Origin: Nitrospirota bacterium | Lineage (GTDB): Bacteria; Nitrospirota; Thermodesulfovibrionia; Thermodesulfovibrionales; UBA6898 | Assembly: GCA_016214855.1 (NCBI GenBank) | Contig: JACRMT010000010.1 | Span: forward strand, 62,001-126,000 | Direction: 5' to 3' | Length of the DNA: 64,000 nucleotides | Shown: positions 1 through 64,000 of the stretch, piece after piece | Layout of the letters: each line of letters starts with the position of its first letter | Position numbering within the stretch: the first letter of the stretch is position 1 | Made by a program: the position numbers and the translations under genes | Notes under the pieces: generated by a model | What the model saw: only the letters and a program-made list of their open reading frames with translations | What the model was told of the DNA's origin: nothing | Databases searched by the model: none

Positions 1-383
1 TCGAAGAGTTCCCTGAGAAGGCCTTGCCTGCGAAATTCATCTCTATTGATGATTTTGAATGCAGTAGGATCGAGCAGGTTCTTGATCGTGAGCAAACTGC
101 ATATGACATGTTTACAGTTGGAATGAAAGGACCATGCCGGGCAGCCACAGCCAAAGGAAAGATGACTGCCTGAGGCCTTAAGCGCGACCTGATAGGTCTT
201 TGTCCCTTTTACGGTTGCTATAATCGCGGATTGGTCGGGTGTCCATTCAACTTCGAGCAGCTTGCCCTGCCTGTAATAGTCAAAGCCCCTTACCACATAT
301 TGCTTGGGGGCAACCGAGTAGATATCTCCCGGGGAGAAGGCCTGCAGAAGCCCTAAGAGTTCAGCCTTTGTCGAATCAGACAT
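1..383 (-). CDS. SWIM zinc-finger protein, N-terminal part (cut by window edge)
   Basis: The reading frame is open from the ATG at 383 to the left edge, giving the first 127 residues; the C-terminus lies outside the window. It contains a SWIM zinc-finger signature: C79-x-C81, then eight residues, then C90-x-H92 (CGCPAW followed by CKHV). SWIM domains bind zinc and mediate DNA or protein contacts. They occur alone or at the N-terminus of SWI2/SNF2-type helicases, and I cannot tell which applies here. It is divergent from the TPR/cyclic-nucleotide gene. No clear Shine-Dalgarno precedes the ATG. Confidence 0.75.
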   Translation of the reverse strand, partial: MSDSTKAELLGLLQAFSPGDIYSVAPKQYVVRGFDYYRQGKLLEVEWTPDQSAIIATVKGTKTYQVALKASGSHLSFGCGCPAWSFHSNCKHVICSLLTIKNLLDPTAFKIINRDEFRRQGLLRELF

Positions 384-447
384 CAGGTATTGTAGCAGAT
401 GAAATTTACTGACGGGAAATTCAGAAATTAATGCTGGAGCCCTAGGA

Positions 448-476
448 TTGACAAAACAGCTGGTTTGTATTTTAAT
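448..476 (+). promoter_or_regulatory. Sigma-70-type promoter for the TPR/CNBD gene
   Basis: TTGACA (448-453) is a perfect -35 box. It is separated by 17 bp from TTTAAT (471-476), which matches the -10 consensus at five of six positions. The transcript would start near 483. That places the in-frame TTG at 465 upstream of the transcript and supports the ATG at 516 as the translation start. Confidence 0.7.
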
Positions 477-515
477 GAGAGCAGACAACCAGGGGGAATT
501 TCAGAGATACCACAC

Positions 516-1832
516 ATGGCAAAAGAACAATGGGAAACATACTTCGACGCGGTCAAAAAAGAAGACTGGAAAACCGCAAAAAATATCCTTCAGCTCATCT
601 CGAAGCAGGAAAAGCACAACCCGCAAACATTCGTAAAGATCGGTGACGTCTGCCAGCGGACAGGCGATAAAACTGAGGCGATAGCCGCATACACCCATGC
701 AGCACAGCTCCTCCGCATGCAGGGCTTTGCCCAGAAAGCACTTGCAACGTATAAGATAGCCCTGAGGCTCGACCCCCACAATCCCGAGATCATCCAGCGT
801 GCCGAGATGCTGATGGACGAGTTCGAGGCCGCCAAGACAGCGCCTCACATACCGATCCAGACCTCCTCATCCATAGAAGCGTCGGGGGCAGTTGAAGAAT
901 TGCCTCTCATTTCCGAGGAAACAGTACCTGCAGTCGTTGAAGTTCCCGAGACCTCCGACTGGCTCGAAAGGACTGCTGTTTCGCCGGATACGGCAGAAGA
1001 CAAAATAATTACTTCTGACATACTTCCCCCGGACATGACAGACATGTTGGAAAGCACCTCACTGACAACAGAACCTCCCCGGCCACAGGAAGACCTTCCC
1101 CCGCAGGTTCAGGAGCCTGCGACCCCTGAACCGGGCCCATCTGTTGAGGCAATACCGTTTCATACGCTCGGCTCGCAGCAGGCAGAGTCGCCTGCTCCGG
1201 AGCAGACCGAAGTTCCTGACGAAAGCGGGGATTGGCTTGAGTCTGCATACGAAGCGCTGGATACAAAAATGTTCAGACCTGGGGCCGGAAAACCCTCGGG
1301 GGAACAGACTTCCCGTGATGATGAGGCCATTAATCTCATCTACGGCCAGAAGCCTGCCGTATCGAATGAGGATATCACCGAGGCCATGAAAGAGCTGCTC
1401 ACGCCCCTCTCAGAACGCCGGGAGAGATGCATACCGGAGATTTTTCGGGACCTGCCTGAAGAAAAAGTCATCAGCTTCATGAATGACCTGACCGTCAGGA
1501 AATATCAGGACAAGCAGCATGTTATAGAAGAAGGCGATTCCGGTGACTCCATGTTCATTATCCGGTCCGGCAGAACACGGGTCGTCGCGCATATGCTCGG
1601 CAGGGAACTGGAGCTTGCCGTGCTCGGCGAGGGCGATATCTTCGGTGAGGTCGGCTTTCTGACCGGCAGACCACGGACCGCTGCGGTGATCGCGGACGGA
1701 GCGGTCGAGGTGCATGAGATCAGCAGGCTGGACATCGAAAAGCTGATCGAGTCAAATCCTGAGATCATTGCCAAAATCGAAGACTTTTACGAAACGCGCG
1801 TCAGGGATACTATCAGAAAAATAAAAAGCTGA
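516..1832 (+). CDS. TPR protein with C-terminal cyclic-nucleotide-binding domain
   Basis: A 438-residue, probably cytoplasmic protein. Residues about 10-100 form TPR-like helical repeats (KIGDVCQRTGDKTEAIAAYT and following). Residues about 100-300 are Pro/Glu/Thr-rich and look disordered. Residues about 315-438 are a Crp/cAMP-type effector domain, with GDSGDSMFIIRSG and the phosphate-binding-cassette-like stretch GDIFGEVGFLTGRPRTA. There is no helix-turn-helix, so a scaffold or allosteric sensor is more likely than a DNA-binding regulator. The ATG at 516 is chosen over the TTG at 465 because a good promoter lies across 448-476. A purine-rich AGGGGG lies 19 nt upstream, which is rather far. 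No nucleotide cyclase is visible in the window. Confidence 0.85.
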   Translation: MAKEQWETYFDAVKKEDWKTAKNILQLISKQEKHNPQTFVKIGDVCQRTGDKTEAIAAYTHAAQLLRMQGFAQKALATYKIALRLDPHNPEIIQRAEMLMDEFEAAKTAPHIPIQTSSSIEASGAVEELPLISEETVPAVVEVPETSDWLERTAVSPDTAEDKIITSDILPPDMTDMLESTSLTTEPPRPQEDLPPQVQEPATPEPGPSVEAIPFHTLGSQQAESPAPEQTEVPDESGDWLESAYEALDTKMFRPGAGKPSGEQTSRDDEAINLIYGQKPAVSNEDITEAMKELLTPLSERRERCIPEIFRDLPEEKVISFMNDLTVRKYQDKQHVIEEGDSGDSMFIIRSGRTRVVAHMLGRELELAVLGEGDIFGEVGFLTGRPRTAAVIADGAVEVHEISRLDIEKLIESNPEIIAKIEDFYETRVRDTIRKIKS

Positions 1833-1899
1833 TCTGTTTTTACGTCACCCCTTCTGCCCTGCCGTTTCCCTCGGTGCGTTCTTTCTGGTAATATTCCCT

Positions 1900-2802
1900 G
1901 TGTTCTTTCAGCAGATCATTAATGGCCTGACGCTTGGCAGTGTTTATGCCCTCATTGCCCTTGGATATACCATGGTCTATGGCATCCTTGAACTGATCAA
2001 TTTTGCGCATGGCGAGATCTATATGCTCGGCGCCTACCTCGGCATCATCATCCTCGGCTTTTTTACCGCGATCGGCTTGACCGCATACAGCATGCCCTTG
2101 ACACTCGTGCTCACCTTCATACTCACAGTCTTCTTCTGTGCATCCTACGGTTTTACCATGGAGAAAGTGGCATATAAGCCTCTCAGGCGGGCCCCGAAGC
2201 TCAGCCCGCTGATCAGCGCAATCGGCGTTTCGATCTTCCTTCAGAACTACGTAATGATCACCCAGGGCGCCACAGATAAGGTATTCCCTTCAGTCCTGGG
2301 TAATGCAGGCTTCACCGTTGCAGCGACTCAGGTCAGTTATATGCAGGCTGCCATAATCAGTATCTCCGGTCTGATCATGCTGCTCCTTCACGCCTTTATC
2401 AGCAGGACAAAGACCGGCAAGGCAATGCGTGCTGTTGCCCAGGACAAGAACATGGCAGCTCTCGTCGGTATCAATACAGACAACATCATATCGATCACGT
2501 TCATCATCGGTTCAGGTCTGGCAGCCGTGGCAGGCATGATGGTTTCCGTTTACTACGGACTGGTGAACTATTCGATCGGTTATTCTGCCGGCATCAAGGC
2601 CTTCACTGCAGCTGTTTTAGGCGGTATCGGCAATATTCCGGGCGCCATGTTCGGCGGGATCCTTCTTGGCCTGATCGAGAGTCTCGGCGCAGCCTATATT
2701 TCGAGCGAGTACAAAGATGCCTATGCCTTCATCATCCTGATCATTATCCTTCTGGTCAAGCCTGCAGGGCTTCTCGGAAAGGCATCTGAAGAGAAGATAT
2801 GA
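1900..2802 (+). CDS. livH: Branched-chain amino acid ABC transporter permease LivH
   Basis: A 300-residue inner-membrane permease with many hydrophobic helices. It has the family N-terminus (NGLTLGSVYALIALGYTMVY) and the motif ELINFAHGEIYMLGAY. It forms one half of the translocation channel of a HAAT-type ABC importer for Leu/Ile/Val or related compounds. The start is GTG at 1900. No Shine-Dalgarno is visible, but a TAATAT box lies just upstream. Its stop overlaps the livM start in an ATGA quartet (2799-2802), indicating translational coupling. The substrate cannot be fixed because no periplasmic binding protein gene is adjacent. Confidence 0.9.
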   Translation: MFFQQIINGLTLGSVYALIALGYTMVYGILELINFAHGEIYMLGAYLGIIILGFFTAIGLTAYSMPLTLVLTFILTVFFCASYGFTMEKVAYKPLRRAPKLSPLISAIGVSIFLQNYVMITQGATDKVFPSVLGNAGFTVAATQVSYMQAAIISISGLIMLLLHAFISRTKTGKAMRAVAQDKNMAALVGINTDNIISITFIIGSGLAAVAGMMVSVYYGLVNYSIGYSAGIKAFTAAVLGGIGNIPGAMFGGILLGLIESLGAAYISSEYKDAYAFIILIIILLVKPAGLLGKASEEKI

Positions 2803-3929
2803 ACAATGCCTTCATAAAGACACTGCTCAGGGCAGGCGGCATAAGCCTCTGGTCAGCCCTGCTTTTCCTGCCTTTCAAGGGTCTTCAGGCCGCAGGCGTA
2901 CTATGCATCCTTATGTTTCTTGCCCTCCTGGTCGTGACCATGGCATCCAGGCTGTCAGACCCTTTTTCCCGGGCAGCAGAAATTGTCCGGAAGAATGTTG
3001 CGGGGCTCATGCCCGGAGATCCACGCTATCTTCTGCTTCTGATCCTTCCGGCACTGACCGTGCCGTTCTTCTCCCGGAACTACGTCCTTGATGTTGCGGT
3101 CCTCGCGGGCATTTATATGATCCTTGCCTTGGCACTCAATGTCGTCGTCGGCTTCACCGGCCTTCTGAATCTCGGGTTCGTGGCATACTATGCGATCGGC
3201 GCATACAGTTTCGCGCTGCTGAATACCAGGCTCGGCCTCGGCTTCTGGTCAGCACTGCCCCTGTCCGTGGTGATCACTACGGCAGCCGGTTTTTTATTTG
3301 CCGCGCCTGCGCTCAGACTGAAGGGGGACTACCTTGCGCTGGTTACACTCGGCTTTGGTGAGATCGTGCGGATAACGCTCAACAACTGGGACAGCTTCAC
3401 CAAAGGGCCGAACGGTATCAGCGGCATTGCAGCACCTTTTTTCTTCGGTACGTCCCTTGCGCCGCTTTCATCCTTTTACTATCTTGTCCTCTTCTTTGTT
3501 GTCCTTTCGGTCATTGTCATCAGAAGAGTCCACGCCTCAAAAATAGGCAGGGCCTGGATCGCCTTGCGCGAGGATGAGATCGCAGCATCTGCCATGGGCA
3601 TCAGGATTACACGGTATAAGCTTTATTCTGTTTCCTTCGGTGCGTTCTGGGCAGGTCTTGCAGGCTGTCTTTTTGCAGCAAAGATGCAGTTCATCTCACC
3701 TGAAAGCTTCACTTTCATGGAGTCAGTGCTGATCCTGAGCATGGTCATTCTCGGCGGGCTTGGGAGCATTGCAGGCGTCATCGTCGGCGCAGTCATCCTT
3801 GTTGCTCTTCCCGAGGCGCTGAGAGATATCCAGATGTACCGCATGCTCGCTCTCGGTGCCGGTGTTGTGCTCCTGATGATCTTCAGACCTCAGGGGCTTT
3901 TCGGAGGACACAGTGCTCCTCGAAGTTAG
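2799..3929 (+). CDS. livM: Branched-chain amino acid ABC transporter permease LivM
   Basis: A 376-residue integral membrane permease, partner of LivH. The N-terminal ~100 residues carry two extra hydrophobic stretches. The conserved core follows (ALNVVVGFTGLLNLGFVAYY), with ALRLKGDYLALVTLGFGEI typical of LivM, and a C-terminal motif ILGGLGSIAGVIVGA. It is coupled to livH by ATGA overlap. Its last 17 bases overlap the start of livG, so the operon is compact. Confidence 0.9.
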   Translation: MNNAFIKTLLRAGGISLWSALLFLPFKGLQAAGVLCILMFLALLVVTMASRLSDPFSRAAEIVRKNVAGLMPGDPRYLLLLILPALTVPFFSRNYVLDVAVLAGIYMILALALNVVVGFTGLLNLGFVAYYAIGAYSFALLNTRLGLGFWSALPLSVVITTAAGFLFAAPALRLKGDYLALVTLGFGEIVRITLNNWDSFTKGPNGISGIAAPFFFGTSLAPLSSFYYLVLFFVVLSVIVIRRVHASKIGRAWIALREDEIAASAMGIRITRYKLYSVSFGAFWAGLAGCLFAAKMQFISPESFTFMESVLILSMVILGGLGSIAGVIVGAVILVALPEALRDIQMYRMLALGAGVVLLMIFRPQGLFGGHSAPRS

Positions 3930-4674
3930 GGCAGTCTCGAAACGCTTCGGCGGCATCAGGGCCGTTGAAGATGTCACTTTTTCCGTTAAACAGGGCATGA
4001 TCCTGAGTATTATCGGCCCGAACGGCGCGGGCAAGACCACACTTTTCAACTGTCTGACCGGGTTCATGAGGCCGACCAAAGGGAGCATCATCTTTTCGGA
4101 CAATACTATTTCAAACCTTTCAGCGGACAGGATCAGCCGTCTCGGCATCTCCCGCACGTTTCAGAACATCAGGCTTTTTAAGGCCATGTCCGTGATCGAG
4201 AACGTCATGGTGGCGCAGCATGCAAAGATAAGATCAGGCCTGCTGCCGATCATTGCGCATGCGCCGTCGTTTCTTCATGAAGAAGCATCCGTTCGCCAGA
4301 CAGCCTTTGAATATCTTGCGTTTCTCGGCCTTGAAGCATTCGCTGATCAGGCAGCAGGAAACCTTCCTTACGGGGCGCAGCGCCGGCTGGAGATAGCCCG
4401 GGCAATGGCGTCAGAACCTCAGCTCATTCTTCTGGACGAGCCGACAGCAGGCATGAACCCCCTCGAAACTGATGAGATGATGGCAACGATCAGGAAGATG
4501 CAGGAGATGGGCAAAACGATCATTCTCATCGAGCATGATATGAAGTTTGTGATGGGCATATCGGACAGGATCATCGTGCTGGACCACGGGGTAAAGATCG
4601 CAGAAGGCAGCCCGCATGAAGTAAAGAATAACCCCCTGGTCATCGAGGCATATCTCGGCAAGGAACTGCACTGA
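3913..4674 (+). CDS. livG: Branched-chain amino acid ABC transporter ATPase LivG
   Basis: A 253-residue nucleotide-binding subunit. The Walker A motif is GPNGAGKT, Walker B is LILLDEPTAGM, and the H-loop follows in LIEHDMKF. The signature is the LivG-type variant PYGAQRRLEIARA rather than LSGGQ. The start is GTG at 3913, chosen because GGAGG (3903-3907) lies at good spacing inside the end of livM. It powers the LivHM channel together with LivF. Confidence 0.92.
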   Translation: MLLEVRAVSKRFGGIRAVEDVTFSVKQGMILSIIGPNGAGKTTLFNCLTGFMRPTKGSIIFSDNTISNLSADRISRLGISRTFQNIRLFKAMSVIENVMVAQHAKIRSGLLPIIAHAPSFLHEEASVRQTAFEYLAFLGLEAFADQAAGNLPYGAQRRLEIARAMASEPQLILLDEPTAGMNPLETDEMMATIRKMQEMGKTIILIEHDMKFVMGISDRIIVLDHGVKIAEGSPHEVKNNPLVIEAYLGKELH

Positions 4675-4679
4675 CTGCC

Positions 4680-5378
4680 ATGCTGAGACTTGAAAATATC
4701 CATGCCGGATATGGGCCGGTCAAAGCGCTCAAGGGTATTGATATGGAAGTCAACCGGGGAGAGATCGTTTCACTTATCGGGAGCAATGGCGCCGGAAAAT
4801 CCACCTGCCTCATGACCATATCGGGCATTCTCAAATCCAGGTCCGGCACTATCCTGCTGGGAGATACGGACATTGCAGGACTGCCGCCTCACAGGATCGT
4901 TCAGATGGGCGTCAGTCAGGTGCCTGAGGGCAGGAGGATATTTCCCCGGCTGACCGTTTTCGAAAATCTCCAGATGGGCGCATTCCTCGGCCGGGGAGAT
5001 TTCAGAGCATCCCTTGAAAAGATCTGCCGGCTCTTTCCGATCCTCGATGAACGTAAGGATCAGCCCGGCGGCACCCTGAGCGGAGGAGAACAGCAGATGC
5101 TTGCTATCGGAAGGGCGCTCATGTCAAATCCTGACATCCTCCTGCTTGACGAGCCCTCGCTCGGTCTCGCACCGATCATGGTGAGCAAGATCTTCAAGAC
5201 CATACAGGAGATCAGCAGCGAAGGAATAACGATCCTTCTTGTTGAGCAAAATGCCAGGGCAGCGCTCAAGCTCTCGCACAGAGGCTATGTTCTTGAGAAC
5301 GGCAGCATCACCCTTGCAGGCAAAAGCTCAGACCTGCTCGTCAATGAAAAAGTGCAGCATGCATATCTGGGAGAGTAA
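4680..5378 (+). CDS. livF: Branched-chain amino acid ABC transporter ATPase LivF
   Basis: A 232-residue second ATPase of the Liv importer. Walker A is GSNGAGKS, the signature is LSGGEQQMLAIGRA, and Walker B is ILLLDEPSLGL. The LivF-type segment VPEGRRIFPRLTVFENL is present. It starts five bases after livG ends. It is the last gene of the livHMGF operon and no livJ/livK binding protein follows. Confidence 0.92.
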   Translation: MLRLENIHAGYGPVKALKGIDMEVNRGEIVSLIGSNGAGKSTCLMTISGILKSRSGTILLGDTDIAGLPPHRIVQMGVSQVPEGRRIFPRLTVFENLQMGAFLGRGDFRASLEKICRLFPILDERKDQPGGTLSGGEQQMLAIGRALMSNPDILLLDEPSLGLAPIMVSKIFKTIQEISSEGITILLVEQNARAALKLSHRGYVLENGSITLAGKSSDLLVNEKVQHAYLGE

Positions 5379-5427
5379 AAAGACAGGTCAAGGCCAAGAG
5401 AGAATCAGGCTGAGGTTCAGAATAGAG

Positions 5428-5447
5428 AAATGCAGAGATGCATTTTT
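5428..5447 (+). terminator. Weak candidate terminator after livF
   Basis: AAATGCA (5428-5434) and TGCATTT (5439-5445) form a 7-bp stem with a GAGA loop, followed by two more Ts. The stem is short and AT-rich, so it is only a candidate for ending the liv transcript. Confidence 0.35.
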
Positions 5448-5494
5448 CCCGCCTTAGCCTCAACAATGACCTTGGCTGAGATCTGCTTTTTTTC

Positions 5495-5503
5495 TGTTAT
5501 AAT
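5495..5503 (+). promoter_or_regulatory. Extended -10 promoter directly upstream of acyP
   Basis: TG-T-TATAAT: TG at 5495-5496 and TATAAT at 5498-5503. This is a full extended -10 element. The ATG at 5510 is only six bases after it, at the expected transcription start, so the mRNA is probably leaderless. The only -35-like hexamer, TTGGCT (5472-5477), has a 20-bp spacer, which is too long. Confidence 0.55.
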
Positions 5504-5509
5504 GTTCGC

Positions 5510-5782
5510 ATGATCTCACGCGCTCATCTTCTCATATTCGGAAGAGTTCAGGGCGTATTCTACCGTGCGTTCGCGCAGGATCAGGCAATTAAACTCGGGC
5601 TGAGCGGATGGGTCAGAAACATGCATGACGGCCGCGTTGAAGCAGTGCTTGAGGGAGAGAAAGAGCATATTGAACGGGCGATCCTTGCCTGTAAAAGAGG
5701 GCCTTCCGGAGCCCGCGTGACCGATGTTGCTATCACCTGGGAAGATCCCCGGGGAGAACAGGTATTCGAAATACGGTATTAG
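5510..5782 (+). CDS. acyP: Acylphosphatase
   Basis: A 90-residue protein of normal family length that hydrolyses acyl phosphates in the cytoplasm. The catalytic pair is visible: Arg19 in GRVQGVFYRAF and Asn37 in GWVRNMHDGRVEAV. The C-terminal FEIRY is typical. There is no Shine-Dalgarno; an extended -10 box lies six bases before the ATG. The next gene starts 15 bases after the stop and has its own GGGAGG site. Confidence 0.95.
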   Translation: MISRAHLLIFGRVQGVFYRAFAQDQAIKLGLSGWVRNMHDGRVEAVLEGEKEHIERAILACKRGPSGARVTDVAITWEDPRGEQVFEIRY

Positions 5783-5797
5783 ACGGGAGGAACAAAA

Positions 5798-6478
5798 ATG
5801 GCTGTAATTAGAAAAAAACTCGGTGAGCTTCTCATGGAAGCGGGTCTGATAGATGAGATGCAGCTCAAAGCGGCGCTCTCCCACCAGAAAGAATGGGGAG
5901 GCAGACTCGGCGGCGTTCTTATCCGGAAAGGCTTTGTAAATGAATCAGCGATGATATCTGTCATCGAAAATCAGATGGGTATGAAATGCATGCCGCTGGA
6001 ACGATTCGAAAAACCGTCTGAAGAAGTCATGCGCCTTGTAAAAGAAGATACAGCCAGAAAGTTCGGTATACTGCCACAGAAATTCGACGGCAAAACCCTG
6101 ATAGCCGCGACCTCAGACCCGACGGACCTTAAGATCCTTGACGATCTCGGATTTCTCCTTGGGGTCCGCGTGAAGCCGGTTCTGGCGCTTGAGTCGGATA
6201 TCCATACGGCACTCGACCATTTCTATGACCCCATGACCGCTTCCACCACGCTTGAAAGAAAAACACATGTTGTGGACATGACCTTTTCTCCTTCCGGATC
6301 ACAGTATGAGCTCGTGCAGGATATTCACACGCGGCAAGAACCTGCGCAGGATCAGAAGGAACTCATCGCGGGAGATATTGAGCATGCCGTGGTCGCCAGC
6401 ATAGTTGACCTGCTTGTCGAAAAGGGTATTTTCACGCGCGATGAGCTTGCAGAGAAGATCAATTTCAGAAATGGATAG
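5798..6478 (+). CDS. GspE N-terminal/MshEN domain protein
   Basis: A 226-residue protein. Residues about 5-140 match the N-terminal domain of type II secretion and type IV pilus assembly ATPases (LGELLMEAGLIDEMQLKAAL, LGGVLIRKGFV, then AATSDPTDLKILDDL). There is no Walker motif and no ATPase domain, so it is a stand-alone regulatory module. MshEN domains can bind c-di-GMP, and GGDEF proteins occur elsewhere in the window. That link is inference. The C-terminal ~80 residues are not recognised. A strong Shine-Dalgarno GGGAGG precedes the ATG. Confidence 0.8.
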   Translation: MAVIRKKLGELLMEAGLIDEMQLKAALSHQKEWGGRLGGVLIRKGFVNESAMISVIENQMGMKCMPLERFEKPSEEVMRLVKEDTARKFGILPQKFDGKTLIAATSDPTDLKILDDLGFLLGVRVKPVLALESDIHTALDHFYDPMTASTTLERKTHVVDMTFSPSGSQYELVQDIHTRQEPAQDQKELIAGDIEHAVVASIVDLLVEKGIFTRDELAEKINFRNG

Positions 6479-6503
6479 CCTGTCCCGGTAATCCCGTGCA
6501 TTC

Positions 6504-7490
6504 ATGACATATCGCATGAACGCTGACAGACTGAGAAGGATTGAGGTCAAAACCCTTTCTCGGAAAAGATTGTCTGCAGCAGACGCGGAATTTCTCGCGG
6601 CGACTTCCGGACAGGACCTCTTCGAACTCTTTGCCGCTGCAAACAGGATACGGGATCATTTTCAGGGAAACCACGTTGATCTCTGCTCTATCATAAATGC
6701 AAAATCAGGGAAATGCCCTGAGGACTGTTCATACTGTGCCCAGTCAGCAGGAAGCAGGGCTCAGGTAACAGCTTACCCGCTTCTCGACAAAAAACAGGTT
6801 CTCGCCAGGGCAGCAGAGGCAAAAAAAGGCGGGGCAAAGAGGTTCTGCATTGTCACCAGCGGCAAGAGGGTCTCCGGCAGAGAGCTCCTGAAGATCGCAG
6901 ATATGGTGACCGGCGTAAAGAACCTCGGCCTTCTGCCCTGCGCAACGCTCGGACTTCTCACCAGCGATGACCTGAAACTTCTGAAAAAGGCAGGGCTCAA
7001 ACGCTACCACAACAACCTTGAGACATCCGAGCATTTTTTCCCGAATATATGCACGACCCATTCATACGACGAAAAGAAGGAGACTATCCGCAATGCCCGG
7101 GAAGCGGGTCTCTCTGTCTGCTCAGGCGGCATCTTCGGACTTGGCGAGACCTGGAAGGACAGGATAGAAATGGCCTTTGCGCTCCGGGACCTCGGCCCTG
7201 ATTCCGTGCCGATCAATTTTCTTGCCCCTATCAGGGGGACAGCGCTCAGCAGGCAAAAACCCCTCGAACCGCTGGAAGCCTTGAAGATCATCGGTCTTTA
7301 TCGCTTTATCCTTCCTGACAAGCAGATACGCGTATGCGGCGGCCGCCTTCAGACCCTCAATGAACTAAACTCCTATATCTTTCTGGCCGGCGCAAGCGGC
7401 CTTCTGATCGGCAACTATCTCACAACGCTCGGCAGAGGCTATGAAGATGATCTCAGGTTCATCAGAGATCTCGGGTTCTCGGTCAGATGA
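6504..7490 (+). CDS. bioB: Biotin synthase BioB
   Basis: A 328-residue radical-SAM enzyme that inserts sulfur into dethiobiotin. The [4Fe-4S]/SAM motif is C71-x3-C75-x2-C78 (KCPEDCSYCAQS). The auxiliary-cluster cysteines fall in RFCIVTSGKR, LPCATLG and CSGGIFGLGE, with the conserved Arg in IRVCGGR. A second in-frame ATG at 6516 is possible, and neither start has a clear ribosome-binding site. bioW follows 25 bases downstream, so the two form a biotin unit; bioF, bioA and bioD are not in the window. Confidence 0.95.
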   Translation: MTYRMNADRLRRIEVKTLSRKRLSAADAEFLAATSGQDLFELFAAANRIRDHFQGNHVDLCSIINAKSGKCPEDCSYCAQSAGSRAQVTAYPLLDKKQVLARAAEAKKGGAKRFCIVTSGKRVSGRELLKIADMVTGVKNLGLLPCATLGLLTSDDLKLLKKAGLKRYHNNLETSEHFFPNICTTHSYDEKKETIRNAREAGLSVCSGGIFGLGETWKDRIEMAFALRDLGPDSVPINFLAPIRGTALSRQKPLEPLEALKIIGLYRFILPDKQIRVCGGRLQTLNELNSYIFLAGASGLLIGNYLTTLGRGYEDDLRFIRDLGFSVR

Positions 7491-7515
7491 CTCTTTCCCC
7501 CTGCCCGATAATGCG

Positions 7516-8385
7516 ATGACCTCGCCTATGTGGAACATACGTATGAGGGCGTCGAAGCAGGCGGCAAAAAGCAAAGCGCATAGGGCAAAGAGCTGCCTGC
7601 CAATCCCGGGCCTCCAGCCCCAAACATCTGAAATCCATATCTCCGGAGCGGAAACGATCTGTTCCAGGGGAGAGATACAAAAGATGGTCCGGGAATATGT
7701 TGACCGTGCGATAGCGCATCCGCGCGGAAAGCCGGACAGTATTGTCGTCACCATCGAAAGACTGAATAAGCCCTTGAGGTCCATAACAGCCCTGCCGCTC
7801 ATGACCGTGAAATGCGGTTCTTCTGCTGGCGCAATAGCCATCATCAACATACTGCTGAGAAGATCAGGCGTTTCAATCGAGGCGATAACCTCAGCACTAT
7901 CTATCCTGAGGAATAAAGAGTCTATGCGCGGGGCCAGCCTGGTGCGGGCCTCATCAGGCAGACGCGTAGAACCTGACATGCAGCGGGGCGTAAGAGCTTC
8001 ACGGTTCGGCATTGCAAGGCCAGCAGACAAAGCACTCTCCTCAGGACTTAGTAAACTCAACATCAACACACAGACAGTCAGGGAGGCACTTGTTCTGGCT
8101 TCAAAGGTCGCATCGTGCAGGGATATCGTTGCAGAGGTCTGCATATCTGACGACCCTGATTACACAACCGGATATGTTGCATCAGCATCTCTGGGGTATA
8201 TACGTATTCCCCATATCAAGAAAAAGCGGGACAGAAGGGGCGGCAGGATATTCTTTATCAAGGAAGATGCAGACGTCCAGCCTGTCATGCAGTATCTCGA
8301 AAGGACACCTGCCATGATACAACGTATAAAACCATGCTCAGGGGAAAAGACCATCGATGAAATCCTCGATCGTTATCATAAGTAA
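7516..8385 (+). CDS. bioW: 6-carboxyhexanoate-CoA ligase (pimeloyl-CoA synthetase) BioW
   Basis: A protein of 289 residues from the ATG at 7516 (285 from 7528). It activates pimelate to pimeloyl-CoA, the entry to the biotin rings in organisms of the Bacillus subtilis type. Visible family features are WNIRMRAS at the N-terminus, HISGAE, HPRGKPDSI, RGVRASR and CISDDPDYTTGYVAS. The frame is open upstream into bioB, but homology begins at WNIRMRAS, so the upstream part is not counted. The 3' end overlaps the next gene by 29 bases. Confidence 0.9.
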   Translation: MTSPMWNIRMRASKQAAKSKAHRAKSCLPIPGLQPQTSEIHISGAETICSRGEIQKMVREYVDRAIAHPRGKPDSIVVTIERLNKPLRSITALPLMTVKCGSSAGAIAIINILLRRSGVSIEAITSALSILRNKESMRGASLVRASSGRRVEPDMQRGVRASRFGIARPADKALSSGLSKLNINTQTVREALVLASKVASCRDIVAEVCISDDPDYTTGYVASASLGYIRIPHIKKKRDRRGGRIFFIKEDADVQPVMQYLERTPAMIQRIKPCSGEKTIDEILDRYHK

Positions 8386-9241
8386 TCCGACAGCGCGCAC
8401 CTCATCCTTTGAAAAGGTAAAACGGGCAACCGCATATCTGCAGAAAAGAGGTTTTGAAACAAAACTTCTCTTCTCGGAAAGAAGGGGTCACGCCGAGGAG
8501 CTTGCCCGCGAGGCTGCAAGAACAGGGCCACGCCTTATTATTGCAGCAGGCGGGGATGGAACCATAAACGAAGTGCTGAACGGCATGGTCATGTCAGATA
8601 CGCCGCTGGCGATCCTGCCGCTCGGAACGACCAATGTACTGGCCAGGGAACTCTCCATCCCCGACTCTGTCGAAGGGGCCATGGAGCGTGCAATCGACGG
8701 ACAGGTCAGAACAGCCTGTCTGGGCAGGATCGAGGCTTCTGCTGACCACGCCCCTGTTGTCCGTCATTTCTGCCTCATGGCAGGTGTCGGCTTTGATGCA
8801 AAAGCGGTGTATGATGTGAACAGCACACTGAAAAAGGTCTCCGGCGAAGGCGCATACATCTGGAGCGGCATCAGCAATCTCATCCATTATTATCCGACAG
8901 AGCTGATCTTCAGCATTGACGGAAAACAGCATACCGGCTACGCAGGGATCATAGGGAAGGCAAGCAGGTATGGCGGCAGCTTTAAAATAACTCCTGACGC
9001 CGATATCCTCGATCCGTATTTTTATGTCTGTATCTTCAAAGGCAAGAACCGGGCGGATCTGCTTCGGTATGCAGCAGGTGTCATCAAGGGCTCACATCTG
9101 AGACAAAAGGATGTCCTGTATCTCAAGGCCTCATCCATAGCGATCACGGGCAATGCTCATATCCAGATCGACGGGGACCACCTTGGCACAACACCAGCGG
9201 CGATCACATCAGTAAAGAATGCTATAACATTGGTCTATTAG
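8357..9241 (+). CDS. Diacylglycerol kinase/YegS-family lipid kinase
   Basis: A 294-residue member of the DAGK catalytic family. Residues 1-130 contain SNPTAR and the nucleotide-binding GGDGTINEVLNG, followed by LAILPLGTTNVLARE. The C-terminal half has the family beta-sandwich with GVGFDA and IQIDGDHLGTTPA. It probably phosphorylates a membrane lipid, but the substrate is unknown. The ATG at 8357 lies inside bioW, a 29-base overlap that implies co-expression; a functional link to biotin is not evident. Confidence 0.88.
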   Translation: MKSSIVIISNPTARTSSFEKVKRATAYLQKRGFETKLLFSERRGHAEELAREAARTGPRLIIAAGGDGTINEVLNGMVMSDTPLAILPLGTTNVLARELSIPDSVEGAMERAIDGQVRTACLGRIEASADHAPVVRHFCLMAGVGFDAKAVYDVNSTLKKVSGEGAYIWSGISNLIHYYPTELIFSIDGKQHTGYAGIIGKASRYGGSFKITPDADILDPYFYVCIFKGKNRADLLRYAAGVIKGSHLRQKDVLYLKASSIAITGNAHIQIDGDHLGTTPAAITSVKNAITLVY

Positions 9242-9287
9242 CGCTGCCGCACGGCATGGGAATATCTTTACCGGTCAGCCATCGTCT

Positions 9288-10379
9288 TTATCCGGAAGGT
9301 TCTCTCGAAATGATCCCTCCTCCTATCACCACATCGCCATCGTAAAAGACCGCGCTCTGACCGGGAGCAGGCGCCCACTGGGGTTCATCGAACAGGACGG
9401 CCGCAGTATTTTCATCTGCCTGAATCGAGGCATTTCTCGCCCCCATCATAGACCTTACCTTCACTGCTGCGGTGAACGAAGATGACTCGGGCCGGAGCAG
9501 CCAGTTCAACTCCCTGACACTGATCTGCTGTGCCATGGCCTCCTCGCGCGAACCCGCCTGGATGGTGTTGCTGAGGGGATCGATGCGCGTTACATAATGG
9601 GGCTCAAGGGAGGCGATATTGAGCCCTTTTCTCTGGCCGATCGTATAGGAGAAGATGCCTTTGTGCGTTCCGACGATCTTGCCATCCGTTCCTAAAATAG
9701 GTCCTGGCTTTATTGTTTCTGGCGCAAGCCTCATGATAAAACCGCTGTAGTCATTATCATCGACAAAACAGATCTCCTGACTTTCAGGTCTGTCTGCCGC
9801 CGGAAGATGCAATGATCTGGCTATATTCCTGACCTCTTCCTTGGCGAGGTCACCAAGCGGAAGCAGGAGCCGATCAAGCTGTTCCCTGCTCAACACATAG
9901 AGGACATACGATTGATCTTTCTTCAGATCAATCCCCTTCTTTAGGCACTTTGCTGACTGCTGACCGCTGACCGCTGAATAGCTGAGATCTTCCACCCGCG
10001 CATAATGTCCTGTTGCGATGAACTCTGCCCCTGCCTCATCCGCAGCCCTGAGAAGATACGGGAACTTTATGTGCTTATTGCAGAGTATGCAGGGATTAGG
10101 AGTCATGCCGTTCTTATAAGACTCCACAAAAGGATCGACAACGTTATCAATAAAGGCAGCACGAACGTCTATGGCCCTGTGTTTAATGCCCAATGCTGCT
10201 GCTGTGTCTGCAGCACTGTCCCGCGCCTCAAGCGAGCAGCAGACAGCAGGCCCTGAACGTTGTCTCGCCTCGTACAGAACTAAACTGACGCCTTCAACAT
10301 CATACCCCTGCTGTTTAAGAAGGTATGCAGAAACGCTTGAATCAACGCCTCCGCTCATACCGACAATCACCTTTGCCAT
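9288..10379 (-). CDS. mnmA: tRNA-specific 2-thiouridylase MnmA
   Basis: A 363-residue enzyme that thiolates U34 of Lys, Glu and Gln tRNAs. The PP-loop is SGGVDS (9-14), the catalytic cysteines are Cys97 (NPCILC) and Cys204 (QEICFVDD), and the conserved KKDQSYVLY and SYTIGQRKGL are present. The ATG at 10379 is chosen because homology begins at MAKVIVGMSGG; the frame stays open upstream. Residues 132-143 (around SAVSGQQSA) are encoded by a tandem GCTGACY heptamer repeat and replace the usual short loop. It is divergent from argJ. Confidence 0.93.
   Translation of the reverse strand: MAKVIVGMSGGVDSSVSAYLLKQQGYDVEGVSLVLYEARQRSGPAVCCSLEARDSAADTAAALGIKHRAIDVRAAFIDNVVDPFVESYKNGMTPNPCILCNKHIKFPYLLRAADEAGAEFIATGHYARVEDLSYSAVSGQQSAKCLKKGIDLKKDQSYVLYVLSREQLDRLLLPLGDLAKEEVRNIARSLHLPAADRPESQEICFVDDNDYSGFIMRLAPETIKPGPILGTDGKIVGTHKGIFSYTIGQRKGLNIASLEPHYVTRIDPLSNTIQAGSREEAMAQQISVRELNWLLRPESSSFTAAVKVRSMMGARNASIQADENTAAVLFDEPQWAPAPGQSAVFYDGDVVIGGGIISREPSG
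9952..9979. repeat. Heptamer tandem repeat inside mnmA
   Basis: Four consecutive 7-mers: GCTGACT (9952), GCTGACC (9959), GCTGACC (9966) and GCTGAAT (9973). A degenerate AGCTGAG follows at 9980. On the minus strand it encodes part of the loop around MnmA residues 132-143. Seven is not a multiple of three, so loss or gain of one unit would shift the frame; the present array keeps it. Confidence 0.75.
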
Positions 10380-10478
10380 GTAGTAGAGTAACACAACAAG
10401 GCAGCACATGCTAAAACAGGTGGACCGGCAGATCCGGAAACAATGTGCAAAAAACAGCACCGTTCATTATCACGTCAG

Positions 10479-10506
10479 TTGAAAACAGGGGCCGAATCCA
10501 TATATT
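10479..10506 (+). promoter_or_regulatory. Promoter immediately upstream of argJ
   Basis: TTGAAA (10479-10484), a 16-bp spacer, then TATATT (10501-10506). The transcription start falls near 10513, two bases before the ATG at 10515. No Shine-Dalgarno can fit, so argJ mRNA is likely leaderless. Confidence 0.6.
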
Positions 10507-10514
10507 CTATTCAC

Positions 10515-11711
10515 ATGAAAAAATCATCTGACAATATGATCCCGCAAGGATTCTTCTTCTCCGTAACAGAGGCCGCGATCAAGAAACCGGGGCGCAAAGA
10601 TCTGGCGCTGATCTTCTCCGAGGTTGAATCAGCGATTGCCGGCACCTTTACGACAAACACGGTCAAGGCAGCTCCGGTCCAGCTCTGCATGCAGAAAACA
10701 GCATCAGGCAGGGGCCAGGCGATCATGGTCAACAGCGGCAATGCGAATGCCTGCACCGGCAAGCAGGGCATGAAGGATGCCCGTGATATGGCCGCATCAG
10801 CCTCAAAGCAGCTTGGCATCAATGTTGACCTGATATATATATGCTCGACCGGCGTCATCGGCACCCCTATGCCGATGCAGAGGATCTTGCCCTCGATCGG
10901 TCCGCTGACAGGAGGTCTGGGCAATGCATCTTTTGATGACATTGCAGGGGCGATCATGACGACCGATACCTTCCCCAAGATAACCTCGACACAGATAAAG
11001 GTTGAGGGAAAACGGGGGATCATTGCGGGCATCTGCAAGGGTGCGGGCATGATCGCGCCGAATATGGCTACCATGCTCTGCTTCATCCTCACCGATATCG
11101 CAGTCGAGAAGAAGACACTTCACGCTGCGTTGAAAAGTGCGGTAGGCAAGTCCTTTAACCGGATCACCATAGACGGCGACACGTCAACCAACGACACAGC
11201 TCTGATCATGGCAAATGGGGTGCTCGGCAACAAACCCATTACCAGAAATTCTTCTGAGTTCCCTGCATTCCAGAAAGCGCTCGATGATCTGACCTATGAA
11301 CTTTCACGGCTTATCGTAAAGGACGGCGAAGGTGCAACTAAACTTGTGGAAGTCGTCGTAAAGAATGCAAAGAAGGAAAAGGATGCACAGCAGGCTGCGA
11401 TGACAATTGCCAACTCAAGCCTGGTAAAGACCGCCATCTACGGCAATGATGCCAACTGGGGCAGGATCATGGCCGCAGTGGGGTATTCCGGGATCATATT
11501 CAATCAGGAAAAGACGGACGTTTATTTCAACAGGGTAAAGGTTGTCAAAAAAGGGATCATGAACAACAAGGACAGGGAAGCGACCGAAGAGATGAAGAAA
11601 AAAGAACTGAAGATAACGGTCGATCTCCACGCAGGCAAGGCTTCAGTCAAGATCCTCACCTGCGACCTGACCGAGGACTATATCAGGATCAACGCAGAAT
11701 ACCGGACGTAA
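10515..11711 (+). CDS. argJ: Arginine biosynthesis protein ArgJ (ornithine acetyltransferase)
   Basis: A 398-residue self-cleaving enzyme that moves the acetyl group from N-acetylornithine to glutamate. In bifunctional forms it also makes N-acetylglutamate, and the sequence alone does not settle which form this is. Autoproteolysis is expected at the Ala-Thr bond in MIAPNMATML. Other family motifs are VNSGNANACTG, DGDTSTNDTALIMANG and the C-terminal DLTEDYIRINAEYRT. The ATG at 10515 fits family length. argB lies far away at 41.8 kb on the other strand, so the arginine genes are dispersed. Confidence 0.93.
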   Translation: MKKSSDNMIPQGFFFSVTEAAIKKPGRKDLALIFSEVESAIAGTFTTNTVKAAPVQLCMQKTASGRGQAIMVNSGNANACTGKQGMKDARDMAASASKQLGINVDLIYICSTGVIGTPMPMQRILPSIGPLTGGLGNASFDDIAGAIMTTDTFPKITSTQIKVEGKRGIIAGICKGAGMIAPNMATMLCFILTDIAVEKKTLHAALKSAVGKSFNRITIDGDTSTNDTALIMANGVLGNKPITRNSSEFPAFQKALDDLTYELSRLIVKDGEGATKLVEVVVKNAKKEKDAQQAAMTIANSSLVKTAIYGNDANWGRIMAAVGYSGIIFNQEKTDVYFNRVKVVKKGIMNNKDREATEEMKKKELKITVDLHAGKASVKILTCDLTEDYIRINAEYRT

Positions 11712-11722
11712 CCGCAGCAACT

Positions 11723-11758
11723 CTGAGCGGCCATGAGCACCGATATGATGGCGCTCAG
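11723..11758. terminator. Stem-loop between convergent argJ and hydrolase genes
   Basis: CTGAGC (11723-11728) pairs with GCTCAG (11753-11758), and GCCAT (11730-11734) pairs with ATGGC (11748-11752), with one bulged G. It lies between two gene ends. There is no T-tract, so its efficiency as a terminator is uncertain. Confidence 0.4.
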
Positions 11759-11775
11759 TCCATTTACCATCCGTT

Positions 11776-12786
11776 TTATTTGACGGCGCCGGCATCTACC
11801 TCGGCATAGATCATTCGGGAAATCTCCCTTATGATCCCAGTCTGAATGCCAAAGTCATTTCCCCTTGTCATGATCCCAATAATATATGGGTGCTTCGGAT
11901 GGTACACAATGCCGAATTCGTGCAGCTGTTTGATCTCTCCCTTCATCCCCTGCACGTTCTCTCCATACTTGGCCGCAATCTCGGTGCCTTGGGGCACCCC
12001 TGCAGAAAGACCCTGTGAAAAGTCCTCCATGGTCAGCAGCTGAAGCGCCTTTTCAGACATTTCGCGATTCAAAAATGAAGCATTAAAAAGGATCCGAAAA
12101 AATCCCGAGTATCCGTGGACTGACACGGAATTCTCATCATCATTCGGCCTGTTGTCAATATCCATGCCATCCAGCACTGCGCTTAATTCTCTCGGGTTCA
12201 AGTCATTATAGAGCACTGCAGTGGCATTGTTATCGGAATAACTTATCATATATCGCAAGAGCTCTTCTATGGTGTAGGGACGGTGCGGTGTAATCGTATG
12301 CCGAGGCCTAAAGTTCTGCGTTGTGCTCATGTCTGACTTGCCGTCATATGCAAGTGTTCGCCTGAGAAGATAGGGGTCCCTCTCCGCCCTTTTTAGAATT
12401 GCGATCATCACCGGCACCTTCATCATGCTGGCCGGATTAAACTGCATGTCTTCATTAATGCCGAACCATGGGCCATCGTGCAGATCACGATAATAGACCG
12501 CAATATCTGTCGCCTGTCTTCTTCTGATCTGATCTCTTACGAAGGACTCGATTTTGTATTTAAACGGGATAGGCTCATTCGAAATATCTACGCCTTCGGG
12601 AAGTTCGACGTCGAGGAGAGGATTGGTATAGCGAAAACCCTTCAGAGCAACCCATCGGTGCTTATGGCTGTAATAGCGTTGATTAATGATATGGGAAGCC
12701 CACCCCGCGCCGAACATAAGAGCTGCCACGACCAGATAGATTATCGCCTGCCGGTAATTCAAACGTACATTCACTGAACTGGCCAA
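11776..12786 (-). CDS. Membrane-anchored serine hydrolase, class A beta-lactamase fold
   Basis: A 336-residue protein with an N-terminal membrane anchor (about residues 14-33) and a periplasmic domain. Two active-site motifs of the class A beta-lactamase/penicillin-binding superfamily are visible: S120-x-x-K123 in NPASMMKVP, and SDN in YSDNNATAV. The third (KTG) motif is not clearly recognised; a GMKGEI stretch near residue 280 lies in the right region. A carboxypeptidase-like or housekeeping hydrolase role is as likely as beta-lactam resistance. The start codon is TTG at 12786 and is uncertain; a GTG at 12774 is an alternative. It lies eight bases after cooC and is probably co-transcribed. 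Confidence 0.75.
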   Translation of the reverse strand: MASSVNVRLNYRQAIIYLVVAALMFGAGWASHIINQRYYSHKHRWVALKGFRYTNPLLDVELPEGVDISNEPIPFKYKIESFVRDQIRRRQATDIAVYYRDLHDGPWFGINEDMQFNPASMMKVPVMIAILKRAERDPYLLRRTLAYDGKSDMSTTQNFRPRHTITPHRPYTIEELLRYMISYSDNNATAVLYNDLNPRELSAVLDGMDIDNRPNDDENSVSVHGYSGFFRILFNASFLNREMSEKALQLLTMEDFSQGLSAGVPQGTEIAAKYGENVQGMKGEIKQLHEFGIVYHPKHPYIIGIMTRGNDFGIQTGIIREISRMIYAEVDAGAVK

Positions 12787-12794
12787 GCGGGTTC

Positions 12795-13562
12795 TTACGG
12801 TATCTGGAACGTATCAAAGATCGAGAAGGCTGCCTGGACTGCCGGCGAGCTCTCCGGCAGGTCACAGATAGCTTTGCCTGCGAGGTCGTGCTCAAAGACC
12901 CCTCTGTCCTGCGGCACAAGGCCGGCAACGGTCAGGCCGAGACTCTCTGCAAAGGCCTTAAGCTCTGCACCTTCTTCACCGGAAACGCGGTTTATAATCA
13001 GGGCATACTTCTCAATCTCAAGGTTCAGCTCCTTCACGAGATCAGCTATCCTGCGCGCAGTCTTAATGCCGCGCACCGTGGGGTCGCTCACGATCATAAG
13101 CATGTCAACCTTATGGGTCGTCCGTCTGCTCAGATGCTCCATGCCCGCCTCGTTGTCGATCACAACATAGGGATAGGTCTCCGAGAGCTTGTCCGTATAT
13201 TTCCTGATGATATTGTTCGCAGCGCAGTAGCAGCCAGGCCCCTCAGGCCGTCCCATGACCATCAGGTCAAATCCTTTGGCTTCGATAACTGACTGCTGAA
13301 CCTGATAGTCGAAAAGCTGTTCCATGGCCATGCCGCCCGGCCGCTCGCCGCCGCTTCTGATCTTTTCAAGTGATTCCTCGCGCAGTGATCCGATCGTCGC
13401 ATGCACCGGCACACCCAGCGCTTCATTCAGGCAGGCATTGCTGTCGGCATCAACAGCCAGCACCGGCTTTTTTCTTTTCTCGACAATATACCGGACCGTA
13501 AGACCGGCAATACTCGTTTTCCCTGTTCCGCCCTTCCCTGCCAATGCTATTACATATGCCAT
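12795..13562 (-). CDS. cooC: CooC-type nickel-insertion ATPase (CO dehydrogenase maturation)
   Basis: A 255-residue MinD/ParA-family ATPase. It has a deviant Walker A (AGKGGTGKTS, residues about 8-17), DADSNACLNEALG, and the metal-binding C-x-C of CooC (GPGCYCAANN). Members load nickel into carbon monoxide dehydrogenase in an ATP-dependent way. The Shine-Dalgarno GGAG lies upstream of the ATG. No CO dehydrogenase or acetyl-CoA synthase gene is in this window, so its client must be encoded elsewhere. Confidence 0.85.
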   Translation of the reverse strand: MAYVIALAGKGGTGKTSIAGLTVRYIVEKRKKPVLAVDADSNACLNEALGVPVHATIGSLREESLEKIRSGGERPGGMAMEQLFDYQVQQSVIEAKGFDLMVMGRPEGPGCYCAANNIIRKYTDKLSETYPYVVIDNEAGMEHLSRRTTHKVDMLMIVSDPTVRGIKTARRIADLVKELNLEIEKYALIINRVSGEEGAELKAFAESLGLTVAGLVPQDRGVFEHDLAGKAICDLPESSPAVQAAFSIFDTFQIP

Positions 13563-13643
13563 ATCAATATCTCCTTCAAGTTCTTTGCAGGGCTTTTTAA
13601 CGGATTTGCCCGAACCGGCAGCACACGAACAGCAGCGATAACG

Positions 13644-14372
13644 CTAACGTAACCTCTTAAACCTCTCTCTCACCTCAATCGCTTTGCCGCAGGTATATTC
13701 ACCCTCCGGACATGGCCCGCTCACACAGCCTGGACCGCTGCCTGAAAAGACCGTCGGGGCAATACTCTTAACCAGCTTCAGCATCTCCACTGCCATTGCC
13801 CTGATTTCCCACTGGGCACGGTTGCAGCAGCGCTGCCTGAAAAAGTGCAGAAGCTCACGGGCGTTCATGGTTATCATGATCTTCGTTTCAGCAGCATTCG
13901 GCAGCACAAAGCGGGCATCCTGGTTGGCTGCCTCGCCCTTCATGCCTTTTTTATTCAATTTTTTTACGATCTGATTGTACGCCTTCTGGGCCTTAGCCAT
14001 GCTCTCAATAAAATAGCGTTCAAGATCAGCATCACCCTTAATTGTTGGGGGTATCACATAATCAAATCCGGCCTCTTCGCCCACATACCGCTGCGACTGC
14101 TGCGAATAGCTTGCCAGACGATGACGCACAAGCTGATGCGAACATGCACGCGATATACCCTCAACCGCAAAAGTGAATGACGCATGCTCAATAGGACTCA
14201 TATGACCCATCTTCATGAGCTTCTCAACAAAGCCCTTCTGGTCTTTGGCCGCGGTCTTTTCTTTCAGGGATGCAATGTCCGAGGGACTATAGCAGAGCTT
14301 TGCTGCCATGGCAATGGTAGCCTCGGGATTCGGGGTATGACTGAGCAGGATCACCTTTACTGTTATTTCCAA
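13644..14372 (-). CDS. thyX: Flavin-dependent thymidylate synthase ThyX
   Basis: A 242-residue FAD enzyme that converts dUMP to dTMP. The ThyX motif RHR-x7-S is present as RHRLASYSQQS, followed by QRYV. The substrate-binding NARELLHFFRQRCCNRAQWE is typical. The start is TTG at 14372, supported by GGGAG six bases upstream, and no in-frame ATG lies at that end. The C-terminal CXXGXC-like stretch (SGPCPEGEYTCGKA) carries extra cysteines. Confidence 0.93.
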   Translation of the reverse strand: MEITVKVILLSHTPNPEATIAMAAKLCYSPSDIASLKEKTAAKDQKGFVEKLMKMGHMSPIEHASFTFAVEGISRACSHQLVRHRLASYSQQSQRYVGEEAGFDYVIPPTIKGDADLERYFIESMAKAQKAYNQIVKKLNKKGMKGEAANQDARFVLPNAAETKIMITMNARELLHFFRQRCCNRAQWEIRAMAVEMLKLVKSIAPTVFSGSGPGCVSGPCPEGEYTCGKAIEVRERFKRLR

Positions 14373-14513
14373 AGCACTCTCCCTGGATACGTTCTCAGTA
14401 GCTTCTATTGGGTAGACAGTCTGCAGGTATTTAGGAAGATAGCTTACCTAACAGACTACAGCCTGAACAACCTGCGACGTTACGTTATCTTATGATAGAT
14501 GTCTTCTTTTATT

Positions 14514-14542
14514 TAGTCAATTTAAGAATCTTGCAGTATAAT
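14514..14542 (+). promoter_or_regulatory. Candidate promoter in the thyX/CNNM intergenic region
   Basis: TAGTCA (14514-14519), a 17-bp spacer and a perfect TATAAT (14537-14542) on the plus strand. A second TATAAT lies at 14600-14605, fifteen bases before the ATG at 14621, with no clear -35. Either could drive the CNNM/CBS gene. I see nothing else in this ~250-base gap. Confidence 0.4.
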
Positions 14543-14620
14543 GAACTCGTATGTTGAGATCACTAGCAGACAGATTACGGTCTTTTTTTGCAAATCGTGT
14601 ATAATATTCCTACGTAACGC

Positions 14621-15946
14621 ATGGCAATCGATATATTATTCATCTTCATTTTTCTTATTCTGAACGGTTTTTTTGCTGCATCCGAGATTGCGGTGGTCAC
14701 ATCCCGCAAGTCCTATATAAGGAAACTTGCCGAAAAAGGCAATCGGCGTGCAGCGAAGCTACTCAAACTCCAGGCTGAACCGGACAGGTTTCTTGCAACC
14801 GTCCAGATCGGCGTTACCGTTGCCGGCGCACTTGCCTCAACACTCGGCGGTGCTGCTTCAGTCACGACAATTGAACCTCTTATTGCAAGCGTACCGATAC
14901 CATTCATTGCAAAGGCCGCAGGCGTTATATCGATCGGGTTCGTCGTTATCATTATTTCTTACCTTTCACTCATTTTGGGCGAACTTGTTCCAAAATCGAT
15001 TGCCCTCAGAAACCCGGAAAAAGTGGGGCTGTTCGTGGCCAGACCCATCGCCTTCATTTCAAAGATCGCGTCGATATTCGTTACAGTCCTGACAACGAGC
15101 ACCAACATCTTCCTTAGACCTTTCGGCGGAAAGGCTTTTTCCGAGCGTTCGTTCATAAGCGAGGAAGAGATCAAGCTCCTCATTGAAGAGGGCAGGGACC
15201 GTGGCATCTTTGAGACTGCAGAGCATGAACTCATCCATAGTGTTTTCAATTTCACGGACATATCGGTCAAAGGCGTTATGGTGCCGGTCGCAAATATGGT
15301 CGCATTCAATGTTAATGAACCTCCGGAGAACATTATCAAGACCATCTCTACGGAAAATTTCTCGCGGTATCCGGTCTATGGAAATGATTTTTCAGATATC
15401 AAGGGCATTCTCTTCAACAAAGACATTTTTAACGAGATGGCCCAGGGAAGAGAGATCTCCATTGCAAAGATCCTTCACCCTGCAATCTTTGTCCCTGAAC
15501 CGATGAAGATCAGCGCACTGATGAAAGAGATGCAGAAGAAGCGCCAGCACATGGCAATTGTTGTGGATGAATACGGAGCAGTAACAGGACTGGTCACGAT
15601 CGAGGATCTCATCGAGGAGATCGTAGGCGAAATTCAGGACGAGTATGATACGGAAACGCCTGTCCTGTCTCTCAGGGACGGGGCAAAACTGATCGATGCG
15701 TCCCTCGCCATACGCGACCTGAATGAAGACCACGGTTTTGATATACCGGAGTCAAACGAATACGACACGATCAGCGGCTTTCTTATTTCCCACCTTCAGA
15801 GGATCCCTACGGTCGGGGACAGCTATGAGTCAGAGGCCACGAAGTTCACGATCGTGAACATGAAAGGCAGGCGCATTCTGAAGATCAAGGCAGAACAGGT
15901 TGCACCACCTGCACAGGCGGAAGACGTTCAACCTCAGGAAGACTGA
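14621..15946 (+). CDS. CNNM/CBS-domain membrane protein (HlyC/CorC family)
   Basis: A 441-residue protein. Residues about 1-195 are the CNNM (DUF21) transmembrane domain with [13 protein letters not shown] and [10 protein letters not shown]. Residues about 205-330 are a CBS pair ([11 protein letters not shown], then [18 protein letters not shown]). Residues about 345-425 are the CorC/HlyC transporter-associated domain. Relatives handle Mg2+ or related divalent cations; the name hemolysin is historical. Its last 13 bases overlap the 3' end of the convergent hybrid kinase gene. Confidence 0.9.
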
Positions 15947-17541
15947 GCGTCAAAGATATCTCTTATCAAGGTTACCAGCTGCATCGGCGTATAGGGCTTT
16001 GTCACAATAGCGGTCATCTGCCCAAGAACGCTCTCATCGACATCGGCAAGACTGTACCCGGTGACCAGAAGGAATTTCACCTGCGGCCGTGCAGCTCTGA
16101 CCTCCTTGAACAGTTCAATGCCGTTCTTGTTCGGCATCATCATATCGGATATGATGAGATCATATCTTCCGGGCTCGCTTTCAAAGACAGTAAGCGCTTC
16201 ATCGCCGTCCCGTGCCGTAACCACCACATATCCCAGAGAACGCATGAAGGTTGAAAGAAGATCCCTCAGAACTTCCTCATCTTCAACAATAAGGATCGTC
16301 TCCTTGCCGCTTATACGGCTGCCCTCCTGAACAGGCAGTTTTTCGTAAAAAGGTGATTCGTCACCGGATGAGACCTCCTGAGGGACAGGAAGAGAGATGG
16401 TAAACGTGGTCCCCTCACCTTTTTTGCTCGAGACCTTCACTGAACCGCCGTGGGCCTGCACAACCGTGTACACGATAGAGAGGCCGAGACCTGTTCCCTT
16501 GCCGACCTCTTTGGTCGTAAAGAAGGGATCAAAGATTGTCTGCAGGTGATGCTCATCAATGCCACTACCGGTATCAGTAACTGAAATGCAGACGCACCGG
16601 CGCCGACCCATCCGGGATTTTGGCCCGGCCACCGGCTCTTTCATGATGCATGTGCCGGTTTTTATCGTGATCACTCCCCTGCCATGCATCGCATCCCGGG
16701 CATTCAAAATGAGGTTCATCATCACCTGGGTGAACTGATTCGTGTCGCAGGGGATCAGAGGAAGATGGTCATGCAGGTCAAGACGGATCTCGATCGATTC
16801 TTCCACGATCCTCTTAAAGAAATGTGCCGTCTCGGCAAGAAAGGCGTTCATATTTATTGTTTTGAACTCCATTACCAGCTTATTGCTGAATATCAGCAGC
16901 TGCTTGACAAGATCCGCGCCCTTCTGTGACAGGGAGATGATCGATTCGAGTTTGCTGCGGATCTCGGAATCCCGGGGAATGTCGACCAGGCAGATCTCGG
17001 AAAAACCCATTACACCGGTCAGGATGTTGTTGAAGTCATGGGCAATGCCTCCCGCAAGTCTCCCGATAGCCTCCATCTTCTGGTTCTCGAACAGGAGCTG
17101 CTGCAGCCTCATTTCCTCCGATTCGGCACGCTCCTTTGCCCTGCGGTCCGACCAGATCTCAAGGGATCGCTTAACTCGCGCAGCCAGGCCTGTTATGTTC
17201 TTTTTGAGAATATAATCGACCGCTCCCTGCCGGAGACTGTCAACAGCAATCGTCTCATTACCGTCACCGGTTATAAGAATTACGGGAGCATCGACACCCA
17301 TATCCTTCGCCATCCTGATCGCCTCAATGCCGGTAATATCAGGGAGTGCATAGTCGGCAAGTATTATGTCAGGCGAGAAACCGGCAACCCTTTCCAGGAA
17401 CTCCTTCCTGTTCCGCGCGACATCATATTCGACATGAAGCCGCGCCTTGCGCATTTCATGGAGCTCGAGTTCGACATCGTCAAGGTTATCTTCAAGGAGA
17501 AAGACCCTGATATTCTGCTGGGGCATGCTTCTGTCGCTCAT
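15934..17541 (-). CDS. Hybrid histidine kinase, REC-HisKA-HATPase-REC
   Basis: A 535-residue soluble protein. An N-terminal receiver (about 8-125, phospho-acceptor Asp in IILADYALP) is followed by a HisKA domain with the His in GIAHDFNNIL, a HATPase_c with GTGLGLSIVYTVVQAHGG, and a C-terminal receiver (about 415-530, Asp in IISDMMMPNKNG, Lys in VTKPYTP). The layout suggests a relay that takes phosphate at the first receiver and passes it on through the last. It is the third gene of a sensor/receiver/hybrid-kinase operon; its ATG overlaps the previous stop (TAATG). Confidence 0.88.
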   Translation of the reverse strand: MSDRSMPQQNIRVFLLEDNLDDVELELHEMRKARLHVEYDVARNRKEFLERVAGFSPDIILADYALPDITGIEAIRMAKDMGVDAPVILITGDGNETIAVDSLRQGAVDYILKKNITGLAARVKRSLEIWSDRRAKERAESEEMRLQQLLFENQKMEAIGRLAGGIAHDFNNILTGVMGFSEICLVDIPRDSEIRSKLESIISLSQKGADLVKQLLIFSNKLVMEFKTINMNAFLAETAHFFKRIVEESIEIRLDLHDHLPLIPCDTNQFTQVMMNLILNARDAMHGRGVITIKTGTCIMKEPVAGPKSRMGRRRCVCISVTDTGSGIDEHHLQTIFDPFFTTKEVGKGTGLGLSIVYTVVQAHGGSVKVSSKKGEGTTFTISLPVPQEVSSGDESPFYEKLPVQEGSRISGKETILIVEDEEVLRDLLSTFMRSLGYVVVTARDGDEALTVFESEPGRYDLIISDMMMPNKNGIELFKEVRAARPQVKFLLVTGYSLADVDESVLGQMTAIVTKPYTPMQLVTLIRDIFDAQSS

Positions 17542-17981
17542 TATTTCGGTGCCTGCTCATTGATCAACAGCCAGTAGAAGCCGATCTGCTTTACCGTGTC
17601 GACAAATTGGTCAAAATCAACAGGTTTGCGTATATAACTGTTCACGCCGAGATCATAGCTCTTAAGCACATCGTTGTCCTCCTTCGAAGAGGTAAGCACA
17701 ACAACAGGAATGAGCTTCAGTTTCCGGTCAGCCTTGATCTTGTTCAGCACCTCAATGCCGTCAACCTTCGGCAGTTTCAGATCTAGCAGTACAAGGTTCG
17801 GCAAGACATGATCAGCACCTTCGTATTTTCCCTTATAGAAAAGGTAATCAAGCGCTTCCTGTCCGTCCCGCACCACGGTCACGGGGTTGGCGATGTTATT
17901 TTTCTCCAGAGCGAGAAGGGTAAGCTCAACATCATCGGGATTGTCCTCGACCAGCAAAATATTGATGAACCTGTTCAACAT
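17541..17981 (-). CDS. Single-domain response regulator (Rcp1-like)
   Basis: A 146-residue stand-alone receiver. Acidic pocket residues are in [13 protein letters not shown], the phospho-acceptor Asp in [13 protein letters not shown], the Thr/Ser in VVLTSSKE and the Lys in IRKPVDF. Its length and the [12 protein letters not shown] start resemble Rcp1-type regulators that pair with phytochrome-like kinases. It has no output domain. It sits between the heme sensor kinase and the hybrid kinase and is probably a phosphotransfer link between them (inference). Confidence 0.9.
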
Positions 17982-17991
17982 CAGTCACCTC

Positions 17992-19500
17992 CTAAAATGT
18001 AGGCAGATCAATAAAGAACGTTGCACCCCTGCCGGGCTCTGACTCTGCCCAGACCCTGCCGTGATGGCGTTCAGCTATTCTCTTTACAATGGAAAGGCCG
18101 ATCCCTGTGCCTTCATACTCTTCCGGCAGATGAAGGCGCTGAAATATCTGAAATATTTTATCACGGTACTGCATATCAAACCCCAGACCGTTGTCTTTAA
18201 CAAAAATGAGTTTCCTCTGGCGATCAAAACCGACAATGATCTCTGGATGTTCAATATTCCTCGTGTACTTTAGCGCATTCGAAAGCAGATTTGAAAAAAG
18301 GCTCTGCATGAGCACCAGATCGCAGTTGATCTCGGGGAGGTCCTGGATCGTGACAGAGACATTCCGCTTTTCGATTTCGCCGGTAAATTGCTCAATCACA
18401 CTCTGTATGATCGCTGCAGCAGGCATCTTTCGATAATTGAGTTCGGCCCTGCCTATCTTCGAAAAGGCCAGGATATCGTCTATGAGCATCGACATTCTGT
18501 TCGTTCCGTTCCGAACTCTCTTAAGGTAGTGCTTCGCCTTCTCCGGAAGGGAATCAGCGTAATCATCCATCAGGATCTTCGAAAAACCGTCAATATTCCT
18601 GAGCGGCGCACGCAGGTCGTGCGAAACGGAATAGGCGAACGACTCAAGCTCCCTGTTGGCATTCGCAAGGTCTGCATTTGATTTATGCAGTGCGTGACTT
18701 TTTTCATAGAGATCAATAGCCATATTGTGGAAGGTCTTCTGAAGATCGCCGATCTCGTCATCGCGAGTGATCTCAGCCCTGCCGATAAGGCTGTCGTTCG
18801 CTATCCGTTCAGGCAGTTCTGCAATGTCACGGGAAAGGTCACGGATCGGCCTGCTGATCAGCCGCGTGACCAGGATATGGGATATGGCTATGATCGCGAG
18901 AACACCGAGGAGGCTGATAACGATATTGCGGTCCCTCAGCTCAGCGATGGCAGAATATTTCGTGTCTATCGGTTTTCTCAGAATGATCGCACCGAGGATC
19001 TTCTTTGCAGAGCCATGGCAGCGGAAACACTGCTGGTGATTCTGCATCAGATGGGCATGCATAAAGAACCTTTTTTCATCATGCGTCTCCTCATACATCC
19101 TGTCCGGTATGACCCCGGTCTGAAATCCTATGGTCAGGTCCTGAACGATCTCATTATTGAGAAGTTCGCTCTGGAGCGATCTCTCAAGGCTTTTGGCTTC
19201 AGACGAGAAAATGATCTTCTGGTCAGTGTCCAATATGAAGAGTTCGATATTGCTGTTCTCTGCCTTGATGTCGAGCAGCTGCTTCTCGATGAGCCGGCCG
19301 TTACCGCTTGCCATCGTCTGCCTCATGCCTGAAGCAATGATCGACATGGTCTCTTTGCTGTCAGCCCCAAACTCTTCAAGGATCTCACGAGTAAGGCGAT
19401 TGTTGGTGAGATAGATAATGACCGCTGTTACAATTGCTACGCAGAGCGAGAGGACAATGAGTATTTTTCTGTCAAGGCTCTTTACAAAGATATTCGGCAA
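17992..19500 (-). CDS. Sensor histidine kinase with periplasmic c-type heme motif
   Basis: About 502 residues. A transmembrane helix near the N-terminus is followed by a periplasmic region ending in QCFRCHG, a CxxCH covalent heme site. A second membrane helix (IVISLLGVLAIIAISHILV), a HAMP linker, HisKA (SVSHDLRAPLRNIDGF) and HATPase_c (GTGIGLSIVKRIAERHHG) follow. The periplasmic part resembles DUF3365/Tll0287-like heme sensors, so redox or gas sensing is likely. I choose TTG at 19500 because GAGGGGG lies eight bases upstream; the frame stays open to 19557 without such a site. Confidence 0.82.
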   Translation of the reverse strand: MPNIFVKSLDRKILIVLSLCVAIVTAVIIYLTNNRLTREILEEFGADSKETMSIIASGMRQTMASGNGRLIEKQLLDIKAENSNIELFILDTDQKIIFSSEAKSLERSLQSELLNNEIVQDLTIGFQTGVIPDRMYEETHDEKRFFMHAHLMQNHQQCFRCHGSAKKILGAIILRKPIDTKYSAIAELRDRNIVISLLGVLAIIAISHILVTRLISRPIRDLSRDIAELPERIANDSLIGRAEITRDDEIGDLQKTFHNMAIDLYEKSHALHKSNADLANANRELESFAYSVSHDLRAPLRNIDGFSKILMDDYADSLPEKAKHYLKRVRNGTNRMSMLIDDILAFSKIGRAELNYRKMPAAAIIQSVIEQFTGEIEKRNVSVTIQDLPEINCDLVLMQSLFSNLLSNALKYTRNIEHPEIIVGFDRQRKLIFVKDNGLGFDMQYRDKIFQIFQRLHLPEEYEGTGIGLSIVKRIAERHHGRVWAESEPGRGATFFIDLPTF

Positions 19501-19560
19501 AGGCGCATCCCCCTCAGGACTTTCACGGATTATACCAATAAGATAATGCCAATACAACGC

Positions 19561-20361
19561 CTATTTGAAGCTCTGTTCTTCCGAGGGAAACGTGCCGTCT
19601 TCCACCTCTCTCTTATAATCACGCATTGCAGCAAGTGCCTCTTCCTTGAGTTTCGCATACCGCTTCACGAACTTTGGCACAAAACGGTCAAACAGGCCGA
19701 GCAGGTCATGCAGCACCAGCACCTGACCGTCACAATAGGGACCAGCACCAATGCCGATAGTAGGAATGGAAAGGGACTTTGTGATCTCTCGGGCAAGAGA
19801 AAGGGGAATACCTTCAAGGACAACGGAAAACGCACCAGAATCTTCGACAATTTTCGCCTCTTCGATCAGCTTCCTGGCGGCGCTCTTTGTCTTCCCCTGC
19901 ACCTTATATCCGCCCATCCTGTGGATCGACTGGGGCGTAAGGCCGATATGGGCCATTACCGGGATATCTGACCTGGTCATGGCCCTGATCCTGTCAGCGA
20001 TCTCGGAGCCGCCTTCGATCTTGATCGCGGCAGCTCCCCCTTCCTTGAGAAACCGGCCGGCATTCCTGATCGCATCTTCAACGCCTGACTGGTATGACAT
20101 GAAAGGCATATCGCCGATGACAAGGGCGTTCTTTACCGCCCGGGAAACCATTTTAGTATGGTAGATCATCTCATCCATGGTCACCGGCAGGGTGTTTTCG
20201 AGTCCCTGAACAACGACGCCAAGCGAGTCGCCGACAAGCACCGCATCAAGGCCCGCCTCGTCCGCGATCTGGGCAAACGGATAGTCATATGCGGTCAGCA
20301 TCGTGATCTTCGCTCCCTCGGCCTTCTTCTTCAGAAAATCCTGCACTGTTATCTTCGGCAT
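19561..20361 (-). CDS. panB: 3-methyl-2-oxobutanoate hydroxymethyltransferase PanB
   Basis: A 266-residue first enzyme of pantothenate synthesis, transferring a one-carbon unit from methylene-THF to ketoisovalerate. Family motifs are [51 protein letters not shown] and [17 protein letters not shown]. The ATG at 20361, preceded by a G-rich stretch, is preferred over the TTG at 20373. The rest of the pantothenate pathway (panC, panD) is not in the window. Confidence 0.94.
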
Positions 20362-20443
20362 CCGCGCCCCCAAATCGTATGGATTTTGTGCATTATACTT
20401 ATATGGCAGCCTGCAGCCATACTGTCAAGCACCGAACCTTGCC

Positions 20444-21469
20444 CTACTCAGGCAACTTTGTCTTCATAAACTCGATCAAGGCATCCATTTTCTGCTTCAG
20501 CTTTTCGAACCCTTTGAACGTCAGCGACTGGGGGCCGTCAGACAGGGCATGTTCAGGGTCCGGATGGACCTCAACCATAATGCCGTGAGAGCCGACAACT
20601 GCAGCGGCAAGCGATAAGGGGCTCACCAGGCTCCTCTTCCCTGTTGCATGGCTTGGATCAAAGATCACCGGCAGATGACAACTCTCAGCCACAAGCGGGA
20701 TGACCGAAAGATCCGACGTATTTCTCGTGGCAGTCTCAAAGGTCCTGATGCCGCGCTCGCAGAGTATCACATCGGAGTTGCCTTCAAGAAGTATGTATTC
20801 GGCAGAGGCAAGCCATTCCTCAACAGTTGCAGACAATCCCCGCTTAAGGATCACCGGCCTTTTGGTTCTTCCAACCTCCCGCAGCAGGTCAAAGTTCTGC
20901 ATATTGCGGGCACCGATCTGAAGGATATCAGCCTTTGAGGCCGTGTTCTCGACCTGTTCAGGGCTCATTACCTCTGTCGCGATGAGAACGCCGACCTCTT
21001 TTCGTACTTCGTCAAGGATCTCTATGCCCACTTCACGCAGTCCCTGGAAGCTGTGCGGGCTTGTACGGGGCTTGTACGCACCGGCACGCAACACGGGAAC
21101 TCCTACTTTTTTGAGATATCTGGCAGTCTTGAATATCTGCTCCCTGCTTTCTATGGCGCACGGACCTGCGATGAAAAGAAACGGCGATCTCCCGCCGATC
21201 TTCACAGCCCTGGAAAGTTTGATGACCGAGTCTGCAGGATGAAAATCCCTGCTCACCAGCTTATACGGCTTGGTCACGTGAATGATCTCCAGAATGCCTT
21301 TAAGCGCCCTGATCGGACCATCATCGATCCACGACTGATTGCCGATGATACCGATGGCCGTGCGCTCGGCACCGGGTATGGCAACGGGCTTAAACCCCAT
21401 ATTCCTGATAGTGCTCTTGACCCTCTCGATGTCCTTGTCTGCAGCAGAGTGATGCATTACGATAAGCAT
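20444..21469 (-). CDS. aroF: 3-deoxy-7-phosphoheptulonate (DAHP) synthase
   Basis: A 341-residue first enzyme of the shikimate pathway. It has an N-terminal ferredoxin-like regulatory domain (about 1-70) as in the Thermotoga type, then the TIM-barrel with FIAGPCAIES, LRAGAYKPRTSPHSFQG, LQIGARNMQNF, VILKRGLSATVEEWL, CERGIRTFE and PVIFDPSHATGKR. The Shine-Dalgarno AAGGAGA precedes the ATG. It lies just upstream of panB on the same strand; an 82-base gap separates them. Confidence 0.94.
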   Translation of the reverse strand: MLIVMHHSAADKDIERVKSTIRNMGFKPVAIPGAERTAIGIIGNQSWIDDGPIRALKGILEIIHVTKPYKLVSRDFHPADSVIKLSRAVKIGGRSPFLFIAGPCAIESREQIFKTARYLKKVGVPVLRAGAYKPRTSPHSFQGLREVGIEILDEVRKEVGVLIATEVMSPEQVENTASKADILQIGARNMQNFDLLREVGRTKRPVILKRGLSATVEEWLASAEYILLEGNSDVILCERGIRTFETATRNTSDLSVIPLVAESCHLPVIFDPSHATGKRSLVSPLSLAAAVVGSHGIMVEVHPDPEHALSDGPQSLTFKGFEKLKQKMDALIEFMKTKLPE

Positions 21470-21544
21470 GATTGAATCTCCTTCTTATGATGATCTATTC
21501 TATGGAAAGGCAGTTCTAAATATCAATGATGCTTATTATTCCTA

Positions 21545-21553
21545 TGGTATAAT
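21545..21553 (+). promoter_or_regulatory. Extended -10 promoter abutting the start at 21560
   Basis: TG-G-TATAAT: TG at 21545-21546 and TATAAT at 21548-21553. The ATG at 21560 lies six bases later, at the expected transcription start, with no Shine-Dalgarno. A leaderless transcript is likely. Confidence 0.5.
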
Positions 21554-21559
21554 TGCTGA

Positions 21560-23596
21560 ATGTTTATGAAGCGATTTCCTCTTTTTTTCATGCTTATTGC
21601 CGGTCTCGCCATCCTCTCCTGCCCGGTGACTGCAATTGCATCTGCCTCGGAGCAGGAGACCGAGCTTTTCAACAAGGGTTACGAATACCTGTTTTCCTAC
21701 AAGCCTGATAAGGCAGCCGAAACATTCAGAATGTTCCTTAAAGAATATCCGGAAAGCTCAGCGCGCGATGCTGCCATGTTCTGGCTCGGCAAGACCCTCA
21801 TCAGCATGAAATCATATAGTGAGGCCGAGCAGACCTTCCAGACCATACAAAAAGAATTTCCTGACAGCCCTTTTCTGGTCTTTATTGGTATCGAAATGGA
21901 AGAGATCGTAAGGCTCCGATCGGCCGCACTTAATAAGGACAACAGAGAGGCGTCGTTGCAGCAGAAAGATGGCAATCCCAAAGAAGTAAAGGATGGAAAG
22001 AGATCAGGAGAGGCAGACAGAAAGCTGACTCAGCTTCAGACAGATAAAGAAAAGGCTGAAGCGCTCCTTGAAGAGGAACGCAGGGTTAACCGTGAGCGCA
22101 TGCTCAGGATCACGGACCTGGAATCCGGAGAAGCCCTTTTGAAGAAGCAGAATACTGACCTTGAAGTTCAGGTGCTCCGCCTGGCGGATCTGGAAAAAAA
22201 CCTGAAAGAAGCAAGGAGCGAAAGAGACCGCCTCAACAGACAGATAGCACGACTCTCCGCGGAGAAAAGTTCCTCAGAAAAAGACACGGTCATTACGACA
22301 ATGCCGCAGCCCCAGGAGCAGAAGGCTGCTGTCGAGGGAGGAGAGCCCTTGCGCTTCAGACTCGCGCAGCTGGAGCTGCTCAGCGAAGAACAAGGGAAAG
22401 AACTTGCCAGGGCCAGAAAAGAGCAGGAGAGACTTGAAAGACTGGTAATGGAGGAAAAGAAACTTGTATCAGAGCTCAAGACCGATCTTGCCCGCTCAAA
22501 AGAACGAGAAAAGGGTGATAATACTGCATCATCAGGAAGGGACGCCGAGAAACTGGTCGCAGAGGTCAATACATTCAAAGGTCAGGTGAGCGGGCTGCAG
22601 GCTGAAAATAAGAACCTTGGGAACAGGATCGAGGAGATGGAGCTTCAGGCTGAACAGCGGATCCGGGATATGAGGATCCTGAACGCCTATCTTTCCAGGC
22701 TGATGTTCCAGAAAAAAGATGCTCCGAAACCGCAGACAGACCCGAAGGCCGGAGAAGAACGGGACAGGCTCAAATCAACACTTGAAGAGGAAAAAAAGCG
22801 TTCTGCAGATCTAAGCAATCAGCTTGCGAAACTTAAAGAGCGGCCGGCTCATGCGGAAACAGTACAGGAGAGACCTTCTTCACTGCAGCTTGCTTCTGAC
22901 GCCCTTGTCAGGATCGGCAGCAGAGACTATCCCCTTGCACAGATCATTGATTATCAGATCACTGCTTCACTCATGCTGAAGAGCATCGGGGCAAGGGATA
23001 TTGCCTGGAGAACCGGAAATCCGCTCAACGATTTTATATCTGAAGAACTTCTCCTTATGGAGGCAAGAAAGATCAATCTGTCGTCTGACACGAAAAAACA
23101 GAAGGAGATGATCGAAAAATACAGGCTCGGCACCGCAGAAGCTGCCTACCTCGAAAAGGTCATGACCATTGCCCGATACCTGGACACACAATATACTGAC
23201 AGCTCACCAGACAAATGGCTGGAGCTCATATCGGTTGACTACAAGCCCGGGGATGCCGCATCAAAAACGGTCCTGGCAACCGATATTCAGAAGGCCGCCC
23301 GGGGAGGAACGTCATTTGAAGAAATTGCAAAGATGTATCCCGAAGGCGTCAGATTCATTCGCCTGAGCATCAAGGAGTTCAGCACAAAGTATAAGGACAA
23401 AAGCCAGATCATTCAGAAGCTCAATTTTCTCAATGAAGAAACGGTGGTTATGTGGTCTGAGCTCGGCTATATGCTGATCAAGCCGGTCTCGACCCGAACC
23501 CCCTTCAATCCCTTTGAGGAACTTGCATCAGAGAAAAAAGAAAGGCTCACTGCGTTCCTTAAGCAATGGTTTTCTGAGCACACGAAACAGCCTTGA
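21560..23596 (+). CDS. Secreted TPR/coiled-coil protein with SurA/parvulin-like C-terminus
   Basis: A 678-residue protein. Residues 1-30 form a signal peptide (cleavage near AIASA). Residues about 30-125 are TPR repeats of the YbgF/BamD type (FNKGYEYLFSYKPDKAAETF). Residues about 150-420 are a long charged coiled coil. Residues about 440-678 resemble the helical plus parvulin-like region of periplasmic foldases (FEEIAKMYPEGVRFIRLS), but I do not see convincing catalytic residues. It is probably a periplasmic scaffold or chaperone. The exact family is not recognised. Confidence 0.7.
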   Translation: MFMKRFPLFFMLIAGLAILSCPVTAIASASEQETELFNKGYEYLFSYKPDKAAETFRMFLKEYPESSARDAAMFWLGKTLISMKSYSEAEQTFQTIQKEFPDSPFLVFIGIEMEEIVRLRSAALNKDNREASLQQKDGNPKEVKDGKRSGEADRKLTQLQTDKEKAEALLEEERRVNRERMLRITDLESGEALLKKQNTDLEVQVLRLADLEKNLKEARSERDRLNRQIARLSAEKSSSEKDTVITTMPQPQEQKAAVEGGEPLRFRLAQLELLSEEQGKELARARKEQERLERLVMEEKKLVSELKTDLARSKEREKGDNTASSGRDAEKLVAEVNTFKGQVSGLQAENKNLGNRIEEMELQAEQRIRDMRILNAYLSRLMFQKKDAPKPQTDPKAGEERDRLKSTLEEEKKRSADLSNQLAKLKERPAHAETVQERPSSLQLASDALVRIGSRDYPLAQIIDYQITASLMLKSIGARDIAWRTGNPLNDFISEELLLMEARKINLSSDTKKQKEMIEKYRLGTAEAAYLEKVMTIARYLDTQYTDSSPDKWLELISVDYKPGDAASKTVLATDIQKAARGGTSFEEIAKMYPEGVRFIRLSIKEFSTKYKDKSQIIQKLNFLNEETVVMWSELGYMLIKPVSTRTPFNPFEELASEKKERLTAFLKQWFSEHTKQP

Positions 23597-23602
23597 TCAT
23601 CC

Positions 23603-23644
23603 TTCTTCAACTCAGCGGCGGTATCGCTCCGCTGAGCTGAAGAA
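23603..23644. terminator. Stem-loop between convergent genes
   Basis: CTCAGCGG (23611-23618) pairs with CCGCTGAG (23629-23636). TTCTTC (23603-23608) and GAAGAA (23639-23644) extend the stem across small internal loops. It lies between the end of the coiled-coil gene and the end of the DUF5661 gene. There is no clear T-tract. Confidence 0.45.
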
Positions 23645-23672
23645 AAAATATCTATCGCAGCCTGTCTGCCAA

Positions 23673-24110
23673 CTATTTCAGGCCTGAAATCTCGATCTTT
23701 CCAAGGTCAATCCGTGCCTTGGCCAGTCTGCCGAAATACTTCTTCACTTTCAGGAGATTGCCTGCCTTGACCGCCTTGAAGAGGTCGCCCTCAAGTTCGG
23801 CGACTTCGAGCCGCTCATAATAGTCCAACATCTCTTTCAGATGTGCCAGAACGATCTTGCCCGTCAGAAGTGGATGGTTGTTGGTAACATTGGCATCCTT
23901 GAACCGCACGCCATGCTCAAGCTCCACTTCAAGGCCGCGCCGGAACTCCTGAAGCGGTATGGCCATCTTCTCTGTGTTTACCCGGGACAGTATGATCCTG
24001 GCATCTTTTGCAGTGACCTTATCGTCCTTTTTCCGGGTCCAGTCCTCAAGTTTCAGTTCTTTGCATACCCTTTTTACTTCCTCGATCGTAATGTATTGCG
24101 GCAGTTTCAT
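23673..24110 (-). CDS. DUF5661-family protein
   Basis: A 145-residue small soluble protein of unknown function. The segment DANVTNNHPLLTGKIVLAHL, followed by EMLDYYERLE, matches the family I know as DUF5661. The N-terminus (IEEVKRVCKELKLEDWTRK) is helical and charged. It is the downstream member of a minus-strand pair with the secreted coiled-coil protein. No catalytic motif is visible. Confidence 0.7.
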   Translation of the reverse strand: MKLPQYITIEEVKRVCKELKLEDWTRKKDDKVTAKDARIILSRVNTEKMAIPLQEFRRGLEVELEHGVRFKDANVTNNHPLLTGKIVLAHLKEMLDYYERLEVAELEGDLFKAVKAGNLLKVKKYFGRLAKARIDLGKIEISGLK

Positions 24111-24146
24111 GGTTATCCTCCTCCTGTCTGCTGGTATTACCGTTGG

Positions 24147-24605
24147 TTAATCCTTGAATTTTGCAGCCGTGCGATTATAGGAATGCTCCAGGTCCTTAAG
24201 CAGCGAATCAAGCTCTCCGCGCGCCTTCTCCCACTTTTCCTCACCCGACTCTTTCATGGCGTTCAACTTGTTCTTTGCAGATTCGCTCTTTTTTTTGAGG
24301 TCATCACCTGCATGGGAGATCTTCTCTTTCGCCTTCAGGCCCCTCTTTTCGACCCTGACATAAAGCCGCTTCAGTTTATCCTCAAAACGGAGCAGTTTCT
24401 CCTCAGCCTTTTTCTGATACCGCTCCTTCTTCTGATGAAAAGAGGAATCGGTTGTCTTTGCAGCCTCTCCTGAATCCGTCTTTACCTCTGACGGGGATAC
24501 GGACTTCTTCTTTTCCGCAGACTGGTCCTGGCCAATACCGGGCGCATGCATAAGACCCAGTGCCATGACAACCGCAATGATCAGCTTCAATTGTCTCACA
24601 TCCAT
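24147..24605 (-). CDS. Secreted Lys/Glu-rich coiled-coil protein
   Basis: A 152-residue protein. Residues 1-25 look like a signal peptide (LKLIIAVVMALGLMHAPGIG), followed by a Ser/Lys/Thr linker and about 100 residues of highly charged helix rich in Lys and Glu. It is not assigned to a family. It resembles small periplasmic coiled-coil stress or envelope proteins only in composition. It lies 36 bases upstream of the DUF5661 gene on the same strand. Confidence 0.6.
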   Translation of the reverse strand: MDVRQLKLIIAVVMALGLMHAPGIGQDQSAEKKKSVSPSEVKTDSGEAAKTTDSSFHQKKERYQKKAEEKLLRFEDKLKRLYVRVEKRGLKAKEKISHAGDDLKKKSESAKNKLNAMKESGEEKWEKARGELDSLLKDLEHSYNRTAAKFKD

Positions 24606-24687
24606 CTCCTTATCGCTGCTCTTTCTGCTATTTTACCAGTTCATCCCTGATTGTGCGATTTCTATTTTCTGCGGGCCTTGAAAAGTC

Positions 24688-24696
24688 TGTTATAAT
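24688..24696 (+). promoter_or_regulatory. Extended -10 promoter upstream of the DUF3786 gene
   Basis: TG-T-TATAAT: TG at 24688-24689 and TATAAT at 24691-24696. The ATG is at 24705, so the expected transcription start leaves a leader of about two bases. No Shine-Dalgarno fits. TTGAAA at 24679 is too close to act as a -35. Confidence 0.5.
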
Positions 24697-24704
24697 TATC
24701 CGGC

Positions 24705-25490
24705 ATGACCATGAACGCAATAGAACTGTATAAAAGGCTCCCGAAAAAGAACTGCGGCAGATGCAGCCAGAAGACCTGTATGCCGTTTGCCCTGTCCGTG
24801 ATCAAGGGTGATGCTGACCTGTCGGAATGTCCCCTGCTGATTGAAAATGAGATCAGGGATTTGAAGGGTTCCATCACTCGCGCAGACTGGCAGGAGGAAC
24901 TGATCCAGTCACTTCGGCTCAAGATAAAGGATGTTGACCTCTCCGCCATAACCGGTGACCTTGGCGGTGATTATCGTGATGGCAGGCTTTTTATGCATTG
25001 CCTTGGCAGGGAATTCGAGATATTCCCCGGGGGCGACATACATGCCCAGAGCCCTATTACACCATGGATCAGGATCCTCCTGCTCCACTACATCAACACC
25101 CATGGAAAGGCCGGGCTTTCCGGGAAATGGGTCTCTTTCAGCGAACTTAGAAGCGGGATGGTAAAGGCGTCGTCTTTTTTGCGTGAGGTCGAGGACCCTA
25201 TAAAGGAACTCTTCGAAAGCAGTCCTGAGCGGGTATCTGCAGCACTTATAAGACTCGGTGCAAAACAGACGGATGATTTCCCGACCCCGAATGCATGGAG
25301 CCTTTTTCTTCTGCCGAAAGTGCCGGTCGTGATCCTGTACTGGCCCGGGGAGGATGAGTTCCCTGCAACGGCAAAGATACTCTTCGATCAGACTGCGGAC
25401 AAATTCCTCGACGTCGAATCTCTTATGTTTCTGCTCGAAGGCTTCGTGAAAAATATAGAACGGGTCCTTTCCCTTGACAACACGCTATGA
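24705..25490 (+). CDS. DUF3786 protein with N-terminal 4Fe-4S (corrinoid-type) domain
   Basis: A 261-residue protein. Residues about 8-50 carry C-x2-C-x4-C-x16-C (NCGRCSQKTCMPFA, then LSECPLL). This is the [4Fe-4S] arrangement found at the N-terminus of the corrinoid iron-sulfur protein large subunit. The rest (LGREFEIFPGGDIH, PVVILYWPGEDEFPATAKIL) matches DUF3786, known from anaerobes, function unknown. A role in corrinoid or one-carbon chemistry is only suggested by the cluster domain. Confidence 0.75.
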   Translation: MTMNAIELYKRLPKKNCGRCSQKTCMPFALSVIKGDADLSECPLLIENEIRDLKGSITRADWQEELIQSLRLKIKDVDLSAITGDLGGDYRDGRLFMHCLGREFEIFPGGDIHAQSPITPWIRILLLHYINTHGKAGLSGKWVSFSELRSGMVKASSFLREVEDPIKELFESSPERVSAALIRLGAKQTDDFPTPNAWSLFLLPKVPVVILYWPGEDEFPATAKILFDQTADKFLDVESLMFLLEGFVKNIERVLSLDNTL

Positions 25491-25530
25491 CTGACATAAA
25501 ATTCTTTCTTTAGAAGCACCGGCCAAAACC

Positions 25531-26343
25531 ATGACAGAGAAAAAGACGACAGGAATCTATTCAACTATTCAGGCGATCTACCTATCTTTTTACTCGAGAG
25601 AGCTGTATCAGGACATTGCGAGAAACTGGAAAGGGCTCTGCCTTCCCTATCTCCTGTTTATCCTTATGCTCTTCTGGATACCGGAGAGCATGAACATCCA
25701 CCGCACCATAGCCGACTTCATCGCCGACGAGGGGCCAGGCTATGTTGAGCAGGTCCCTGAGATAACTATTGCAAAGGGTGAGCTATCGATCAAAGAGGAG
25801 ATGCCATATACGATCTACGACAAAAAAAATAAGACCCCGTTCGCGATCATTGATACGACGGGAAAGACTGCGTCATTGGACAATTCACCCGCGCATCTGC
25901 TCGTAACCAGAAACACGCTCATGATACGGAAGGATGATAAAGAGGTCCGCTCCCTGCCCCTGACCGATATTGGCGACGTGATCGTAACAAGAAAGCTTAT
26001 CTATACCTGGCTTGAGGTATTCAACAATCTCGTTATTGCTGTGCTTTTCCCCCTTTTGCTGATCATGTCGTATGGATTTCATATCGTGCAGGTGATCCTT
26101 CTGTCGTTCCTGGGCGGGAATTTTGCGAAATATTTCAATGTCAACCTTGACTTCAGGGCATTGATGCGGCTCTCTGCCGTTGCCTTCACTCCGCCGCTGC
26201 TCCTTGAGGCAGTGCATGCGATTCTCGATATATCATACCCCTACAGTTCAATGATCTCCTTCATCATCGCAGCGGGATATCTTTACTATGCCGTAGGGTC
26301 GAACTCAGAAAAGATGCTCAATCCGATCAGCAAAAAATCCTGA
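25531..26343 (+). CDS. DUF1189-family membrane protein
   Basis: A 270-residue integral membrane protein. One helix near residues 35-52 (LPYLLFILMLFWIPES) is followed by an extracytoplasmic domain of about 120 residues, then three or four C-terminal helices (VLFPLLLIMSYGFHIVQVIL). The order and the motif GGNFAKYFN fit DUF1189. Function is unknown. It follows the DUF3786 gene by 40 bases on the same strand. Confidence 0.7.
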   Translation: MTEKKTTGIYSTIQAIYLSFYSRELYQDIARNWKGLCLPYLLFILMLFWIPESMNIHRTIADFIADEGPGYVEQVPEITIAKGELSIKEEMPYTIYDKKNKTPFAIIDTTGKTASLDNSPAHLLVTRNTLMIRKDDKEVRSLPLTDIGDVIVTRKLIYTWLEVFNNLVIAVLFPLLLIMSYGFHIVQVILLSFLGGNFAKYFNVNLDFRALMRLSAVAFTPPLLLEAVHAILDISYPYSSMISFIIAAGYLYYAVGSNSEKMLNPISKKS

Positions 26344-26351
26344 CACTGCCC

Positions 26352-26564
26352 TCAGTCACGCGAATACAGAGCCTTCAGGATCAGCACCAGCCAGGGCAGA
26401 CTGTGCAGCAGAAGGTCAAACCAGTCAAGCGGCCGGACGAGCCTGCCGCGGAAAAGCATGCCCAGCTTTTCAACAAGGTGAGGAGGCCAGTACGGCGCAA
26501 GGCCGAGCGTGAGACAGAGAAAAACGACAGCTGTCCAGGGAAGCTTATCAAGCAGGTAATCCAT
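26352..26564 (-). CDS. Small membrane protein next to DoxX
   Basis: A 70-residue protein with two hydrophobic helices and the conserved middle PHLVEKLGMLFRGRLVRPLD followed by WFDLLLHSLPW. Homologues are often loosely named RND transporter but are far too short for one. The ATG at 26564 is preferred because GGGGGA lies six bases upstream; a GTG at 26582 overlaps the doxX stop. It is coupled to doxX, and its function is unknown. Confidence 0.65.
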   Translation of the reverse strand: MDYLLDKLPWTAVVFLCLTLGLAPYWPPHLVEKLGMLFRGRLVRPLDWFDLLLHSLPWLVLILKALYSRD

Positions 26565-26578
26565 CTGCTGTCCCCCGA

Positions 26579-26983
26579 TCACTTCTTGTCCAGGCTGTAT
26601 CTTCCCGGGCCGATAAAAAAGAGACCGGCGAACAGGATCCCGTTCTCAATGGCATGAGACGCAACCTGAAGGCCGTCGCCCTTGCCAAGATGCATCGAAA
26701 CAGCCACTGCCATGGTGATCACAAGAAAAAAACAGGCAGGCCTGAAAAAGAGACCGATGATTAACAGGAGTGCCCCGCCAAACTCTGCGGCTGCTGCCAT
26801 AAATCCCCAAAAAACCGGTATGGCGCTCACACCGACGTACTGCATGGCGCTGCCGAGCTTTATCCACTTCTCAGGACCGCCCATGATCTTCGGAAACCCG
26901 TGATACAGATACATGATACCGATGCCGACCCGAAGAAGCAGGAGTCCGAAGTCAGTGTACTTTGCCAGAAATATCAGTTTCAT
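26579..26983 (-). CDS. DoxX-family membrane protein
   Basis: A 134-residue four-helix membrane protein. The DoxX motifs are LLLRVGIGIMYLYHGFPKI, EFGGALLLIIGLFFRPAC and the C-terminal FAGLFFIGPGRYSLD. Members are linked to quinone or thiol redox reactions, but this one has no assigned substrate. It overlaps or abuts the small membrane protein gene downstream. Confidence 0.85.
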   Translation of the reverse strand: MKLIFLAKYTDFGLLLLRVGIGIMYLYHGFPKIMGGPEKWIKLGSAMQYVGVSAIPVFWGFMAAAAEFGGALLLIIGLFFRPACFFLVITMAVAVSMHLGKGDGLQVASHAIENGILFAGLFFIGPGRYSLDKK

Positions 26984-27064
26984 AAAGACGCCTCCGCAGT
27001 GTGCTATTTTATTTCAGTGTAGCACACTGATCATGGCGAAAGAACAGAGGTACTTGCCTGCCGA

Positions 27065-28207
27065 TCAGCGGGACGAGGGAAGCGGGATAAAGCGCGTGAG
27101 AAGAGCTGCAGCGATCAGCGCCATGACAAGCGCATTGAGCGCCGCGAAAAGACCGAAGCGGTCAGCCATGAGACCGGTGATCATCACCCCAATGCCGCCG
27201 ATACCGAGGGCAAAGCCGATCATGATGCCTGAGGCCATGCCGATATGCCTGTGCATGATCTCATGCATCATCACCATCGTAACAGAGAACGAGGCCATGA
27301 CCGAAAAACCGAAGCAGAAAAGAAATGTCATGGCAACAGGGCCGGTCGTATGGAGAAAGGCATACAATAACGGCGCTGCCAGCAAAAGAGAGATGAGGGT
27401 GACCTGCTTTCTGCCGAAGCGGTCAGAAAGGGTTCCGCCGATATACTGCCCTGCAACCCCGGCAAGAAGCATGATCGAAAGCAGAGAGTTCGATTTCAGC
27501 ACCGAGCTTCCTGCCTGAACGAAATAGCTCGGCAGATAACTCAGGACAGAGAAATAGACCCAGGACCTCAGGACAGCGACCGCGATCAGTATGACCGCAG
27601 GCCTGAGATCACTGAGATGGAAAGGATACATCTGCCGAATGCTGCCCATGCCCAGAGACGGAGAGAGCTTCCAGATAAGAGACCCCATTAGGATACCGGG
27701 AATAGCCATATAGAACATGCCGCCCTGTCCCAACGATGTGGTGAGTGCACCGATCAGCACAGGACTGATCGCAAATCCGATGTTCCCGCCTATGATAAAA
27801 ACAGACATGATCCTGCCCCTGGCCCCGGCGGAGAGGCAGGAAACAGCAGATAAGGCATGCGGATGGAACATGGCAGGACCGATGCCGGCAAGGGTTGCAA
27901 GGATCAGCAGCATTTCGTAGGTTTTCGCCATACCCATCAATCCGACAAAGACACCTGCCCAGATCAGGCCCAGCGCACTGACCCAGCGTGCCTGGTATCT
28001 GTCGATCGCATATCCGAGGAACGGCTGGGAAACAGACGATGTGAGCGTAAAAAAAGTCACGAGCAATCCGGCTGAGGCATACGACAGGCCGGAACTTGCA
28101 ATAAGCACCGGCAGGAAAGGCGGCAGTGCATTCATGTATATATCATCAACTACATGTCCGGCTGTATACGTAGCAAGGATGCTTCGGTCTGAGAGCTGCG
28201 CGTTCAT
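27065..28207 (-). CDS. MFS transporter, fosmidomycin-resistance (Fsr) type
   Basis: A 380-residue transporter with about 12 hydrophobic segments. The N-terminus (TAGHVVDDIYMNALPPFLPV) and SVSQPFLGYAIDRY are typical of the Fsr branch; LSDRFGRKQVTLISL is the conserved MFS loop between helices 8 and 9. It probably exports small drugs or metabolites. Its ATG directly follows the stop of the upstream methyltransferase gene with no gap, so the two are co-translated. Confidence 0.85.
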   Translation of the reverse strand: MNAQLSDRSILATYTAGHVVDDIYMNALPPFLPVLIASSGLSYASAGLLVTFFTLTSSVSQPFLGYAIDRYQARWVSALGLIWAGVFVGLMGMAKTYEMLLILATLAGIGPAMFHPHALSAVSCLSAGARGRIMSVFIIGGNIGFAISPVLIGALTTSLGQGGMFYMAIPGILMGSLIWKLSPSLGMGSIRQMYPFHLSDLRPAVILIAVAVLRSWVYFSVLSYLPSYFVQAGSSVLKSNSLLSIMLLAGVAGQYIGGTLSDRFGRKQVTLISLLLAAPLLYAFLHTTGPVAMTFLFCFGFSVMASFSVTMVMMHEIMHRHIGMASGIMIGFALGIGGIGVMITGLMADRFGLFAALNALVMALIAAALLTRFIPLPSSR

Positions 28208-28744
28208 TTACTGTTTTCTCAGGAGCGCAGACCGCGTGAACATATTGGCATGTGTTCCTTCGACACTAAATCCGAGTGATTGGAAGAGTGAGACGGTCGC
28301 CCCCATATCCCTGCTGCTCACCTCAACGGAAGGCTCATAAATGGATAGAACTCCGTTGCGCTTTACTGTCCGTGCAATGATCGCAGCCGCCTCTTCCCGG
28401 CGTGCTATTTCATGGAAACTGTAATAGAGGAGACAGACATCTGCCAGCTCATGCGCCAGGTCAGCTGAGGCAATATCCTTCAGCACGATCTCGACTGTAT
28501 CCCCAAACCTCTGCACCCTTTTTCTGAGCTTTCTCACCATGCCCTGCTGCAGTTCAACAGCGATCACTTTTTTCGCCCGCTCTGCAATGGCCTCGGTGAA
28601 AAAACCGTTTCCTGCGCCGATTTCAAGCACAACCGATTCGCTGGTTATGCATGACTGATCAAGCACCCTGCTCCTGTCGGTGAATGCCTTTCGCACCGGG
28701 TTATAGAGGATAAAGGAAAACCATGAAGGACAGACAAAGGCCAT
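28208..28744 (-). CDS. SAM-dependent methyltransferase
   Basis: A 178-residue class I methyltransferase. SAM-binding motif I is VVLEIGAGNGFFTEAIAE, the acidic residue after strand 2 lies in VIAVELQ, and strand 4 is ADVCLLYYSFHEIA. The N-terminus (NPVRKAFTDRSRVLDQ) resembles small phospholipid or rRNA dimethylase-like enzymes. The substrate is unknown. Its ATG overlaps the stop of a short upstream reading frame (TGATG), and it is coupled to the Fsr transporter. Confidence 0.8.
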   Translation of the reverse strand: MAFVCPSWFSFILYNPVRKAFTDRSRVLDQSCITSESVVLEIGAGNGFFTEAIAERAKKVIAVELQQGMVRKLRKRVQRFGDTVEIVLKDIASADLAHELADVCLLYYSFHEIARREEAAAIIARTVKRNGVLSIYEPSVEVSSRDMGATVSLFQSLGFSVEGTHANMFTRSALLRKQ

Positions 28745-28926
28745 CAGATCAACTCCTTCTGTATGTATGAACGGATGACCGGGTTCGTCATGCAGCCCTG
28801 TTCGCTATCGATAAAAACGATATGCGGCTGCAGATAGGTTACGATCAGATATGCCACGGAGCGGTCCGGATACGTTGCATTTGCATGGTCTGTTAAGAAT
28901 AAAAGCTTTTTATCACAAATGCAATA
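28744..28926 (-). pseudogene. Short ORF or gene remnant upstream of the methyltransferase
   Basis: An open frame of 60 codons lies between an in-frame TAA and a TGA that overlaps the methyltransferase ATG. Its translation looks protein-like (KLLFLTDHANATYPDRSVAY, then IVFIDSEQG, ending SYIQKELI). It has no ATG until residue 46. The only plausible early start is GTG at 28857, giving 37 residues. It may be a truncated gene that lost its 5' end to the neighbouring GGDEF-like gene, or a small coupled protein. I do not recognise it. Confidence 0.35.
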
Positions 28927-28963
28927 TTACTGCAGAGAAAAAAGGAAACTGCACTGGGCAGCA

Positions 28964-29581
28964 CTACTTCGTGCAGAGCAGATCCCTGGTCATCATGACC
29001 ATCTCATCGTCTGAACTTTCGATGGCATCACAGACCCTTGCCATATTAATGATAAGATCGCTCTTTTTGACCGGAAGTTTCTTGTCGGCGACTACGCATA
29101 CCAGTTTCATCAGGCCTATGCTGATAGCCTTGCCATCGCTCTTCTTGAACGACAGGGTCTCCTGCTTCTTCATGTCATCCTTGGAGTAATAGTCTGCAAT
29201 ACGCTTTCTGAAAAGGGTTGAAGCCTGTTCCATCAGCCTGGGCATGTCACGGCAGTCGCATATGACCATAAAATCATGAGTACTCAGCGTGCCCGCAAAG
29301 CCGTTCTTGCGCGAGTCAGCAGAGGTTTTCAGAATGGCCGCTGCCCACTGGATAATATCCGCATGTCTGTTCGGGCCGTATTTGATCAGGTATGACTGGA
29401 TATTCGAGATCCTGACGTAGGCAACAGAGTATTGCGCTATTTTGGGATAGATCTCTTCCAGTTTCCGGAGAATCGCGGATTTATCAGGCAGGCCGGTCAG
29501 ATAATCAGGCCAGAGATAAGGATTGTTCTGCCGCTTGCGAAGGTCTGCTATATATTTTCTTGCGTCTGAAAGCCCCATCAT
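28964..29581 (-). CDS. Degenerate GGDEF-domain protein
   Basis: A 205-residue protein. DYLTGLPDKSAILRKLEEI matches the start of diguanylate cyclase domains and VAYVRISNIQSYLIKYG matches the metal-binding strand region. The catalytic loop reads AGTLSTHDFMVI instead of GGDEF, so it should not make c-di-GMP. It has no membrane segment. It may have become a structural or binding module; the last ~60 residues keep a recognisable IGLMKLV strand. Confidence 0.65.
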   Translation of the reverse strand: MMGLSDARKYIADLRKRQNNPYLWPDYLTGLPDKSAILRKLEEIYPKIAQYSVAYVRISNIQSYLIKYGPNRHADIIQWAAAILKTSADSRKNGFAGTLSTHDFMVICDCRDMPRLMEQASTLFRKRIADYYSKDDMKKQETLSFKKSDGKAISIGLMKLVCVVADKKLPVKKSDLIINMARVCDAIESSDDEMVMMTRDLLCTK

Positions 29582-29785
29582 TCACCCCCGGTATTTCTTT
29601 TAAACTTCAGTAGTTAAATACCGCATTTTCAAGCAGCTTGTCAACTTGAAGTTTTATTTATCAGGTAAGAGAGTTATTGAGCACAGACCCAGATTGCACT
29701 TGTTGCCCGTTATTTTTCCGTGTCATCCTGAACATCCTTTTCCTGATCCCGCATAAATTCGCTATTCCCCTATTGTTCGTGGATA

Positions 29786-29812
29786 ACAAAAAGGGGCCTT
29801 TCGGCCCCTCTG
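29786..29812 (-). terminator. Rho-independent terminator of ppdK
   Basis: AGGGGCC (29792-29798) and GGCCCCT (29803-29809) form a 7-bp GC stem with a four-base loop. Read on the minus strand, the stem is followed by TTTTTG. It lies about 30 bases after the ppdK stop codon. Confidence 0.8.
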
Positions 29813-29840
29813 CAAAAAAAAACAATTATGGTTAACTCTG

Positions 29841-32573
29841 CTATTTCTTCTTTTTCTTATCCTTTATCGCAGCCTGTGCTGCTGCAAACCGCGCGATCGG
29901 AACCCTGAAGGGCGAGCAGCTCACATAGTTCAGGCCGATGTTGTGGCAGAACTCTACAGACTTGGGCTCGCCTCCATGCTCGCCGCAGATACCGAGCTTA
30001 AGGTCTTTCTTCACCTTTCTCCCCTTTTCCACTGCGATCTTCATAAAGGCACCTACACCGATCTGATCAATAGTGATGAAGGGATCATCCTTAAGTATGC
30101 CGTTTTCAACATAGAACGGGAGGAATCTGCCGGCATCGTCACGGGAAAGACCATACACGGTCTGGGTAAGGTCATTGGTGCCGAAGGAATAGAAGTCTGC
30201 AACCTCGGCTATCTGATCAGAGGTGACGCATGCTCTCGGCAGCTCGATCATGGTGCCGACCGTGTAAGCGACCTTCACCTTTTTCTCCTTCTTCACCCTT
30301 TCCGCGGTATCAACAACAACCTTCTTCATAGCGATAAGCTCGTTCACATGGCCGACAAGCGGGATCATGATCTCAGGAGCAACCTTCACCTTCTGCTTTG
30401 CAAGCTCGCATGCAGCCTCCATGATCGCCTGTGCCTGCATCTCATAGATCTCAGGGAAGGTTACACCAAGCCTGCAGCCGCGGTGGCCTAACATCGGATT
30501 GAACTCATGAAGCGACTTGTTCTTTGCACTCAGCCTGTCAAACGAGACGCCCATATCATCTGCAAGGTCATGCAGTTCCTTGTCCGTATGGGGAAGGAAC
30601 TCATGAAGCGGCGGATCAAGAAGTCTGACCGTGACAGGCAACCCTGCCATTGCCTTGAAGATGCCGAGGAAATCGCTCTTCTGGAATGGCAGGAGCTTTG
30701 CCAGCGCCTTCTTTCTGCCCTCGATGGCATCAGAGAGGATCATCTCACGGACCGCCTTGATCCTTTCAGCGCCGAAGAACATATGCTCTGTTCTGCAGAG
30801 ACCAATGCCCTCTGCGCCGAAGCTCAGCGCAGTTAAAGAATCCTCAGGCGTATCCGCGTTTGTCCTGACCTTGAGCGTCCTGTACAGGTCAGCCCATTTC
30901 ATGAGCTGTTTGTACCACGGATTATGGTCAGGGTCAGCAGGCAGGAGGTCGAGTTTTCCCTCATATACACGGCCCTTCGAGCCGTTCAGGGTGATCCAGT
31001 CGCCCTCTTTCAGGACCTTGCCATTAACGTTGATCTCTTTTCTTGCAACATTGATATCAAGGGCTGAACATCCTACGATGCAGCATTTGCCCCAGCCTCT
31101 GGCAACAAGTGCTGCGTGGCTGGTCATGCCGCCCTTTGCCGTGAGAATAGCTTCTGCAGCATGCATGCCGTGAACATCCTCAGGAGAGGTTTCGGTCCTG
31201 ACAAGGATCACATGCTCGCCCTTCTTTGCCCATGCCTCTGCATCGTCAGCAGTCAGAACGATCCTGCCGATCGCACCGCCGGGGCCTGCAGGAAGTCCCT
31301 TTGCAAGCTCTGTAGCCTTCTTCTCTGCCACCGGTGCAACACTCGGATGAAGCAGTTCGTCAAGCTGTTCCGGCTTAACCCGCATGATCGCTGTCTCTTT
31401 TGATATCTGCTTTTCATTCGCCATCTCGACCGCCATGCGGATCGCTGCCTGGCCATTACGTTTGCCGATGCGGGTCTGGAGCATCCAGAGCCGTCCATCC
31501 TCTATCGTAAACTCGATATCCTGCATGTCGCTGTAATGCTTCTCAAGCTTTCTCTGTATCCCGTAGAGCTCCTTATAGAGCTTGGGCATGCTCTCCTCAA
31601 GGGAGGAAAGATGTTTGGTGTCTGCTGTCTTGCCGGCCTTGTTGACCGGGTTAGGGGTTCTGATGCCGGCTACGACATCCTCGCCCTGCGCATTCGGCAG
31701 CCACTCTCCGAAAAACATATTTTCTCCGGTTGCCGGGTTCCGGGTAAAGGCGACGCCTGTTGCCGAGGTATCACCGGTATTGCCAAAGACCATGGACTGC
31801 ACATTTACTGCTGTTCCCCAGTCTTCAGGGATCTTCTCGATCTTTCTGTATGAGATAGCTCTCTTGCCCATCCACGACTGGAAGACCGCACCGATGCCGC
31901 CCCAGAGCTGGTCCTTCGGGTCATCGGGGAATGGTTTCTTAAGGGTATGCTTTATGATCACCTTGAACTCCTCGCAGAGAAGCTTCAGGTCATCAACGGT
32001 GAGGTCCGTATCATTCTTGTAGCCCTTTGACCGTTTCACCGCATCCAGCGCGCTTTCGAGCTTGTGGCGAATGTTATGGCCCTCTTCAGGCTCTATGCCT
32101 GCGGCCTTCTCCATCACAACATCGGAATACATCATCATCAGTCTGCGGTATGCGTCATACACAAAGCGGGGATTGTTCGTCTTCTTGATAAGACCGGGAA
32201 TGGTCTTTGTGGTGAGACCGACATTCAGGACCGTTTCCATCATACCCGGCATCGAACTTCTTGCGCCTGAGCGGACAGAGAGAAGAAGCGGGTTGACCGG
32301 ATCGCCGAACTTCTTGCCCATGATCTTCTCGACCTTTGCAATTGCGGCATTGGCCTGGCCTTCGAGCTCCTTCGGATATTTACGGTTATTCTTATAATAC
32401 AAGGTGCAGACCTCGGTCGTGATCGTGAAGCCTGCAGGAACCGGAATACCGAGGTTCACCATCTCTGCAAGGTTAGCACCCTTACCTCCGAGAAGGTTTT
32501 TCATCTCAGACTTTCCATCGGCCTTGCCCGCACCGAAAAAATAGACATACTTTTTTGCCGATCTGCTCGCCAT
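29841..32573 (-). CDS. ppdK: Pyruvate phosphate dikinase
   Basis: A 910-residue enzyme interconverting pyruvate, ATP and Pi with PEP, AMP and PPi. The N-terminal ATP-grasp domain contains LLGGKGANLAEM and RSGARSSMPGMMETVLN. The phospho-carrier histidine lies in TAKGGMTSHAALVARGWGK. The C-terminal PEP domain has GLCRTEHMFF, LGHRGCRLG, SFGTNDLTQTV and GICGEHGGEP. It is full length for the family. GGAGGG precedes the ATG. In anaerobes it serves gluconeogenic PEP synthesis or PPi-linked glycolysis. Confidence 0.96.
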   Translation of the reverse strand: MASRSAKKYVYFFGAGKADGKSEMKNLLGGKGANLAEMVNLGIPVPAGFTITTEVCTLYYKNNRKYPKELEGQANAAIAKVEKIMGKKFGDPVNPLLLSVRSGARSSMPGMMETVLNVGLTTKTIPGLIKKTNNPRFVYDAYRRLMMMYSDVVMEKAAGIEPEEGHNIRHKLESALDAVKRSKGYKNDTDLTVDDLKLLCEEFKVIIKHTLKKPFPDDPKDQLWGGIGAVFQSWMGKRAISYRKIEKIPEDWGTAVNVQSMVFGNTGDTSATGVAFTRNPATGENMFFGEWLPNAQGEDVVAGIRTPNPVNKAGKTADTKHLSSLEESMPKLYKELYGIQRKLEKHYSDMQDIEFTIEDGRLWMLQTRIGKRNGQAAIRMAVEMANEKQISKETAIMRVKPEQLDELLHPSVAPVAEKKATELAKGLPAGPGGAIGRIVLTADDAEAWAKKGEHVILVRTETSPEDVHGMHAAEAILTAKGGMTSHAALVARGWGKCCIVGCSALDINVARKEINVNGKVLKEGDWITLNGSKGRVYEGKLDLLPADPDHNPWYKQLMKWADLYRTLKVRTNADTPEDSLTALSFGAEGIGLCRTEHMFFGAERIKAVREMILSDAIEGRKKALAKLLPFQKSDFLGIFKAMAGLPVTVRLLDPPLHEFLPHTDKELHDLADDMGVSFDRLSAKNKSLHEFNPMLGHRGCRLGVTFPEIYEMQAQAIMEAACELAKQKVKVAPEIMIPLVGHVNELIAMKKVVVDTAERVKKEKKVKVAYTVGTMIELPRACVTSDQIAEVADFYSFGTNDLTQTVYGLSRDDAGRFLPFYVENGILKDDPFITIDQIGVGAFMKIAVEKGRKVKKDLKLGICGEHGGEPKSVEFCHNIGLNYVSCSPFRVPIARFAAAQAAIKDKKKKK

Positions 32574-32734
32574 GAATACCCTCCAGAGTAATGATTTTAA
32601 TAGGCTTTATAGACTACATCAGTGCCCGGAAAATTTCAAGATTCATGAGGAGCATTGCAACCAGAGATTCAGGCACTGCAATCATGGCCTTTACTGCCTC
32701 TGCCGGCCAAAAATAAATAGAGGTGTCATATCGC

Positions 32735-32763
32735 TTGTGTCAGAGCACGAAACATGATATAAA
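32735..32763 (+). promoter_or_regulatory. Promoter of the Slp-type lipoprotein gene
   Basis: TTGTGT (32735-32740), a 17-bp spacer ending in an extended TGA, then TATAAA (32758-32763). The transcription start falls near 32770, just at the Shine-Dalgarno AGGAGG (32770-32775) of the ATG at 32781. Confidence 0.6.
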
Positions 32764-32780
32764 GTAGTCAGGAGGCAGTC

Positions 32781-33341
32781 ATGAAAAAGTTACTTCTTTT
32801 TTGCTTGCTCCTTTCCGGTCTTTCTTCCTGTGCTCATGTCATTTCTGCTGAAAATCGTGAACATGCCCTCAGTGCCGTTTCACTTAACGAGGTCCGCGCC
32901 CATGCTGACCAGTATGCAGAAAAGACCTTCATCTTTGGCGGCATTATCGCTGATGCGTTCAATGCAGAGGACGGCACCGAAATAGAGGTTGTCCAGCTGC
33001 CTCTCGACGAGTGGGGATATGTGATATCACACGACAGGTCAGAGGGCAGGTTCATTGTCACAGCAAAGAACCACCTTGACCCGGTCATCTTCAGTAAAGG
33101 CAGGGAGATTACCATCTCCGGAGTGCTTACAGGCACAAGAACAGAGAAACTACGCAACAAAGATTATGATTACCCCGTATTCAGGGCAAAGGAGATACAC
33201 CTGTTGCCCAGGAAAATGCACTATTACTACCCGTATACTGATCATGGATATGAGCCGTTTTACTACCCCTCATATTATCCCGGTTACTGGGGTAGCTATC
33301 CCTTCTTCATCCACCCATCACTCCACTTTCGTATTCGCTAG
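32781..33341 (+). CDS. Slp-family outer-membrane lipoprotein
   Basis: A 186-residue protein with a lipoprotein signal: MKKLLLFCLLLSGLSSC, lipobox Cys17. Residues about 35-145 match the Slp family (HADQYAEKTFIFGGIIADA, EVVQLPLDEWGY, GREITISGVLTGTRT). The C-terminus is rich in Tyr and Pro (YYPYTDHGYEPFYYPSYYPG), an unusual tail. E. coli Slp is a starvation and acid-stress envelope lipoprotein. It has its own promoter and an excellent AGGAGG site. Confidence 0.8.
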   Translation: MKKLLLFCLLLSGLSSCAHVISAENREHALSAVSLNEVRAHADQYAEKTFIFGGIIADAFNAEDGTEIEVVQLPLDEWGYVISHDRSEGRFIVTAKNHLDPVIFSKGREITISGVLTGTRTEKLRNKDYDYPVFRAKEIHLLPRKMHYYYPYTDHGYEPFYYPSYYPGYWGSYPFFIHPSLHFRIR

Positions 33342-33369
33342 CAGCCCGGAGAAAAAAACAACCAGTACA

Positions 33370-33409
33370 GAATGCAAAAGGCAGGGCCATGGCCCTGCCT
33401 TTTGCATTC
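33370..33409. terminator. Perfect 40-bp palindrome, bidirectional terminator
   Basis: Every base from 33370 to 33389 pairs with its mirror in 33390-33409. The core GGCAGGGCCATGGCCCTGCC is flanked by AAAA on the left and TTTT on the right, so a GC stem followed by U residues forms on both strands. It sits between convergent slp and bactofilin genes and can terminate both. Confidence 0.8.
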
Positions 33410-33428
33410 TCTTATAGAAATATTCTAG

Positions 33429-33815
33429 TCAGCCCTGCTTTGCCTTCTCTATGGACTGAAACTCAATGATCTTATGAGACTCCTCATGATGCATCCGCGA
33501 CCTGCCGTCAAAAACACCGCCCTCGGCAACAACCAGCTTGCCCGTGAAGATCTCTCCAAAAAGCTGGCCCTTATTCTTGATCTCGACGATCTCTTTTGCC
33601 TTGATGTTGCCGTCAACCCTGCCGCCGACAACAATACCCCTGGCTGTGATGTCGCCCTTTACATGACACTTTTCGCCAAGCACTACCCAATCAGCCGAAA
33701 TATTACCTTCGACAATGCCATCGACCCTGAGCGTGCCTTTGGTATCAACATCACCCTTAAAAGTCGAATTGCCGCCGATAAATGACTCAAGCTTCTCAAC
33801 ATTCTTATTGAACAC
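33429..33815 (-). CDS. Bactofilin
   Basis: A 128-residue cytoskeletal protein of the bactofilin family, which forms beta-helical polymers on the membrane and helps set cell shape. The motifs NSTFKGDVDTKGTLRVDG, GNISADWVV and VVGGRVDGNIKAKEIVEI show the repeated short beta strands. It follows directly after the M23 peptidase gene (one-base overlap at 33815). That pairing is common and links bactofilin to peptidoglycan remodelling. Confidence 0.92.
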   Translation of the reverse strand: MFNKNVEKLESFIGGNSTFKGDVDTKGTLRVDGIVEGNISADWVVLGEKCHVKGDITARGIVVGGRVDGNIKAKEIVEIKNKGQLFGEIFTGKLVVAEGGVFDGRSRMHHEESHKIIEFQSIEKAKQG

Positions 33816-34654
33816 TATGATGTCCTCCCCTCAAGATAGTTCGATGGATTCATCGGCTTGCCTTCTCTCCAGACTTCGTAATGCACATGCGGACCCGTTG
33901 AATTGCCGGTTGAACCGATATACCCAATGATATCTCCTCTCTTCACCTTCTGGCCAACTTTAGCGCTGAGCATCTTGTTATGAGCGTAATAGGTAGAGAA
34001 CCCGAAGCCGTGTTCAAGCGCCACGAGATTACCGCTTCCCCCTGACCAGTCCGCAAAGCTCACTATGCCGTCAGCAGTTGCCCTGACCGGCCTGCCAGGG
34101 TCAGCCGCAATGTCAACCCCGGTATGAAACTGGGGTTCACCGCTCCTGGGGTGTTCACGATTACCGAAGCTGGATGTAATGCGTCCCTCAACAGGCCAGC
34201 CCCTTGGGGTCGAGACATAAAGGTCACGCTGCTGACTCATATAATCCTTTATTTCTCCAACAGTTGACATTGTTATCTTAATCTGCTGCTTTAACTGTTC
34301 CATATCAATTGAGCCGGTATCTGAAGTATCAATATGCTCAAGCACCTTCTCCCTGGATTTAAGCGAGAAGAGCTTCTGAAACTCACCTTCTGCCTTTTTC
34401 AGACCGGCCATGGTCGTCTTTATCTCCATGAACTGGGAGGAGTAATAGTTCAGCTTATCCTTCATTCTTTTGTACTCAAATGCATCAATTGCTACGGAGA
34501 AGACATAAACAGTGCCGATAAACCAGAGAATGATCGAAACCAGGATGCCGATGGAAGGAACTTTGATGCTGAATGACTTGCGGTCCGTATGCGGGATGAG
34601 CATGATCGTTATCGGCGTGAACGCCCTTTTCAGGAAGCTTCTGACCTTATACAT
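33815..34654 (-). CDS. M23-family (LytM) peptidoglycan endopeptidase
   Basis: A 279-residue protein. A short cytoplasmic N-terminus and one membrane helix (about 31-53) are followed by a coiled coil (about 60-100) and the M23 domain (about 150-275). The zinc ligands are visible in FHTGVDIA and GPHVHYEVW. It is a periplasmic, membrane-anchored cross-link hydrolase. It overlaps purM upstream by eight bases and bactofilin downstream by one, so the three are co-transcribed. Confidence 0.9.
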   Translation of the reverse strand: MYKVRSFLKRAFTPITIMLIPHTDRKSFSIKVPSIGILVSIILWFIGTVYVFSVAIDAFEYKRMKDKLNYYSSQFMEIKTTMAGLKKAEGEFQKLFSLKSREKVLEHIDTSDTGSIDMEQLKQQIKITMSTVGEIKDYMSQQRDLYVSTPRGWPVEGRITSSFGNREHPRSGEPQFHTGVDIAADPGRPVRATADGIVSFADWSGGSGNLVALEHGFGFSTYYAHNKMLSAKVGQKVKRGDIIGYIGSTGNSTGPHVHYEVWREGKPMNPSNYLEGRTS

Positions 34655-35687
34655 AGCGTACCCCCTCTGCTCCTTTTTTCATACTGCCTATGCGATAAGC
34701 CATATATCCCGCCTTTTTCAGAAGGGCGATGGTCTTATCTGCCTCCCCCTTGTCAACTACCATGGCAAATCCTATACCCATATTGAACGTGCGCTTCATA
34801 TCATCATCAGGAACATTGCCGAGCCGCTGCATTACGGAAAAAATAGGCGGCTGAGGCCAGGACTTCTCTTCGACGACTGCGCCGAATCCCTTTGGGAAGA
34901 CCCTCGGCAGATTGCCCGGGATGCCTCCGCCCGTGATATGGGCCATGCCCTTCACCTTTATCCTGCCCTTAACTGCATGATACGCCTTCACATAGATCCT
35001 TGTAGGAGTGAGCAGTTCTTCTCCCAGGGTCCTGCTGCATTCAGGGATGAATTTCTTCACGTTCATCTTTTTATGTTCAAAGAAGATCTTCCGCACCAGC
35101 GAATATCCGTTGCTGTGAATGCCGCTCGAAGCGAGGCCTATCACAGCATCTCCGCTCCTTATCTTTGAACCATTAATGATCTTATCCTGATCCACAACCC
35201 CGACAGCAAAGCCTGACAGGTCGTACTCGCCCTTGTCATAGAAACCGGGCATCTCTGCTGTCTCTCCGCCGACAAGTGCACAGCCGGACTGCAGACAACC
35301 GGCAGTTATGCCCTTGATCACATCTGCGGCCTTCTCAGGCTTCAGCCTGCCGGTTGCGAAGTAATCCAGGAAGAACAGGGGCTCAGCGCCGCTGGTAAGG
35401 ATATCGTTGACACACATGGCAACAAGGTCAATGCCGACCGTGTCATGCGTGTCAGTCATGAACGCGATCTTGAGCTTCGTGCCGACGCCGTCAGTCCCGC
35501 TCACCAGCACCGGCTTCTTGTATTTTTTTATGTCAACCTTGACGAGAGCACCGAAGAGGCCAATGCCGGTCAGGACCTCTGGCCGATAGGTCTTTTTCAC
35601 CATGGGGCCGATCAGATCGACAAACCTGTCGCCCTCGTCGATATCAACGCCTGCCTTTTTATACGTAATAGTCTGTTTCTTTTTCAT
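34647..35687 (-). CDS. purM: Phosphoribosylformylglycinamidine cyclo-ligase PurM
   Basis: A 346-residue AIR synthetase of purine biosynthesis. Motifs are YKKAGVDIDEGD, SGTDGVGTKLKIA, TVGIDLVAMCVNDILT, LVGGETAEMPGFY and AHITGGGIPGNLPR. The ATG at 35687 matches the family start; the longer frame to 35747 is not needed. The overlap with the M23 gene is unusual context for purM and suggests chance operon merging. Confidence 0.95.
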   Translation of the reverse strand: MKKKQTITYKKAGVDIDEGDRFVDLIGPMVKKTYRPEVLTGIGLFGALVKVDIKKYKKPVLVSGTDGVGTKLKIAFMTDTHDTVGIDLVAMCVNDILTSGAEPLFFLDYFATGRLKPEKAADVIKGITAGCLQSGCALVGGETAEMPGFYDKGEYDLSGFAVGVVDQDKIINGSKIRSGDAVIGLASSGIHSNGYSLVRKIFFEHKKMNVKKFIPECSRTLGEELLTPTRIYVKAYHAVKGRIKVKGMAHITGGGIPGNLPRVFPKGFGAVVEEKSWPQPPIFSVMQRLGNVPDDDMKRTFNMGIGFAMVVDKGEADKTIALLKKAGYMAYRIGSMKKGAEGVRYV

Positions 35688-35814
35688 AATTGAGCTGCTT
35701 CTGTCGGAAGGAAAGATATATGTCTTTAAGTGGTTAATATTTTGCACAAAGGCAGTTCAAAGGGCAAGCTAATTTTCTGTTTTTATATGGTTTTATTTAT
35801 TTAAAAACTTTTGT

Positions 35815-35843
35815 TTGTCAAGCAGCAGAATGAAACATAAGAT
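35815..35843 (+). promoter_or_regulatory. Candidate promoter upstream of nifU-nifS
   Basis: TTGTCA (35815-35820), a 17-bp spacer, then TAAGAT (35838-35843) on the plus strand. It would give a leader of about 125 bases. The rest of the 288-base divergent region between purM and nifU is AT-rich; I see no other clear site in it. Confidence 0.4.
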
Positions 35844-35975
35844 CCGACGTTCTGTGACAACAGAAAAACCTTTTTCAGCCGCAAAACAACCCTCTTGCGT
35901 TCAGAAAAATATTAGAAGGCCACAGAAAAATTATCATTAATTGACATCGCCCTGTTGCTATGCAACCATGTACCT

Positions 35976-36551
35976 ATGTGGGATTATACAGACAAGGTCA
36001 AAGAGGCTTTTCTCAGGCCGAAGAATGTCGGCGAAATCAAGAACGCTGACGCCATTGGTGAAGTGGGCAGTATTGTCTGCGGGGATGCGCTCAAGCTCTA
36101 TCTCAGAATAGACAGAGAAACGGAAACGATCCTGGATGCCCGGTTTCAGACCTTTGGCTGTGCAAGCGCCATCGCAAGCTCATCAGCCCTTACCGAACTT
36201 ATCAAGGGAAAGACCCTCGATGAGGCGCTCTCTGTTACCAATCAGGATATTGCAGATTTTCTCGGCGGCCTGCCTGCCCAGAAGATGCACTGCTCGGTCA
36301 TGGGACGGGAAGCCCTTGAGGCAGCCATCGCAAACTATCGCGGCGCGCCGTTATTAAAAACCGGCACTGAAAGAGTTGTCTGCAAATGCTTTGATGTTAC
36401 AGAAGATAAGATCAGGCGCGTAGCAATGGAGAACCATCTCAAAACCGTTGACGAGATCACGAACTTCACCAAGGCGGGAGGCGGTTGCGGCGAGTGCAAG
36501 TCTGAAATAGAGAAGATCCTCCTCAGTATCGTCATTCAGGAAAGCAGATGA
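35976..36551 (+). CDS. nifU: NifU-like Fe-S scaffold with [2Fe-2S] BFD-like domain
   Basis: A 191-residue protein. Residues about 1-125 are the IscU-like scaffold ([20 protein letters not shown], with cluster cysteines in [19 protein letters not shown] and MHCSVMG). Residues about 135-180 are the ferredoxin-like domain with CKCF and GGCGEC. The C-terminal Nfu domain of full NifU is absent. The ATG at 35976 is preferred over the TTG at 35955 by homology. It is coupled to the desulfurase gene by ATGA overlap. Confidence 0.9.
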
Positions 36552-37738
36552 CCACGATATATCTCGACAACAATGCCACAACCAGAACAGCTCCTGAAGT
36601 CGTTGAAGCGATGACGCCCTATCTGACCGAGCTCTACGGTAATCCGTCGAGCATGCATACCTTTGGCGGGCAGGTCCGGAAGAAGATCGAGGATGCCCTG
36701 GAACAGATCGCGGCGCTCATTAACGCCGAACCTGAAGAGATCCTCTTCACCAGCTGCGGCACTGAAAGCGACAACACTGCCCTCATGAGCGCTGTTGAGA
36801 CATTCCCTCAGAAAAAACACCTCATTACCACGCGCGTTGAGCATCCTGCTGTGCTTAACTTCTGCCATTATCTCGGGAGAAAAGGATTCAGGACCACCTA
36901 TCTGCCGGTCAATGCCCTGGGGCAGATCGACCCTGTTGTGCTTGATAATGAGGCCGATGCTGATACGGTCATTGTTTCGATCATGTCTGCCAACAATGAA
37001 ACCGGCGTCATCTTCCCGGTCGGGACAGTAGCGCCTCGTCTTCATGAGCGGGGAATCCTGTTTCATACCGATGCAGTGCAGGCAGCCGGCAAGATACCTC
37101 TTGATGTCAGGAAGATACCGATAGACATGCTCTCTATCTCGGGTCACAAGCTCCACGCACCCAAGGGAGTCGGCGCGCTCTATGTAAGAAAAGGCACGCG
37201 CTTTCATCCCTACATGATCGGCGGGCATCAGGAGCACAGCAGGCGGGCAGGTACAGAGAACGTTGCATCCATTATCGGTCTTGGAAAGGCAGCTGAGCTT
37301 GCCCGGGCAAATCTTACGGAAGAGATCGCGTATCTCGGCAGACTCCGGGACCGGCTTGAGCAGGGGCTGCTGAGTTCCTGCCCCCATGCACGGGTGAACG
37401 GCGATACTGCCAACCGGCTGCCGAATACAACAAATATCAGCTTTGAGTATATCGAAGGCGAGGCCATTCTGCTGAGGCTCAATGAATATGGTATCTGCGC
37501 CTCTTCCGGATCTGCCTGCACGTCAGGCTCCCTTGAGCCGTCGCACGTCCTCAGGGCAATGGGCGTGCCTTATACCGCGGTCCATGGCTCGATACGGTTC
37601 TCTTTAAGCCGCTACAATTCAGACAGGGATATTGATACCGTTCTTGAGGTGATGCCGAGTATCATCCGGGATCTGCGGGAACTCTCACCCTTTGGCCGGG
37701 ATAAACGGGTAAGCAGCGGGGGTCAGACTAATGAATAG
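36548..37738 (+). CDS. nifS: Cysteine desulfurase NifS/IscS
   Basis: A 396-residue PLP enzyme that supplies sulfur to the NifU scaffold. Motifs are [40 protein letters not shown], the PLP lysine in [17 protein letters not shown], and the catalytic cysteine loop [17 protein letters not shown]. The gene begins inside the end of nifU. Its 3' end overlaps the convergent cyclase gene by 16 bases. With no nitrogenase in view, a housekeeping Fe-S role is likely. Confidence 0.95.
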
Positions 37739-39240
37739 ACCTGGTTCTTCCCTGACCGTTTTGAGACATACAGCGCCGTATCAATACGGCTGATCAATGC
37801 ATCAACATCGGTCTCTGTGCCATCATAAAAAGCAACACCGATGCTCATCGTGGTTCCGACACTTTTTCCGTCGGGCATTTCGAACTTCGTGTCCTGAACC
37901 GAGATGCGGATCCGCTCCGCCAGCTCCTGCGCACCTTTCAGCGATGTCTGGGGAAGGACCAGGAGAAACTCATCACCGCCGTATCTGCCGACCACATCCG
38001 ATGTCCTGACCGAACCTCTCAGGACATCGGCAATAGTCTTAAGAACCACATCGCCAGCCTTATGTCCATAGGTGTCGTTTATCTCCTTAAAATAATCCAG
38101 ATCACAGAAAATGAGTGACAGCTCCGCCTTGTATCTCCGCACCCGCTCGATCTCATGCCGGATCCGCTCAAAGATCATTCTCCTGTTCTGCAGTCCGGTC
38201 AGGCTGTCTTCTGAAGAAAGCGTCTCGAGTTCCTTTATGAATCGATGACTCTCCTGCTCAGCCCTCTTCCGGGCAGTGATGTTTCTGACATATTCGACCA
38301 CATGAGTAACGATCCCCTCCCTGCTGACGATCGGATAGGTGTAAATTTCGACCCATTCCTCTGTGCCAAACAATGTCAGGACCTTCTTCTCTTTTGCGGC
38401 CGGGTCTCCTGACCTGAATGTCTTGGCAACAATGCAGTCATCGCAGATCGAGTCCCGTTTCCTCGTCACTGCATAGCATTTTTCTTCGATGAGCTCATCC
38501 AGCACGATGCCCTTCAGCTCAGAGTAGGCCTGATTTGCCTTGATGATCTTATAGTCCCTGTCCAGGATTATGAAGGGGTCTCTGATGCTGTCAAAGATCG
38601 TGCTCAGGAACCGTGCATTCTGTTCGAGCTTTTCTTTTGTCTTCTTCTCCTCTGATATGTCATGAACGATGCAGGTATGTCCCTGATAATTGCCTGCTTC
38701 ATCCCAGAATGATTTGGCACGGATCTCGATCGGCAGTGTACTGCCATCTTTGCGCATGGCAACGATCTCACTGTTGAATATGCCGGAATCAGGGTTACGG
38801 AGCACATTATTCAACACTTCCTGAGACTGCTGCACCATCCCGGGAGGGATGAGATCAAGGCAGGTCTTGCCTATGAGTTCCTGCGGAGCGTAACCATGAA
38901 GGTCTGCATAGGCCTCATTTACAAACACATATTGATCATTCTCATCAGTAAGGGCAATACCGTTGTTCGAGTTGGCGACAGCCATTATGAAGTTTTCCTT
39001 TTCATGTTCGACCCTCTTGAGGCGGCCAACTAATCGGGACACAAGCAGCCCAAAGACAATGAACGCTATAAAGAAAAAGATCCTGCTATAAAGCTCATGT
39101 GGGTTGATATCAGTCAAAAATATTTTGGAAAAAGACTCGCCGGGGGAAAAGATGTAGTCAAGAATAGAGTCTACAAACCAGAGGGATATCCCGCCCATCA
39201 GAGACAATAGAATTACCTTATGCTCTACCCTGATCTTCAT
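37723..39240 (-). CDS. Membrane PAS-PAS-GGDEF diguanylate cyclase
   Basis: A 505-residue protein. Two membrane helices lie near residues 9-30 and 48-68. A first PAS domain (about 80-200) contains YVFVNEAYADLHGYAPQELI. A second PAS domain (about 205-325) carries a cysteine cluster, KCY and CDDC. The GGDEF domain (about 340-505) is intact (GRYGGDEFLLVLP) with the inhibitory RxxD site RTSD five residues upstream. It should make c-di-GMP with product feedback. The ATG at 39240 avoids overlap with mtgA. Confidence 0.9.
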   Translation of the reverse strand: MKIRVEHKVILLSLMGGISLWFVDSILDYIFSPGESFSKIFLTDINPHELYSRIFFFIAFIVFGLLVSRLVGRLKRVEHEKENFIMAVANSNNGIALTDENDQYVFVNEAYADLHGYAPQELIGKTCLDLIPPGMVQQSQEVLNNVLRNPDSGIFNSEIVAMRKDGSTLPIEIRAKSFWDEAGNYQGHTCIVHDISEEKKTKEKLEQNARFLSTIFDSIRDPFIILDRDYKIIKANQAYSELKGIVLDELIEEKCYAVTRKRDSICDDCIVAKTFRSGDPAAKEKKVLTLFGTEEWVEIYTYPIVSREGIVTHVVEYVRNITARKRAEQESHRFIKELETLSSEDSLTGLQNRRMIFERIRHEIERVRRYKAELSLIFCDLDYFKEINDTYGHKAGDVVLKTIADVLRGSVRTSDVVGRYGGDEFLLVLPQTSLKGAQELAERIRISVQDTKFEMPDGKSVGTTMSIGVAFYDGTETDVDALISRIDTALYVSKRSGKNQVYSLV

Positions 39241-39292
39241 GAGCTTTATTTTACTTGAAAGGACAGCGTTTTTATAGATAAATCGATAAAAA

Positions 39293-40099
39293 CTACTGAG
39301 GGGAAGGCTTTGTCTCTTCGATAGGCGTAACCAGTGGCGGTCCATTTTGATCCGGTCCTGCAGGACTATTTTTCTCAACTTCCTCTAACTCGGGCACCAC
39401 AATGCCTCGCCTGACCATGATGTTGTATATCAGTCCGGACCGGTTTACCACATAGCGCGAACTGCCCAGCGGATTGAATTTTCTGGGGTTCGGCAGAACA
39501 GCAGCCAGCCGGCTCGCCTCTTCGGGGCCAAGCGCAGAGGCGGACTTTCCATAATAGTGACGGGAGGCAGCCTCGATCCCGAATATACCGGCCTCGCTCC
39601 ACTCTGCCACATTGAGATACAGCTCAAGCAGTCTCTTCTTCGGCAGCGCCCGTTCCATGCGCCATGTGATGATCGCTTCCCTGAACTTTCTCAGAGGGTT
39701 TTTAGAGGGCGAGAGATAGAGATTCTTTGCAAGCTGCTGACTTATGGTACTGCCGCCGAGTTTGAACTTCTTCGCCTTGATATCTTTCTCAATAGCCTTC
39801 TGCATGGCCTCATAATCAAAGCCCTCATGCTGCCAGAACTTGTCGTCCTCGCCGATCAGCACGGCCTTGATCAGATAGGGGGATATGGCGCCATAGGGCA
39901 CCCAGACCTGCCTGATCTTATATTTCTTTCCTGCCCGCGCCCATTCCGCCTCCCGGTATTCCATGAAGGCACTTTTTTTCGGGTTCTCTTTACGCAGTCT
40001 CGTTACATCCGGATAGACGAAATGGAAGGCAATAAAGGCTGCAAGCAGAAGAACGGAAACGCTGATGACTCTTTTCAGGGCTGATCTCTTCTTTGCCAT
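39293..40099 (-). CDS. mtgA: Monofunctional peptidoglycan transglycosylase MtgA
   Basis: A 268-residue GT51 enzyme that polymerises lipid II. One N-terminal membrane helix is followed by the glycosyltransferase domain, with the catalytic Glu in GEDDKFWQHEGFD, GGSTISQQLAKNLYLS, KRLLELYLNVAEWS and GIEAASRHYYGK. There is no transpeptidase domain. The C-terminal ~40 residues are Pro-rich. It lies 19 bases after rmuC in the same operon. Confidence 0.94.
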   Translation of the reverse strand: MAKKRSALKRVISVSVLLLAAFIAFHFVYPDVTRLRKENPKKSAFMEYREAEWARAGKKYKIRQVWVPYGAISPYLIKAVLIGEDDKFWQHEGFDYEAMQKAIEKDIKAKKFKLGGSTISQQLAKNLYLSPSKNPLRKFREAIITWRMERALPKKRLLELYLNVAEWSEAGIFGIEAASRHYYGKSASALGPEEASRLAAVLPNPRKFNPLGSSRYVVNRSGLIYNIMVRRGIVVPELEEVEKNSPAGPDQNGPPLVTPIEETKPSPQ

Positions 40100-40118
40100 C
40101 GGTCTCCGCCGCTGCCCG

Positions 40119-41438
40119 CTACTGCTCGTCAGCGTTTGAGAGAAGGTCCGGCGTATCTGCCACGGTCAGGACCTGGACGTTCTTCAGTTTCTTCTCTATG
40201 GTCCGGGATTTCTTTGCCGCATCTTCAATCGTATTACTTGCCTCCTGCAGCTTTTTCTGCGTCTTCTCGAGGATATCGCCGAACTTGCCAAATTCCGTCT
40301 TTACTGCGCTCAAGAGCGTCCAGACCTCGCTTGAACGTTTTTCTATGGCAAGGGTCCTGAAACCCATCTGAAGACTGTTCAGAATGGCGGCAAGTGTTGT
40401 AGGGCCGGTAATAATGACTTTAAATTCCCGCTGGAGTATTTCGATCAGTCCGGTCCTTTTCACCACCTCGGCATACAGTCCTTCAAACGGAAGGAACATG
40501 ATGCCAAAGTCTGTGGTGCCGGGAGGGTCAAGATACTTGTCCCTGATGTCCCGTGCACATTTCTTTATCGTGGCTTCGAGCTGTTTGGACGCCTCCTCCA
40601 AAGTAGCATGATCACCATGATCGTAGGCTTCCAGGAGACTATGATAATTTTCTACCGGAAACTTTGAATCGAGCGGCAGATAGACAACCCCGCCATTGTC
40701 ATCCTTGCCCGGCAATATGATCGCAAATTCGACATTCTCCCTGCTCCCCTTCTTTGTCGCCACATTCTTTGCATATTGCTCAGGAGCAAGTATCTGCTCC
40801 AGGATGCTGCCGAGCTGGAATTCACCAAGGATTCCCCGCGTCTTTACATTCGAAAGGACTTTCTTGAGATCGCCAACGCCAATAGCAAGGCTCTGCATCT
40901 CACCAAGCCCCTTATGCACCAGTTCGAGCCGTTCGCTCACCAGCTTGAAGGACTCGCCAAGCCTTTTCTCGAGTGTTGCGTGGAGCTTTTCGTCGACTGT
41001 CTGACGCATCTTCTCAAGCTTCTGGGAGTTGTCTTCCTGAAGCGATTTCAGCTTCTCTTCAACCGTCAGACGCATCTTTTCGAGGCGCTGCTCATTTGAC
41101 TGTGTCAGGGTATTGAGTTGCTGGGTAAAGGTGCCGAACTGTTCATTCTGGAGGCTGGATATCTTCTGCATCTGGTTCAGAAGCGAATCATTAAAACTCT
41201 TGAGGGAGTTAATCATCTCCTCCCTCAGGCTGCGCGAAGAGCTGCCTGCCTCTTCCCTGTTCCGGCTAATCTCTTCCTTGACCGTGCGTTCGAGCCTCTC
41301 CTGATTCCTTTCAAGGCCATCAATCTTTGTCTTTGCCTGATCCCAGAGCGGTGCTGCGTCCCGCTTCAAAAGCTGAAAGCTCATGACGGCAACTGCAATG
41401 ATCCCCATGATCGAAACGACAAGGAGGATCTCAATCAT
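40119..41438 (-). CDS. rmuC: RmuC-family DNA recombination protein
   Basis: A 439-residue protein. An N-terminal membrane helix (1-22) precedes a long coiled coil (about 35-170). The RmuC nuclease-like domain (about 180-400) has GILGEFQLGSILEQIL, LPLDSKFPVENYHSLLEAYD, FGIMFLPFEGLYAEVV and ITGPTTLAAILNSLQMGFRT. In E. coli RmuC limits inversions at repeats. It starts within an ATGA overlap with the GroES-like gene. Confidence 0.93.
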   Translation of the reverse strand: MIEILLVVSIMGIIAVAVMSFQLLKRDAAPLWDQAKTKIDGLERNQERLERTVKEEISRNREEAGSSSRSLREEMINSLKSFNDSLLNQMQKISSLQNEQFGTFTQQLNTLTQSNEQRLEKMRLTVEEKLKSLQEDNSQKLEKMRQTVDEKLHATLEKRLGESFKLVSERLELVHKGLGEMQSLAIGVGDLKKVLSNVKTRGILGEFQLGSILEQILAPEQYAKNVATKKGSRENVEFAIILPGKDDNGGVVYLPLDSKFPVENYHSLLEAYDHGDHATLEEASKQLEATIKKCARDIRDKYLDPPGTTDFGIMFLPFEGLYAEVVKRTGLIEILQREFKVIITGPTTLAAILNSLQMGFRTLAIEKRSSEVWTLLSAVKTEFGKFGDILEKTQKKLQEASNTIEDAAKKSRTIEKKLKNVQVLTVADTPDLLSNADEQ

Positions 41439-41827
41439 TCGTTGACCAGTTCCGTGCGAACCAGGGCAAGGATAGAAGAATGAGGTACAATAACGTATTT
41501 CTTGCCCTCAAACTCTATCTCCACTGCAGACTCCCTGAGGAAAATGGCATAATCGCCTTCTGTCGCCTGGAGAGGGATGTATTTGAGATCCTGGCGCTTC
41601 TTCGCTACCCAGGGCTCATCAGAAGTATTAGGGTCATGAACAGGGTACCCGGGACCTGCCTTAACGACGTACCCGCCATGCACCTTCTCTTTCTCCTTTA
41701 CCGTTGCAGGAAGGTAGAGTCCGGCCGATGTCCTTTCCATCTTGTCGTCAAGGTCGATCAGAACCCGGTCGCCGACGAGCACGATATTCTTCCTGGTCTT
41801 CATCATCCCTGCTTCAGCCTTTGACAT
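41435..41827 (-). CDS. GroES-like (Cpn10 family) protein
   Basis: A 130-residue protein, longer than classical GroES (~97 residues). The chaperonin-10 fold is visible in VLVGDRVLIDLDDKMERTSA followed by GLYLPATVKEKEKVHGGYVV, and at the end in EGDYAIFLRESAVEIEFEGK followed by YVIV. An insertion of about 25 residues (GYPVHDPNTSDEPWVAKKRQ) sits in the middle. There is no groEL beside it. It is sandwiched between argB and rmuC with overlapping codons, so a specialised co-chaperone is likely. Confidence 0.8.
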   Translation of the reverse strand: MSKAEAGMMKTRKNIVLVGDRVLIDLDDKMERTSAGLYLPATVKEKEKVHGGYVVKAGPGYPVHDPNTSDEPWVAKKRQDLKYIPLQATEGDYAIFLRESAVEIEFEGKKYVIVPHSSILALVRTELVNE

Positions 41828-42711
41828 TACGCGCCGAGGATTTCCGTGCCGATACCCTCTTTGGTGAAGATCTCAAGCAGAAGACAGTGCGGGACTCTTC
41901 CATCAACAATATGGGTCTTGCCCGCCCCCCCCTGTAGCGCATTGATGCATGCCTGCACCTTCGGCAGCATGCCGCCGGTTATGGTCCCGTCTTTTATCAG
42001 TCCCGGGATCTTACTCTTGTTCAGGGTAGATATGACCTTCCCTTTCTTATCGAGCAGCCCTGCAACATCGGTCAGAAGGATCAGTTTCTCTGCCTTAAGG
42101 GCCGAAGCGACAGCAGAGGCGACATAATCGGCATTGATATTCAGCGTCTGTCCCTTTGAGCCCACGCCTATGGGAGCGATGACAGGGATAAAGCCGCTCT
42201 TTTCGAGTCCGTCGAGGATCGAAGGGTCAATCCTGGTGACCTCACCCACCAGGCCGAGGTCTACGATCTCGCTCACGCCGGTCTCGGGTGTCACTTTCTT
42301 GATGATCTTCTTCTGCGCCGTGATCAGACCTCCGTCCTTGCCGCTCAGACCGACCGCCCTGCCGCCATGCCTGTTTATAAGAGAAACGATCTCCTTGTTC
42401 ACCAAACCGCCGAGGACCATTTCGACAATATCCATGGTCTCCTGATCAGTGACCCGCTGGCCGTGAACAAATGCAGGTTTCTTCCCCATCTTCTCCATGG
42501 TAGCCGATATCTTGGGGCCGCCACCGTGAACGATCACGATCCTGATACCGATGAAATTGAGCATGGCAACATCTTTGGCAAAAGATTCCTTCAGTTCGTC
42601 TTTTGTCTGTGCAGCGCCGCCGTATTTGATAACAAAGGTCTTGCCGTAAAAATTCCTGATATAGGGCAGCGCATCGATCAGCACTTCTGCCTTCTCTATG
42701 ATCTCTTTCAT
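41827..42711 (-). CDS. argB: Acetylglutamate kinase ArgB
   Basis: A 294-residue kinase that phosphorylates N-acetylglutamate, the second arginine step. Motifs are FVIKYGGAA, IVIVHGGGPKIS, VEMVLGGLVNKEIVSLIN, VGLSGKDGGLI and VASAVASALKAEKLILLTDV. The N-terminal helix present in arginine-sensitive forms is seen (IIEKAEVLIDALPYIRNFYG), which suggests feedback control. It is coupled on both sides: an ATGA overlap with the FmdE-like gene and a one-base overlap with the GroES-like gene. Confidence 0.95.
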   Translation of the reverse strand: MKEIIEKAEVLIDALPYIRNFYGKTFVIKYGGAAQTKDELKESFAKDVAMLNFIGIRIVIVHGGGPKISATMEKMGKKPAFVHGQRVTDQETMDIVEMVLGGLVNKEIVSLINRHGGRAVGLSGKDGGLITAQKKIIKKVTPETGVSEIVDLGLVGEVTRIDPSILDGLEKSGFIPVIAPIGVGSKGQTLNINADYVASAVASALKAEKLILLTDVAGLLDKKGKVISTLNKSKIPGLIKDGTITGGMLPKVQACINALQGGAGKTHIVDGRVPHCLLLEIFTKEGIGTEILGA

Positions 42712-43301
42712 CTTTTCTTTCCTTTCTGTTCAGCACAGGGAACGCAGAGCGAAATTTCGTCCCGCTGTATTGCCTTTGGCGCTGCAACCTTTTCGCCGCA
42801 GGCTGAGCACCTGATGCTCTCGTAGATCTCCGCCTCAGGCGGCAGCATACTCTTCCCTTTTGTTACAACGAAAAGCTCGTCGTCGCCGGCATCGAGGATC
42901 TGGTTTGTTCTCGCCGCTTTGCGTGAATGCACGAAATCAAGCACCTTCTTTGACCTGTCACCTTTTGCATAGAGGTCCCAATGCTTTTTTTCCTCTTTCG
43001 TCTCGGCCGGCTTCTCCCAGATGACCGCTATTCTGATGCTCCTGCCTGAAGGCCTCCGGACAAAGGTATAGATATGTTTGCCATAGTCCCTGAAAATAAG
43101 ATTGCCCTTTCCGAAGGTGCAGCCGGTCATCACCTGAACTGCATCGACGGCACAGGAATTATTCTCAACAATGGCAACGATCTCCTCGTCTTCTGAACGG
43201 CTTTTCAGTTCCTTAAGCGCCCTCTGTGATACCCGATAGCCCAGGGCAAGGCCAGGGCAGGAATGTCCGTGAAAATCGATCACATCGTCATAACGTTTCA
43301 T
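42708..43301 (-). CDS. FmdE-family protein with zinc ribbon
   Basis: A 197-residue protein resembling subunit E of formylmethanofuran dehydrogenase. The N-terminal FmdE domain has DFHGHSCPGLALGYR and VENNSCAVDAVQVMTGCTFG. A C-terminal zinc ribbon has CSAC and CVPC about 20 residues apart. Bacterial relatives are associated with molybdenum or tungsten enzymes, but the role is not established. It is the first gene of a six-gene minus-strand run. Confidence 0.85.
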   Translation of the reverse strand: MKRYDDVIDFHGHSCPGLALGYRVSQRALKELKSRSEDEEIVAIVENNSCAVDAVQVMTGCTFGKGNLIFRDYGKHIYTFVRRPSGRSIRIAVIWEKPAETKEEKKHWDLYAKGDRSKKVLDFVHSRKAARTNQILDAGDDELFVVTKGKSMLPPEAEIYESIRCSACGEKVAAPKAIQRDEISLCVPCAEQKGKKR

Positions 43302-43365
43302 AGAACGATTTTACACAAAAGAGGGATTGTTTGAACAGGGTTTAACGGTAGAGCTGACAAGCTTC

Positions 43366-43488
43366 AAAAATCTCCCCTCACCCCTCTTTGTCAACCAACA
43401 GTAGGTGCTTTAAGCAAGAGGGGAATCATACCTCCCTTTCGCAACCAGAAGTAGGTGCCTTACGCAAGGGAGGACAGGAGGGATTTTT
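43366..43488. repeat. Double hairpin repeat element (two 43-bp units)
   Basis: Unit 1 (43381-43423) and unit 2 (43431-43473) are each 43 bp. Each has complementary ends (CCCCTCTT with AAGAGGGG; CCTCCCTT with AAGGGAGG) around a shared core AGTAGGTGCYTTAMGCAAG. Outer near-inverted ends AAAAATCTCCCC (43366) and GGAGGGATTTTT (43477-43488) enclose both. It fills most of the 301-base gap between the fmdE-like gene and the carboxynorspermidine synthase gene. A related copy lies at 61862-61965. The rest of the gap holds a TATAAT at 43566 that may serve the downstream gene. Confidence 0.75.
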
Positions 43489-43602
43489 CAGCTAATGCCT
43501 TTATACTTTTAAACTCCGATAAGAGATCAGGTATTGATTGGATCGATAATCTGCAAATTCTTGGGTATAATAACGGATAACGTAAAAAACAGGAGAGCGT
43601 TC

Positions 43603-44841
43603 ATGAATAATACCACCAACCGTGGCAGGATAATGATTATAGGGGCAGGAGGTGTGGCGACCGTTGCAGCGCACAAGTGCGCACAGATACCCGACGTATT
43701 CAGGGAAATAATGGTTGCAAGCAGGACAGTCTCGAAATGTGAGGCGATCAGAAAAGACATTAAGCAGAGATACGGCAGAGACATTAAAACAGCGCAGGTG
43801 GATGCAGACAATGTACCGGAACTGGCTGCTTTGATAGAGATCTATCAGCCTGACCTTGTCCTTAATCTTGCGCTTCCGTATCAGGATCTTCATATTATGG
43901 ATGCCTGCCTTGAGACGGGTGTGCACTACATAGATACTGCCAATTATGAACCGCTGGATGTGGCCCACTTTGAATACAGCTGGCAATGGGCATATCAGGA
44001 GAGATTCAGACAGAAAGGCTTAATGGCAGTGCTCGGCTCCGGGTTTGACCCGGGTGTAACGAATGTCTTTACTGCGTATGCCCAGAAGCATCTCTTTGAT
44101 GAGATCAATTATCTGGATATATTAGATTGCAATGCAGGAAGCCACGGTCATGCCTTTGCAACGAACTTCAATCCGGAGATAAATATCCGTGAAGTGACGC
44201 AGGTTGTTCGTCACTGGGATAACGGGAAATGGATCGAAACGCCTGCGATAATAGAAAAAGAGAGCGTGCATTTCAGCTTTGATTATCCCGTTGCCGGTCC
44301 CCAGGACAGCTATCTTCTGTATCATGAGGAACTTGAGTCTCTTGCTCTGAACATACGGGGACTGAAAAAGGCCAGATTCTGGATGACCTTCTCGGAAAAT
44401 TACCTCAACCATCTCAGGGTGCTCCAGAACGTGGGCATGACCAGGATAGACGAGGTTGAGTATGACGGACGAAAGATCGTGCCGATAAAATTCCTTAAGG
44501 CCTTGCTGCCTGAACCCTCATCTCTCGGAACAAAATATACCGGTAAAACCGTCATCGGCAACATCATGACCGGGAAAAGGGATGGGAAGGCCCTTACCCG
44601 CTATATCTACAATATCTGCGACCATGAAGAGGCCTTTAAGGAAACCGGAACACAGGCAATCGCTTACACTACCGGCGTCCCTGCAATGATCGGGGCAATG
44701 ATGGTCCTCACAGGGGTCTGGCAGGGAGCCGGCGTCTACAACGTAGAACAACTGGATCCGGACAAGTTCATGGAGGCATTGAATACCTACGGCCTCCCCT
44801 GGCAGATCGTTGAACATGCTGCCATGCCTGATAAGATCTGA
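43603..44841 (+). CDS. Carboxynorspermidine synthase (saccharopine dehydrogenase family)
   Basis: A 412-residue NADPH-dependent enzyme. The Rossmann motif is IIGAGGVATVAAHKCAQ, and VASRTVSKCEAIRKDI, DTANYEPLDVAHFEYSWQWA and GSGFDPGVTNVFTAYA follow. This form condenses aspartate semialdehyde with a diamine to carboxyspermidine or carboxynorspermidine. The ATG at 43603 has AGGAGA upstream and fits homology; the frame extends back to 43534. The decarboxylase gene follows eight bases later and defines the pathway. Confidence 0.9.
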   Translation: MNNTTNRGRIMIIGAGGVATVAAHKCAQIPDVFREIMVASRTVSKCEAIRKDIKQRYGRDIKTAQVDADNVPELAALIEIYQPDLVLNLALPYQDLHIMDACLETGVHYIDTANYEPLDVAHFEYSWQWAYQERFRQKGLMAVLGSGFDPGVTNVFTAYAQKHLFDEINYLDILDCNAGSHGHAFATNFNPEINIREVTQVVRHWDNGKWIETPAIIEKESVHFSFDYPVAGPQDSYLLYHEELESLALNIRGLKKARFWMTFSENYLNHLRVLQNVGMTRIDEVEYDGRKIVPIKFLKALLPEPSSLGTKYTGKTVIGNIMTGKRDGKALTRYIYNICDHEEAFKETGTQAIAYTTGVPAMIGAMMVLTGVWQGAGVYNVEQLDPDKFMEALNTYGLPWQIVEHAAMPDKI

Positions 44842-44849
44842 AGCTGCCG

Positions 44850-46016
44850 ATGAACACACAAGATGAAGACAGGTTCATCAGGATTGCAAGGGGGCCAATC
44901 GAAACCCCGGTGTATCTGTTAGACGAAACTCTCATCGAAAGAAATATGAAGGTCTTGCGCTCTGTGAAAGAGCGCACGGGTTGCAAGGTCTTCCATGCAC
45001 TAAAAGCATATGCCTCTTTTGCCACCTTCCCGATGATGTCCGGTTATCTTGACGGCGTCTGTGCAAGCGGCCTGCATGAAGCGAGGCTTGGCCATGAAGA
45101 ATTCAAAAAGGAAGTGCATACATTCAGCGCGGCGTATCGGGATACCGAGTTCAGGACTATCCTGAAGTATTCAGACTCAGTCATATTCAACTCATTCTAT
45201 CAGCTTCAGAAATTCGGAAAGACTGCAAGGAAGAGCGGCGTCGAAATCGGCCTCAGGATAAATCCGGGTTATTCCGAGGTTGAAACGGAAATATATAACC
45301 CCTGCGCTCCCTATTCGAGATTGGGGATAGTGCACTCCCTGTTCAGACAGGAATTCCCCAGGCACAGAGGCATTGTCAACGGCCTGCACTTTCATGCCAT
45401 GTGCCAGCAGAATGCTGACGTGCTCGAAAGGATCTTGAAATCGTTTGAAAAGCTTTACGGGAAATACATCAGCGGTCTAAGATGGGTGAATTTTGGAGGC
45501 GGCCATCACATAACGCGGGATGATTACGACAGAGAACTTCTGATCAGGCTCATAAACGATTTCAAGAATAAGTACGGGGTTCAGGTATATCTCGAACCGG
45601 GCGAGGCCAGCGTTCACAATGCAGGCGTGCTGATCTCATCGGTTCTGGATATTGTAAAAAACAGGAAGGATGTCGCGATCATGGATACCTCAGCAGAAAC
45701 GCATATGCCGGATGTGCTGCTTATGCCTTACAGACCTCTCATACTTGGATCAGGCGATAAGAATGAAAAGGAATACCGATACCGGCTTGCGGGCCCGAGC
45801 TGTCTTGCGGGAGATGTTATCGGCGATTACTCCTTTGACAAGCCGCTGCAGCGGGGCGATAAGCTGGTCTTTTCTGACATGGCCCTGTACAGCATCGTGA
45901 AGAACACCACGTTTAATGGCATTAACCTGCCTGATATAGCGGTGCTCAGAAAGGGAGGGAGAATAGAAGTGGTCAGAAAGTTTGGATACAGGGATTACCG
46001 CAACAGGCAGTCATAA
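44850..46016 (+). CDS. nspC: Carboxynorspermidine/carboxyspermidine decarboxylase NspC
   Basis: A 388-residue PLP enzyme of the alanine-racemase-fold decarboxylases. The PLP lysine is in KVFHALKAYASFATFP. Other motifs are SGLHEARLG, GLRINPGYSEVET, RLGIVHSLF, HFHAMCQQNADVL, WVNFGGGHHITRDDYD and GPSCLAGDVIGDY. Together with the preceding synthase it forms the alternative polyamine route (spermidine or norspermidine) that does not need decarboxylated SAM. Confidence 0.93.
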   Translation: MNTQDEDRFIRIARGPIETPVYLLDETLIERNMKVLRSVKERTGCKVFHALKAYASFATFPMMSGYLDGVCASGLHEARLGHEEFKKEVHTFSAAYRDTEFRTILKYSDSVIFNSFYQLQKFGKTARKSGVEIGLRINPGYSEVETEIYNPCAPYSRLGIVHSLFRQEFPRHRGIVNGLHFHAMCQQNADVLERILKSFEKLYGKYISGLRWVNFGGGHHITRDDYDRELLIRLINDFKNKYGVQVYLEPGEASVHNAGVLISSVLDIVKNRKDVAIMDTSAETHMPDVLLMPYRPLILGSGDKNEKEYRYRLAGPSCLAGDVIGDYSFDKPLQRGDKLVFSDMALYSIVKNTTFNGINLPDIAVLRKGGRIEVVRKFGYRDYRNRQS

Positions 46017-46184
46017 TTGCATCCCAGCAAATAAGGCTTGAGACTGGCTATCTTGCCAATAAAGTCGAGTTCCGACAAAGTCAAAATCATTTTCCTTGAC
46101 CCGAGCTTACTTCTCACAGGAACATCTGATTAACGGCGCCTGTAACGCAATGTCAATAGACAAGGCCAGCACGTAAAGTCTATC

Positions 46185-46526
46185 TTATACCAGGGCTCCA
46201 ATTCCCTTGCGGTCAAGAATATTAAGCAGTTTCAACGACGGCCCGCCCGGATGTTTGTCGCCGATCTCCCATTTCTGAACCGTAGAGAGGCTGGTGTTGA
46301 GTATGGCTGCCAGCACCGCCTGGCTAATTTTATAACGTTGCCTCATCTTGCGTATCTGCTTAGGGTCGTAGTTGGGCACCGGTTCAAGACAGAGCGCTTC
46401 ATATGTTTGTAACGCCCTCTTGTCTATAAATCCAAGGTCGTGAAGGTCCTTTGCCGTTTCATGCACTTCTTCAAACAGTCTGTTTTTATGAGTCTTTTGT
46501 TTCACGGGTACCCAAACGTCGGGCAC
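46185..46526 (-). CDS. HigA/NadS-like helix-turn-helix regulator, orphan
   Basis: A 113-residue XRE-type protein. The helix-turn-helix is at about residues 55-105 (IRKMRQRYKISQAVLAAILN, then TSLSTVQKWEIGDKHPGGPS). The N-terminal helix (LFEEVHETAKDLHDLG) matches HigA/NadS antitoxins. No RelE/HigB toxin gene lies on either side, so it is an orphan antitoxin or a plain repressor. The start is GTG; 46526 and 46505 are both possible and neither has a clear ribosome-binding site. Confidence 0.75.
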   Translation of the reverse strand: MPDVWVPVKQKTHKNRLFEEVHETAKDLHDLGFIDKRALQTYEALCLEPVPNYDPKQIRKMRQRYKISQAVLAAILNTSLSTVQKWEIGDKHPGGPSLKLLNILDRKGIGALV

Positions 46527-46558
46527 AGCCAGGCCGAAATGACACGCTTAACGCTTCG

Positions 46559-47125
46559 CTAAATTTTACTCCCCAGTCCTGCCACTACTTCATTGACCGA
46601 CTCATTCAGCGCAGCGCTCAAACCTTTTGCAAGTCCTGCAGAATCCTGCGTATCGAGCTGCACCTTTTTCCGCTGTTCAAAGCGCTGTATTTCTTTGCCC
46701 TCAGCAGATAAAAGCACTGCATCGAATGCCAGTTCAGCATACGCGTCATCAACCCTTTCGAATCTCTTAAGGTTGATGGCAAGCACAAATGAGCCTTCAG
46801 CGGCAAAATTCGACGCCCTCACGTCCTGATACGCGACTGACAGTGAATCCCTGAAGATCTCTCTGACCATTTCAACAGGAGCGGAATCCCATTTCGCATA
46901 CCGGGATATATCAAGCTGATAGGGGGAAAGCCTGTGCGCGATATAAGGCTGCGCCAGATACCGGGGCGACTGGACCCTGAGCGTGATCATCGCCTGCTTT
47001 CTGGCCAGAGCCCTGTTCGTATCTGCAGGTATATGCAGACTGTATATCCTCGTCTCAGGCATGGAACATGCAGCCAATAAGATAATACCGAGCAGAACAA
47101 TACCTCTCCGCAGCATATTACTCAC
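46559..47125 (-). CDS. ABC-type transport auxiliary lipoprotein (PqiC/YmbA-like)
   Basis: A 188-residue lipoprotein with signal peptide LRRGIVLLGIILLAAC and lipobox Cys20. The body matches the ABC_trans_aux family (RVQSPRYLAQPYIAHRLSPY, KWDSAPVEMVREIFRDSL, LSAALNESVNEVVAGL). It works with MCE-domain lipid transporters at the outer membrane. It overlaps mlaD by eight bases and is the last gene of the mlaF-mlaD-lipoprotein unit. Confidence 0.85.
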   Translation of the reverse strand: MSNMLRRGIVLLGIILLAACSMPETRIYSLHIPADTNRALARKQAMITLRVQSPRYLAQPYIAHRLSPYQLDISRYAKWDSAPVEMVREIFRDSLSVAYQDVRASNFAAEGSFVLAINLKRFERVDDAYAELAFDAVLLSAEGKEIQRFEQRKKVQLDTQDSAGLAKGLSAALNESVNEVVAGLGSKI

Positions 47126-47993
47126 CCTTCCCTTCTTTATAGATGATACTCCAGGGTTTGCTCTTTATCTCGTGGATAAGATCCTGAAGCTCGTCAGTCG
47201 TCCGTGTCATGGAATTGAGCAGCGCATCAAGATTCTGTGACTGATGCTCAACTGCCCTGTCAACGGTCTTTGAAGACTTCTCGATGCTCGAAAGCATGCC
47301 TTCGGCCTTGTCAAGGGCTTCACGGGCCTTCTTCAGCACCTGTGTAAACTCACCCTTATTGTTCTTCACAAGACCTTCGAGCTCATCAAGCACTCTTGAA
47401 AGCCTGTCCGCTGTGGTCCTGATGTCAGCGGTCATTTTATCGATATTGGCCGTTGCCGAAACGATCGCCTTATCGGTATTTTTAAGCAGGGATTCAACCT
47501 GCTTTACGTTCTGGGGGCTGAAAACCTTGTTCACGTCTTGGATAAGATTATCGAGTGATTTTGATAGACCTTCGACCTTTGCCATGATGATACCGAAATC
47601 AACAACCTCTTCTGACGGTATCACATCGCCGACCTTGATCCGTTCATTGACCGTATCATTGACAGAAAGCAGCAGATAAATATCGCCGACAAATCCGACC
47701 TGCGTTACAGACGCCTTGGTGCCCTTGTAGATCGGCTTGCCCTGTTTGATGCCGATCTCGACAACAACGGACTCCCCGGCTCCCTGCGGCTCTTTGACAC
47801 TGACCACCCTGCCGACCCGCACACCGCCCAACTTGACCTGCGCACCCGGCTCAAGACCTGCAGCATTCTTCACCCTGATATAGTAGGTGTCGAACTTGTC
47901 AAGGAACTGTGAGCCGCCGATAAGGATTATCAACGCGGTAAGCAGGAACATGGATACGACGATGATCAGTCCGGCCTTAATCTCTTCTCTCAA
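47118..47993 (-). CDS. mlaD: MCE-domain lipid transport protein MlaD
   Basis: A protein of about 291 residues. An N-terminal membrane helix (LIIVVSMFLLTALIILIGG) is followed by the MCE domain (about 32-110; GLEPGAQVKLGGVRVGRVVS) and a long helical/coiled-coil tail (about 140-285). It is a periplasmic substrate-binding ring that ferries phospholipids. The start is taken as TTG at 47993 because GAGGGGGGC lies six bases upstream; ATGs at 48020 and 48011 have no such site. The MlaE permease is encoded separately at 55.6 kb. Confidence 0.85.
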   Translation of the reverse strand: MREEIKAGLIIVVSMFLLTALIILIGGSQFLDKFDTYYIRVKNAAGLEPGAQVKLGGVRVGRVVSVKEPQGAGESVVVEIGIKQGKPIYKGTKASVTQVGFVGDIYLLLSVNDTVNERIKVGDVIPSEEVVDFGIIMAKVEGLSKSLDNLIQDVNKVFSPQNVKQVESLLKNTDKAIVSATANIDKMTADIRTTADRLSRVLDELEGLVKNNKGEFTQVLKKAREALDKAEGMLSSIEKSSKTVDRAVEHQSQNLDALLNSMTRTTDELQDLIHEIKSKPWSIIYKEGKGE

Positions 47994-48088
47994 AACGCCC
48001 CCCTCTTCCATAATTGCCATGCAGTAAAATCATATCGCTTTGCAGGGCTTTGCCGACCGGTGCCCCGGTCATGCATATCCCGCAACTT

Positions 48089-48877
48089 TCAATCCCCGGC
48101 GATCATCCTGAAATAATCTTCCGGCGAGTATTCTTCCTCTTCCCACCTTCTCTCAAGGAACTGTCTGATACGGGGATTATCCGAAGCCTTCAGCTCCTCA
48201 AGCGGGCCAAAGAACAGCACCTGGCCCTTGTCGAGCATGATAACATAATCGGCAATTGCAAAAACACTGGGCAGCTCATGGGTCACCACCACGATCGTCA
48301 TCCGGAAGGCCTTCTGCAGTTTCAGGATCAGATCATCAAGACCTGCAGCAGTGACCGGATCGAGGCCGGCAGAAGGTTCGTCAAAAAAGAGCATCTCCGG
48401 ATCGAGCGCCAGTGCCCGTGCAAGCCCTGCCCGCTTCTTCATGCCGCCGGAGAGCTGGGATGGATAAAAATGGTCGAAGCCTGAAAGTCCGACCAGATCA
48501 AGCTTCATGCGCACCATGATCTGGATCGTGGCATCGTTTATTTTGGTATGCTCACTGATCGGCAGGGCAACGTTTTCAGCAATGGTCATGGAGTTCAGAA
48601 GCGCAGCCCCCTGAAACAGCACGCCCATCTTCCTCCTCACCTCATCCATCTCCGGATCGGTCAGGGCAGTAATCTCCCTGCCGCCGATGCTGATGCTGCC
48701 CTCAGAAGGCTTGAGCAGACCGATGAGATGTTTCAGAAGCGTGCTCTTGCCGCAGCCGCTGCCGCCGAGGATGACCGTGGTCTTTCCCTTCGGGATGGCA
48801 AAGGTGAGGCCTTTCAGCACCTCCCGATCGCCGTACCGTGTTCTGAGCCCTGTCACCTCTATGGCAGATTCAAGCAT
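48089..48877 (-). CDS. mlaF: Lipid-transport ABC ATPase MlaF
   Basis: A 262-residue ATPase from the ATG at 48877. Walker A is GGSGCGKST, the signature is LSGGMKKRAGLARALALDPE, Walker B is MLFFDEPSAGLDP, and the H-loop follows in VVVTHELPS. GVLFQGAALLNSMTIAENVA is typical of MlaF. The start at ATG 48877 is preferred to the TTG at 48883. A perfect TATAAT ends eight bases before it. It powers MlaE/MlaD lipid movement between the membranes. Confidence 0.92.
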   Translation of the reverse strand: MLESAIEVTGLRTRYGDREVLKGLTFAIPKGKTTVILGGSGCGKSTLLKHLIGLLKPSEGSISIGGREITALTDPEMDEVRRKMGVLFQGAALLNSMTIAENVALPISEHTKINDATIQIMVRMKLDLVGLSGFDHFYPSQLSGGMKKRAGLARALALDPEMLFFDEPSAGLDPVTAAGLDDLILKLQKAFRMTIVVVTHELPSVFAIADYVIMLDKGQVLFFGPLEELKASDNPRIRQFLERRWEEEEYSPEDYFRMIAGD

Positions 48878-48884
48878 TGGCAAA

Positions 48885-48890
48885 ATTATA
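48885..48890 (-). promoter_or_regulatory. -10 box directly upstream of mlaF
   Basis: TATAAT on the minus strand (48890 to 48885), with seven bases to the ATG at 48877. The expected transcription start is at or one base before the ATG. There is no Shine-Dalgarno and no good -35, so this is a candidate leaderless start. Confidence 0.4.
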
Positions 48891-48971
48891 CCTTATTACG
48901 AATTTGCGAAGATAGTTGGTCTGACTGCCGCACTCGCAGCAGAAACGGTATTATCTGCAACCCGCGGCTGC

Positions 48972-50039
48972 TTAGGAATACATCAGTTTTCGTTCCAGAT
49001 CAGTGGACCGGGATATGCGCTTTGCCTCTTCAAGCGAGATCACATCGTCTCTGCAGAGCTGAACAAGATGCTGGTCCAGGCTCTGCATGTGATACTCGTC
49101 ACGTCCCTTTTCGATGTGATGCTCGATCTCGTCAAGATGGTTGTCCCGAATGCAGGCCTTGATGGTATTGGTGGCTGACATGATCTCAAGCACCGGGATG
49201 AGACCTTCATCAGTCTTGTTCCTGACAAGACGAATTGAGATGGTCGCAACGATGATATCGGCAAGCCGGTGCCGCACATTTTCCTGCATATCAGGCGGAA
49301 AATAACCGACGATCCGGTTGATGGTTGAGGCTGCATTAAGGGTATGGAGCGTAGAGAAAACAAGGTGACCGGTCTCTGCCGCCTTGATGCAGGAGTCGAT
49401 GGTGTCCAGATCGCGCATCTCGCCGACCATGATGACATCGGGATTCATACGCATTGCAGCCCTGACCGCACCGCTGAAATTGTCGGTATCGATGCCGACC
49501 TCCCGCTGAATAATACAGCTCTTGCTTGACGTAAAGAGAAACTCGATCGGGTCTTCTATGGTGATGATATTGTACTGAAAATTGTCATTGATAAATTTGA
49601 TCATCGAAGCCAGCGTGGTTGATTTGCCGTTGCCCGTAGGCCCGGTCACCAGCACCAGCCCGTTGGGGGACTGGGAGATCTTTCCGAGCACCGGTGGGAG
49701 CTTCAGCTCTTCAAACGATGCGATACTGTGCGGAATGGTCCTCATGACCACGCCGATATTGCCCCGCTGGCGGAAGATGCTGACCCTGAATCTGCCGACG
49801 TTTTCGAGTGTATAGGAGGTATCGAATTCTTTCATGTCCTCGGGAAGCTTCCGGTTATGCTGCTCCATAACCGTAGAGGCCACAAACTCGGTGTCCCTGT
49901 TCGTCAGACTGCTGAGCTTTGACCGTATGAGATGGCCGCGGGCCCTGAACATCGGCGGGTCCCCCACCTCGAAATGGATATCCGAGACCTTCTTGTCAAA
50001 AGCGATCTGCAGTATCTGCGCTAATGTTGAACTGTCCAT
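48972..50039 (-). CDS. pilT: Type IV pilus retraction ATPase PilT
   Basis: A 355-residue hexameric ATPase. An N-terminal PAS-like domain (VSDIHFEVGDPPMFRARG) is followed by the motor domain with Walker A TGPTGNGKSTT, Asp box TIEDPIEFLF, Walker B DVIMVGEMRD and His box HLVFSTLHT. It drives pilus retraction; PilU is an alternative. It follows the DUF4388 gene by 43 bases. No pilin or assembly ATPase is in the window, apart from the isolated GspE-N-type protein at 5.8 kb. Confidence 0.9.
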   Translation of the reverse strand: MDSSTLAQILQIAFDKKVSDIHFEVGDPPMFRARGHLIRSKLSSLTNRDTEFVASTVMEQHNRKLPEDMKEFDTSYTLENVGRFRVSIFRQRGNIGVVMRTIPHSIASFEELKLPPVLGKISQSPNGLVLVTGPTGNGKSTTLASMIKFINDNFQYNIITIEDPIEFLFTSSKSCIIQREVGIDTDNFSGAVRAAMRMNPDVIMVGEMRDLDTIDSCIKAAETGHLVFSTLHTLNAASTINRIVGYFPPDMQENVRHRLADIIVATISIRLVRNKTDEGLIPVLEIMSATNTIKACIRDNHLDEIEHHIEKGRDEYHMQSLDQHLVQLCRDDVISLEEAKRISRSTDLERKLMYS

Positions 50040-50082
50040 TTTTCATTCCTCTCCGGATTCTGCCGTGATCAGACGGGCAGAT

Positions 50083-51894
50083 CTATTTTTTTGTTGTCTT
50101 CAATATCTGCTGACGATAACTTGTATTTTCCAGGATCAAACCGGCCTCCACGGCAAGGACTTCGAAGGCCTCAGTAAAGGCAGACGCTACCTCTTTCTGT
50201 CCAAAATCAGCATAGATCAGGACCTTGACCTGACCGCTTACCTTCAACGGCAGGACAAAGACCTTCCGGTTACGGGGCTCTCCGATCTTCTGGAAGATTT
50301 GGCCATGCAGCACCTCATCATCGCTTTCGCCATAATAGGCCTGTCCGGACTCGACGACATCGTCAAAAACAGAGTATTTCCCCAAAGGAACTGCAAGCTG
50401 CGGATTCAGATCCTCTGTTGACGAACTTTCATGTGCAGGGATCAACGTCTTCTTTACCGCAAGACCAGGACCTTCCACAAAAAAAAGGACAGAGCGCTCA
50501 AAGGCTGAAGAGACCGTCTCAAAAAGAAGAGAGGAGACCTCATCCAGGTCTTCCAACAGACGAAGAGCAGCGGTCTTCTCTTTCAGTGCGCTCAGCATCT
50601 CTGTTGCTGAAGAGGCATTGGGATCGATAAGAATGCACCTCGCCGCATTCCGGAATGCCTCAAGGAACATGATCATGTCGGCAATAAAGGTCTCCCTGGC
50701 AACCATGCGGTCGGGTTTAGGAAATATCGTCCTTACACCTTCACCGAGGCAATGCAGGGCATATTGGTAAGAGCCGGGAGGCAAGAGCTGAACAAATGAT
50801 ATATGCGGATGGATGCTTCGTATAAGAAGCCTGCCTGCGGTCATATCTGTTTCAGACAAGCCGGCGGCTGCCTCATCAGGTGCGTCAAAAACCAGGACCG
50901 GCTGAATGCTCATCTTGTAACACTGCTCGATAACACGTTCAATGTCAGTCTCCTGACTTACCCCGAATATGCTGATGCCGTCATTTTTGCATACGGTCAT
51001 CAGCGAATGGGTAAGCAGTTCATCTCCGCTGAAGAGGATTACGGCCATGGCATGACGATTCTGCCGGCCGGTCCCTTCATAATAGGATCCGCTGTCCGTG
51101 GCATCTTTCAGAAAAACAACCAGCTTCTCCTGCTCTTCAGCCGGAAAATCGTTCAGGATCCTGCGGATTATCCTGCGATGAATAGTTACCGGATCGAACT
51201 CCTCGGAAACAACGACCTTGACCGGGATCCTGTTTTCCAGCTGATCAAGGTCAGCAAGACCGAGGATATCGGCAGTGATTACCGGCTTATTCGAAGCAGG
51301 ATCAGAAGAAGATGAAGAAGGAAGGACCTCGGCGTACAGGTCCTCATCGGTCGGCACTGCGGCACCGGACATGCGGTCCCGCTCCCGTTCATCAAAAACA
51401 CGCAGGGCATCCATCAATACCATCTGGGCGTCAAAACTCTGCTCCTGCTCCATCTCTCCGGGATGATATCTGCAGTCAGCCGAAACAGCAATGGCATCTG
51501 CATCAAAGGTAAAGGTTCCTTCTTTCCAGCTGATCAGTTCTACCACGGTGATCTCGATCAGTTTCTTGAGCGCCTTGAAGGCAGCATCGTCCTTGAGTCT
51601 GCCGAGCTGCTTCAATGTACTGACCAGAGGGCTGCGATTGACGCCTGCTTTCTTCTGCGTATCAAGGGCGAATTGCAGATCTTCAGAAGTTATGGCCTTC
51701 ATGCCGACAAGGACCGAGCCGATCCGGACACGGCTGCTCAGATGATTCGCACCGACAATGTATCCGTTGCTGAAAATGATCCGGCTTTCACCCTTGCTTC
51801 CTGCAACGGATAAATTGCCGGACTGTCTTGTGGTATGAATCAGCTGAATAATATCTGTGATATGTAACTGTGCCAGGTCTCCGGTCAATGCCAT
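50083..51894 (-). CDS. DUF4388 (PATAN) protein with GAF-like C-terminus
   Basis: A 603-residue protein. Residues about 1-140 are a DUF4388/PATAN domain (LTGDLAQLHITDIIQLIHTT, RQSGNLSVAG), often found in motility and gliding regulators. Residues about 280-400 look like a receiver-type fold (AVILFSGDELLTHSLMTVCK) without clear phospho-site residues. Residues about 440-595 look GAF-like (FFVEGPGLAVKKTLIPAH, VFVLPLKVSGQVKVLIYADF). It precedes pilT on the same strand, so a role in pilus-based motility control is likely. Confidence 0.75.
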   Translation of the reverse strand: MALTGDLAQLHITDIIQLIHTTRQSGNLSVAGSKGESRIIFSNGYIVGANHLSSRVRIGSVLVGMKAITSEDLQFALDTQKKAGVNRSPLVSTLKQLGRLKDDAAFKALKKLIEITVVELISWKEGTFTFDADAIAVSADCRYHPGEMEQEQSFDAQMVLMDALRVFDERERDRMSGAAVPTDEDLYAEVLPSSSSSDPASNKPVITADILGLADLDQLENRIPVKVVVSEEFDPVTIHRRIIRRILNDFPAEEQEKLVVFLKDATDSGSYYEGTGRQNRHAMAVILFSGDELLTHSLMTVCKNDGISIFGVSQETDIERVIEQCYKMSIQPVLVFDAPDEAAAGLSETDMTAGRLLIRSIHPHISFVQLLPPGSYQYALHCLGEGVRTIFPKPDRMVARETFIADMIMFLEAFRNAARCILIDPNASSATEMLSALKEKTAALRLLEDLDEVSSLLFETVSSAFERSVLFFVEGPGLAVKKTLIPAHESSSTEDLNPQLAVPLGKYSVFDDVVESGQAYYGESDDEVLHGQIFQKIGEPRNRKVFVLPLKVSGQVKVLIYADFGQKEVASAFTEAFEVLAVEAGLILENTSYRQQILKTTKK

Positions 51895-52005
51895 ACAAGT
51901 CTCTCTGTTACCAGGTTTTCAGATTTACACGTATCTAAGAATAGCACAAGAGAGAGTCAACGGCCAATGCCTCACGCGCAGGAGAGGTCAAGCTATTGGC
52001 ATATA

Positions 52006-52082
52006 GCCTGAGCCGCAGTTTGGCAATAAAAAAATCGTTTGCAAATAGGCCACCGTTTCCTTAGAATAAGCACGGCTCAGGC
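52006..52082 (+). repeat. Inverted repeat in the leader of the cytochrome gene
   Basis: GCCTGAGCCG (52006-52015) and CGGCTCAGGC (52073-52082) are perfect 10-bp complements separated by 57 bases, about 60 bases before the ATG at 52143. Weaker complementarity continues on the outer flanks. In RNA it would form a long stem in the 5' leader; it could also be a protein-binding site. The ~250-base gap holds no other recognisable feature. Confidence 0.5.
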
Positions 52083-52142
52083 AGTATATCATATTGTTTT
52101 TTATAGATTTATTAAGAATCTTAATATCGGGGGACAAATGCC

Positions 52143-55100
52143 ATGAAATCCGGGGACAGCTGTTTTTCCGCCTTAACTGAATTAATCAAGTATTCCTGTC
52201 ACACTGCTGCAGCGCTATTCTTTTTTATTGTCACCGTCTCGTTTACGACAGCAGCATACGGCGCAAATACGACAAGTGTCGGCACAGTAACCGCAGAGGC
52301 AGTGGGGACCACAGCCATCAGGGTATTCATGCCCTATACCGGAGATGACAATGCCAACAATACCTATACCGTTGATTACAAGACATGCGCAGCCTCGACA
52401 TGGACAAACTGGGTGACAAACGCAGCACACAGTGCATCGCCCTATACGACTGCCATAAGCGGACTGATCAATAATCAGTGTTACACGGTAAGGACAACGT
52501 ACACGGATAGTGACGGCATAAACGGAAGCAATCCCCAGACGATCCAGATCTCGGCCGGCTGGGACCTCACACTGCTGCATAACAGCAACCGTTTCCCCGG
52601 GACAACAAAATGGTCAGGCGACTGGGGTACGCCGACAGGCCAGTACGGCCAGATAGACTGTGAAACCTGTCATACCAGGACAACTGCCAACATAAAACGG
52701 GTAAAGGACGCGGTAATTACAGCTCCGAATGCCCCTGCGCAGCGTTTCTCTGCAGAAACAGCGGGGCAGGCCCCGGTATTTCAGAGCACTACAACGCCAA
52801 ACGGTTTTGGTGATGATACCGCAGGCCATGCAACATCACAGAAGATATGCGAAGTCTGCCACAGCGCAACCAGCTATCACCGCTATAACACATCAGGCCA
52901 GACGAATCTTGACCATAATAATAATACGGACTGCATCACCTGCCATCCCCATAGCCTCGGCTTTAAGGATGCTTCAGCCTGCAACAGCTGCCATGGAGCT
53001 CCTCCCGGCAGCGGCACCGATACAAACGCACCTGCTGTATATGCTGCATCGCACGCCAGGCACTATAATGCCGTTTCAGGGGGCCTGCCTTCCAGCTACA
53101 CATCTGTGGCAAACCGTTCGACAGCAGCCGGTTATGTCTTTGACTGCGGTATCTGTCACAGCAACAATAATTCTGACCATCTTGCAAACCAGGATGGAAC
53201 TGTTGACCTGAAACTGCCAACGGGAGGAACGTATGCACCGGGGTCTTATACAGGCGGGGATAACCCCTTGCCTCCGGGTTCGGTCACTTTTAAGAACTCA
53301 AACGGCACCTGCTCGAACGTGTACTGTCACGGAAATTATCCCGGCAGCGGCAAAAACGCAACGCCTACCTGGGGAAGTGCTGCCAGCAGCGCCTGCGGAA
53401 CGTGCCACAACGGATCGAACTCTGTTTCTCCCACCAGTGGTTCTCATTTCGTTCACGCAGGCAGCGGGGAGCATGACTACGCATGTACCATGTGCCACAA
53501 GGGGATCATTGGCGGCACGGGACCATCTGGCTACACGGTCAATGACAAAGCAAAACATGCCAACGGCTCTATCGAATGGAGCTTTGACCCGGCTGATATG
53601 AGGGTTAACAACGGCTCAGCCGCCTATAGCATTGCAAGCGGGACAGTATCTCCTTCAGACGGGACAATACGCACATACGGCACCTGTAACAATCTCTATT
53701 GCCACAGTATCGTGCAGACATCTACCGGCGGGGCGCTCACGCCGAATTCTGCCGACTACAAACCTCCGGTATGGGGCAGCACCTCTGTCTGCAACAGCTG
53801 CCATGACACAGGCCCAGGGGTTCATTACTATAACAACCCTGCTCCTGCGGGTGCGCCATGGATCAGCAGCGGTTCACATTCAAAGCATCTTTCCTACATA
53901 TTCACCGTTACCACGACGATCGCACCTGGCGACTGGATCGATAAATGTGCCGTCTGTCACAGCACCGGAAACGGAAGTCTTGATCCGAATTATTGTACAA
54001 AGTGTCATAACGGCTATCCTGACCCATCGCACGCAAACGGTGTCATCAATGTCCGTTTTGCCGATCTCTTCGGAGGCGTGGCTGCTACATACAATGATCC
54101 GACAGGGGCACCGGCAAACGGTTTTACCAACTGCTCAAACACCTATTGCCACAGTGACGGCACATCAATTTCGACCGGCACTATCCCGGTAAATATCTCG
54201 CCAACCTGGGGAGCAGGAGCTCAGGCCTGCGACAGCTGCCATAGCGGAGGCACCGTGACCGGTCCTTCATATGCTAACGGGACCCCGAAAAAGAACAGCC
54301 ATAATAAACATGTAGTTGAAAGCGGCTACGCATGTGTTGATTGTCATGACCTGACCGTGGACGCTTCCAACAATATCCCGAGTTTTGGATTGGTATATCA
54401 TCTGAACAAGGCATACAATGTACGAGGCGCTAAAATAGCCGGCTATACCTTTGCTGCTAACGGCGGCACCTGCTCGACTCAGTGCCATAGTGATGGCAAG
54501 GGCAATTACACTGCCCCCGCCTGGGGCGGTCTTCCTATGGGCTGCAATAGCTGCCACGGCTTTGCGCCTAACAGCGGGGCCCACGCTTCACACATACAGA
54601 ATGCCGGTCTGCTTTCGCAGATCTATGGAAGCACTGAAGTGGTATCAAATGCAGCGAGCTATGCGTTTGGCTGCGGCAACTGCCACCCCACTAATGTTGC
54701 AAATCACGGCAACGGCATCGTTGATCTGAGCCTGAACCCTGCTGATGGCGGTACTCTGAAGAGCAGAAATTCCGGGCCTTCGGTCAGCGGCGCAGGTGCT
54801 GCCCTTCAATGCAACGGGATCTACTGCCACAGCAACGGCATGGCGTCTCCGACCTTTGTTCAGACGCCGCAGTGGGGCAGCACGTTCACGGCAGGGGCCT
54901 GCAGCGGCTGTCATGGCAACTCACCCAATAGCGCAGGGCAGCCTGCCGGATCTCCGGCGCACGGCCTGCATGTGGTCGGCATACATTTCGACAATATCTA
55001 TAACGGCACAAGCGGGCTGGCTGCTGCCGGCACACCAGTTTCAGCCAGCCATGGCAGTGCAGCCTCATCAACAACGATCAACTGCAATATATGTCACTAT

Positions 55101-55502
55101 AATACGGTCACAACTGCTTCAAATGACCTCAATACCGTCTGTTTGAATTGTCATAATGGAATCCAGGCAACAGAGCGGGGCATTGCTGTTATTGCAGACA
55201 AATCATTCCATGTCAACGGTACACCGGATATTGCACTGCAGACAATTCAGGTTAAGTCAAAGAGCCAGCTCAGAGATGACATAACGACTGTCAATGAACT
55301 GAACAACAACTGGTCCCGTTCTGCCCTCAGCTACAAGGCGGGTGCAACACCGAACGATACTGCCATCAGCGCGCTGAACACGGGAACGATGTGGACGGCC
55401 GGGACCAGGACCTGTTCAAACGTTTCGTGTCATAACGGCAAAAATGTTGCATGGACAGAAAGCGTGAACTGCAGATCATGCCATACTCAACTGCCGCAGT
55501 AG
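52143..55502 (+). CDS. Large extracellular multiheme c-type cytochrome (24 heme motifs)
   Basis: A 1119-residue protein. A long signal sequence (about 1-41, ending FTTAAYGA) is followed by an FN3-like beta domain (about 42-140). Twenty-four heme motifs then run from residue about 173 to 1114. I count 18 CxxCH, five CX4CH (CSNVYCH, CNNLYCH, CSNTYCH, CNGIYCH, CSNVSCH) and one odd CX3CH (CSTQCH). The CX4CH motifs start repeated modules of the form CX4CH...PxWG...CxxCH, as in the Geobacter CxxxxCH/CxxCH family. There is no membrane anchor. It is probably exported and used for extracellular electron transfer. A GGGGGA lies upstream of the ATG. Confidence 0.9.
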   Translation: MKSGDSCFSALTELIKYSCHTAAALFFFIVTVSFTTAAYGANTTSVGTVTAEAVGTTAIRVFMPYTGDDNANNTYTVDYKTCAASTWTNWVTNAAHSASPYTTAISGLINNQCYTVRTTYTDSDGINGSNPQTIQISAGWDLTLLHNSNRFPGTTKWSGDWGTPTGQYGQIDCETCHTRTTANIKRVKDAVITAPNAPAQRFSAETAGQAPVFQSTTTPNGFGDDTAGHATSQKICEVCHSATSYHRYNTSGQTNLDHNNNTDCITCHPHSLGFKDASACNSCHGAPPGSGTDTNAPAVYAASHARHYNAVSGGLPSSYTSVANRSTAAGYVFDCGICHSNNNSDHLANQDGTVDLKLPTGGTYAPGSYTGGDNPLPPGSVTFKNSNGTCSNVYCHGNYPGSGKNATPTWGSAASSACGTCHNGSNSVSPTSGSHFVHAGSGEHDYACTMCHKGIIGGTGPSGYTVNDKAKHANGSIEWSFDPADMRVNNGSAAYSIASGTVSPSDGTIRTYGTCNNLYCHSIVQTSTGGALTPNSADYKPPVWGSTSVCNSCHDTGPGVHYYNNPAPAGAPWISSGSHSKHLSYIFTVTTTIAPGDWIDKCAVCHSTGNGSLDPNYCTKCHNGYPDPSHANGVINVRFADLFGGVAATYNDPTGAPANGFTNCSNTYCHSDGTSISTGTIPVNISPTWGAGAQACDSCHSGGTVTGPSYANGTPKKNSHNKHVVESGYACVDCHDLTVDASNNIPSFGLVYHLNKAYNVRGAKIAGYTFAANGGTCSTQCHSDGKGNYTAPAWGGLPMGCNSCHGFAPNSGAHASHIQNAGLLSQIYGSTEVVSNAASYAFGCGNCHPTNVANHGNGIVDLSLNPADGGTLKSRNSGPSVSGAGAALQCNGIYCHSNGMASPTFVQTPQWGSTFTAGACSGCHGNSPNSAGQPAGSPAHGLHVVGIHFDNIYNGTSGLAAAGTPVSASHGSAASSTTINCNICHYNTVTTASNDLNTVCLNCHNGIQATERGIAVIADKSFHVNGTPDIALQTIQVKSKSQLRDDITTVNELNNNWSRSALSYKAGATPNDTAISALNTGTMWTAGTRTCSNVSCHNGKNVAWTESVNCRSCHTQLPQ

Positions 55503-55543
55503 AATTGCGCAGGGAGCAGGAACTTACACGAACGTATTTGCGG

Positions 55544-55570
55544 CGGCTCAAGCCGGGTCAGGGCGCCCTG
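55544..55570. terminator. Two small hairpins between convergent genes
   Basis: CGGCT-CA-AGCCG (55544-55555) and the palindrome CAGGGCGCCCTG (55559-55570) lie between the ends of the cytochrome and mlaE genes. Neither is followed by a T-run, so termination is only a guess. Confidence 0.3.
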
Positions 55571-55615
55571 CCATCTGCCAAAGAAAACATGATTCGCTGA
55601 AGGTCCTGTTGTTGT

Positions 55616-56380
55616 TCAGGTGAAGTAGTAGAAGAGTGTCGTGAAGAAGAGATCGAAAATGATCACCAGGAAGATTGAGATGACGACCGAAGAGGTTGTT
55701 CTTCTTCCAACCTCTTCTGCCCCGCCCTCGACCTTGAACCCCTGGTAAGCGCCTACGATGGTTATCACAATGCCGAATGCCCATGCCTTGATCAGGCCGG
55801 TAAAGACATCCTTCACCAGAAGGGCATTCAGGGTCTGCTGGTAGTAGTTGTAGGCATTGATCTCCAAAACAGAGGTCGAGAGAAGAAAACCGCCCAGGAT
55901 GCCGATAACATCTGAGAGAATGGTGAGCGCAGGGACCATGACCATAAGCGCCAGAAGCTTCGGGCTTACCAGGAACCGCACAGGGTTTATGCCCATCGTG
56001 ATGAGCGCATCCACCTCTTCGGCAGCCTTCATCGAGCCGATCTCGGCAGCAAAGGCAGAACCGCTCCTTCCCGAAACAATGATCGCGGTCAGGATCGGGC
56101 TCAGTTCCCTGGTGAGCGAAACGCCTACAAGATTGGCAACATAGATCAGCGCACCAACCCGCTTCAGCTGGTACGCGGCCTGGAGGGCAAGGATGATGCC
56201 GACAAAAAAAGAGATGACCGCAACGATCGGTACAGAGTTGTATCCGGCCTTGACCATCTCGGAGATCGTGGCTTTGATGCGCACCGGCTTGCCCCTCAGC
56301 GGTGAGACGAATGTCCAGTAGAAGGAATTATTGATGATGCGCGAGGCATCGGTGATATCTTTCAGGATCGAGAAGGCCAT
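55616..56380 (-). CDS. mlaE: Lipid-transport ABC permease MlaE
   Basis: A 254-residue membrane permease. Motifs are PIVAVISFFVGIILALQAAY, GVSLTRELSPILTAIIVSGR, GSAFAAEIGSMKAAEEVDAL and GINPVRFLVSPKLLAL. It is the MlaE/YrbE partner for MlaF and MlaD, whose genes lie 7 kb away on the same strand. Here it follows a STAS protein by 19 bases in an operon that starts with an RsbU-type phosphatase. Confidence 0.93.
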   Translation of the reverse strand: MAFSILKDITDASRIINNSFYWTFVSPLRGKPVRIKATISEMVKAGYNSVPIVAVISFFVGIILALQAAYQLKRVGALIYVANLVGVSLTRELSPILTAIIVSGRSGSAFAAEIGSMKAAEEVDALITMGINPVRFLVSPKLLALMVMVPALTILSDVIGILGGFLLSTSVLEINAYNYYQQTLNALLVKDVFTGLIKAWAFGIVITIVGAYQGFKVEGGAEEVGRRTTSSVVISIFLVIIFDLFFTTLFYYFT

Positions 56381-56399
56381 TCAGGCTGCCATCACGATG

Positions 56400-56729
56400 T
56401 CAGCGGCTGATCGCATCGTCCAGATTTCCGCAGATCTCAAAGACCTTGTCAAGCCTCGAAAAACTGAATATGTCCATGATGGACTGGGGAAGTTCGGAGA
56501 ACTGCAGTCTGCCCTTGTACGCCTTCACATGCTTGAGGCCCTCGACAAAGGTCGCTATGCCGGAACTGTCAATATAGGATACGTCCTTAAAGTTGACGAT
56601 GAGCCGCTGAGGCTTGCTATTAATGACATTGAGCAGTTTTTCCCGCAGCACGGGCGATGAATGCATATCGATCTCACCGCTCAGCGAGATGACTGTATTA
56701 CCCTTATAGTCACCGATCTCACAATTCAT
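56400..56729 (-). CDS. STAS-domain anti-sigma-factor antagonist (RsbV/SpoIIAA-like)
   Basis: A 109-residue STAS protein. The phosphorylatable serine is in the classic loop DVSYIDSSGIATFVEGL. The N-terminal strand VISLSGEIDMHSSPVLREKL is typical of RsbV-type antagonists. It overlaps the RsbW-like kinase gene by 11 bases. Because mlaE follows, it could alternatively act as an MlaB-type subunit; the conserved Ser and the kinase and phosphatase neighbours favour a partner-switch role. Confidence 0.88.
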   Translation of the reverse strand: MNCEIGDYKGNTVISLSGEIDMHSSPVLREKLLNVINSKPQRLIVNFKDVSYIDSSGIATFVEGLKHVKAYKGRLQFSELPQSIMDIFSFSRLDKVFEICGNLDDAISR

Positions 56730-57141
56730 TGTTTCCCCCTGTCTGTTTCATGAGGAGCAGCCTGTTGCCCTTCGCTTTTTTGGGATCGAACTCAACCAGA
56801 TCAAAGACCCTTCTGATGAAATGCATGCCAAGACCGCCGGGTCTCACATCATCAAGATCCCGTCCCCGGATCTTTTCGGTATCGGCCTTCTCCCCGCTGT
56901 CCTCGATGATAATAGATATCTTTTTTCGCGAGAAGGCATATTTTACAACAATTCCCCTGGACGTGTCTCCACGGTACGCGTATTTGATCACATTGGAGCA
57001 GGCCTCATCTACCGCAAGCTTTATCCTGCCGGTCAGGTCCTCGTCAAGACCGCAGGTCATGCAAAACCGTGTTGTCACATCGCGAATAAGGCTGAGATAG
57101 CGCGGATGCGACTGGACCTTTATGGTCACGGCTGTCTTCAT
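56719..57141 (-). CDS. RsbW-like anti-sigma factor / serine kinase
   Basis: A 140-residue HATPase_c protein. The N-box is KLAVDEACSNVIKYAY and the G-box region is GGLGMHFIRRVFDLVEFD. It should bind a target (sigma factor or other protein) and phosphorylate the STAS antagonist encoded just downstream. It is coupled to the phosphatase gene by ATGA overlap. No sigma factor gene is adjacent. Confidence 0.9.
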   Translation of the reverse strand: MKTAVTIKVQSHPRYLSLIRDVTTRFCMTCGLDEDLTGRIKLAVDEACSNVIKYAYRGDTSRGIVVKYAFSRKKISIIIEDSGEKADTEKIRGRDLDDVRPGGLGMHFIRRVFDLVEFDPKKAKGNRLLLMKQTGGNNEL

Positions 57142-58442
57142 CCCACGCGCCTCAGTTCAACGATCGTAAGGTCATCTGCCCTATCTGCTTCGCCGGTAAA
57201 CCTGCTCACAAAATCGACAATAAGGTCGGTCAGGCGGTCCTCCTGCCTGTTGCCGGCAGCAAAGGCAACAACATCTTCAAAGCCGAGCCTTTTGCCTTCA
57301 CTGTTCTTCGCATCAAAAACACCGTCAGTCACCATAATCAGCCTGTCTCCCTGAGCAAGCATCAGTTCATGGACCGGATAGTCGATATCCATAATACCGA
57401 CAGGAGGCCCTCCCTCAAGGTCCATCACCTTCACCTCATTCGCTGTTACCCAAAGAAAAGGCGGATGACCTGCAACAGAGATTTTCACGCTGCCGGTCTG
57501 CATATCGGCAACAGCATACATGGCGGTCAGGAACATGCCTCTTGGCGTATTGGACATCTGCTGGTTCAGCCGGTTCATTACCAGTCCTGGGTCGTCATTG
57601 CCGTGCATCTGATACCTGAAATCGCTGATCGCCTTTGCCATGAAGAGCGCAGCAGAGACGCCCTTTCCGGAGATGTCGCCGATCAGCACCCCAAGCTTGC
57701 CCTGAACAGGCTCTTCAAAGTCATAAAGGTCGCCGCCCACATGCTTTGCAGGAAGCGTAAATCCTGAAACTCTCAGAATGCCTTTTTCATATACCGGCAG
57801 CGGAGGCAAAAAGCTCCTCTGGATCGTTGCCGCAAGTTCAAGCTCCTGTTTGAGCCGCTCTTTTTCGAGCGACTCGCGGTGAAAGACCGCATTTTCCATG
57901 GCAACCGCTATCTGCCTGCAGAGGGCCTGGAATATCTCAAGATCATAGTCAGAGAAGGTATCCCTGCCAAGAGGATTCAGAATCTCGGCAACGCCGATCA
58001 AACCGGATCTGCCTACCAGAGGCACAGCGATCATGCCCCTCGTTATAAAACCTGTTTTGGTGTCAGCCTCGCTCGAATGGCGGTGATCATCCGCTGCCTT
58101 CCCGACGACAACCGGCTCAAGGTTCCGGGCAACCCAGCCGGCAATGCCTTCTCCAAGCCCGAGGGTTACATGCTTTTTGAGGATCTCCCCGCTCTCTCCA
58201 TCGCTGCTGAGCGCAACCTCGAACTCAAGCCTTTCGGTCTTTTTGTTGTACACAAGGATCGAGCAGGCGTCAGCATGCATAACTTCCTTCGCCTTTTCCA
58301 TGACCAGACCGATCAGTTCATTAAAGTCGAGCGTGGACGAGATGATGGAGGAAACATCCATGAGCAGCCGCAGGTCTTCAACCTTCTGCTCCATGCTTTT
58401 CAGATACTCTTCTGCCGTGGTCAACGAGCGCTTCTCTTTCAT
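57138..58442 (-). CDS. GAF-SpoIIE phosphatase (RsbU-like)
   Basis: A 434-residue protein. An N-terminal coiled coil (1-30) precedes a GAF domain (about 35-175; DACSILVYNKKTERLEFEVA) and a PP2C/SpoIIE domain (about 200-430) with AKHVGGDLYDFEEP, LIGDISGKGVSAALFMA and DRLIMVTDGVFDA. It should dephosphorylate the STAS protein in response to a signal sensed by GAF. It is the first gene of the rsbU-W-V-mlaE operon. Confidence 0.9.
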   Translation of the reverse strand: MKEKRSLTTAEEYLKSMEQKVEDLRLLMDVSSIISSTLDFNELIGLVMEKAKEVMHADACSILVYNKKTERLEFEVALSSDGESGEILKKHVTLGLGEGIAGWVARNLEPVVVGKAADDHRHSSEADTKTGFITRGMIAVPLVGRSGLIGVAEILNPLGRDTFSDYDLEIFQALCRQIAVAMENAVFHRESLEKERLKQELELAATIQRSFLPPLPVYEKGILRVSGFTLPAKHVGGDLYDFEEPVQGKLGVLIGDISGKGVSAALFMAKAISDFRYQMHGNDDPGLVMNRLNQQMSNTPRGMFLTAMYAVADMQTGSVKISVAGHPPFLWVTANEVKVMDLEGGPPVGIMDIDYPVHELMLAQGDRLIMVTDGVFDAKNSEGKRLGFEDVVAFAAGNRQEDRLTDLIVDFVSRFTGEADRADDLTIVELRRVG

Positions 58443-58451
58443 CGTTCTTAT

Positions 58452-58480
58452 GGAATACCAGATTTCCAGAACGTTTTCAA
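58452..58480 (-). promoter_or_regulatory. Candidate promoter of the rsbU-W-V-mlaE operon
   Basis: On the minus strand TTGAAA (58480-58475), a 17-bp spacer, then TATTCC (58457-58452). The expected transcription start is about three bases before the ATG at 58442, leaving no room for a Shine-Dalgarno. Confidence 0.4.
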
Positions 58481-58549
58481 GGAAAATGCGCCATTTACTG
58501 TTGTCAATGGCTGTGCAGGAGTAGTAAAATCCCTGTGATTGGAGGGATG

Positions 58550-59023
58550 ATGATAAAACTGTTCAACTGGGCATTAGACAAAGAAAAAGAGCGGCGGGTC
58601 TCTGTCCTTCAGAAGGTCCACCTCTTCAAGGGACTGCGCCGCAACCTCCTCATGAAACTTCTTGTGGATCTCGTTGAAAAGGAATATGAACCAGGCGAGG
58701 TCATCTTCTCAGAAGGAGAGATCGGCAAGGCCTTATACATTATTCTGAGCGGTTCTGTTTCAATAACGAAGAAGTGCGGGGAAACCCATTCGGTCCTTGC
58801 CGAACTGCCCGCAGGATCATATTTTGGAGAGCTTGCACTGATCGATCAGATGCCGCGTTTTGCGACTGCGGCGGCAGTGGAAAGGACAACACTTCTTATC
58901 ATGTATAAATCGTATTTCGATGACCTCATCAAGGGGAGCCCGGCTATCTCGTCGCGGGTGCTGCTGAATCTTGTCGGACTTCTCTCTGCGTATGTACGAA
59001 AGAACCATGAAGAAAGAAACTGA
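58550..59023 (+). CDS. Cyclic-nucleotide-binding domain protein
   Basis: A 157-residue protein, nearly all one Crp-type effector domain. It shows LFKGLRRNLLMKLL, EYEPGEVIFSEGEIGKALYI, and the cassette AGSYFGELALIDQMPRFATA. There is no DNA-binding domain. The start is ATG at 58550 with GGAGGG (58541-58546) upstream; a GTG at 58535 and an ATG at 58547 are in frame. It overlaps the AI-2E-type transporter gene by 17 bases and probably regulates it or the channel downstream. Confidence 0.85.
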   Translation: MIKLFNWALDKEKERRVSVLQKVHLFKGLRRNLLMKLLVDLVEKEYEPGEVIFSEGEIGKALYIILSGSVSITKKCGETHSVLAELPAGSYFGELALIDQMPRFATAAAVERTTLLIMYKSYFDDLIKGSPAISSRVLLNLVGLLSAYVRKNHEERN

Positions 59024-60113
59024 CAACGAGCTGCTGAAGGAGATAGCAAAGGTCCACCACCGGATGCCGCACTGGGTGATCGGCCTGCTACTGACAGGGC
59101 TGCTTGCCGTCACAGCGTACTATACGGCAAGTCTTCTGGTTTTGCTTCTCATATCCGGCATCCTCGCCTATCTGCTCAGCAATGTCATCAAGCGGATCGA
59201 ATACCTCGGCATAAAAAGGACTGTTGCCGTTGCAGCAGTATATTTCAGCGCAGGCATTCTGCTCATAGCCGCTGACCTTATTCTTATCCCCTGCCTTCAG
59301 CAGGAGACAAAGAACCTCACCGAAAGACTGCCTGAGATCACGCAGCAGGCAGAAAGCACCTTTGTAGACCTGCGCGGCTATCCCTTTGCCGGGGATATGA
59401 TCGACAAGATCCTGAGCGGTCTTGCGCAGCCGGGCCACCTGCTCTCAAAAATGCTGAACATGTCTGATCTGTTCAGTCAGGCGGCATCTGTTGCCTTTGC
59501 CATGATCCTCATCCCGTTCTTTGTTTTTTTTATCCTCAAGGACTGGCCTGACATGCTCAGAAAGATCATGCGCTTGATCCCATCTGCGTTTGTGGAGACA
59601 TCGGTCGCAGCCTTTTCAGAGATCAACATACTTGCCGGCAGTTATCTGAGGGGACTTGCTATAGAATGTTCTTCAGTAGGGGCCATGGCCGCCATCGGCC
59701 TCGGCCTGTTGGGCGTCAACTACCCGGTAACATTAGGCATCGTAACTGCAGCCGCAAACGTGATCCCGTACATCGGTCCGATCATCTCCTGCCTGATCGC
59801 CTGTCTTATAGCCTTTATCCAGTTCAAGAGCGCAGGTGCGGTCCTGAACGTGGTTCTCCTCTATACCGGCGTCAAGCTCCTTGATGACTTTCTGGTCCAG
59901 CCGCTGACCATAGGCAGGAGCGTCAAGCTGCACCCCATGCTCCTGATCATCACTATACTTGCGGGTCAGAAGCTCTTCGGCATTATCGGCATGGTACTGG
60001 CAGTTCCGGCTGTCACGATCGCCCAGAAGGTCGTGGTCATTTTTCTCGAAGACAGACGGAACAGCACGGCGCAGCCCGAGGCATTAGCGCATTCTCACGA
60101 AATAATCATTTAA
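59007..60113 (+). CDS. AI-2E family (PerM/TqsA) membrane transporter
   Basis: A 368-residue protein with about eight membrane helices. Family features are the N-terminal helix pair (WVIGLLLTGLLAVTAYYT), the central FAMILIPFFVFFILKDWPDM, and the C-terminal YIGPIISCLIACLIAF and GVKLLDDFLVQPLTIGRSVK. Members export small molecules or ions; AI-2 export is proven only for a few. The ATG at 59007 lies inside the end of the upstream gene; an in-frame start at 58971 is less likely. Confidence 0.85.
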   Translation: MKKETDNELLKEIAKVHHRMPHWVIGLLLTGLLAVTAYYTASLLVLLLISGILAYLLSNVIKRIEYLGIKRTVAVAAVYFSAGILLIAADLILIPCLQQETKNLTERLPEITQQAESTFVDLRGYPFAGDMIDKILSGLAQPGHLLSKMLNMSDLFSQAASVAFAMILIPFFVFFILKDWPDMLRKIMRLIPSAFVETSVAAFSEINILAGSYLRGLAIECSSVGAMAAIGLGLLGVNYPVTLGIVTAAANVIPYIGPIISCLIACLIAFIQFKSAGAVLNVVLLYTGVKLLDDFLVQPLTIGRSVKLHPMLLIITILAGQKLFGIIGMVLAVPAVTIAQKVVVIFLEDRRNSTAQPEALAHSHEIII

Positions 60114-60122
60114 TATAGACGC

Positions 60123-61145
60123 ATGCATCTTTTCAAGGAAAGACAGAGCACATTCAGCGAACTGCGAAAGAAGTTTATCTTTGCCGTGGTACTCGTCGCT
60201 CTTGTCGCATCCTTCGGCACTGCAGGGTACATGCTGATCGAAGGCTGGAATTTCATTGATGCATTGTACATGACAGTCATCACCCTTGCCAGCGTCGGCT
60301 TCAAAGAGATCCATGACCTTTCCGTTTTCGGCAGGATCTTTACGATCATCATCATCATCGGCGGTGTTGCTACGGTCGCCTATGCGCTCAGCGCAGGGGC
60401 CAAGATCATCCTCGAAGGAGAATTACAGGAAGTTTACGGGAGGCGCAGATTGGAAAAGAAGATCAGGGAACTGAAGAACCATTACATTGTCTGCGGATAC
60501 GGCAGGATGGGCAAGATCATCTGCAGGGAGCTTCGCGAAAAGAATATCAAATTCGTGATCGTCGAAAAGATCCCTGATGTTCACCGGGAGGACGAAGATC
60601 TCCTGATCTTTCCCGGCGATGCGACCAAAGATGAGGTATTGAAGGAACTCGGCATAGAAAAGGCAAAAGGCCTCGTCACTGTTCTTCCCACCGATGCCGA
60701 GAACCTTTTCGTCGTGTTAAGCGCCCGGGGCCTGAACCCGGACCTTTTCATTGTGGCACGCGCCGGCGAGGAAGGCTCAGAGAAAAAACTGGTCCGCGCA
60801 GGCGCAGATAAGGTCGTCTCGCCATATCACATCGGCGGTCTCAGGATCGCCCATACCGTGCTCAAACCTGCTGTGGTGGACTTTATCGAATTCGCCACCA
60901 AAAGCGGCAACATAGACCTCCAGATGGAGGAGGTGCTTATAAAGGAGTCTTCAGATCTTGTCGGAAAGTCGCTCGACGAATGCGGCATCGGAAGAGAACT
61001 GGGCATTATTATCGTTGCCATCAAAAAGCCGAACGGCGAGATGAAGTTCAACCCCACATTTAAAAGCGCAATAAAGACCGGCGACACGCTCATCGCCCTT
61101 GGCGAGAGCTCCAAACTCAAGAATCTTGAAGTGATGGCATCATAA
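60123..61145 (+). CDS. Two-helix potassium channel with RCK (TrkA-N/TrkA-C) domains
   Basis: A 340-residue protein of MthK-like layout. TM1 is about 17-40, the pore loop about 45-62, TM2 about 68-95, RCK-N about 115-235 ([18 protein letters not shown]) and RCK-C about 255-335. The selectivity filter region reads TLASVGFKE rather than the canonical TVGYGD or TVGFGD, so selectivity is uncertain. It starts nine bases after the AI-2E gene ends, and the three-gene run begins with the cyclic-nucleotide-binding protein. Confidence 0.87.
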
Positions 61146-61174
61146 GTTCATCACACCATAAAACGGAGGATACA

Positions 61175-61765
61175 ATGAAAAAGACTTTATTTATTACGTT
61201 CTTGCTGGTAATGCTCTCTGGACTCTCGGGCTGCGGGTATAACACCATGCAGGCAAACGAAGAGGCTGTGAAGGCTGCCTGGGGAGATGTGGAAGCATCG
61301 TATCAGAGAAGGAACGATCTTATCCCCAATCTTGTAGAGGTCGTAAAAGGTTATGCCAAGCATGAGAAAGATACACTTCAGGCAGTGACCGAAGCACGCG
61401 CAAAAGTGGGAACCATCCAGGCATCCAAGGATATTCTCAATGACCCCAAGGCATTGACCCAGTTCCAGGAGGCTCAGGGCGCCATGTCCAGCGCTCTTTC
61501 CCGTTTGATGGTCGTTGTCGAGAAATACCCTGAACTGAAGGCAAACCAGAACTTTCTGGACCTGCAGCACCAGCTTGAGGGGACTGAAAACCGGATCAAT
61601 GTTGCCCGCACCCGCTTCAACAAGTCTGTCGAGACCTTCAATGTTTCGATCAGGATATTCCCGAACAGCCTTACGAACTCCCTGCTGTTGCACCTGAAAC
61701 AGCGGGAGGCTTTCAAGGCTGAGGCAGGCGCGGAGAAGGCTCCGAAGGTTGAGTTCAATAAATAG
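61175..61765 (+). CDS. lemA: LemA-family lipoprotein
   Basis: A 196-residue protein. The signal and lipobox (LSGLSGC) are followed by the LemA domain: [48 protein letters not shown]-like helices and [20 protein letters not shown]. LemA proteins form helical bundles at the envelope; function is poorly known. It is typically followed by TPM-domain genes, as here. GGAGG precedes the ATG. Confidence 0.92.
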
Positions 61766-61861
61766 ACACATGAAGACCAATAGAAGAGCTTCTCGTTCGA
61801 TTTCAGAATAACAACTGACGAATGACAACAGAGAGGATAGCAGTGCTGTCGGCGGACAAAT

Positions 61862-61965
61862 CCTCCCCTTTCCAAGGGGAGGCTAGGTGGGGTATTGGTA
61901 AATTATCACAATACCTCCCCCAACCCTGCCTAAGGCACCTACTTTTGGTCCGTGGAAAGGAGGGG
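61862..61965. repeat. MITE-like hairpin repeat element upstream of the TPM gene
   Basis: A ~104-bp element with near-inverted ends, CCTCCCCTTTCC (61862-61873) and GGAAAGGAGGGG (61954-61965). Internal stems are CCTCCCCTT/AAGGGGAGG (61862-61882) and GGTATTG/CAATACC. It contains GCCTAAGGCACCTACTTTTGG, the reverse complement of the core found in both units at 43381-43473. Its right arm supplies the AGGAGG just before the TTG at 61969. Confidence 0.7.
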
Positions 61966-61968
61966 CTA

Positions 61969-62865
61969 TTGCATGCATCTCTCGTATCGATATTCCTGCT
62001 ATTGATGGCAGTATTGTTCGCCGTTCCGGCCCATGCCCTTGAGGTCCCTAAACTGACCGGCTATGTGAATGACTACGGCAGCATGCTCTCGCCCCAGGCA
62101 AAGGCAACGCTTGAACAGGAACTGCGGGCCTTCGAGCAGTCTGATTCTACTCAGCTCGTTATCGTCACAATCCCCTCTTTACAGGGGGAAGTGCTTGAAG
62201 AGTTCAGCATCAAGATTGCACAGGCATGGAAGATCGGGCAGAAGGGAAAAGACAATGGCATCATCTTCCTTGTTTCAAAGGAAGACAGAAAATTGCGCGT
62301 TGAGGTTGGCCGTGGGCTTGAAGGCAGGCTCACCGACCTCATGGCAGGCAGGATCATAGATCTCGTGGTAAAACCCCGGTTCAAAAGAGGCGACTTTGAT
62401 GGCGGCTTCATTACCGGCGTCCATTCCCTAATCGATGCAACACGGGGCGAGTTCAAGGCAGATCAGCAGACAGGCAAACGGCAGGGAGCTAAGGGTTCAC
62501 AGGGTATTTCCCGTCTCTTCACATTTATCATATTCTTTGGCATTGCCCTGCTGATGCTCGGAAGCGTTTCAAAGTATCTTGCAGGAGCCGCAGGAGCTAT
62601 AGGTCTTCCTGCGATTGTCTCTTTGCTCCTCTCACCTGTCGGTCTTGTTGCAGCTATTATTCTCGCCGTTATCGGTCTCGTTGCCGGACTGATCCTGCCG
62701 GCCCTCTTTTCAGCGGGGGGCAGAGGGGGTGGATTTGGTGGCGGATATTATGGAGGAGGCTTTGGCGGAGGTGGCGGCGGCTTCGGTGGAAGCAGCGGCG
62801 GCGGTAGTGATTTTGGCGGAGGAGGAGGAGACTTTGGCGGCGGCGGGAGTTCGGGGGATTGGTAG
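61969..62865 (+). CDS. TPM-domain protein (YgcG-like) with Gly-rich tail
   Basis: A protein of about 298 residues from the TTG at 61969. A signal peptide (SLVSIFLLLMAVLFAVPAHA) precedes the TPM domain (about 25-150; YVNDYGSMLSPQAKATLEQE, DNGIIFLVSKEDRKLRVEVG). Then come two hydrophobic stretches and a Gly/Ser-rich tail of about 60 residues (GGGYYGGGFGGGGGGFGG). The start is chosen because AGGAGG (61958-61963) lies five bases upstream. The frame is also open back to an ATG at 61822 through the repeat element, which would add a basic N-region. It sits beside lemA and a second TPM gene. Confidence 0.8.
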   Translation: MHASLVSIFLLLMAVLFAVPAHALEVPKLTGYVNDYGSMLSPQAKATLEQELRAFEQSDSTQLVIVTIPSLQGEVLEEFSIKIAQAWKIGQKGKDNGIIFLVSKEDRKLRVEVGRGLEGRLTDLMAGRIIDLVVKPRFKRGDFDGGFITGVHSLIDATRGEFKADQQTGKRQGAKGSQGISRLFTFIIFFGIALLMLGSVSKYLAGAAGAIGLPAIVSLLLSPVGLVAAIILAVIGLVAGLILPALFSAGGRGGGFGGGYYGGGFGGGGGGFGGSSGGGSDFGGGGGDFGGGGSSGDW

Positions 62866-62912
62866 CATACCAGCTTGCAGGTCTTATTGGCTAAAGCAGA
62901 AAAGGACAGAAA

Positions 62913-63545
62913 ATGAATAACGCAAAGACATTCTTTACAGAAGCGGAAAAGGACCGGATCGCAGAAACAACGCGGTCGGTCGAATGCTGCACGATCGGTG
63001 AAGTGGCTGTCATGGTCGTTAACAGCAGCGATGAATACCGTGAAGCATCCGTGCTCGGGAGCGTGCTTCTTGGCTCAGGTATCAGCCTGCTTGTATCAGA
63101 AGCCTTCCTCAATGCATCGTTAAACTATTTCATCCTCCTCAGCTTTTTCTTCTTTCCGCTTATGTGGGCAATGTTCAAGTATATGCCCGCATTAAAGACA
63201 TCTTTTGTCGGCAGACACAGGCTGGAGAAGGCCGTTCAAGAGCGGGCATTGAGGGCCTTTTACGAAAAAGGTCTGTATAAAACAAAGGCGAACACAGGCG
63301 TGCTCTTCTTTATTTCCCTTCTGGAACACAAGGTATGGGTGCTGGCAGACAAAGGTATCTATGAAAAGATCGACCAGCAGACACTCGATACCTATGCGCT
63401 TACCGTTTCCCGAGGCATAAAAGAAGGCCGTGCATGCGATATGCTCTGTCAGGCCATTAAAGCCTCAGGATCTGTCCTTGCAGAGCATTTCCCGATGACG
63501 CCCGGAGATACCAATGAACTGTCGAACCAGGTGATGACCGAGTAA
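62913..63545 (+). CDS. TPM-domain membrane protein, second copy
   Basis: A 210-residue protein without a signal peptide. The N-terminal part (FTEAEKDRIAETTRSVECCT, then IGEVAVMVV) begins the TPM fold. Two membrane helices (about 45-85) interrupt it, and the C-terminal part continues (TGVLFFISLLEHKVWVLADK). The layout suits an inner-membrane partner of the secreted TPM protein upstream. It is the last gene of the lemA cluster. Confidence 0.8.
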   Translation: MNNAKTFFTEAEKDRIAETTRSVECCTIGEVAVMVVNSSDEYREASVLGSVLLGSGISLLVSEAFLNASLNYFILLSFFFFPLMWAMFKYMPALKTSFVGRHRLEKAVQERALRAFYEKGLYKTKANTGVLFFISLLEHKVWVLADKGIYEKIDQQTLDTYALTVSRGIKEGRACDMLCQAIKASGSVLAEHFPMTPGDTNELSNQVMTE

Positions 63546-63596
63546 ACAGCTTACCTCATTGCACTTCTGAGAAAACTGAATCTATTGTCTGGACGG

Positions 63597-64000
63597 CTAT
63601 TTCCCGCCGGCAACAAGTTTCAGTTTCTCCTCGATGGCTGACGGGGCTCCCGAGATCTTCATAAATGTCCCCATCGTAAGGTCAGGGAAATCAAGGGCGA
63701 TCCGGAATTTGCCGTGCAGCATGTACACCTTTCCACCGGAGACCACCAGTTCATACGGAAGATGCGCGGTATGCTTCGGCTCGTTGATATCGATGACCGG
63801 CATGATCGTCTTGTCTGCGCCCTCGCCTTCTGTAATAGCTACGCCGAAGACCGACTCTTTCTTGTCCGGCAGATCCACCCGATAGACCTTTGAAGAGCCG
63901 CCCTTGCGCGCTGCAAGGTTCGCCTCAACAGCCTTAAGAGCCTCCTCTTGGGCGCTGTGCGTACCAAGCAGCACCTGGTCATCGAAATATGGCATCATCA
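63597..64000 (-). CDS. Unknown protein, may extend past the right edge
   Basis: At least 133 residues. Two adjacent ATGs (63998 and 63995) could be starts, but the frame is still open at the window edge, so the true N-terminus may lie outside. The sequence begins YFDDQVLLGTHSAQEEALKA and ends with TMGTFMKISGAPSAIEEKLK, with a mixed alpha/beta pattern and no signal or membrane segment in view. I do not recognise a family. It is convergent with the lemA/TPM cluster. Confidence 0.6.
   Translation of the reverse strand, partial: MMPYFDDQVLLGTHSAQEEALKAVEANLAARKGGSSKVYRVDLPDKKESVFGVAITEGEGADKTIMPVIDINEPKHTAHLPYELVVSGGKVYMLHGKFRIALDFPDLTMGTFMKISGAPSAIEEKLKLVAGGK

Follow-up and report, generated by a model that had tools for sequence, protein, structure and literature searches.

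A 24-motif cytochrome of the CxxxxCH/CxxCH family from Nitrospirota, with a probable FN3-like head and a conserved CX3CH site

The gene described here encodes a multiheme c-type cytochrome with 24 heme motifs, which is clearly, by its sequence, a member of the Geobacter-type CxxxxCH/CxxCH family (TIGR01904, PF09698) and also contains c7-type stretches (PF14522). In one of its repeated units, a CX3CH motif stands where CX4CH would be expected. Related sequences suggest that this unit takes CX3CH in place of CX4CH as a regular and conserved variant, and the evidence for this is new here.

Gene and motif inventory

A scripted count over the 1119 aa gives 18 CxxCH, five CX4CH (CSNVYCH 390, CNNLYCH 515, CSNTYCH 664, CNGIYCH 890, and CSNVSCH 1091), and one CX3CH, exactly as an earlier note on this DNA had counted by eye. 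The motifs take up 48 of the 52 cysteines, the other four being found in the signal peptide (two) and the head (aa 82 and 113); it is therefore very unlikely that the CX3CH arose by chance. For the 24 hemes there are 28 non-motif histidines; 27 of these can be compared with the orthologue of a sister species (G002), which keeps 26. The two proteins are 82% identical overall, with a dN/dS of 0.10 over 973 codons. Counted from aa 170 on, the residue-to-heme ratio is 39.5.

The predicted signal peptide, identified by eye, ends between AYG and A, as it does in the sister-species orthologue. Inspection of the cytochrome sequence revealed no outer-membrane anchor, lipobox Cys, or C-terminal anchor. 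The features are collected in Table 1, with coordinates in the window, that is, the whole 64-kb stretch of DNA that was analyzed.

Table 1. Features of the cytochrome gene and its surroundings (window coordinates)
Feature	Position	Strand	Basis
Segment absent from the corresponding site in G002 (3643 bp, cytochrome plus flanks; 88 bp instead)	51972..55614		BLASTN
Ribosome-binding-like GGGGGA, ATG 8 nt on (putative)	52129..52134	+	Sequence; inference
24-motif multiheme c-type cytochrome gene, 1119 aa	52143..55502	+	Open frame; TIGR01904, PF14522, and PF09698 matches
Predicted signal peptide, aa 1-40; hydrophobic core ...TAAALFFFIVTVSFTTAAYG, then A at +1, no lipobox Cys	52143..52262	+	Sequence inspection; orthologue retains AYGANTT
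Probable FN3-like head, aa 41-138; Cys82/Cys113 (possible disulphide)	52263..52556	+	PF00041 match of one homologue, fold model, PDB matches
Link with LHNSNRFPGTTKWSGxWG and first heme CETCH (aa 173)	52557..52787	+	Kept in relatives of the order
c7-like stretch, hemes aa 236, 264, 280, 335	52788..53282	+	PF14522 match at 228-284
Unit 1: CX4CH 390, CxxCH 418, CxxCH 448; His 435, 438, 472	53280..53654	+	Motifs, profile match, unit alignment
Unit 2: CX4CH 515, CxxCH 550, 602, 618	53655..54101	+	Motifs, profile match
Unit 3: CX4CH 664, CxxCH 696, 731; His 720, 723, 753	54102..54440	+	Motifs, orthologue comparison
Unit 4: CX3CH 777, CxxCH 801, 844; His 814, 817, 855	54441..54779	+	Motifs, slot survey, orthologue, unit alignment
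CSTQCH (CX3CH), aa 777-782, at the CX4CH position of unit 4	54471..54488	+	Identical in G002 orthologue; nearest homologous units CX4CH
Unit 5: CX4CH 890, CxxCH 920, 981, 1000	54780..55382	+	Motifs, profile match
Unit 6 (short): CX4CH 1091, CxxCH 1110; C-terminus plain, no anchor seen	55383..55499	+	Motifs

Heme units

The array can be sub-divided into a c7-like part (aa 216-380) and the units that follow, each headed by CX4CH or CX3CH. Three profiles score far above their cut-offs: TIGR01904 of NCBIfam (164.6 bits against 27, E 3.1e-49, six stretches), PF09698 of Pfam (83.5 against 21.7, E 1.6e-23, five stretches, all over the cut-off), and PF14522, cytochrome c7 (87.4 against 24.8, E 5.4e-25, five stretches). 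The CX4CH...PxWG...CxxCH unit and modular build that the earlier note had proposed are thus real. The P/S/TxWG element occurs in four CX4CH-led units and one CX3CH-led unit; a short sixth unit is present besides.

Among the fetched sequences, 32 units fit the strict pattern CX3-4CH...PxWG...CxxCH...HxxH...CxxCH...Hx(N/D)G, and an alignment of 21 units shows no variation at the Cys, His, P, W, and final G positions. A strict unit therefore supplies three heme motifs together with three additional His, as many as bis-His ligation needs.

An origin by internal duplication had also been suggested; the repeats are genuine, and we can add that the duplication is old. The best non-orthologous match of every unit lies in another protein, never within the cytochrome (e.g., unit 1, 55-60% to other proteins versus 35% inside the cytochrome), so the duplication must predate the split of the paralogues, and recent internal repeats are ruled out. 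Once Cys and His are masked, only some pairs of units remain alike (U0-U4, U1-U4, U1-U3, and U1-U5, p 0.003-0.023).

In the PDB, the unit profile gave many weak multiheme matches that track CxxCH composition (UndA, E 1e-5), and we did not count these as homology. A model of two heme units, built from an eight-row alignment that excluded the relatives from the genome search, reached a pLDDT of 32, and for this reason no heme geometry was taken from it.

The FN3-like head

The FN3-like domain that had been noticed before the first heme is backed less by sequence than by fold. Pfam gives no FN3 match (PF00041) for this protein, though one of three homologous heads matches PF00041 at E 0.007, and PF25059 at 0.0019; Cys82 and Cys113 are invariant across the three homologues. 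When aa 41-163 are modeled from the single sequence, seven strands result, at low confidence (pLDDT 50). FN3 domains make up almost all of the PDB matches to this model (best E 4.7e-4; TM 0.69, normalized by target length), and the modeled head is therefore probably of FN3-like fold. Among the relatives found, the full head is restricted to the host genome and two proteins of the sister species, and the link behind it (LHNSNRF...WG...CxTCH) is more widely spread.

The CX3CH site

CSTQCH opens a complete CX4CH–PxWG–CxxCH–HxxH–CxxCH–HxNG unit, with CX3CH in the CX4CH position. At this slot, the nearest homologous units carry CSTISCH, CSNISCH, and CATISCH, and the G002 paralogue has CSNISCH at the aligned place. 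As these are all CX4CH sites, the simplest history would be that a CX4CH site lost one residue before the sister species split. A sequencing slip is ruled out, the motif being identical in the second species.

The fetched relatives possess 989 CX2CH, 216 CX4CH, and 29 CX3CH motifs (CX3CH, 29/1234). In the slot before PxWG...CxxCH, there are 106 CX4CH, eight CX3CH, and two CX5CH (CX3CH, 8/116), the regular expression for the slot also catching 34 CX2CH places that are mostly other motif pairs. The eight CX3CH cases are the cytochrome, its orthologue (L036), and six proteins of the order (L044, L058, L046, L061, L065, and L068). The two CX5CH sites (TCGSATACH, ACATAVGCH) are in L068 4223-9952 (-), near aa 502, and L005 1002-7073 (+), aa 996. 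From these sequences, linkers of 3 to 5 residues may be accepted in the CX4CH slot of the unit.

The earlier note had taken the CX3CH to break the pattern and to be either non-functional or special. The comparison does not support this as it was put, given the complete unit, the recurrence of CX3CH, and its conservation in the sister species. Heme was found by LC-MS/MS on both the CXXXCH and the CXXXXCH of MmcA (PMC11024163), and ImcH homologues have a conserved CX3CH too (PMC6295460). With these precedents, the conservation in the orthologue, and the dN/dS given above, we read CSTQCH, from sequence and by analogy, as a live heme site. It is improbable that the site is dead, a relic that no longer binds heme: it is one residue away from the CX4CH of its nearest homologous units, as a relic might be, but the sister species, although 18% of residues differ, still has the identical two Cys, His, and linker residues, unit 4 retains its three further His, CX3CH is found again at the same slot in other proteins, and MmcA carries heme on such a motif.

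A CX3CH is also seen outside this unit. A 7+1 heme cytochrome has CX3CH (RPxCxLxCHxxG-like) as its last site in each of the eight full-length copies that were fetched: L035 5106-6248 (-), L048, L057, L061, L066, L069, L071, and L073.

Genomic setting and relocation

All other frames of 90 aa or longer in the 64-kb window contain one CxxCH at most, and no porin or secretion gene adjoins the cytochrome; the porin and second cytochrome that mark PCC/PCC3 loci are absent. The description of a stand-alone gene, with neither porin nor second multiheme frame, accordingly holds across the window. By sequence inspection, the opposite-strand neighbors encode an ABC-auxiliary lipoprotein, MlaD, MlaF, a PilT-like ATPase, and a DUF4388 protein, then MlaE, STAS, RsbW, and RsbU.

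In the sister species, the same eleven neighboring genes are found in the same order with no cytochrome, and only about 170 bp separate DUF4388 from MlaE. This empty site was defined by comparing 51895-55615 of the window with L097 8480-8653 (the Mla/PilT/DUF4388/Rsb block). An operon with the Mla neighbors is ruled out, as they lie on the opposite strand and the sister species lacks the cytochrome there.

The G002 orthologue is located elsewhere, split over two contig ends, with a tyrosine-recombinase-like gene about 3.5 kb away, and the DNA upstream of the orthologue has no resemblance to that of the window. It possesses a deletion of about 63 codons and a frame change after aa 974 (L036 13245-13490 (-)); the broken frame may represent a pseudogene or an assembly error. 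Comparison of the two genomes suggests that the gene changed place as a single unit, and this relocation is new here.

Paralogues and relatives

Three proteins of the host genome score over the PF09698 cut-off: the cytochrome and its paralogues at C10:44840-48385 (23-site) and C11:415-3972 (27-site). A scan of named genomes returned a single distant match, in a Nitrospiria bacterium (29%). The match to L039 is at 49% over aa 218-851 of the cytochrome, and in L039, L042, and L062 the same heme units are fused to beta-helix, Calx-beta, LamG-like, SBBP, or Big_2 domains. About 26 heme motifs each are present in L039 7642-16164 (+), of 2841 aa, and L042 6459-14540 (+), of 2694 aa, partnered by beta-helix/Calx-beta or SBBP/TSP3/LamG-like domains. 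Two further frames, L065 3206-11488 (+; 2761 aa) and L066 5166-13598 (+; 2811 aa), carry at least 50 heme motifs each.

The 27-site paralogue belongs to a cluster (L035 1-14000, on C11 of the host genome) that also includes a 7+1 heme cytochrome, two tetraheme OmcE-like cytochromes, an 8-heme protein, NHL-repeat proteins, a PPIase, and a possible 625-aa outer-membrane protein. One OmcE-like cytochrome matches PDB entries 7tfs and 9yuq (E 1e-17 to 7e-19). Entry 7tfs is OmcE, and the names of the cluster partners are presumptive. The cluster looks like a cytochrome-nanowire locus.

Proposed role

We think it probable that the protein works as an electron wire: an exported c-type cytochrome, TIGR01904/PF09698 in type, with all 24 motifs hemylated and the FN3 head positioning it. 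Sec would export the protein, with removal of the signal peptide, and a system II synthase would place heme on every motif, CX3CH included. The c7-like N-terminal part and about five 3- to 4-heme units with their own distal histidines would align the hemes, electrons would hop along the resulting chain of bis-His hemes, and the small, adhesion-type head outside the heme array would bind or position the protein. The host genome encodes a ResB/CcsB homologue (C3, 310.9 bits; cut-off, 24.6) and the type II secretin GspD (C2, 519 bits; cut-off, 351).

We think a cell-surface location more likely than a free periplasmic one because close relatives fuse the same heme units to surface-type domains; beta-helix, Calx-beta, LamG-like, SBBP, and Big_2 domains are typical of surface proteins. 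For a wire, we count the profile scores, the kept histidines, the purifying selection shown by the dN/dS, the invariant unit residues, the ResB and GspD homologues, and the FN3-like fold of the head, and also that the 27-site paralogue adjoins OmcE-like, NHL, PPIase, and 7+1-heme genes. Against it, we count that only one near-orthologue was found, with its frame broken near the 3' end, and that the gene is alone, with anchor, lipobox, adjacent porin, and adjacent secretion gene all absent.

The same plain signal peptide and soluble architecture, without an anchor or adjoining porin, would suit a periplasmic electron store or shuttle (a capacitor) whose FN3 head docks to an envelope partner. 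We hold this to be the lesser possibility, though one to be taken seriously, as the large beta-rich surface-type domains of close relatives and the type II secretin in the genome speak against it. A subunit of an OmcE/OmcS-like filament, to which the paralogue in the OmcE-like cluster might point, is very unlikely, since the whole-protein PDB search did not match the solved nanowires (OmcE/OmcS), the NHL/PPIase partners are missing beside the gene, and the large multi-unit design is unlike small polymerising subunits.

The electron-wire reading can be extended, doubtfully, to one in which the CX3CH would be a selected heme with a potential of its own, usually one per large cytochrome of the order, that sets the direction or rate of the wire, and in which a single-gene wire would move between sites self-sufficiently.

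Comparison with known systems

The closest likeness, judged by description, is Ga0056053_03448 of Geoalkalibacter ferrihydriticus (1208 aa, 24 heme sites), which has nearly the same size and plan but two N-terminal FN3 domains and a gene downstream of a 38-heme OmcV-like gene (PMC12016550). The combination of FN3 and 24 hemes is therefore not new. Like GSu_C4xC__C2xCH proteins (PF09698/TIGR01904), the cytochrome has several CxxxxCH...CxxCH units and scores far over the cut-offs; it differs in one CX3CH-for-CX4CH unit and the added FN3 head. It shares a chain of roughly 3-heme modules and an above-cut-off PF14522 match with the c7-type multidomain cytochromes (GSU1996 type, PDB 3oue), whereas TIGR04257 (c7-type triheme nanowire) reached 17.9 bits, under its 40-bit cut-off, and 3oue was the sole match of the whole-protein PDB search at E 2.3.

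MmcA of Methanosarcina acetivorans, likened here by motif, has one CX3CH and one CX4CH, but is heptaheme, OTR-related, and matured by archaeal machinery (PMC11024163). The large multiheme cytochromes of PCC3 are similar in their many hemes, low residue-to-heme ratio, repeats, and richness in small residues; their clusters require a porin and an inner-membrane protein, neither of which is at this locus (PMC5566968). The CxxxxCH/CxxCH family was already known, and CX3CH had been counted among heme motifs before (PMC10734462, PMC5566968).

Implications

Heme-motif counts that leave out CX3CH miss likely heme sites in cytochromes of the TIGR01904/PF09698 type. Homologous units with CX4CH and CX3CH offer a clean case for measuring how heme attachment and potential respond to a single linker residue, and the 7+1 heme cytochrome, with its strictly conserved CX3CH, would be a good test protein for heme attachment. 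For the Nitrospirota, a lineage whose electron-transfer proteins are little studied, the finding adds a well-conserved, FN3-headed 24-heme cytochrome.

Follow-up and report, generated by a model that had tools for sequence, protein, structure and literature searches.

A gene stretch between lemA and a TPM-domain gene appears to tolerate palindromic repeat insertions that are translated through

Introduction

Rickettsia palindromic elements (RPEs), reportedly the subject of Ogata et al. 2000 and 2002, are the closest described precedent for repeats that become part of a protein. The sections of a review that deal with them (PMC10969869) describe several families of short palindromic repeats that lie in frame in genes and are translated as part of the product. 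The enterobacterial repeat units RU-1 (ERIC), RU-2 and RU-3 were found fused to ORFs, according to the portions of Delihas 2007 (PMC2759123) that concern such fusions. G/C-rich intrastrand triplex motifs are abundant bacterial repeats that are treated, in the corresponding part of PMC4666352, at intergenic sites.

Here we analyzed a window, meaning the whole 64,000-nt stretch of Nitrospirota DNA under study, in which a palindromic element lies between lemA and the TPM domain encoded by the next gene. As with an RPE, this element is open in the frame of the 347-aa TPM ORF, and the junctions of relatives argue for read-through. RPEs, as characterized in those review sections, belong to Rickettsia, occur in many unrelated genes and carry an ORF with a conserved peptide, whereas here several kinds of repeat occupy one junction in Nitrospirota and deltaproteobacterial lineages, in differing frames and before a signal peptide. 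The conserved encoded peptide typical of RPEs was not found among our inserts, one repeat type being read in different frames across species. The RU fusions are single enterobacterial cases, and the portions of PMC2759123 devoted to them describe no case in which differing repeats recur at a single orthologous leader of a signal peptide. The window family resembles MITEs, as outlined in part of PMC10969869, in being short and dispersed (43 own-genome matches); many of its copies have terminal inverted ends, and the window copy has no clear outer ends. REP or RAYT-associated repeats comprise a palindrome of 20-40 nt and a linked REP-associated transposase, whereas the window unit is longer. The likeness to triplex motifs is that both are G/C-rich genomic repeats, a comparison made by description only against the relevant part of PMC4666352, in whose text the word "Nitrospira" is absent. 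Across the junctions that we collected, the inserts differ between species and seem normally to be translated, with initiation close to the lemA stop.

Methods

Loci were found via the TPM gene and not via the leader, so the leaders were not selected for openness. A TPM-domain search gave matches in 29 of 41 genomes and, at a stricter cut-off, in 41 of 230 genomes of the class; a scan of named genomes yielded 38 loci, mostly from Nitrospirae MAGs and deltaproteobacterial lineages. Deduplication left 60 lemA-TPM junctions, 57 of which passed a TPM identity of 55% (L097, L099 and L101 fell below it and were left out). Not entered were L059, which had no TPM match, L061, L062, L063, L081 and L098, which had no lemA match, and loci without a TPM gene downstream of lemA on the lemA strand; L082 was left out for its negative gap. 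The 57 junctions represent species or copies rather than independent events, and several leaders share inserts by descent or family. Many genomes of the set are drafts, and the intergenic control set is small, with few matched controls for the claim of a hot spot.

The main shuffle test used the 42 leaders that retained at least 30 nt after trimming of the signal peptide (105 nt) and removal of three near-duplicates. These (L133, L074 and L051) were dropped for the shuffle and folding tests and kept in the 57-junction frame and start counts. Leaders were searched against their own genomes at E<=10 (G000), E<=0.01 (G177) or E<=0.001 (the other six). The alignment of the window's repeat family comprised 30 loci, and the profile was built from 19 of the copies. 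Pairing energies (dG) were calculated against a 16S tail whose sequence we take to be the correct one.

Results

The features of the window locus are collected in Table 1. The first-pass annotation had reported a 104-nt repeat forming a hairpin, ending at 61965 and overlapping the 5' end of the TPM gene, and our searches bear this out. Searching the genome with 61855-61970 returned 43 matches at E<=10 and 27 at E<=1e-5 (self included), a profile made from 19 other copies recovered the window copy at E 1.9e-28, and the strand from 61840 to 61975 folds more stably than its shuffles (z -2.6). The element, read from the sequence as CCTCCCC...GGAGGGG and lying in frame within the TPM ORF, is a member of a dispersed repeat family. 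Equally sound were the observations that AGGAGG (61958-61963) in the right arm precedes the in-frame TTG at 61969 by five bases, and that the frame reads through the element to an ATG at 61822. The Pfam TPM_phosphatase domain occupies residues 82-205 of the resulting ORF, and the mature part of the protein likely begins near LEVPKL.

Table 1 Features of the lemA-TPM locus in the window (dG in kcal/mol)
Feature	Position	Strand	Basis or remark
lemA (LemA family gene), upstream of the junction	61175..61765	+	PF04011, E 1.2e-56
13-codon ORF, out of the TPM frame	61770..61811	+	begins 4 nt past the lemA stop
TGA in the TPM frame, closing the upstream leader	61816..61818	+	second TGA at 61771
TPM-domain ORF with the element in frame, 347 aa from ATG 61822	61822..62865	+	PF04536, E 2.1e-39
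Start candidate: GAGAGGA (61831-61837) and GTG 61843-61845	61831..61845	+	dG -6.5
Repeat element core, 104 nt, in frame	61862..61965	+	sequence, genome search, alignment, profile
Nested ~25-nt module TGCCTAAGGCACCTACTTTTGGTCC (bounds approximate)	61926..61950	+	in some family copies, alone elsewhere
Repeat-borne AAGGAGG (61957-61963) and TTG 61969-61971	61957..61971	+	dG -12.1; start proposed by the first-pass annotation
Hydrophobic core and c-region of the likely signal peptide (HASLVSIFLLLMAVLFAVPAHA)	61972..62038	+	translation, comparison with relatives
Second TPM-like gene, downstream	62913..63545	+	PF04536, E 3.6e-07; tight spacing in relatives

The aligned family copies consist of C-rich and G-rich hairpins around an A/T-richer middle. 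Their units are about 100-150 nt long, and many of the 19 copies used for the profile extend beyond 104 nt to inverted outer termini (CTTCAGTTA.../...TAACTGAAG), which in the window copy are decayed or absent. The window copy also contains the nested module, which is absent from most family copies. An inverted 26-nt copy of this inner module, 88% complementary, stands at 43444-43469 of the window, away from any full element. By a crude ORF listing, most of the 30 family copies seemingly lie between long ORFs; a long family-related palindrome (ACCACCCCTCCCATCCTCCCC... and its mirror) was seen inside a long ORF at L028 (G000:C13:69838-69880 region). The G-rich right arm with AAGGAGG is common across the copies wherever they sit, and the Shine-Dalgarno-like match is therefore a property of the repeat and not a change specific to this site. 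Rfam gave no RNA family match at gathering score across the whole window, and NCBIfam gave matches below cut-off only. One such match was that of the LemA protein to the MamQ magnetosome model (89 vs 250 bits).

Turning to relatives, we found that the segment separating the lemA stop from the TPM signal peptide varies between species and includes several kinds of repeat, with the TPM frame open. At least one further copy in the own genome was present for all eight long leaders tested. Self included, the matches numbered 43 in G000, 7 in G003, 63 in G011, 17 in G021, 2 in G001, 53 in G165, 3 in G176 and 29 in G177, the inserts of G001 and G176 having just one or two further copies. The single short control leader, from G005, matched itself alone in its own genome. 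By eye, the inserts fall into CCTCCCC-, TGTCATTCC-, TCGCAATGACA- and TTCGACAGTTCTAAG-type (our own names). No insert was visible at four TPM genes without an adjacent upstream lemA. One repeat type, TTCGACnGTTCTAAGC..., occupies the junction in L039, L041, L046, L047 (assigned by eye), L038 and L134, from several genera, and some of the host genomes hold only one or two matches in all; an insert of this type may be an old one, retained since it is part of a coding sequence.

Over the 57 junctions, 77 to 304 nt separate the lemA stop from the TPM domain; at the next junction, between the TPM gene and the second TPM gene, 48 of 55 cases have a spacing of -4 to 11 nt. The whole gap is free of stops in the TPM frame in 40 of the 57 junctions, as against 5 and 1 for the remaining frames, and the stops summed over all gaps number 33 in the TPM frame vs 149 and 178 in the others. 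In seven of the 57, less than 80% of the gap is open. The 42 trimmed leaders contain 29 in-frame stops, where 2000 dinucleotide shuffles gave 63.7 +- 7.2 (minimum 42), and 25 of them are stop-free, where the shuffles gave 10.5 +- 2.6 (maximum 20). Skipping the first 35 nt after lemA left 32 leaders with 12 stops vs 35.6 +- 5.5 (minimum 19). An earlier test on 37 leaders (23 stops vs 54.7 +- 6.4 in 1000 shuffles, minimum 35) is superseded by that on 42. Control stretches of 150 nt before the lemA start showed no frame bias, with 4, 6 and 3 of 53 stop-free in the three frames. We also considered a programmed lemA-TPM fusion or frameshift and rejected it, since the distances from the lemA stop to the domain are spread over all three residues modulo 3 (17, 18 and 22 of 57).

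In 47 of the 57 junctions, an in-frame ATG, GTG or TTG occurs no more than 40 nt from the lemA stop. An ordinary signal-peptide start is expected 20-45 codons before the domain, and that interval is devoid of in-frame ATG, GTG and TTG codons in 7 of the 34 long leaders; two of these seven have candidates outside it, L039 with TTGs 16-17 codons and L038 with a GTG 46 codons before the domain. An insertion of exactly 33 nt, in phase throughout, distinguishes the related leaders L070 and L074. A repeat type present at the junction in G177 also occurs there in G024 and G017, with most of its aligned positions (125 of 140 and 110 of 113) read in a different phase. In the two long pairs of greatest similarity, substitutions fall on the codon positions as 3/3/3 and 1/5/3; there is no third-position excess and hence no sign of selection on the encoded peptide. 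The simplest reading of these patterns would be that openness is required and sequence is not.

The window itself is an exception to this pattern and not a clean example, its own leader not being open from lemA. In-frame stops at positions 61771 and 61816 make the start that relatives commonly have, beside the lemA stop, unusable in this frame, and the TGA at 61816 confines the TPM start to 61822, 61843 or a site inside or after the element. We examined ATG 61770 as a homologous lemA-adjacent start and rejected it: it is in a different frame, closed at 61809-61811. Its short ORF is a possible remnant of the usual lemA-adjacent start, and its peptide, MKTNRRASRSISE, has RRAS in common, by eye, with the G022 and G009 leaders. 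A derivation of ATG 61822 from another repeat, suggested by an ATGACAACAGAG match to a G003 repeat tail, was likewise dropped: the frames differ, and homology could not be demonstrated.

Two readings of initiation in the window compete. The first-pass annotation held that a mobile repeat had replaced the original start: the repeat would supply the ribosome-binding site, TPM would begin at TTG 61969 and the element would be 5' untranslated. Our results back this idea in part. Such an arrangement is a serious contender that falls somewhat short of even odds. AAGGAGG with its 5-nt spacer gives TTG 61969 the strongest ribosome-binding signal of the TPM start candidates (-12.1 kcal/mol vs -6.5 for GTG 61843, -3.6 for TTG 61945 and +0.2 for ATG 61822; lemA's own start has -9.5), and in-frame stops lie upstream. 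Strong repeat-arm matches before a start at signal-peptide length also occur in G011, G021 and G164, which with the window makes 4 of the 34 long leaders, and G164 (L071) is another junction with upstream stops. There, a GTG/TTG follows directly on a G-rich repeat arm (dG -11.6). Set against this, G011 and G021 carry such motifs, yet their frame stays open from lemA, and the inserts of relatives are seemingly read through from a lemA-near start. TTG is a weak start codon, and the AAGGAGG is mostly paired in the predicted RNA (mean unpaired probability 0.30-0.39 across four contexts). Of the 66 forward frames of 22 other copies only 10 are open, yet the element here is open in the TPM frame. 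Its codons give basic residues (VRGKEG) directly before the hydrophobic core, and a signal peptide begun at TTG 61969 would have no Lys or Arg there. We therefore mildly favor read-through from 61822 or 61843, which on these sequence features seems slightly likelier than an even chance, with TTG 61969 somewhat below it. A start at 61822, which the annotation had named as speaking against its model, is thus possible and, together with 61843, the mildly favored option. No relative was found with the same junction lacking a repeat; the closest, G003 (TPM 91% identical), has a different repeat there.

Folding bears on a further explanation, in which the hairpins persist for what they do as RNA (in processing, stability or attenuation between lemA and TPM), the open frame being a secondary matter. 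Hairpins of REP type located between the genes of an operon are known to affect mRNA, and z<-2 was reached by 20 of the 42 leaders, compared with 5 of 38 stretches upstream of lemA and none of 42 within lemA. We nevertheless consider this explanation unlikely: the leaders have no common structure, the inserts being of different kinds or, in short junctions, missing, and the frame-specific shortage of stops would be left unexplained. Ordinary intergenic insertion with an open frame by chance is very improbable overall, for although repeats are common in these genomes and chance openness (about 10 in 66) may hold for the window alone, it is already contradicted for the junction set, where none of the 2000 shuffle sets reaches the observed stop shortage and frames +1 and +2 are not open.

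Discussion

Our analysis suggests that the lemA-TPM junction is probably a place where short palindromic repeats have landed repeatedly and that ribosomes normally read through the inserts. In the mechanism that we propose, TPM initiation would take place beside the lemA stop, coupled to lemA translation, and for this reason an insert would survive only if it were in frame and stop-free. The added residues would be tolerated because they precede the signal peptide and would be removed with it on cleavage. The window may represent one step further: its CCTCCCC-type element is in frame, and initiation would have moved because the stretch before the element now has in-frame stops, either to 61822 or 61843 (read-through, which we prefer) or to the repeat-borne AAGGAGG and TTG 61969.

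A broader version of this proposal, to which we give about even odds, is that the pre-signal-peptide TPM leader beside lemA serves as a general landing pad, where lemA coupling forces the frame and cleavage makes the residues harmless. Successive unrelated repeats would enter, be translated and decay in many lineages, and some G-rich arms would seed new starts when the upstream leader breaks, as in the window.

In-frame insertion of this kind seems not to be confined to TPM, since at L108 (G003:C105:13734-13778, locus ~1501-1545) a TGTCATTCC-type repeat appears in frame within a long ORF, reading as LSFPLVGNPSEERLRTSRSDRLG amid ordinary protein sequence. Translated in-frame palindromic repeats are known; what appears to be new is the recurrence of different ones at one signal-peptide leader. 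In a literature search with most subscription journals outside its scope, we found no recognised account of repeats at the lemA-TPM junction and none of different repeats recurring at one signal-peptide leader.

For such secreted proteins, start-codon calls would be unreliable when made from the signal peptide or the strongest ribosome-binding match alone. With both empty and filled versions of one orthologous site, the junction would offer a naturally occurring set of in-frame repeat insertions, allowing one to ask how mobile repeats turn into coding sequence and how new start sites arise.
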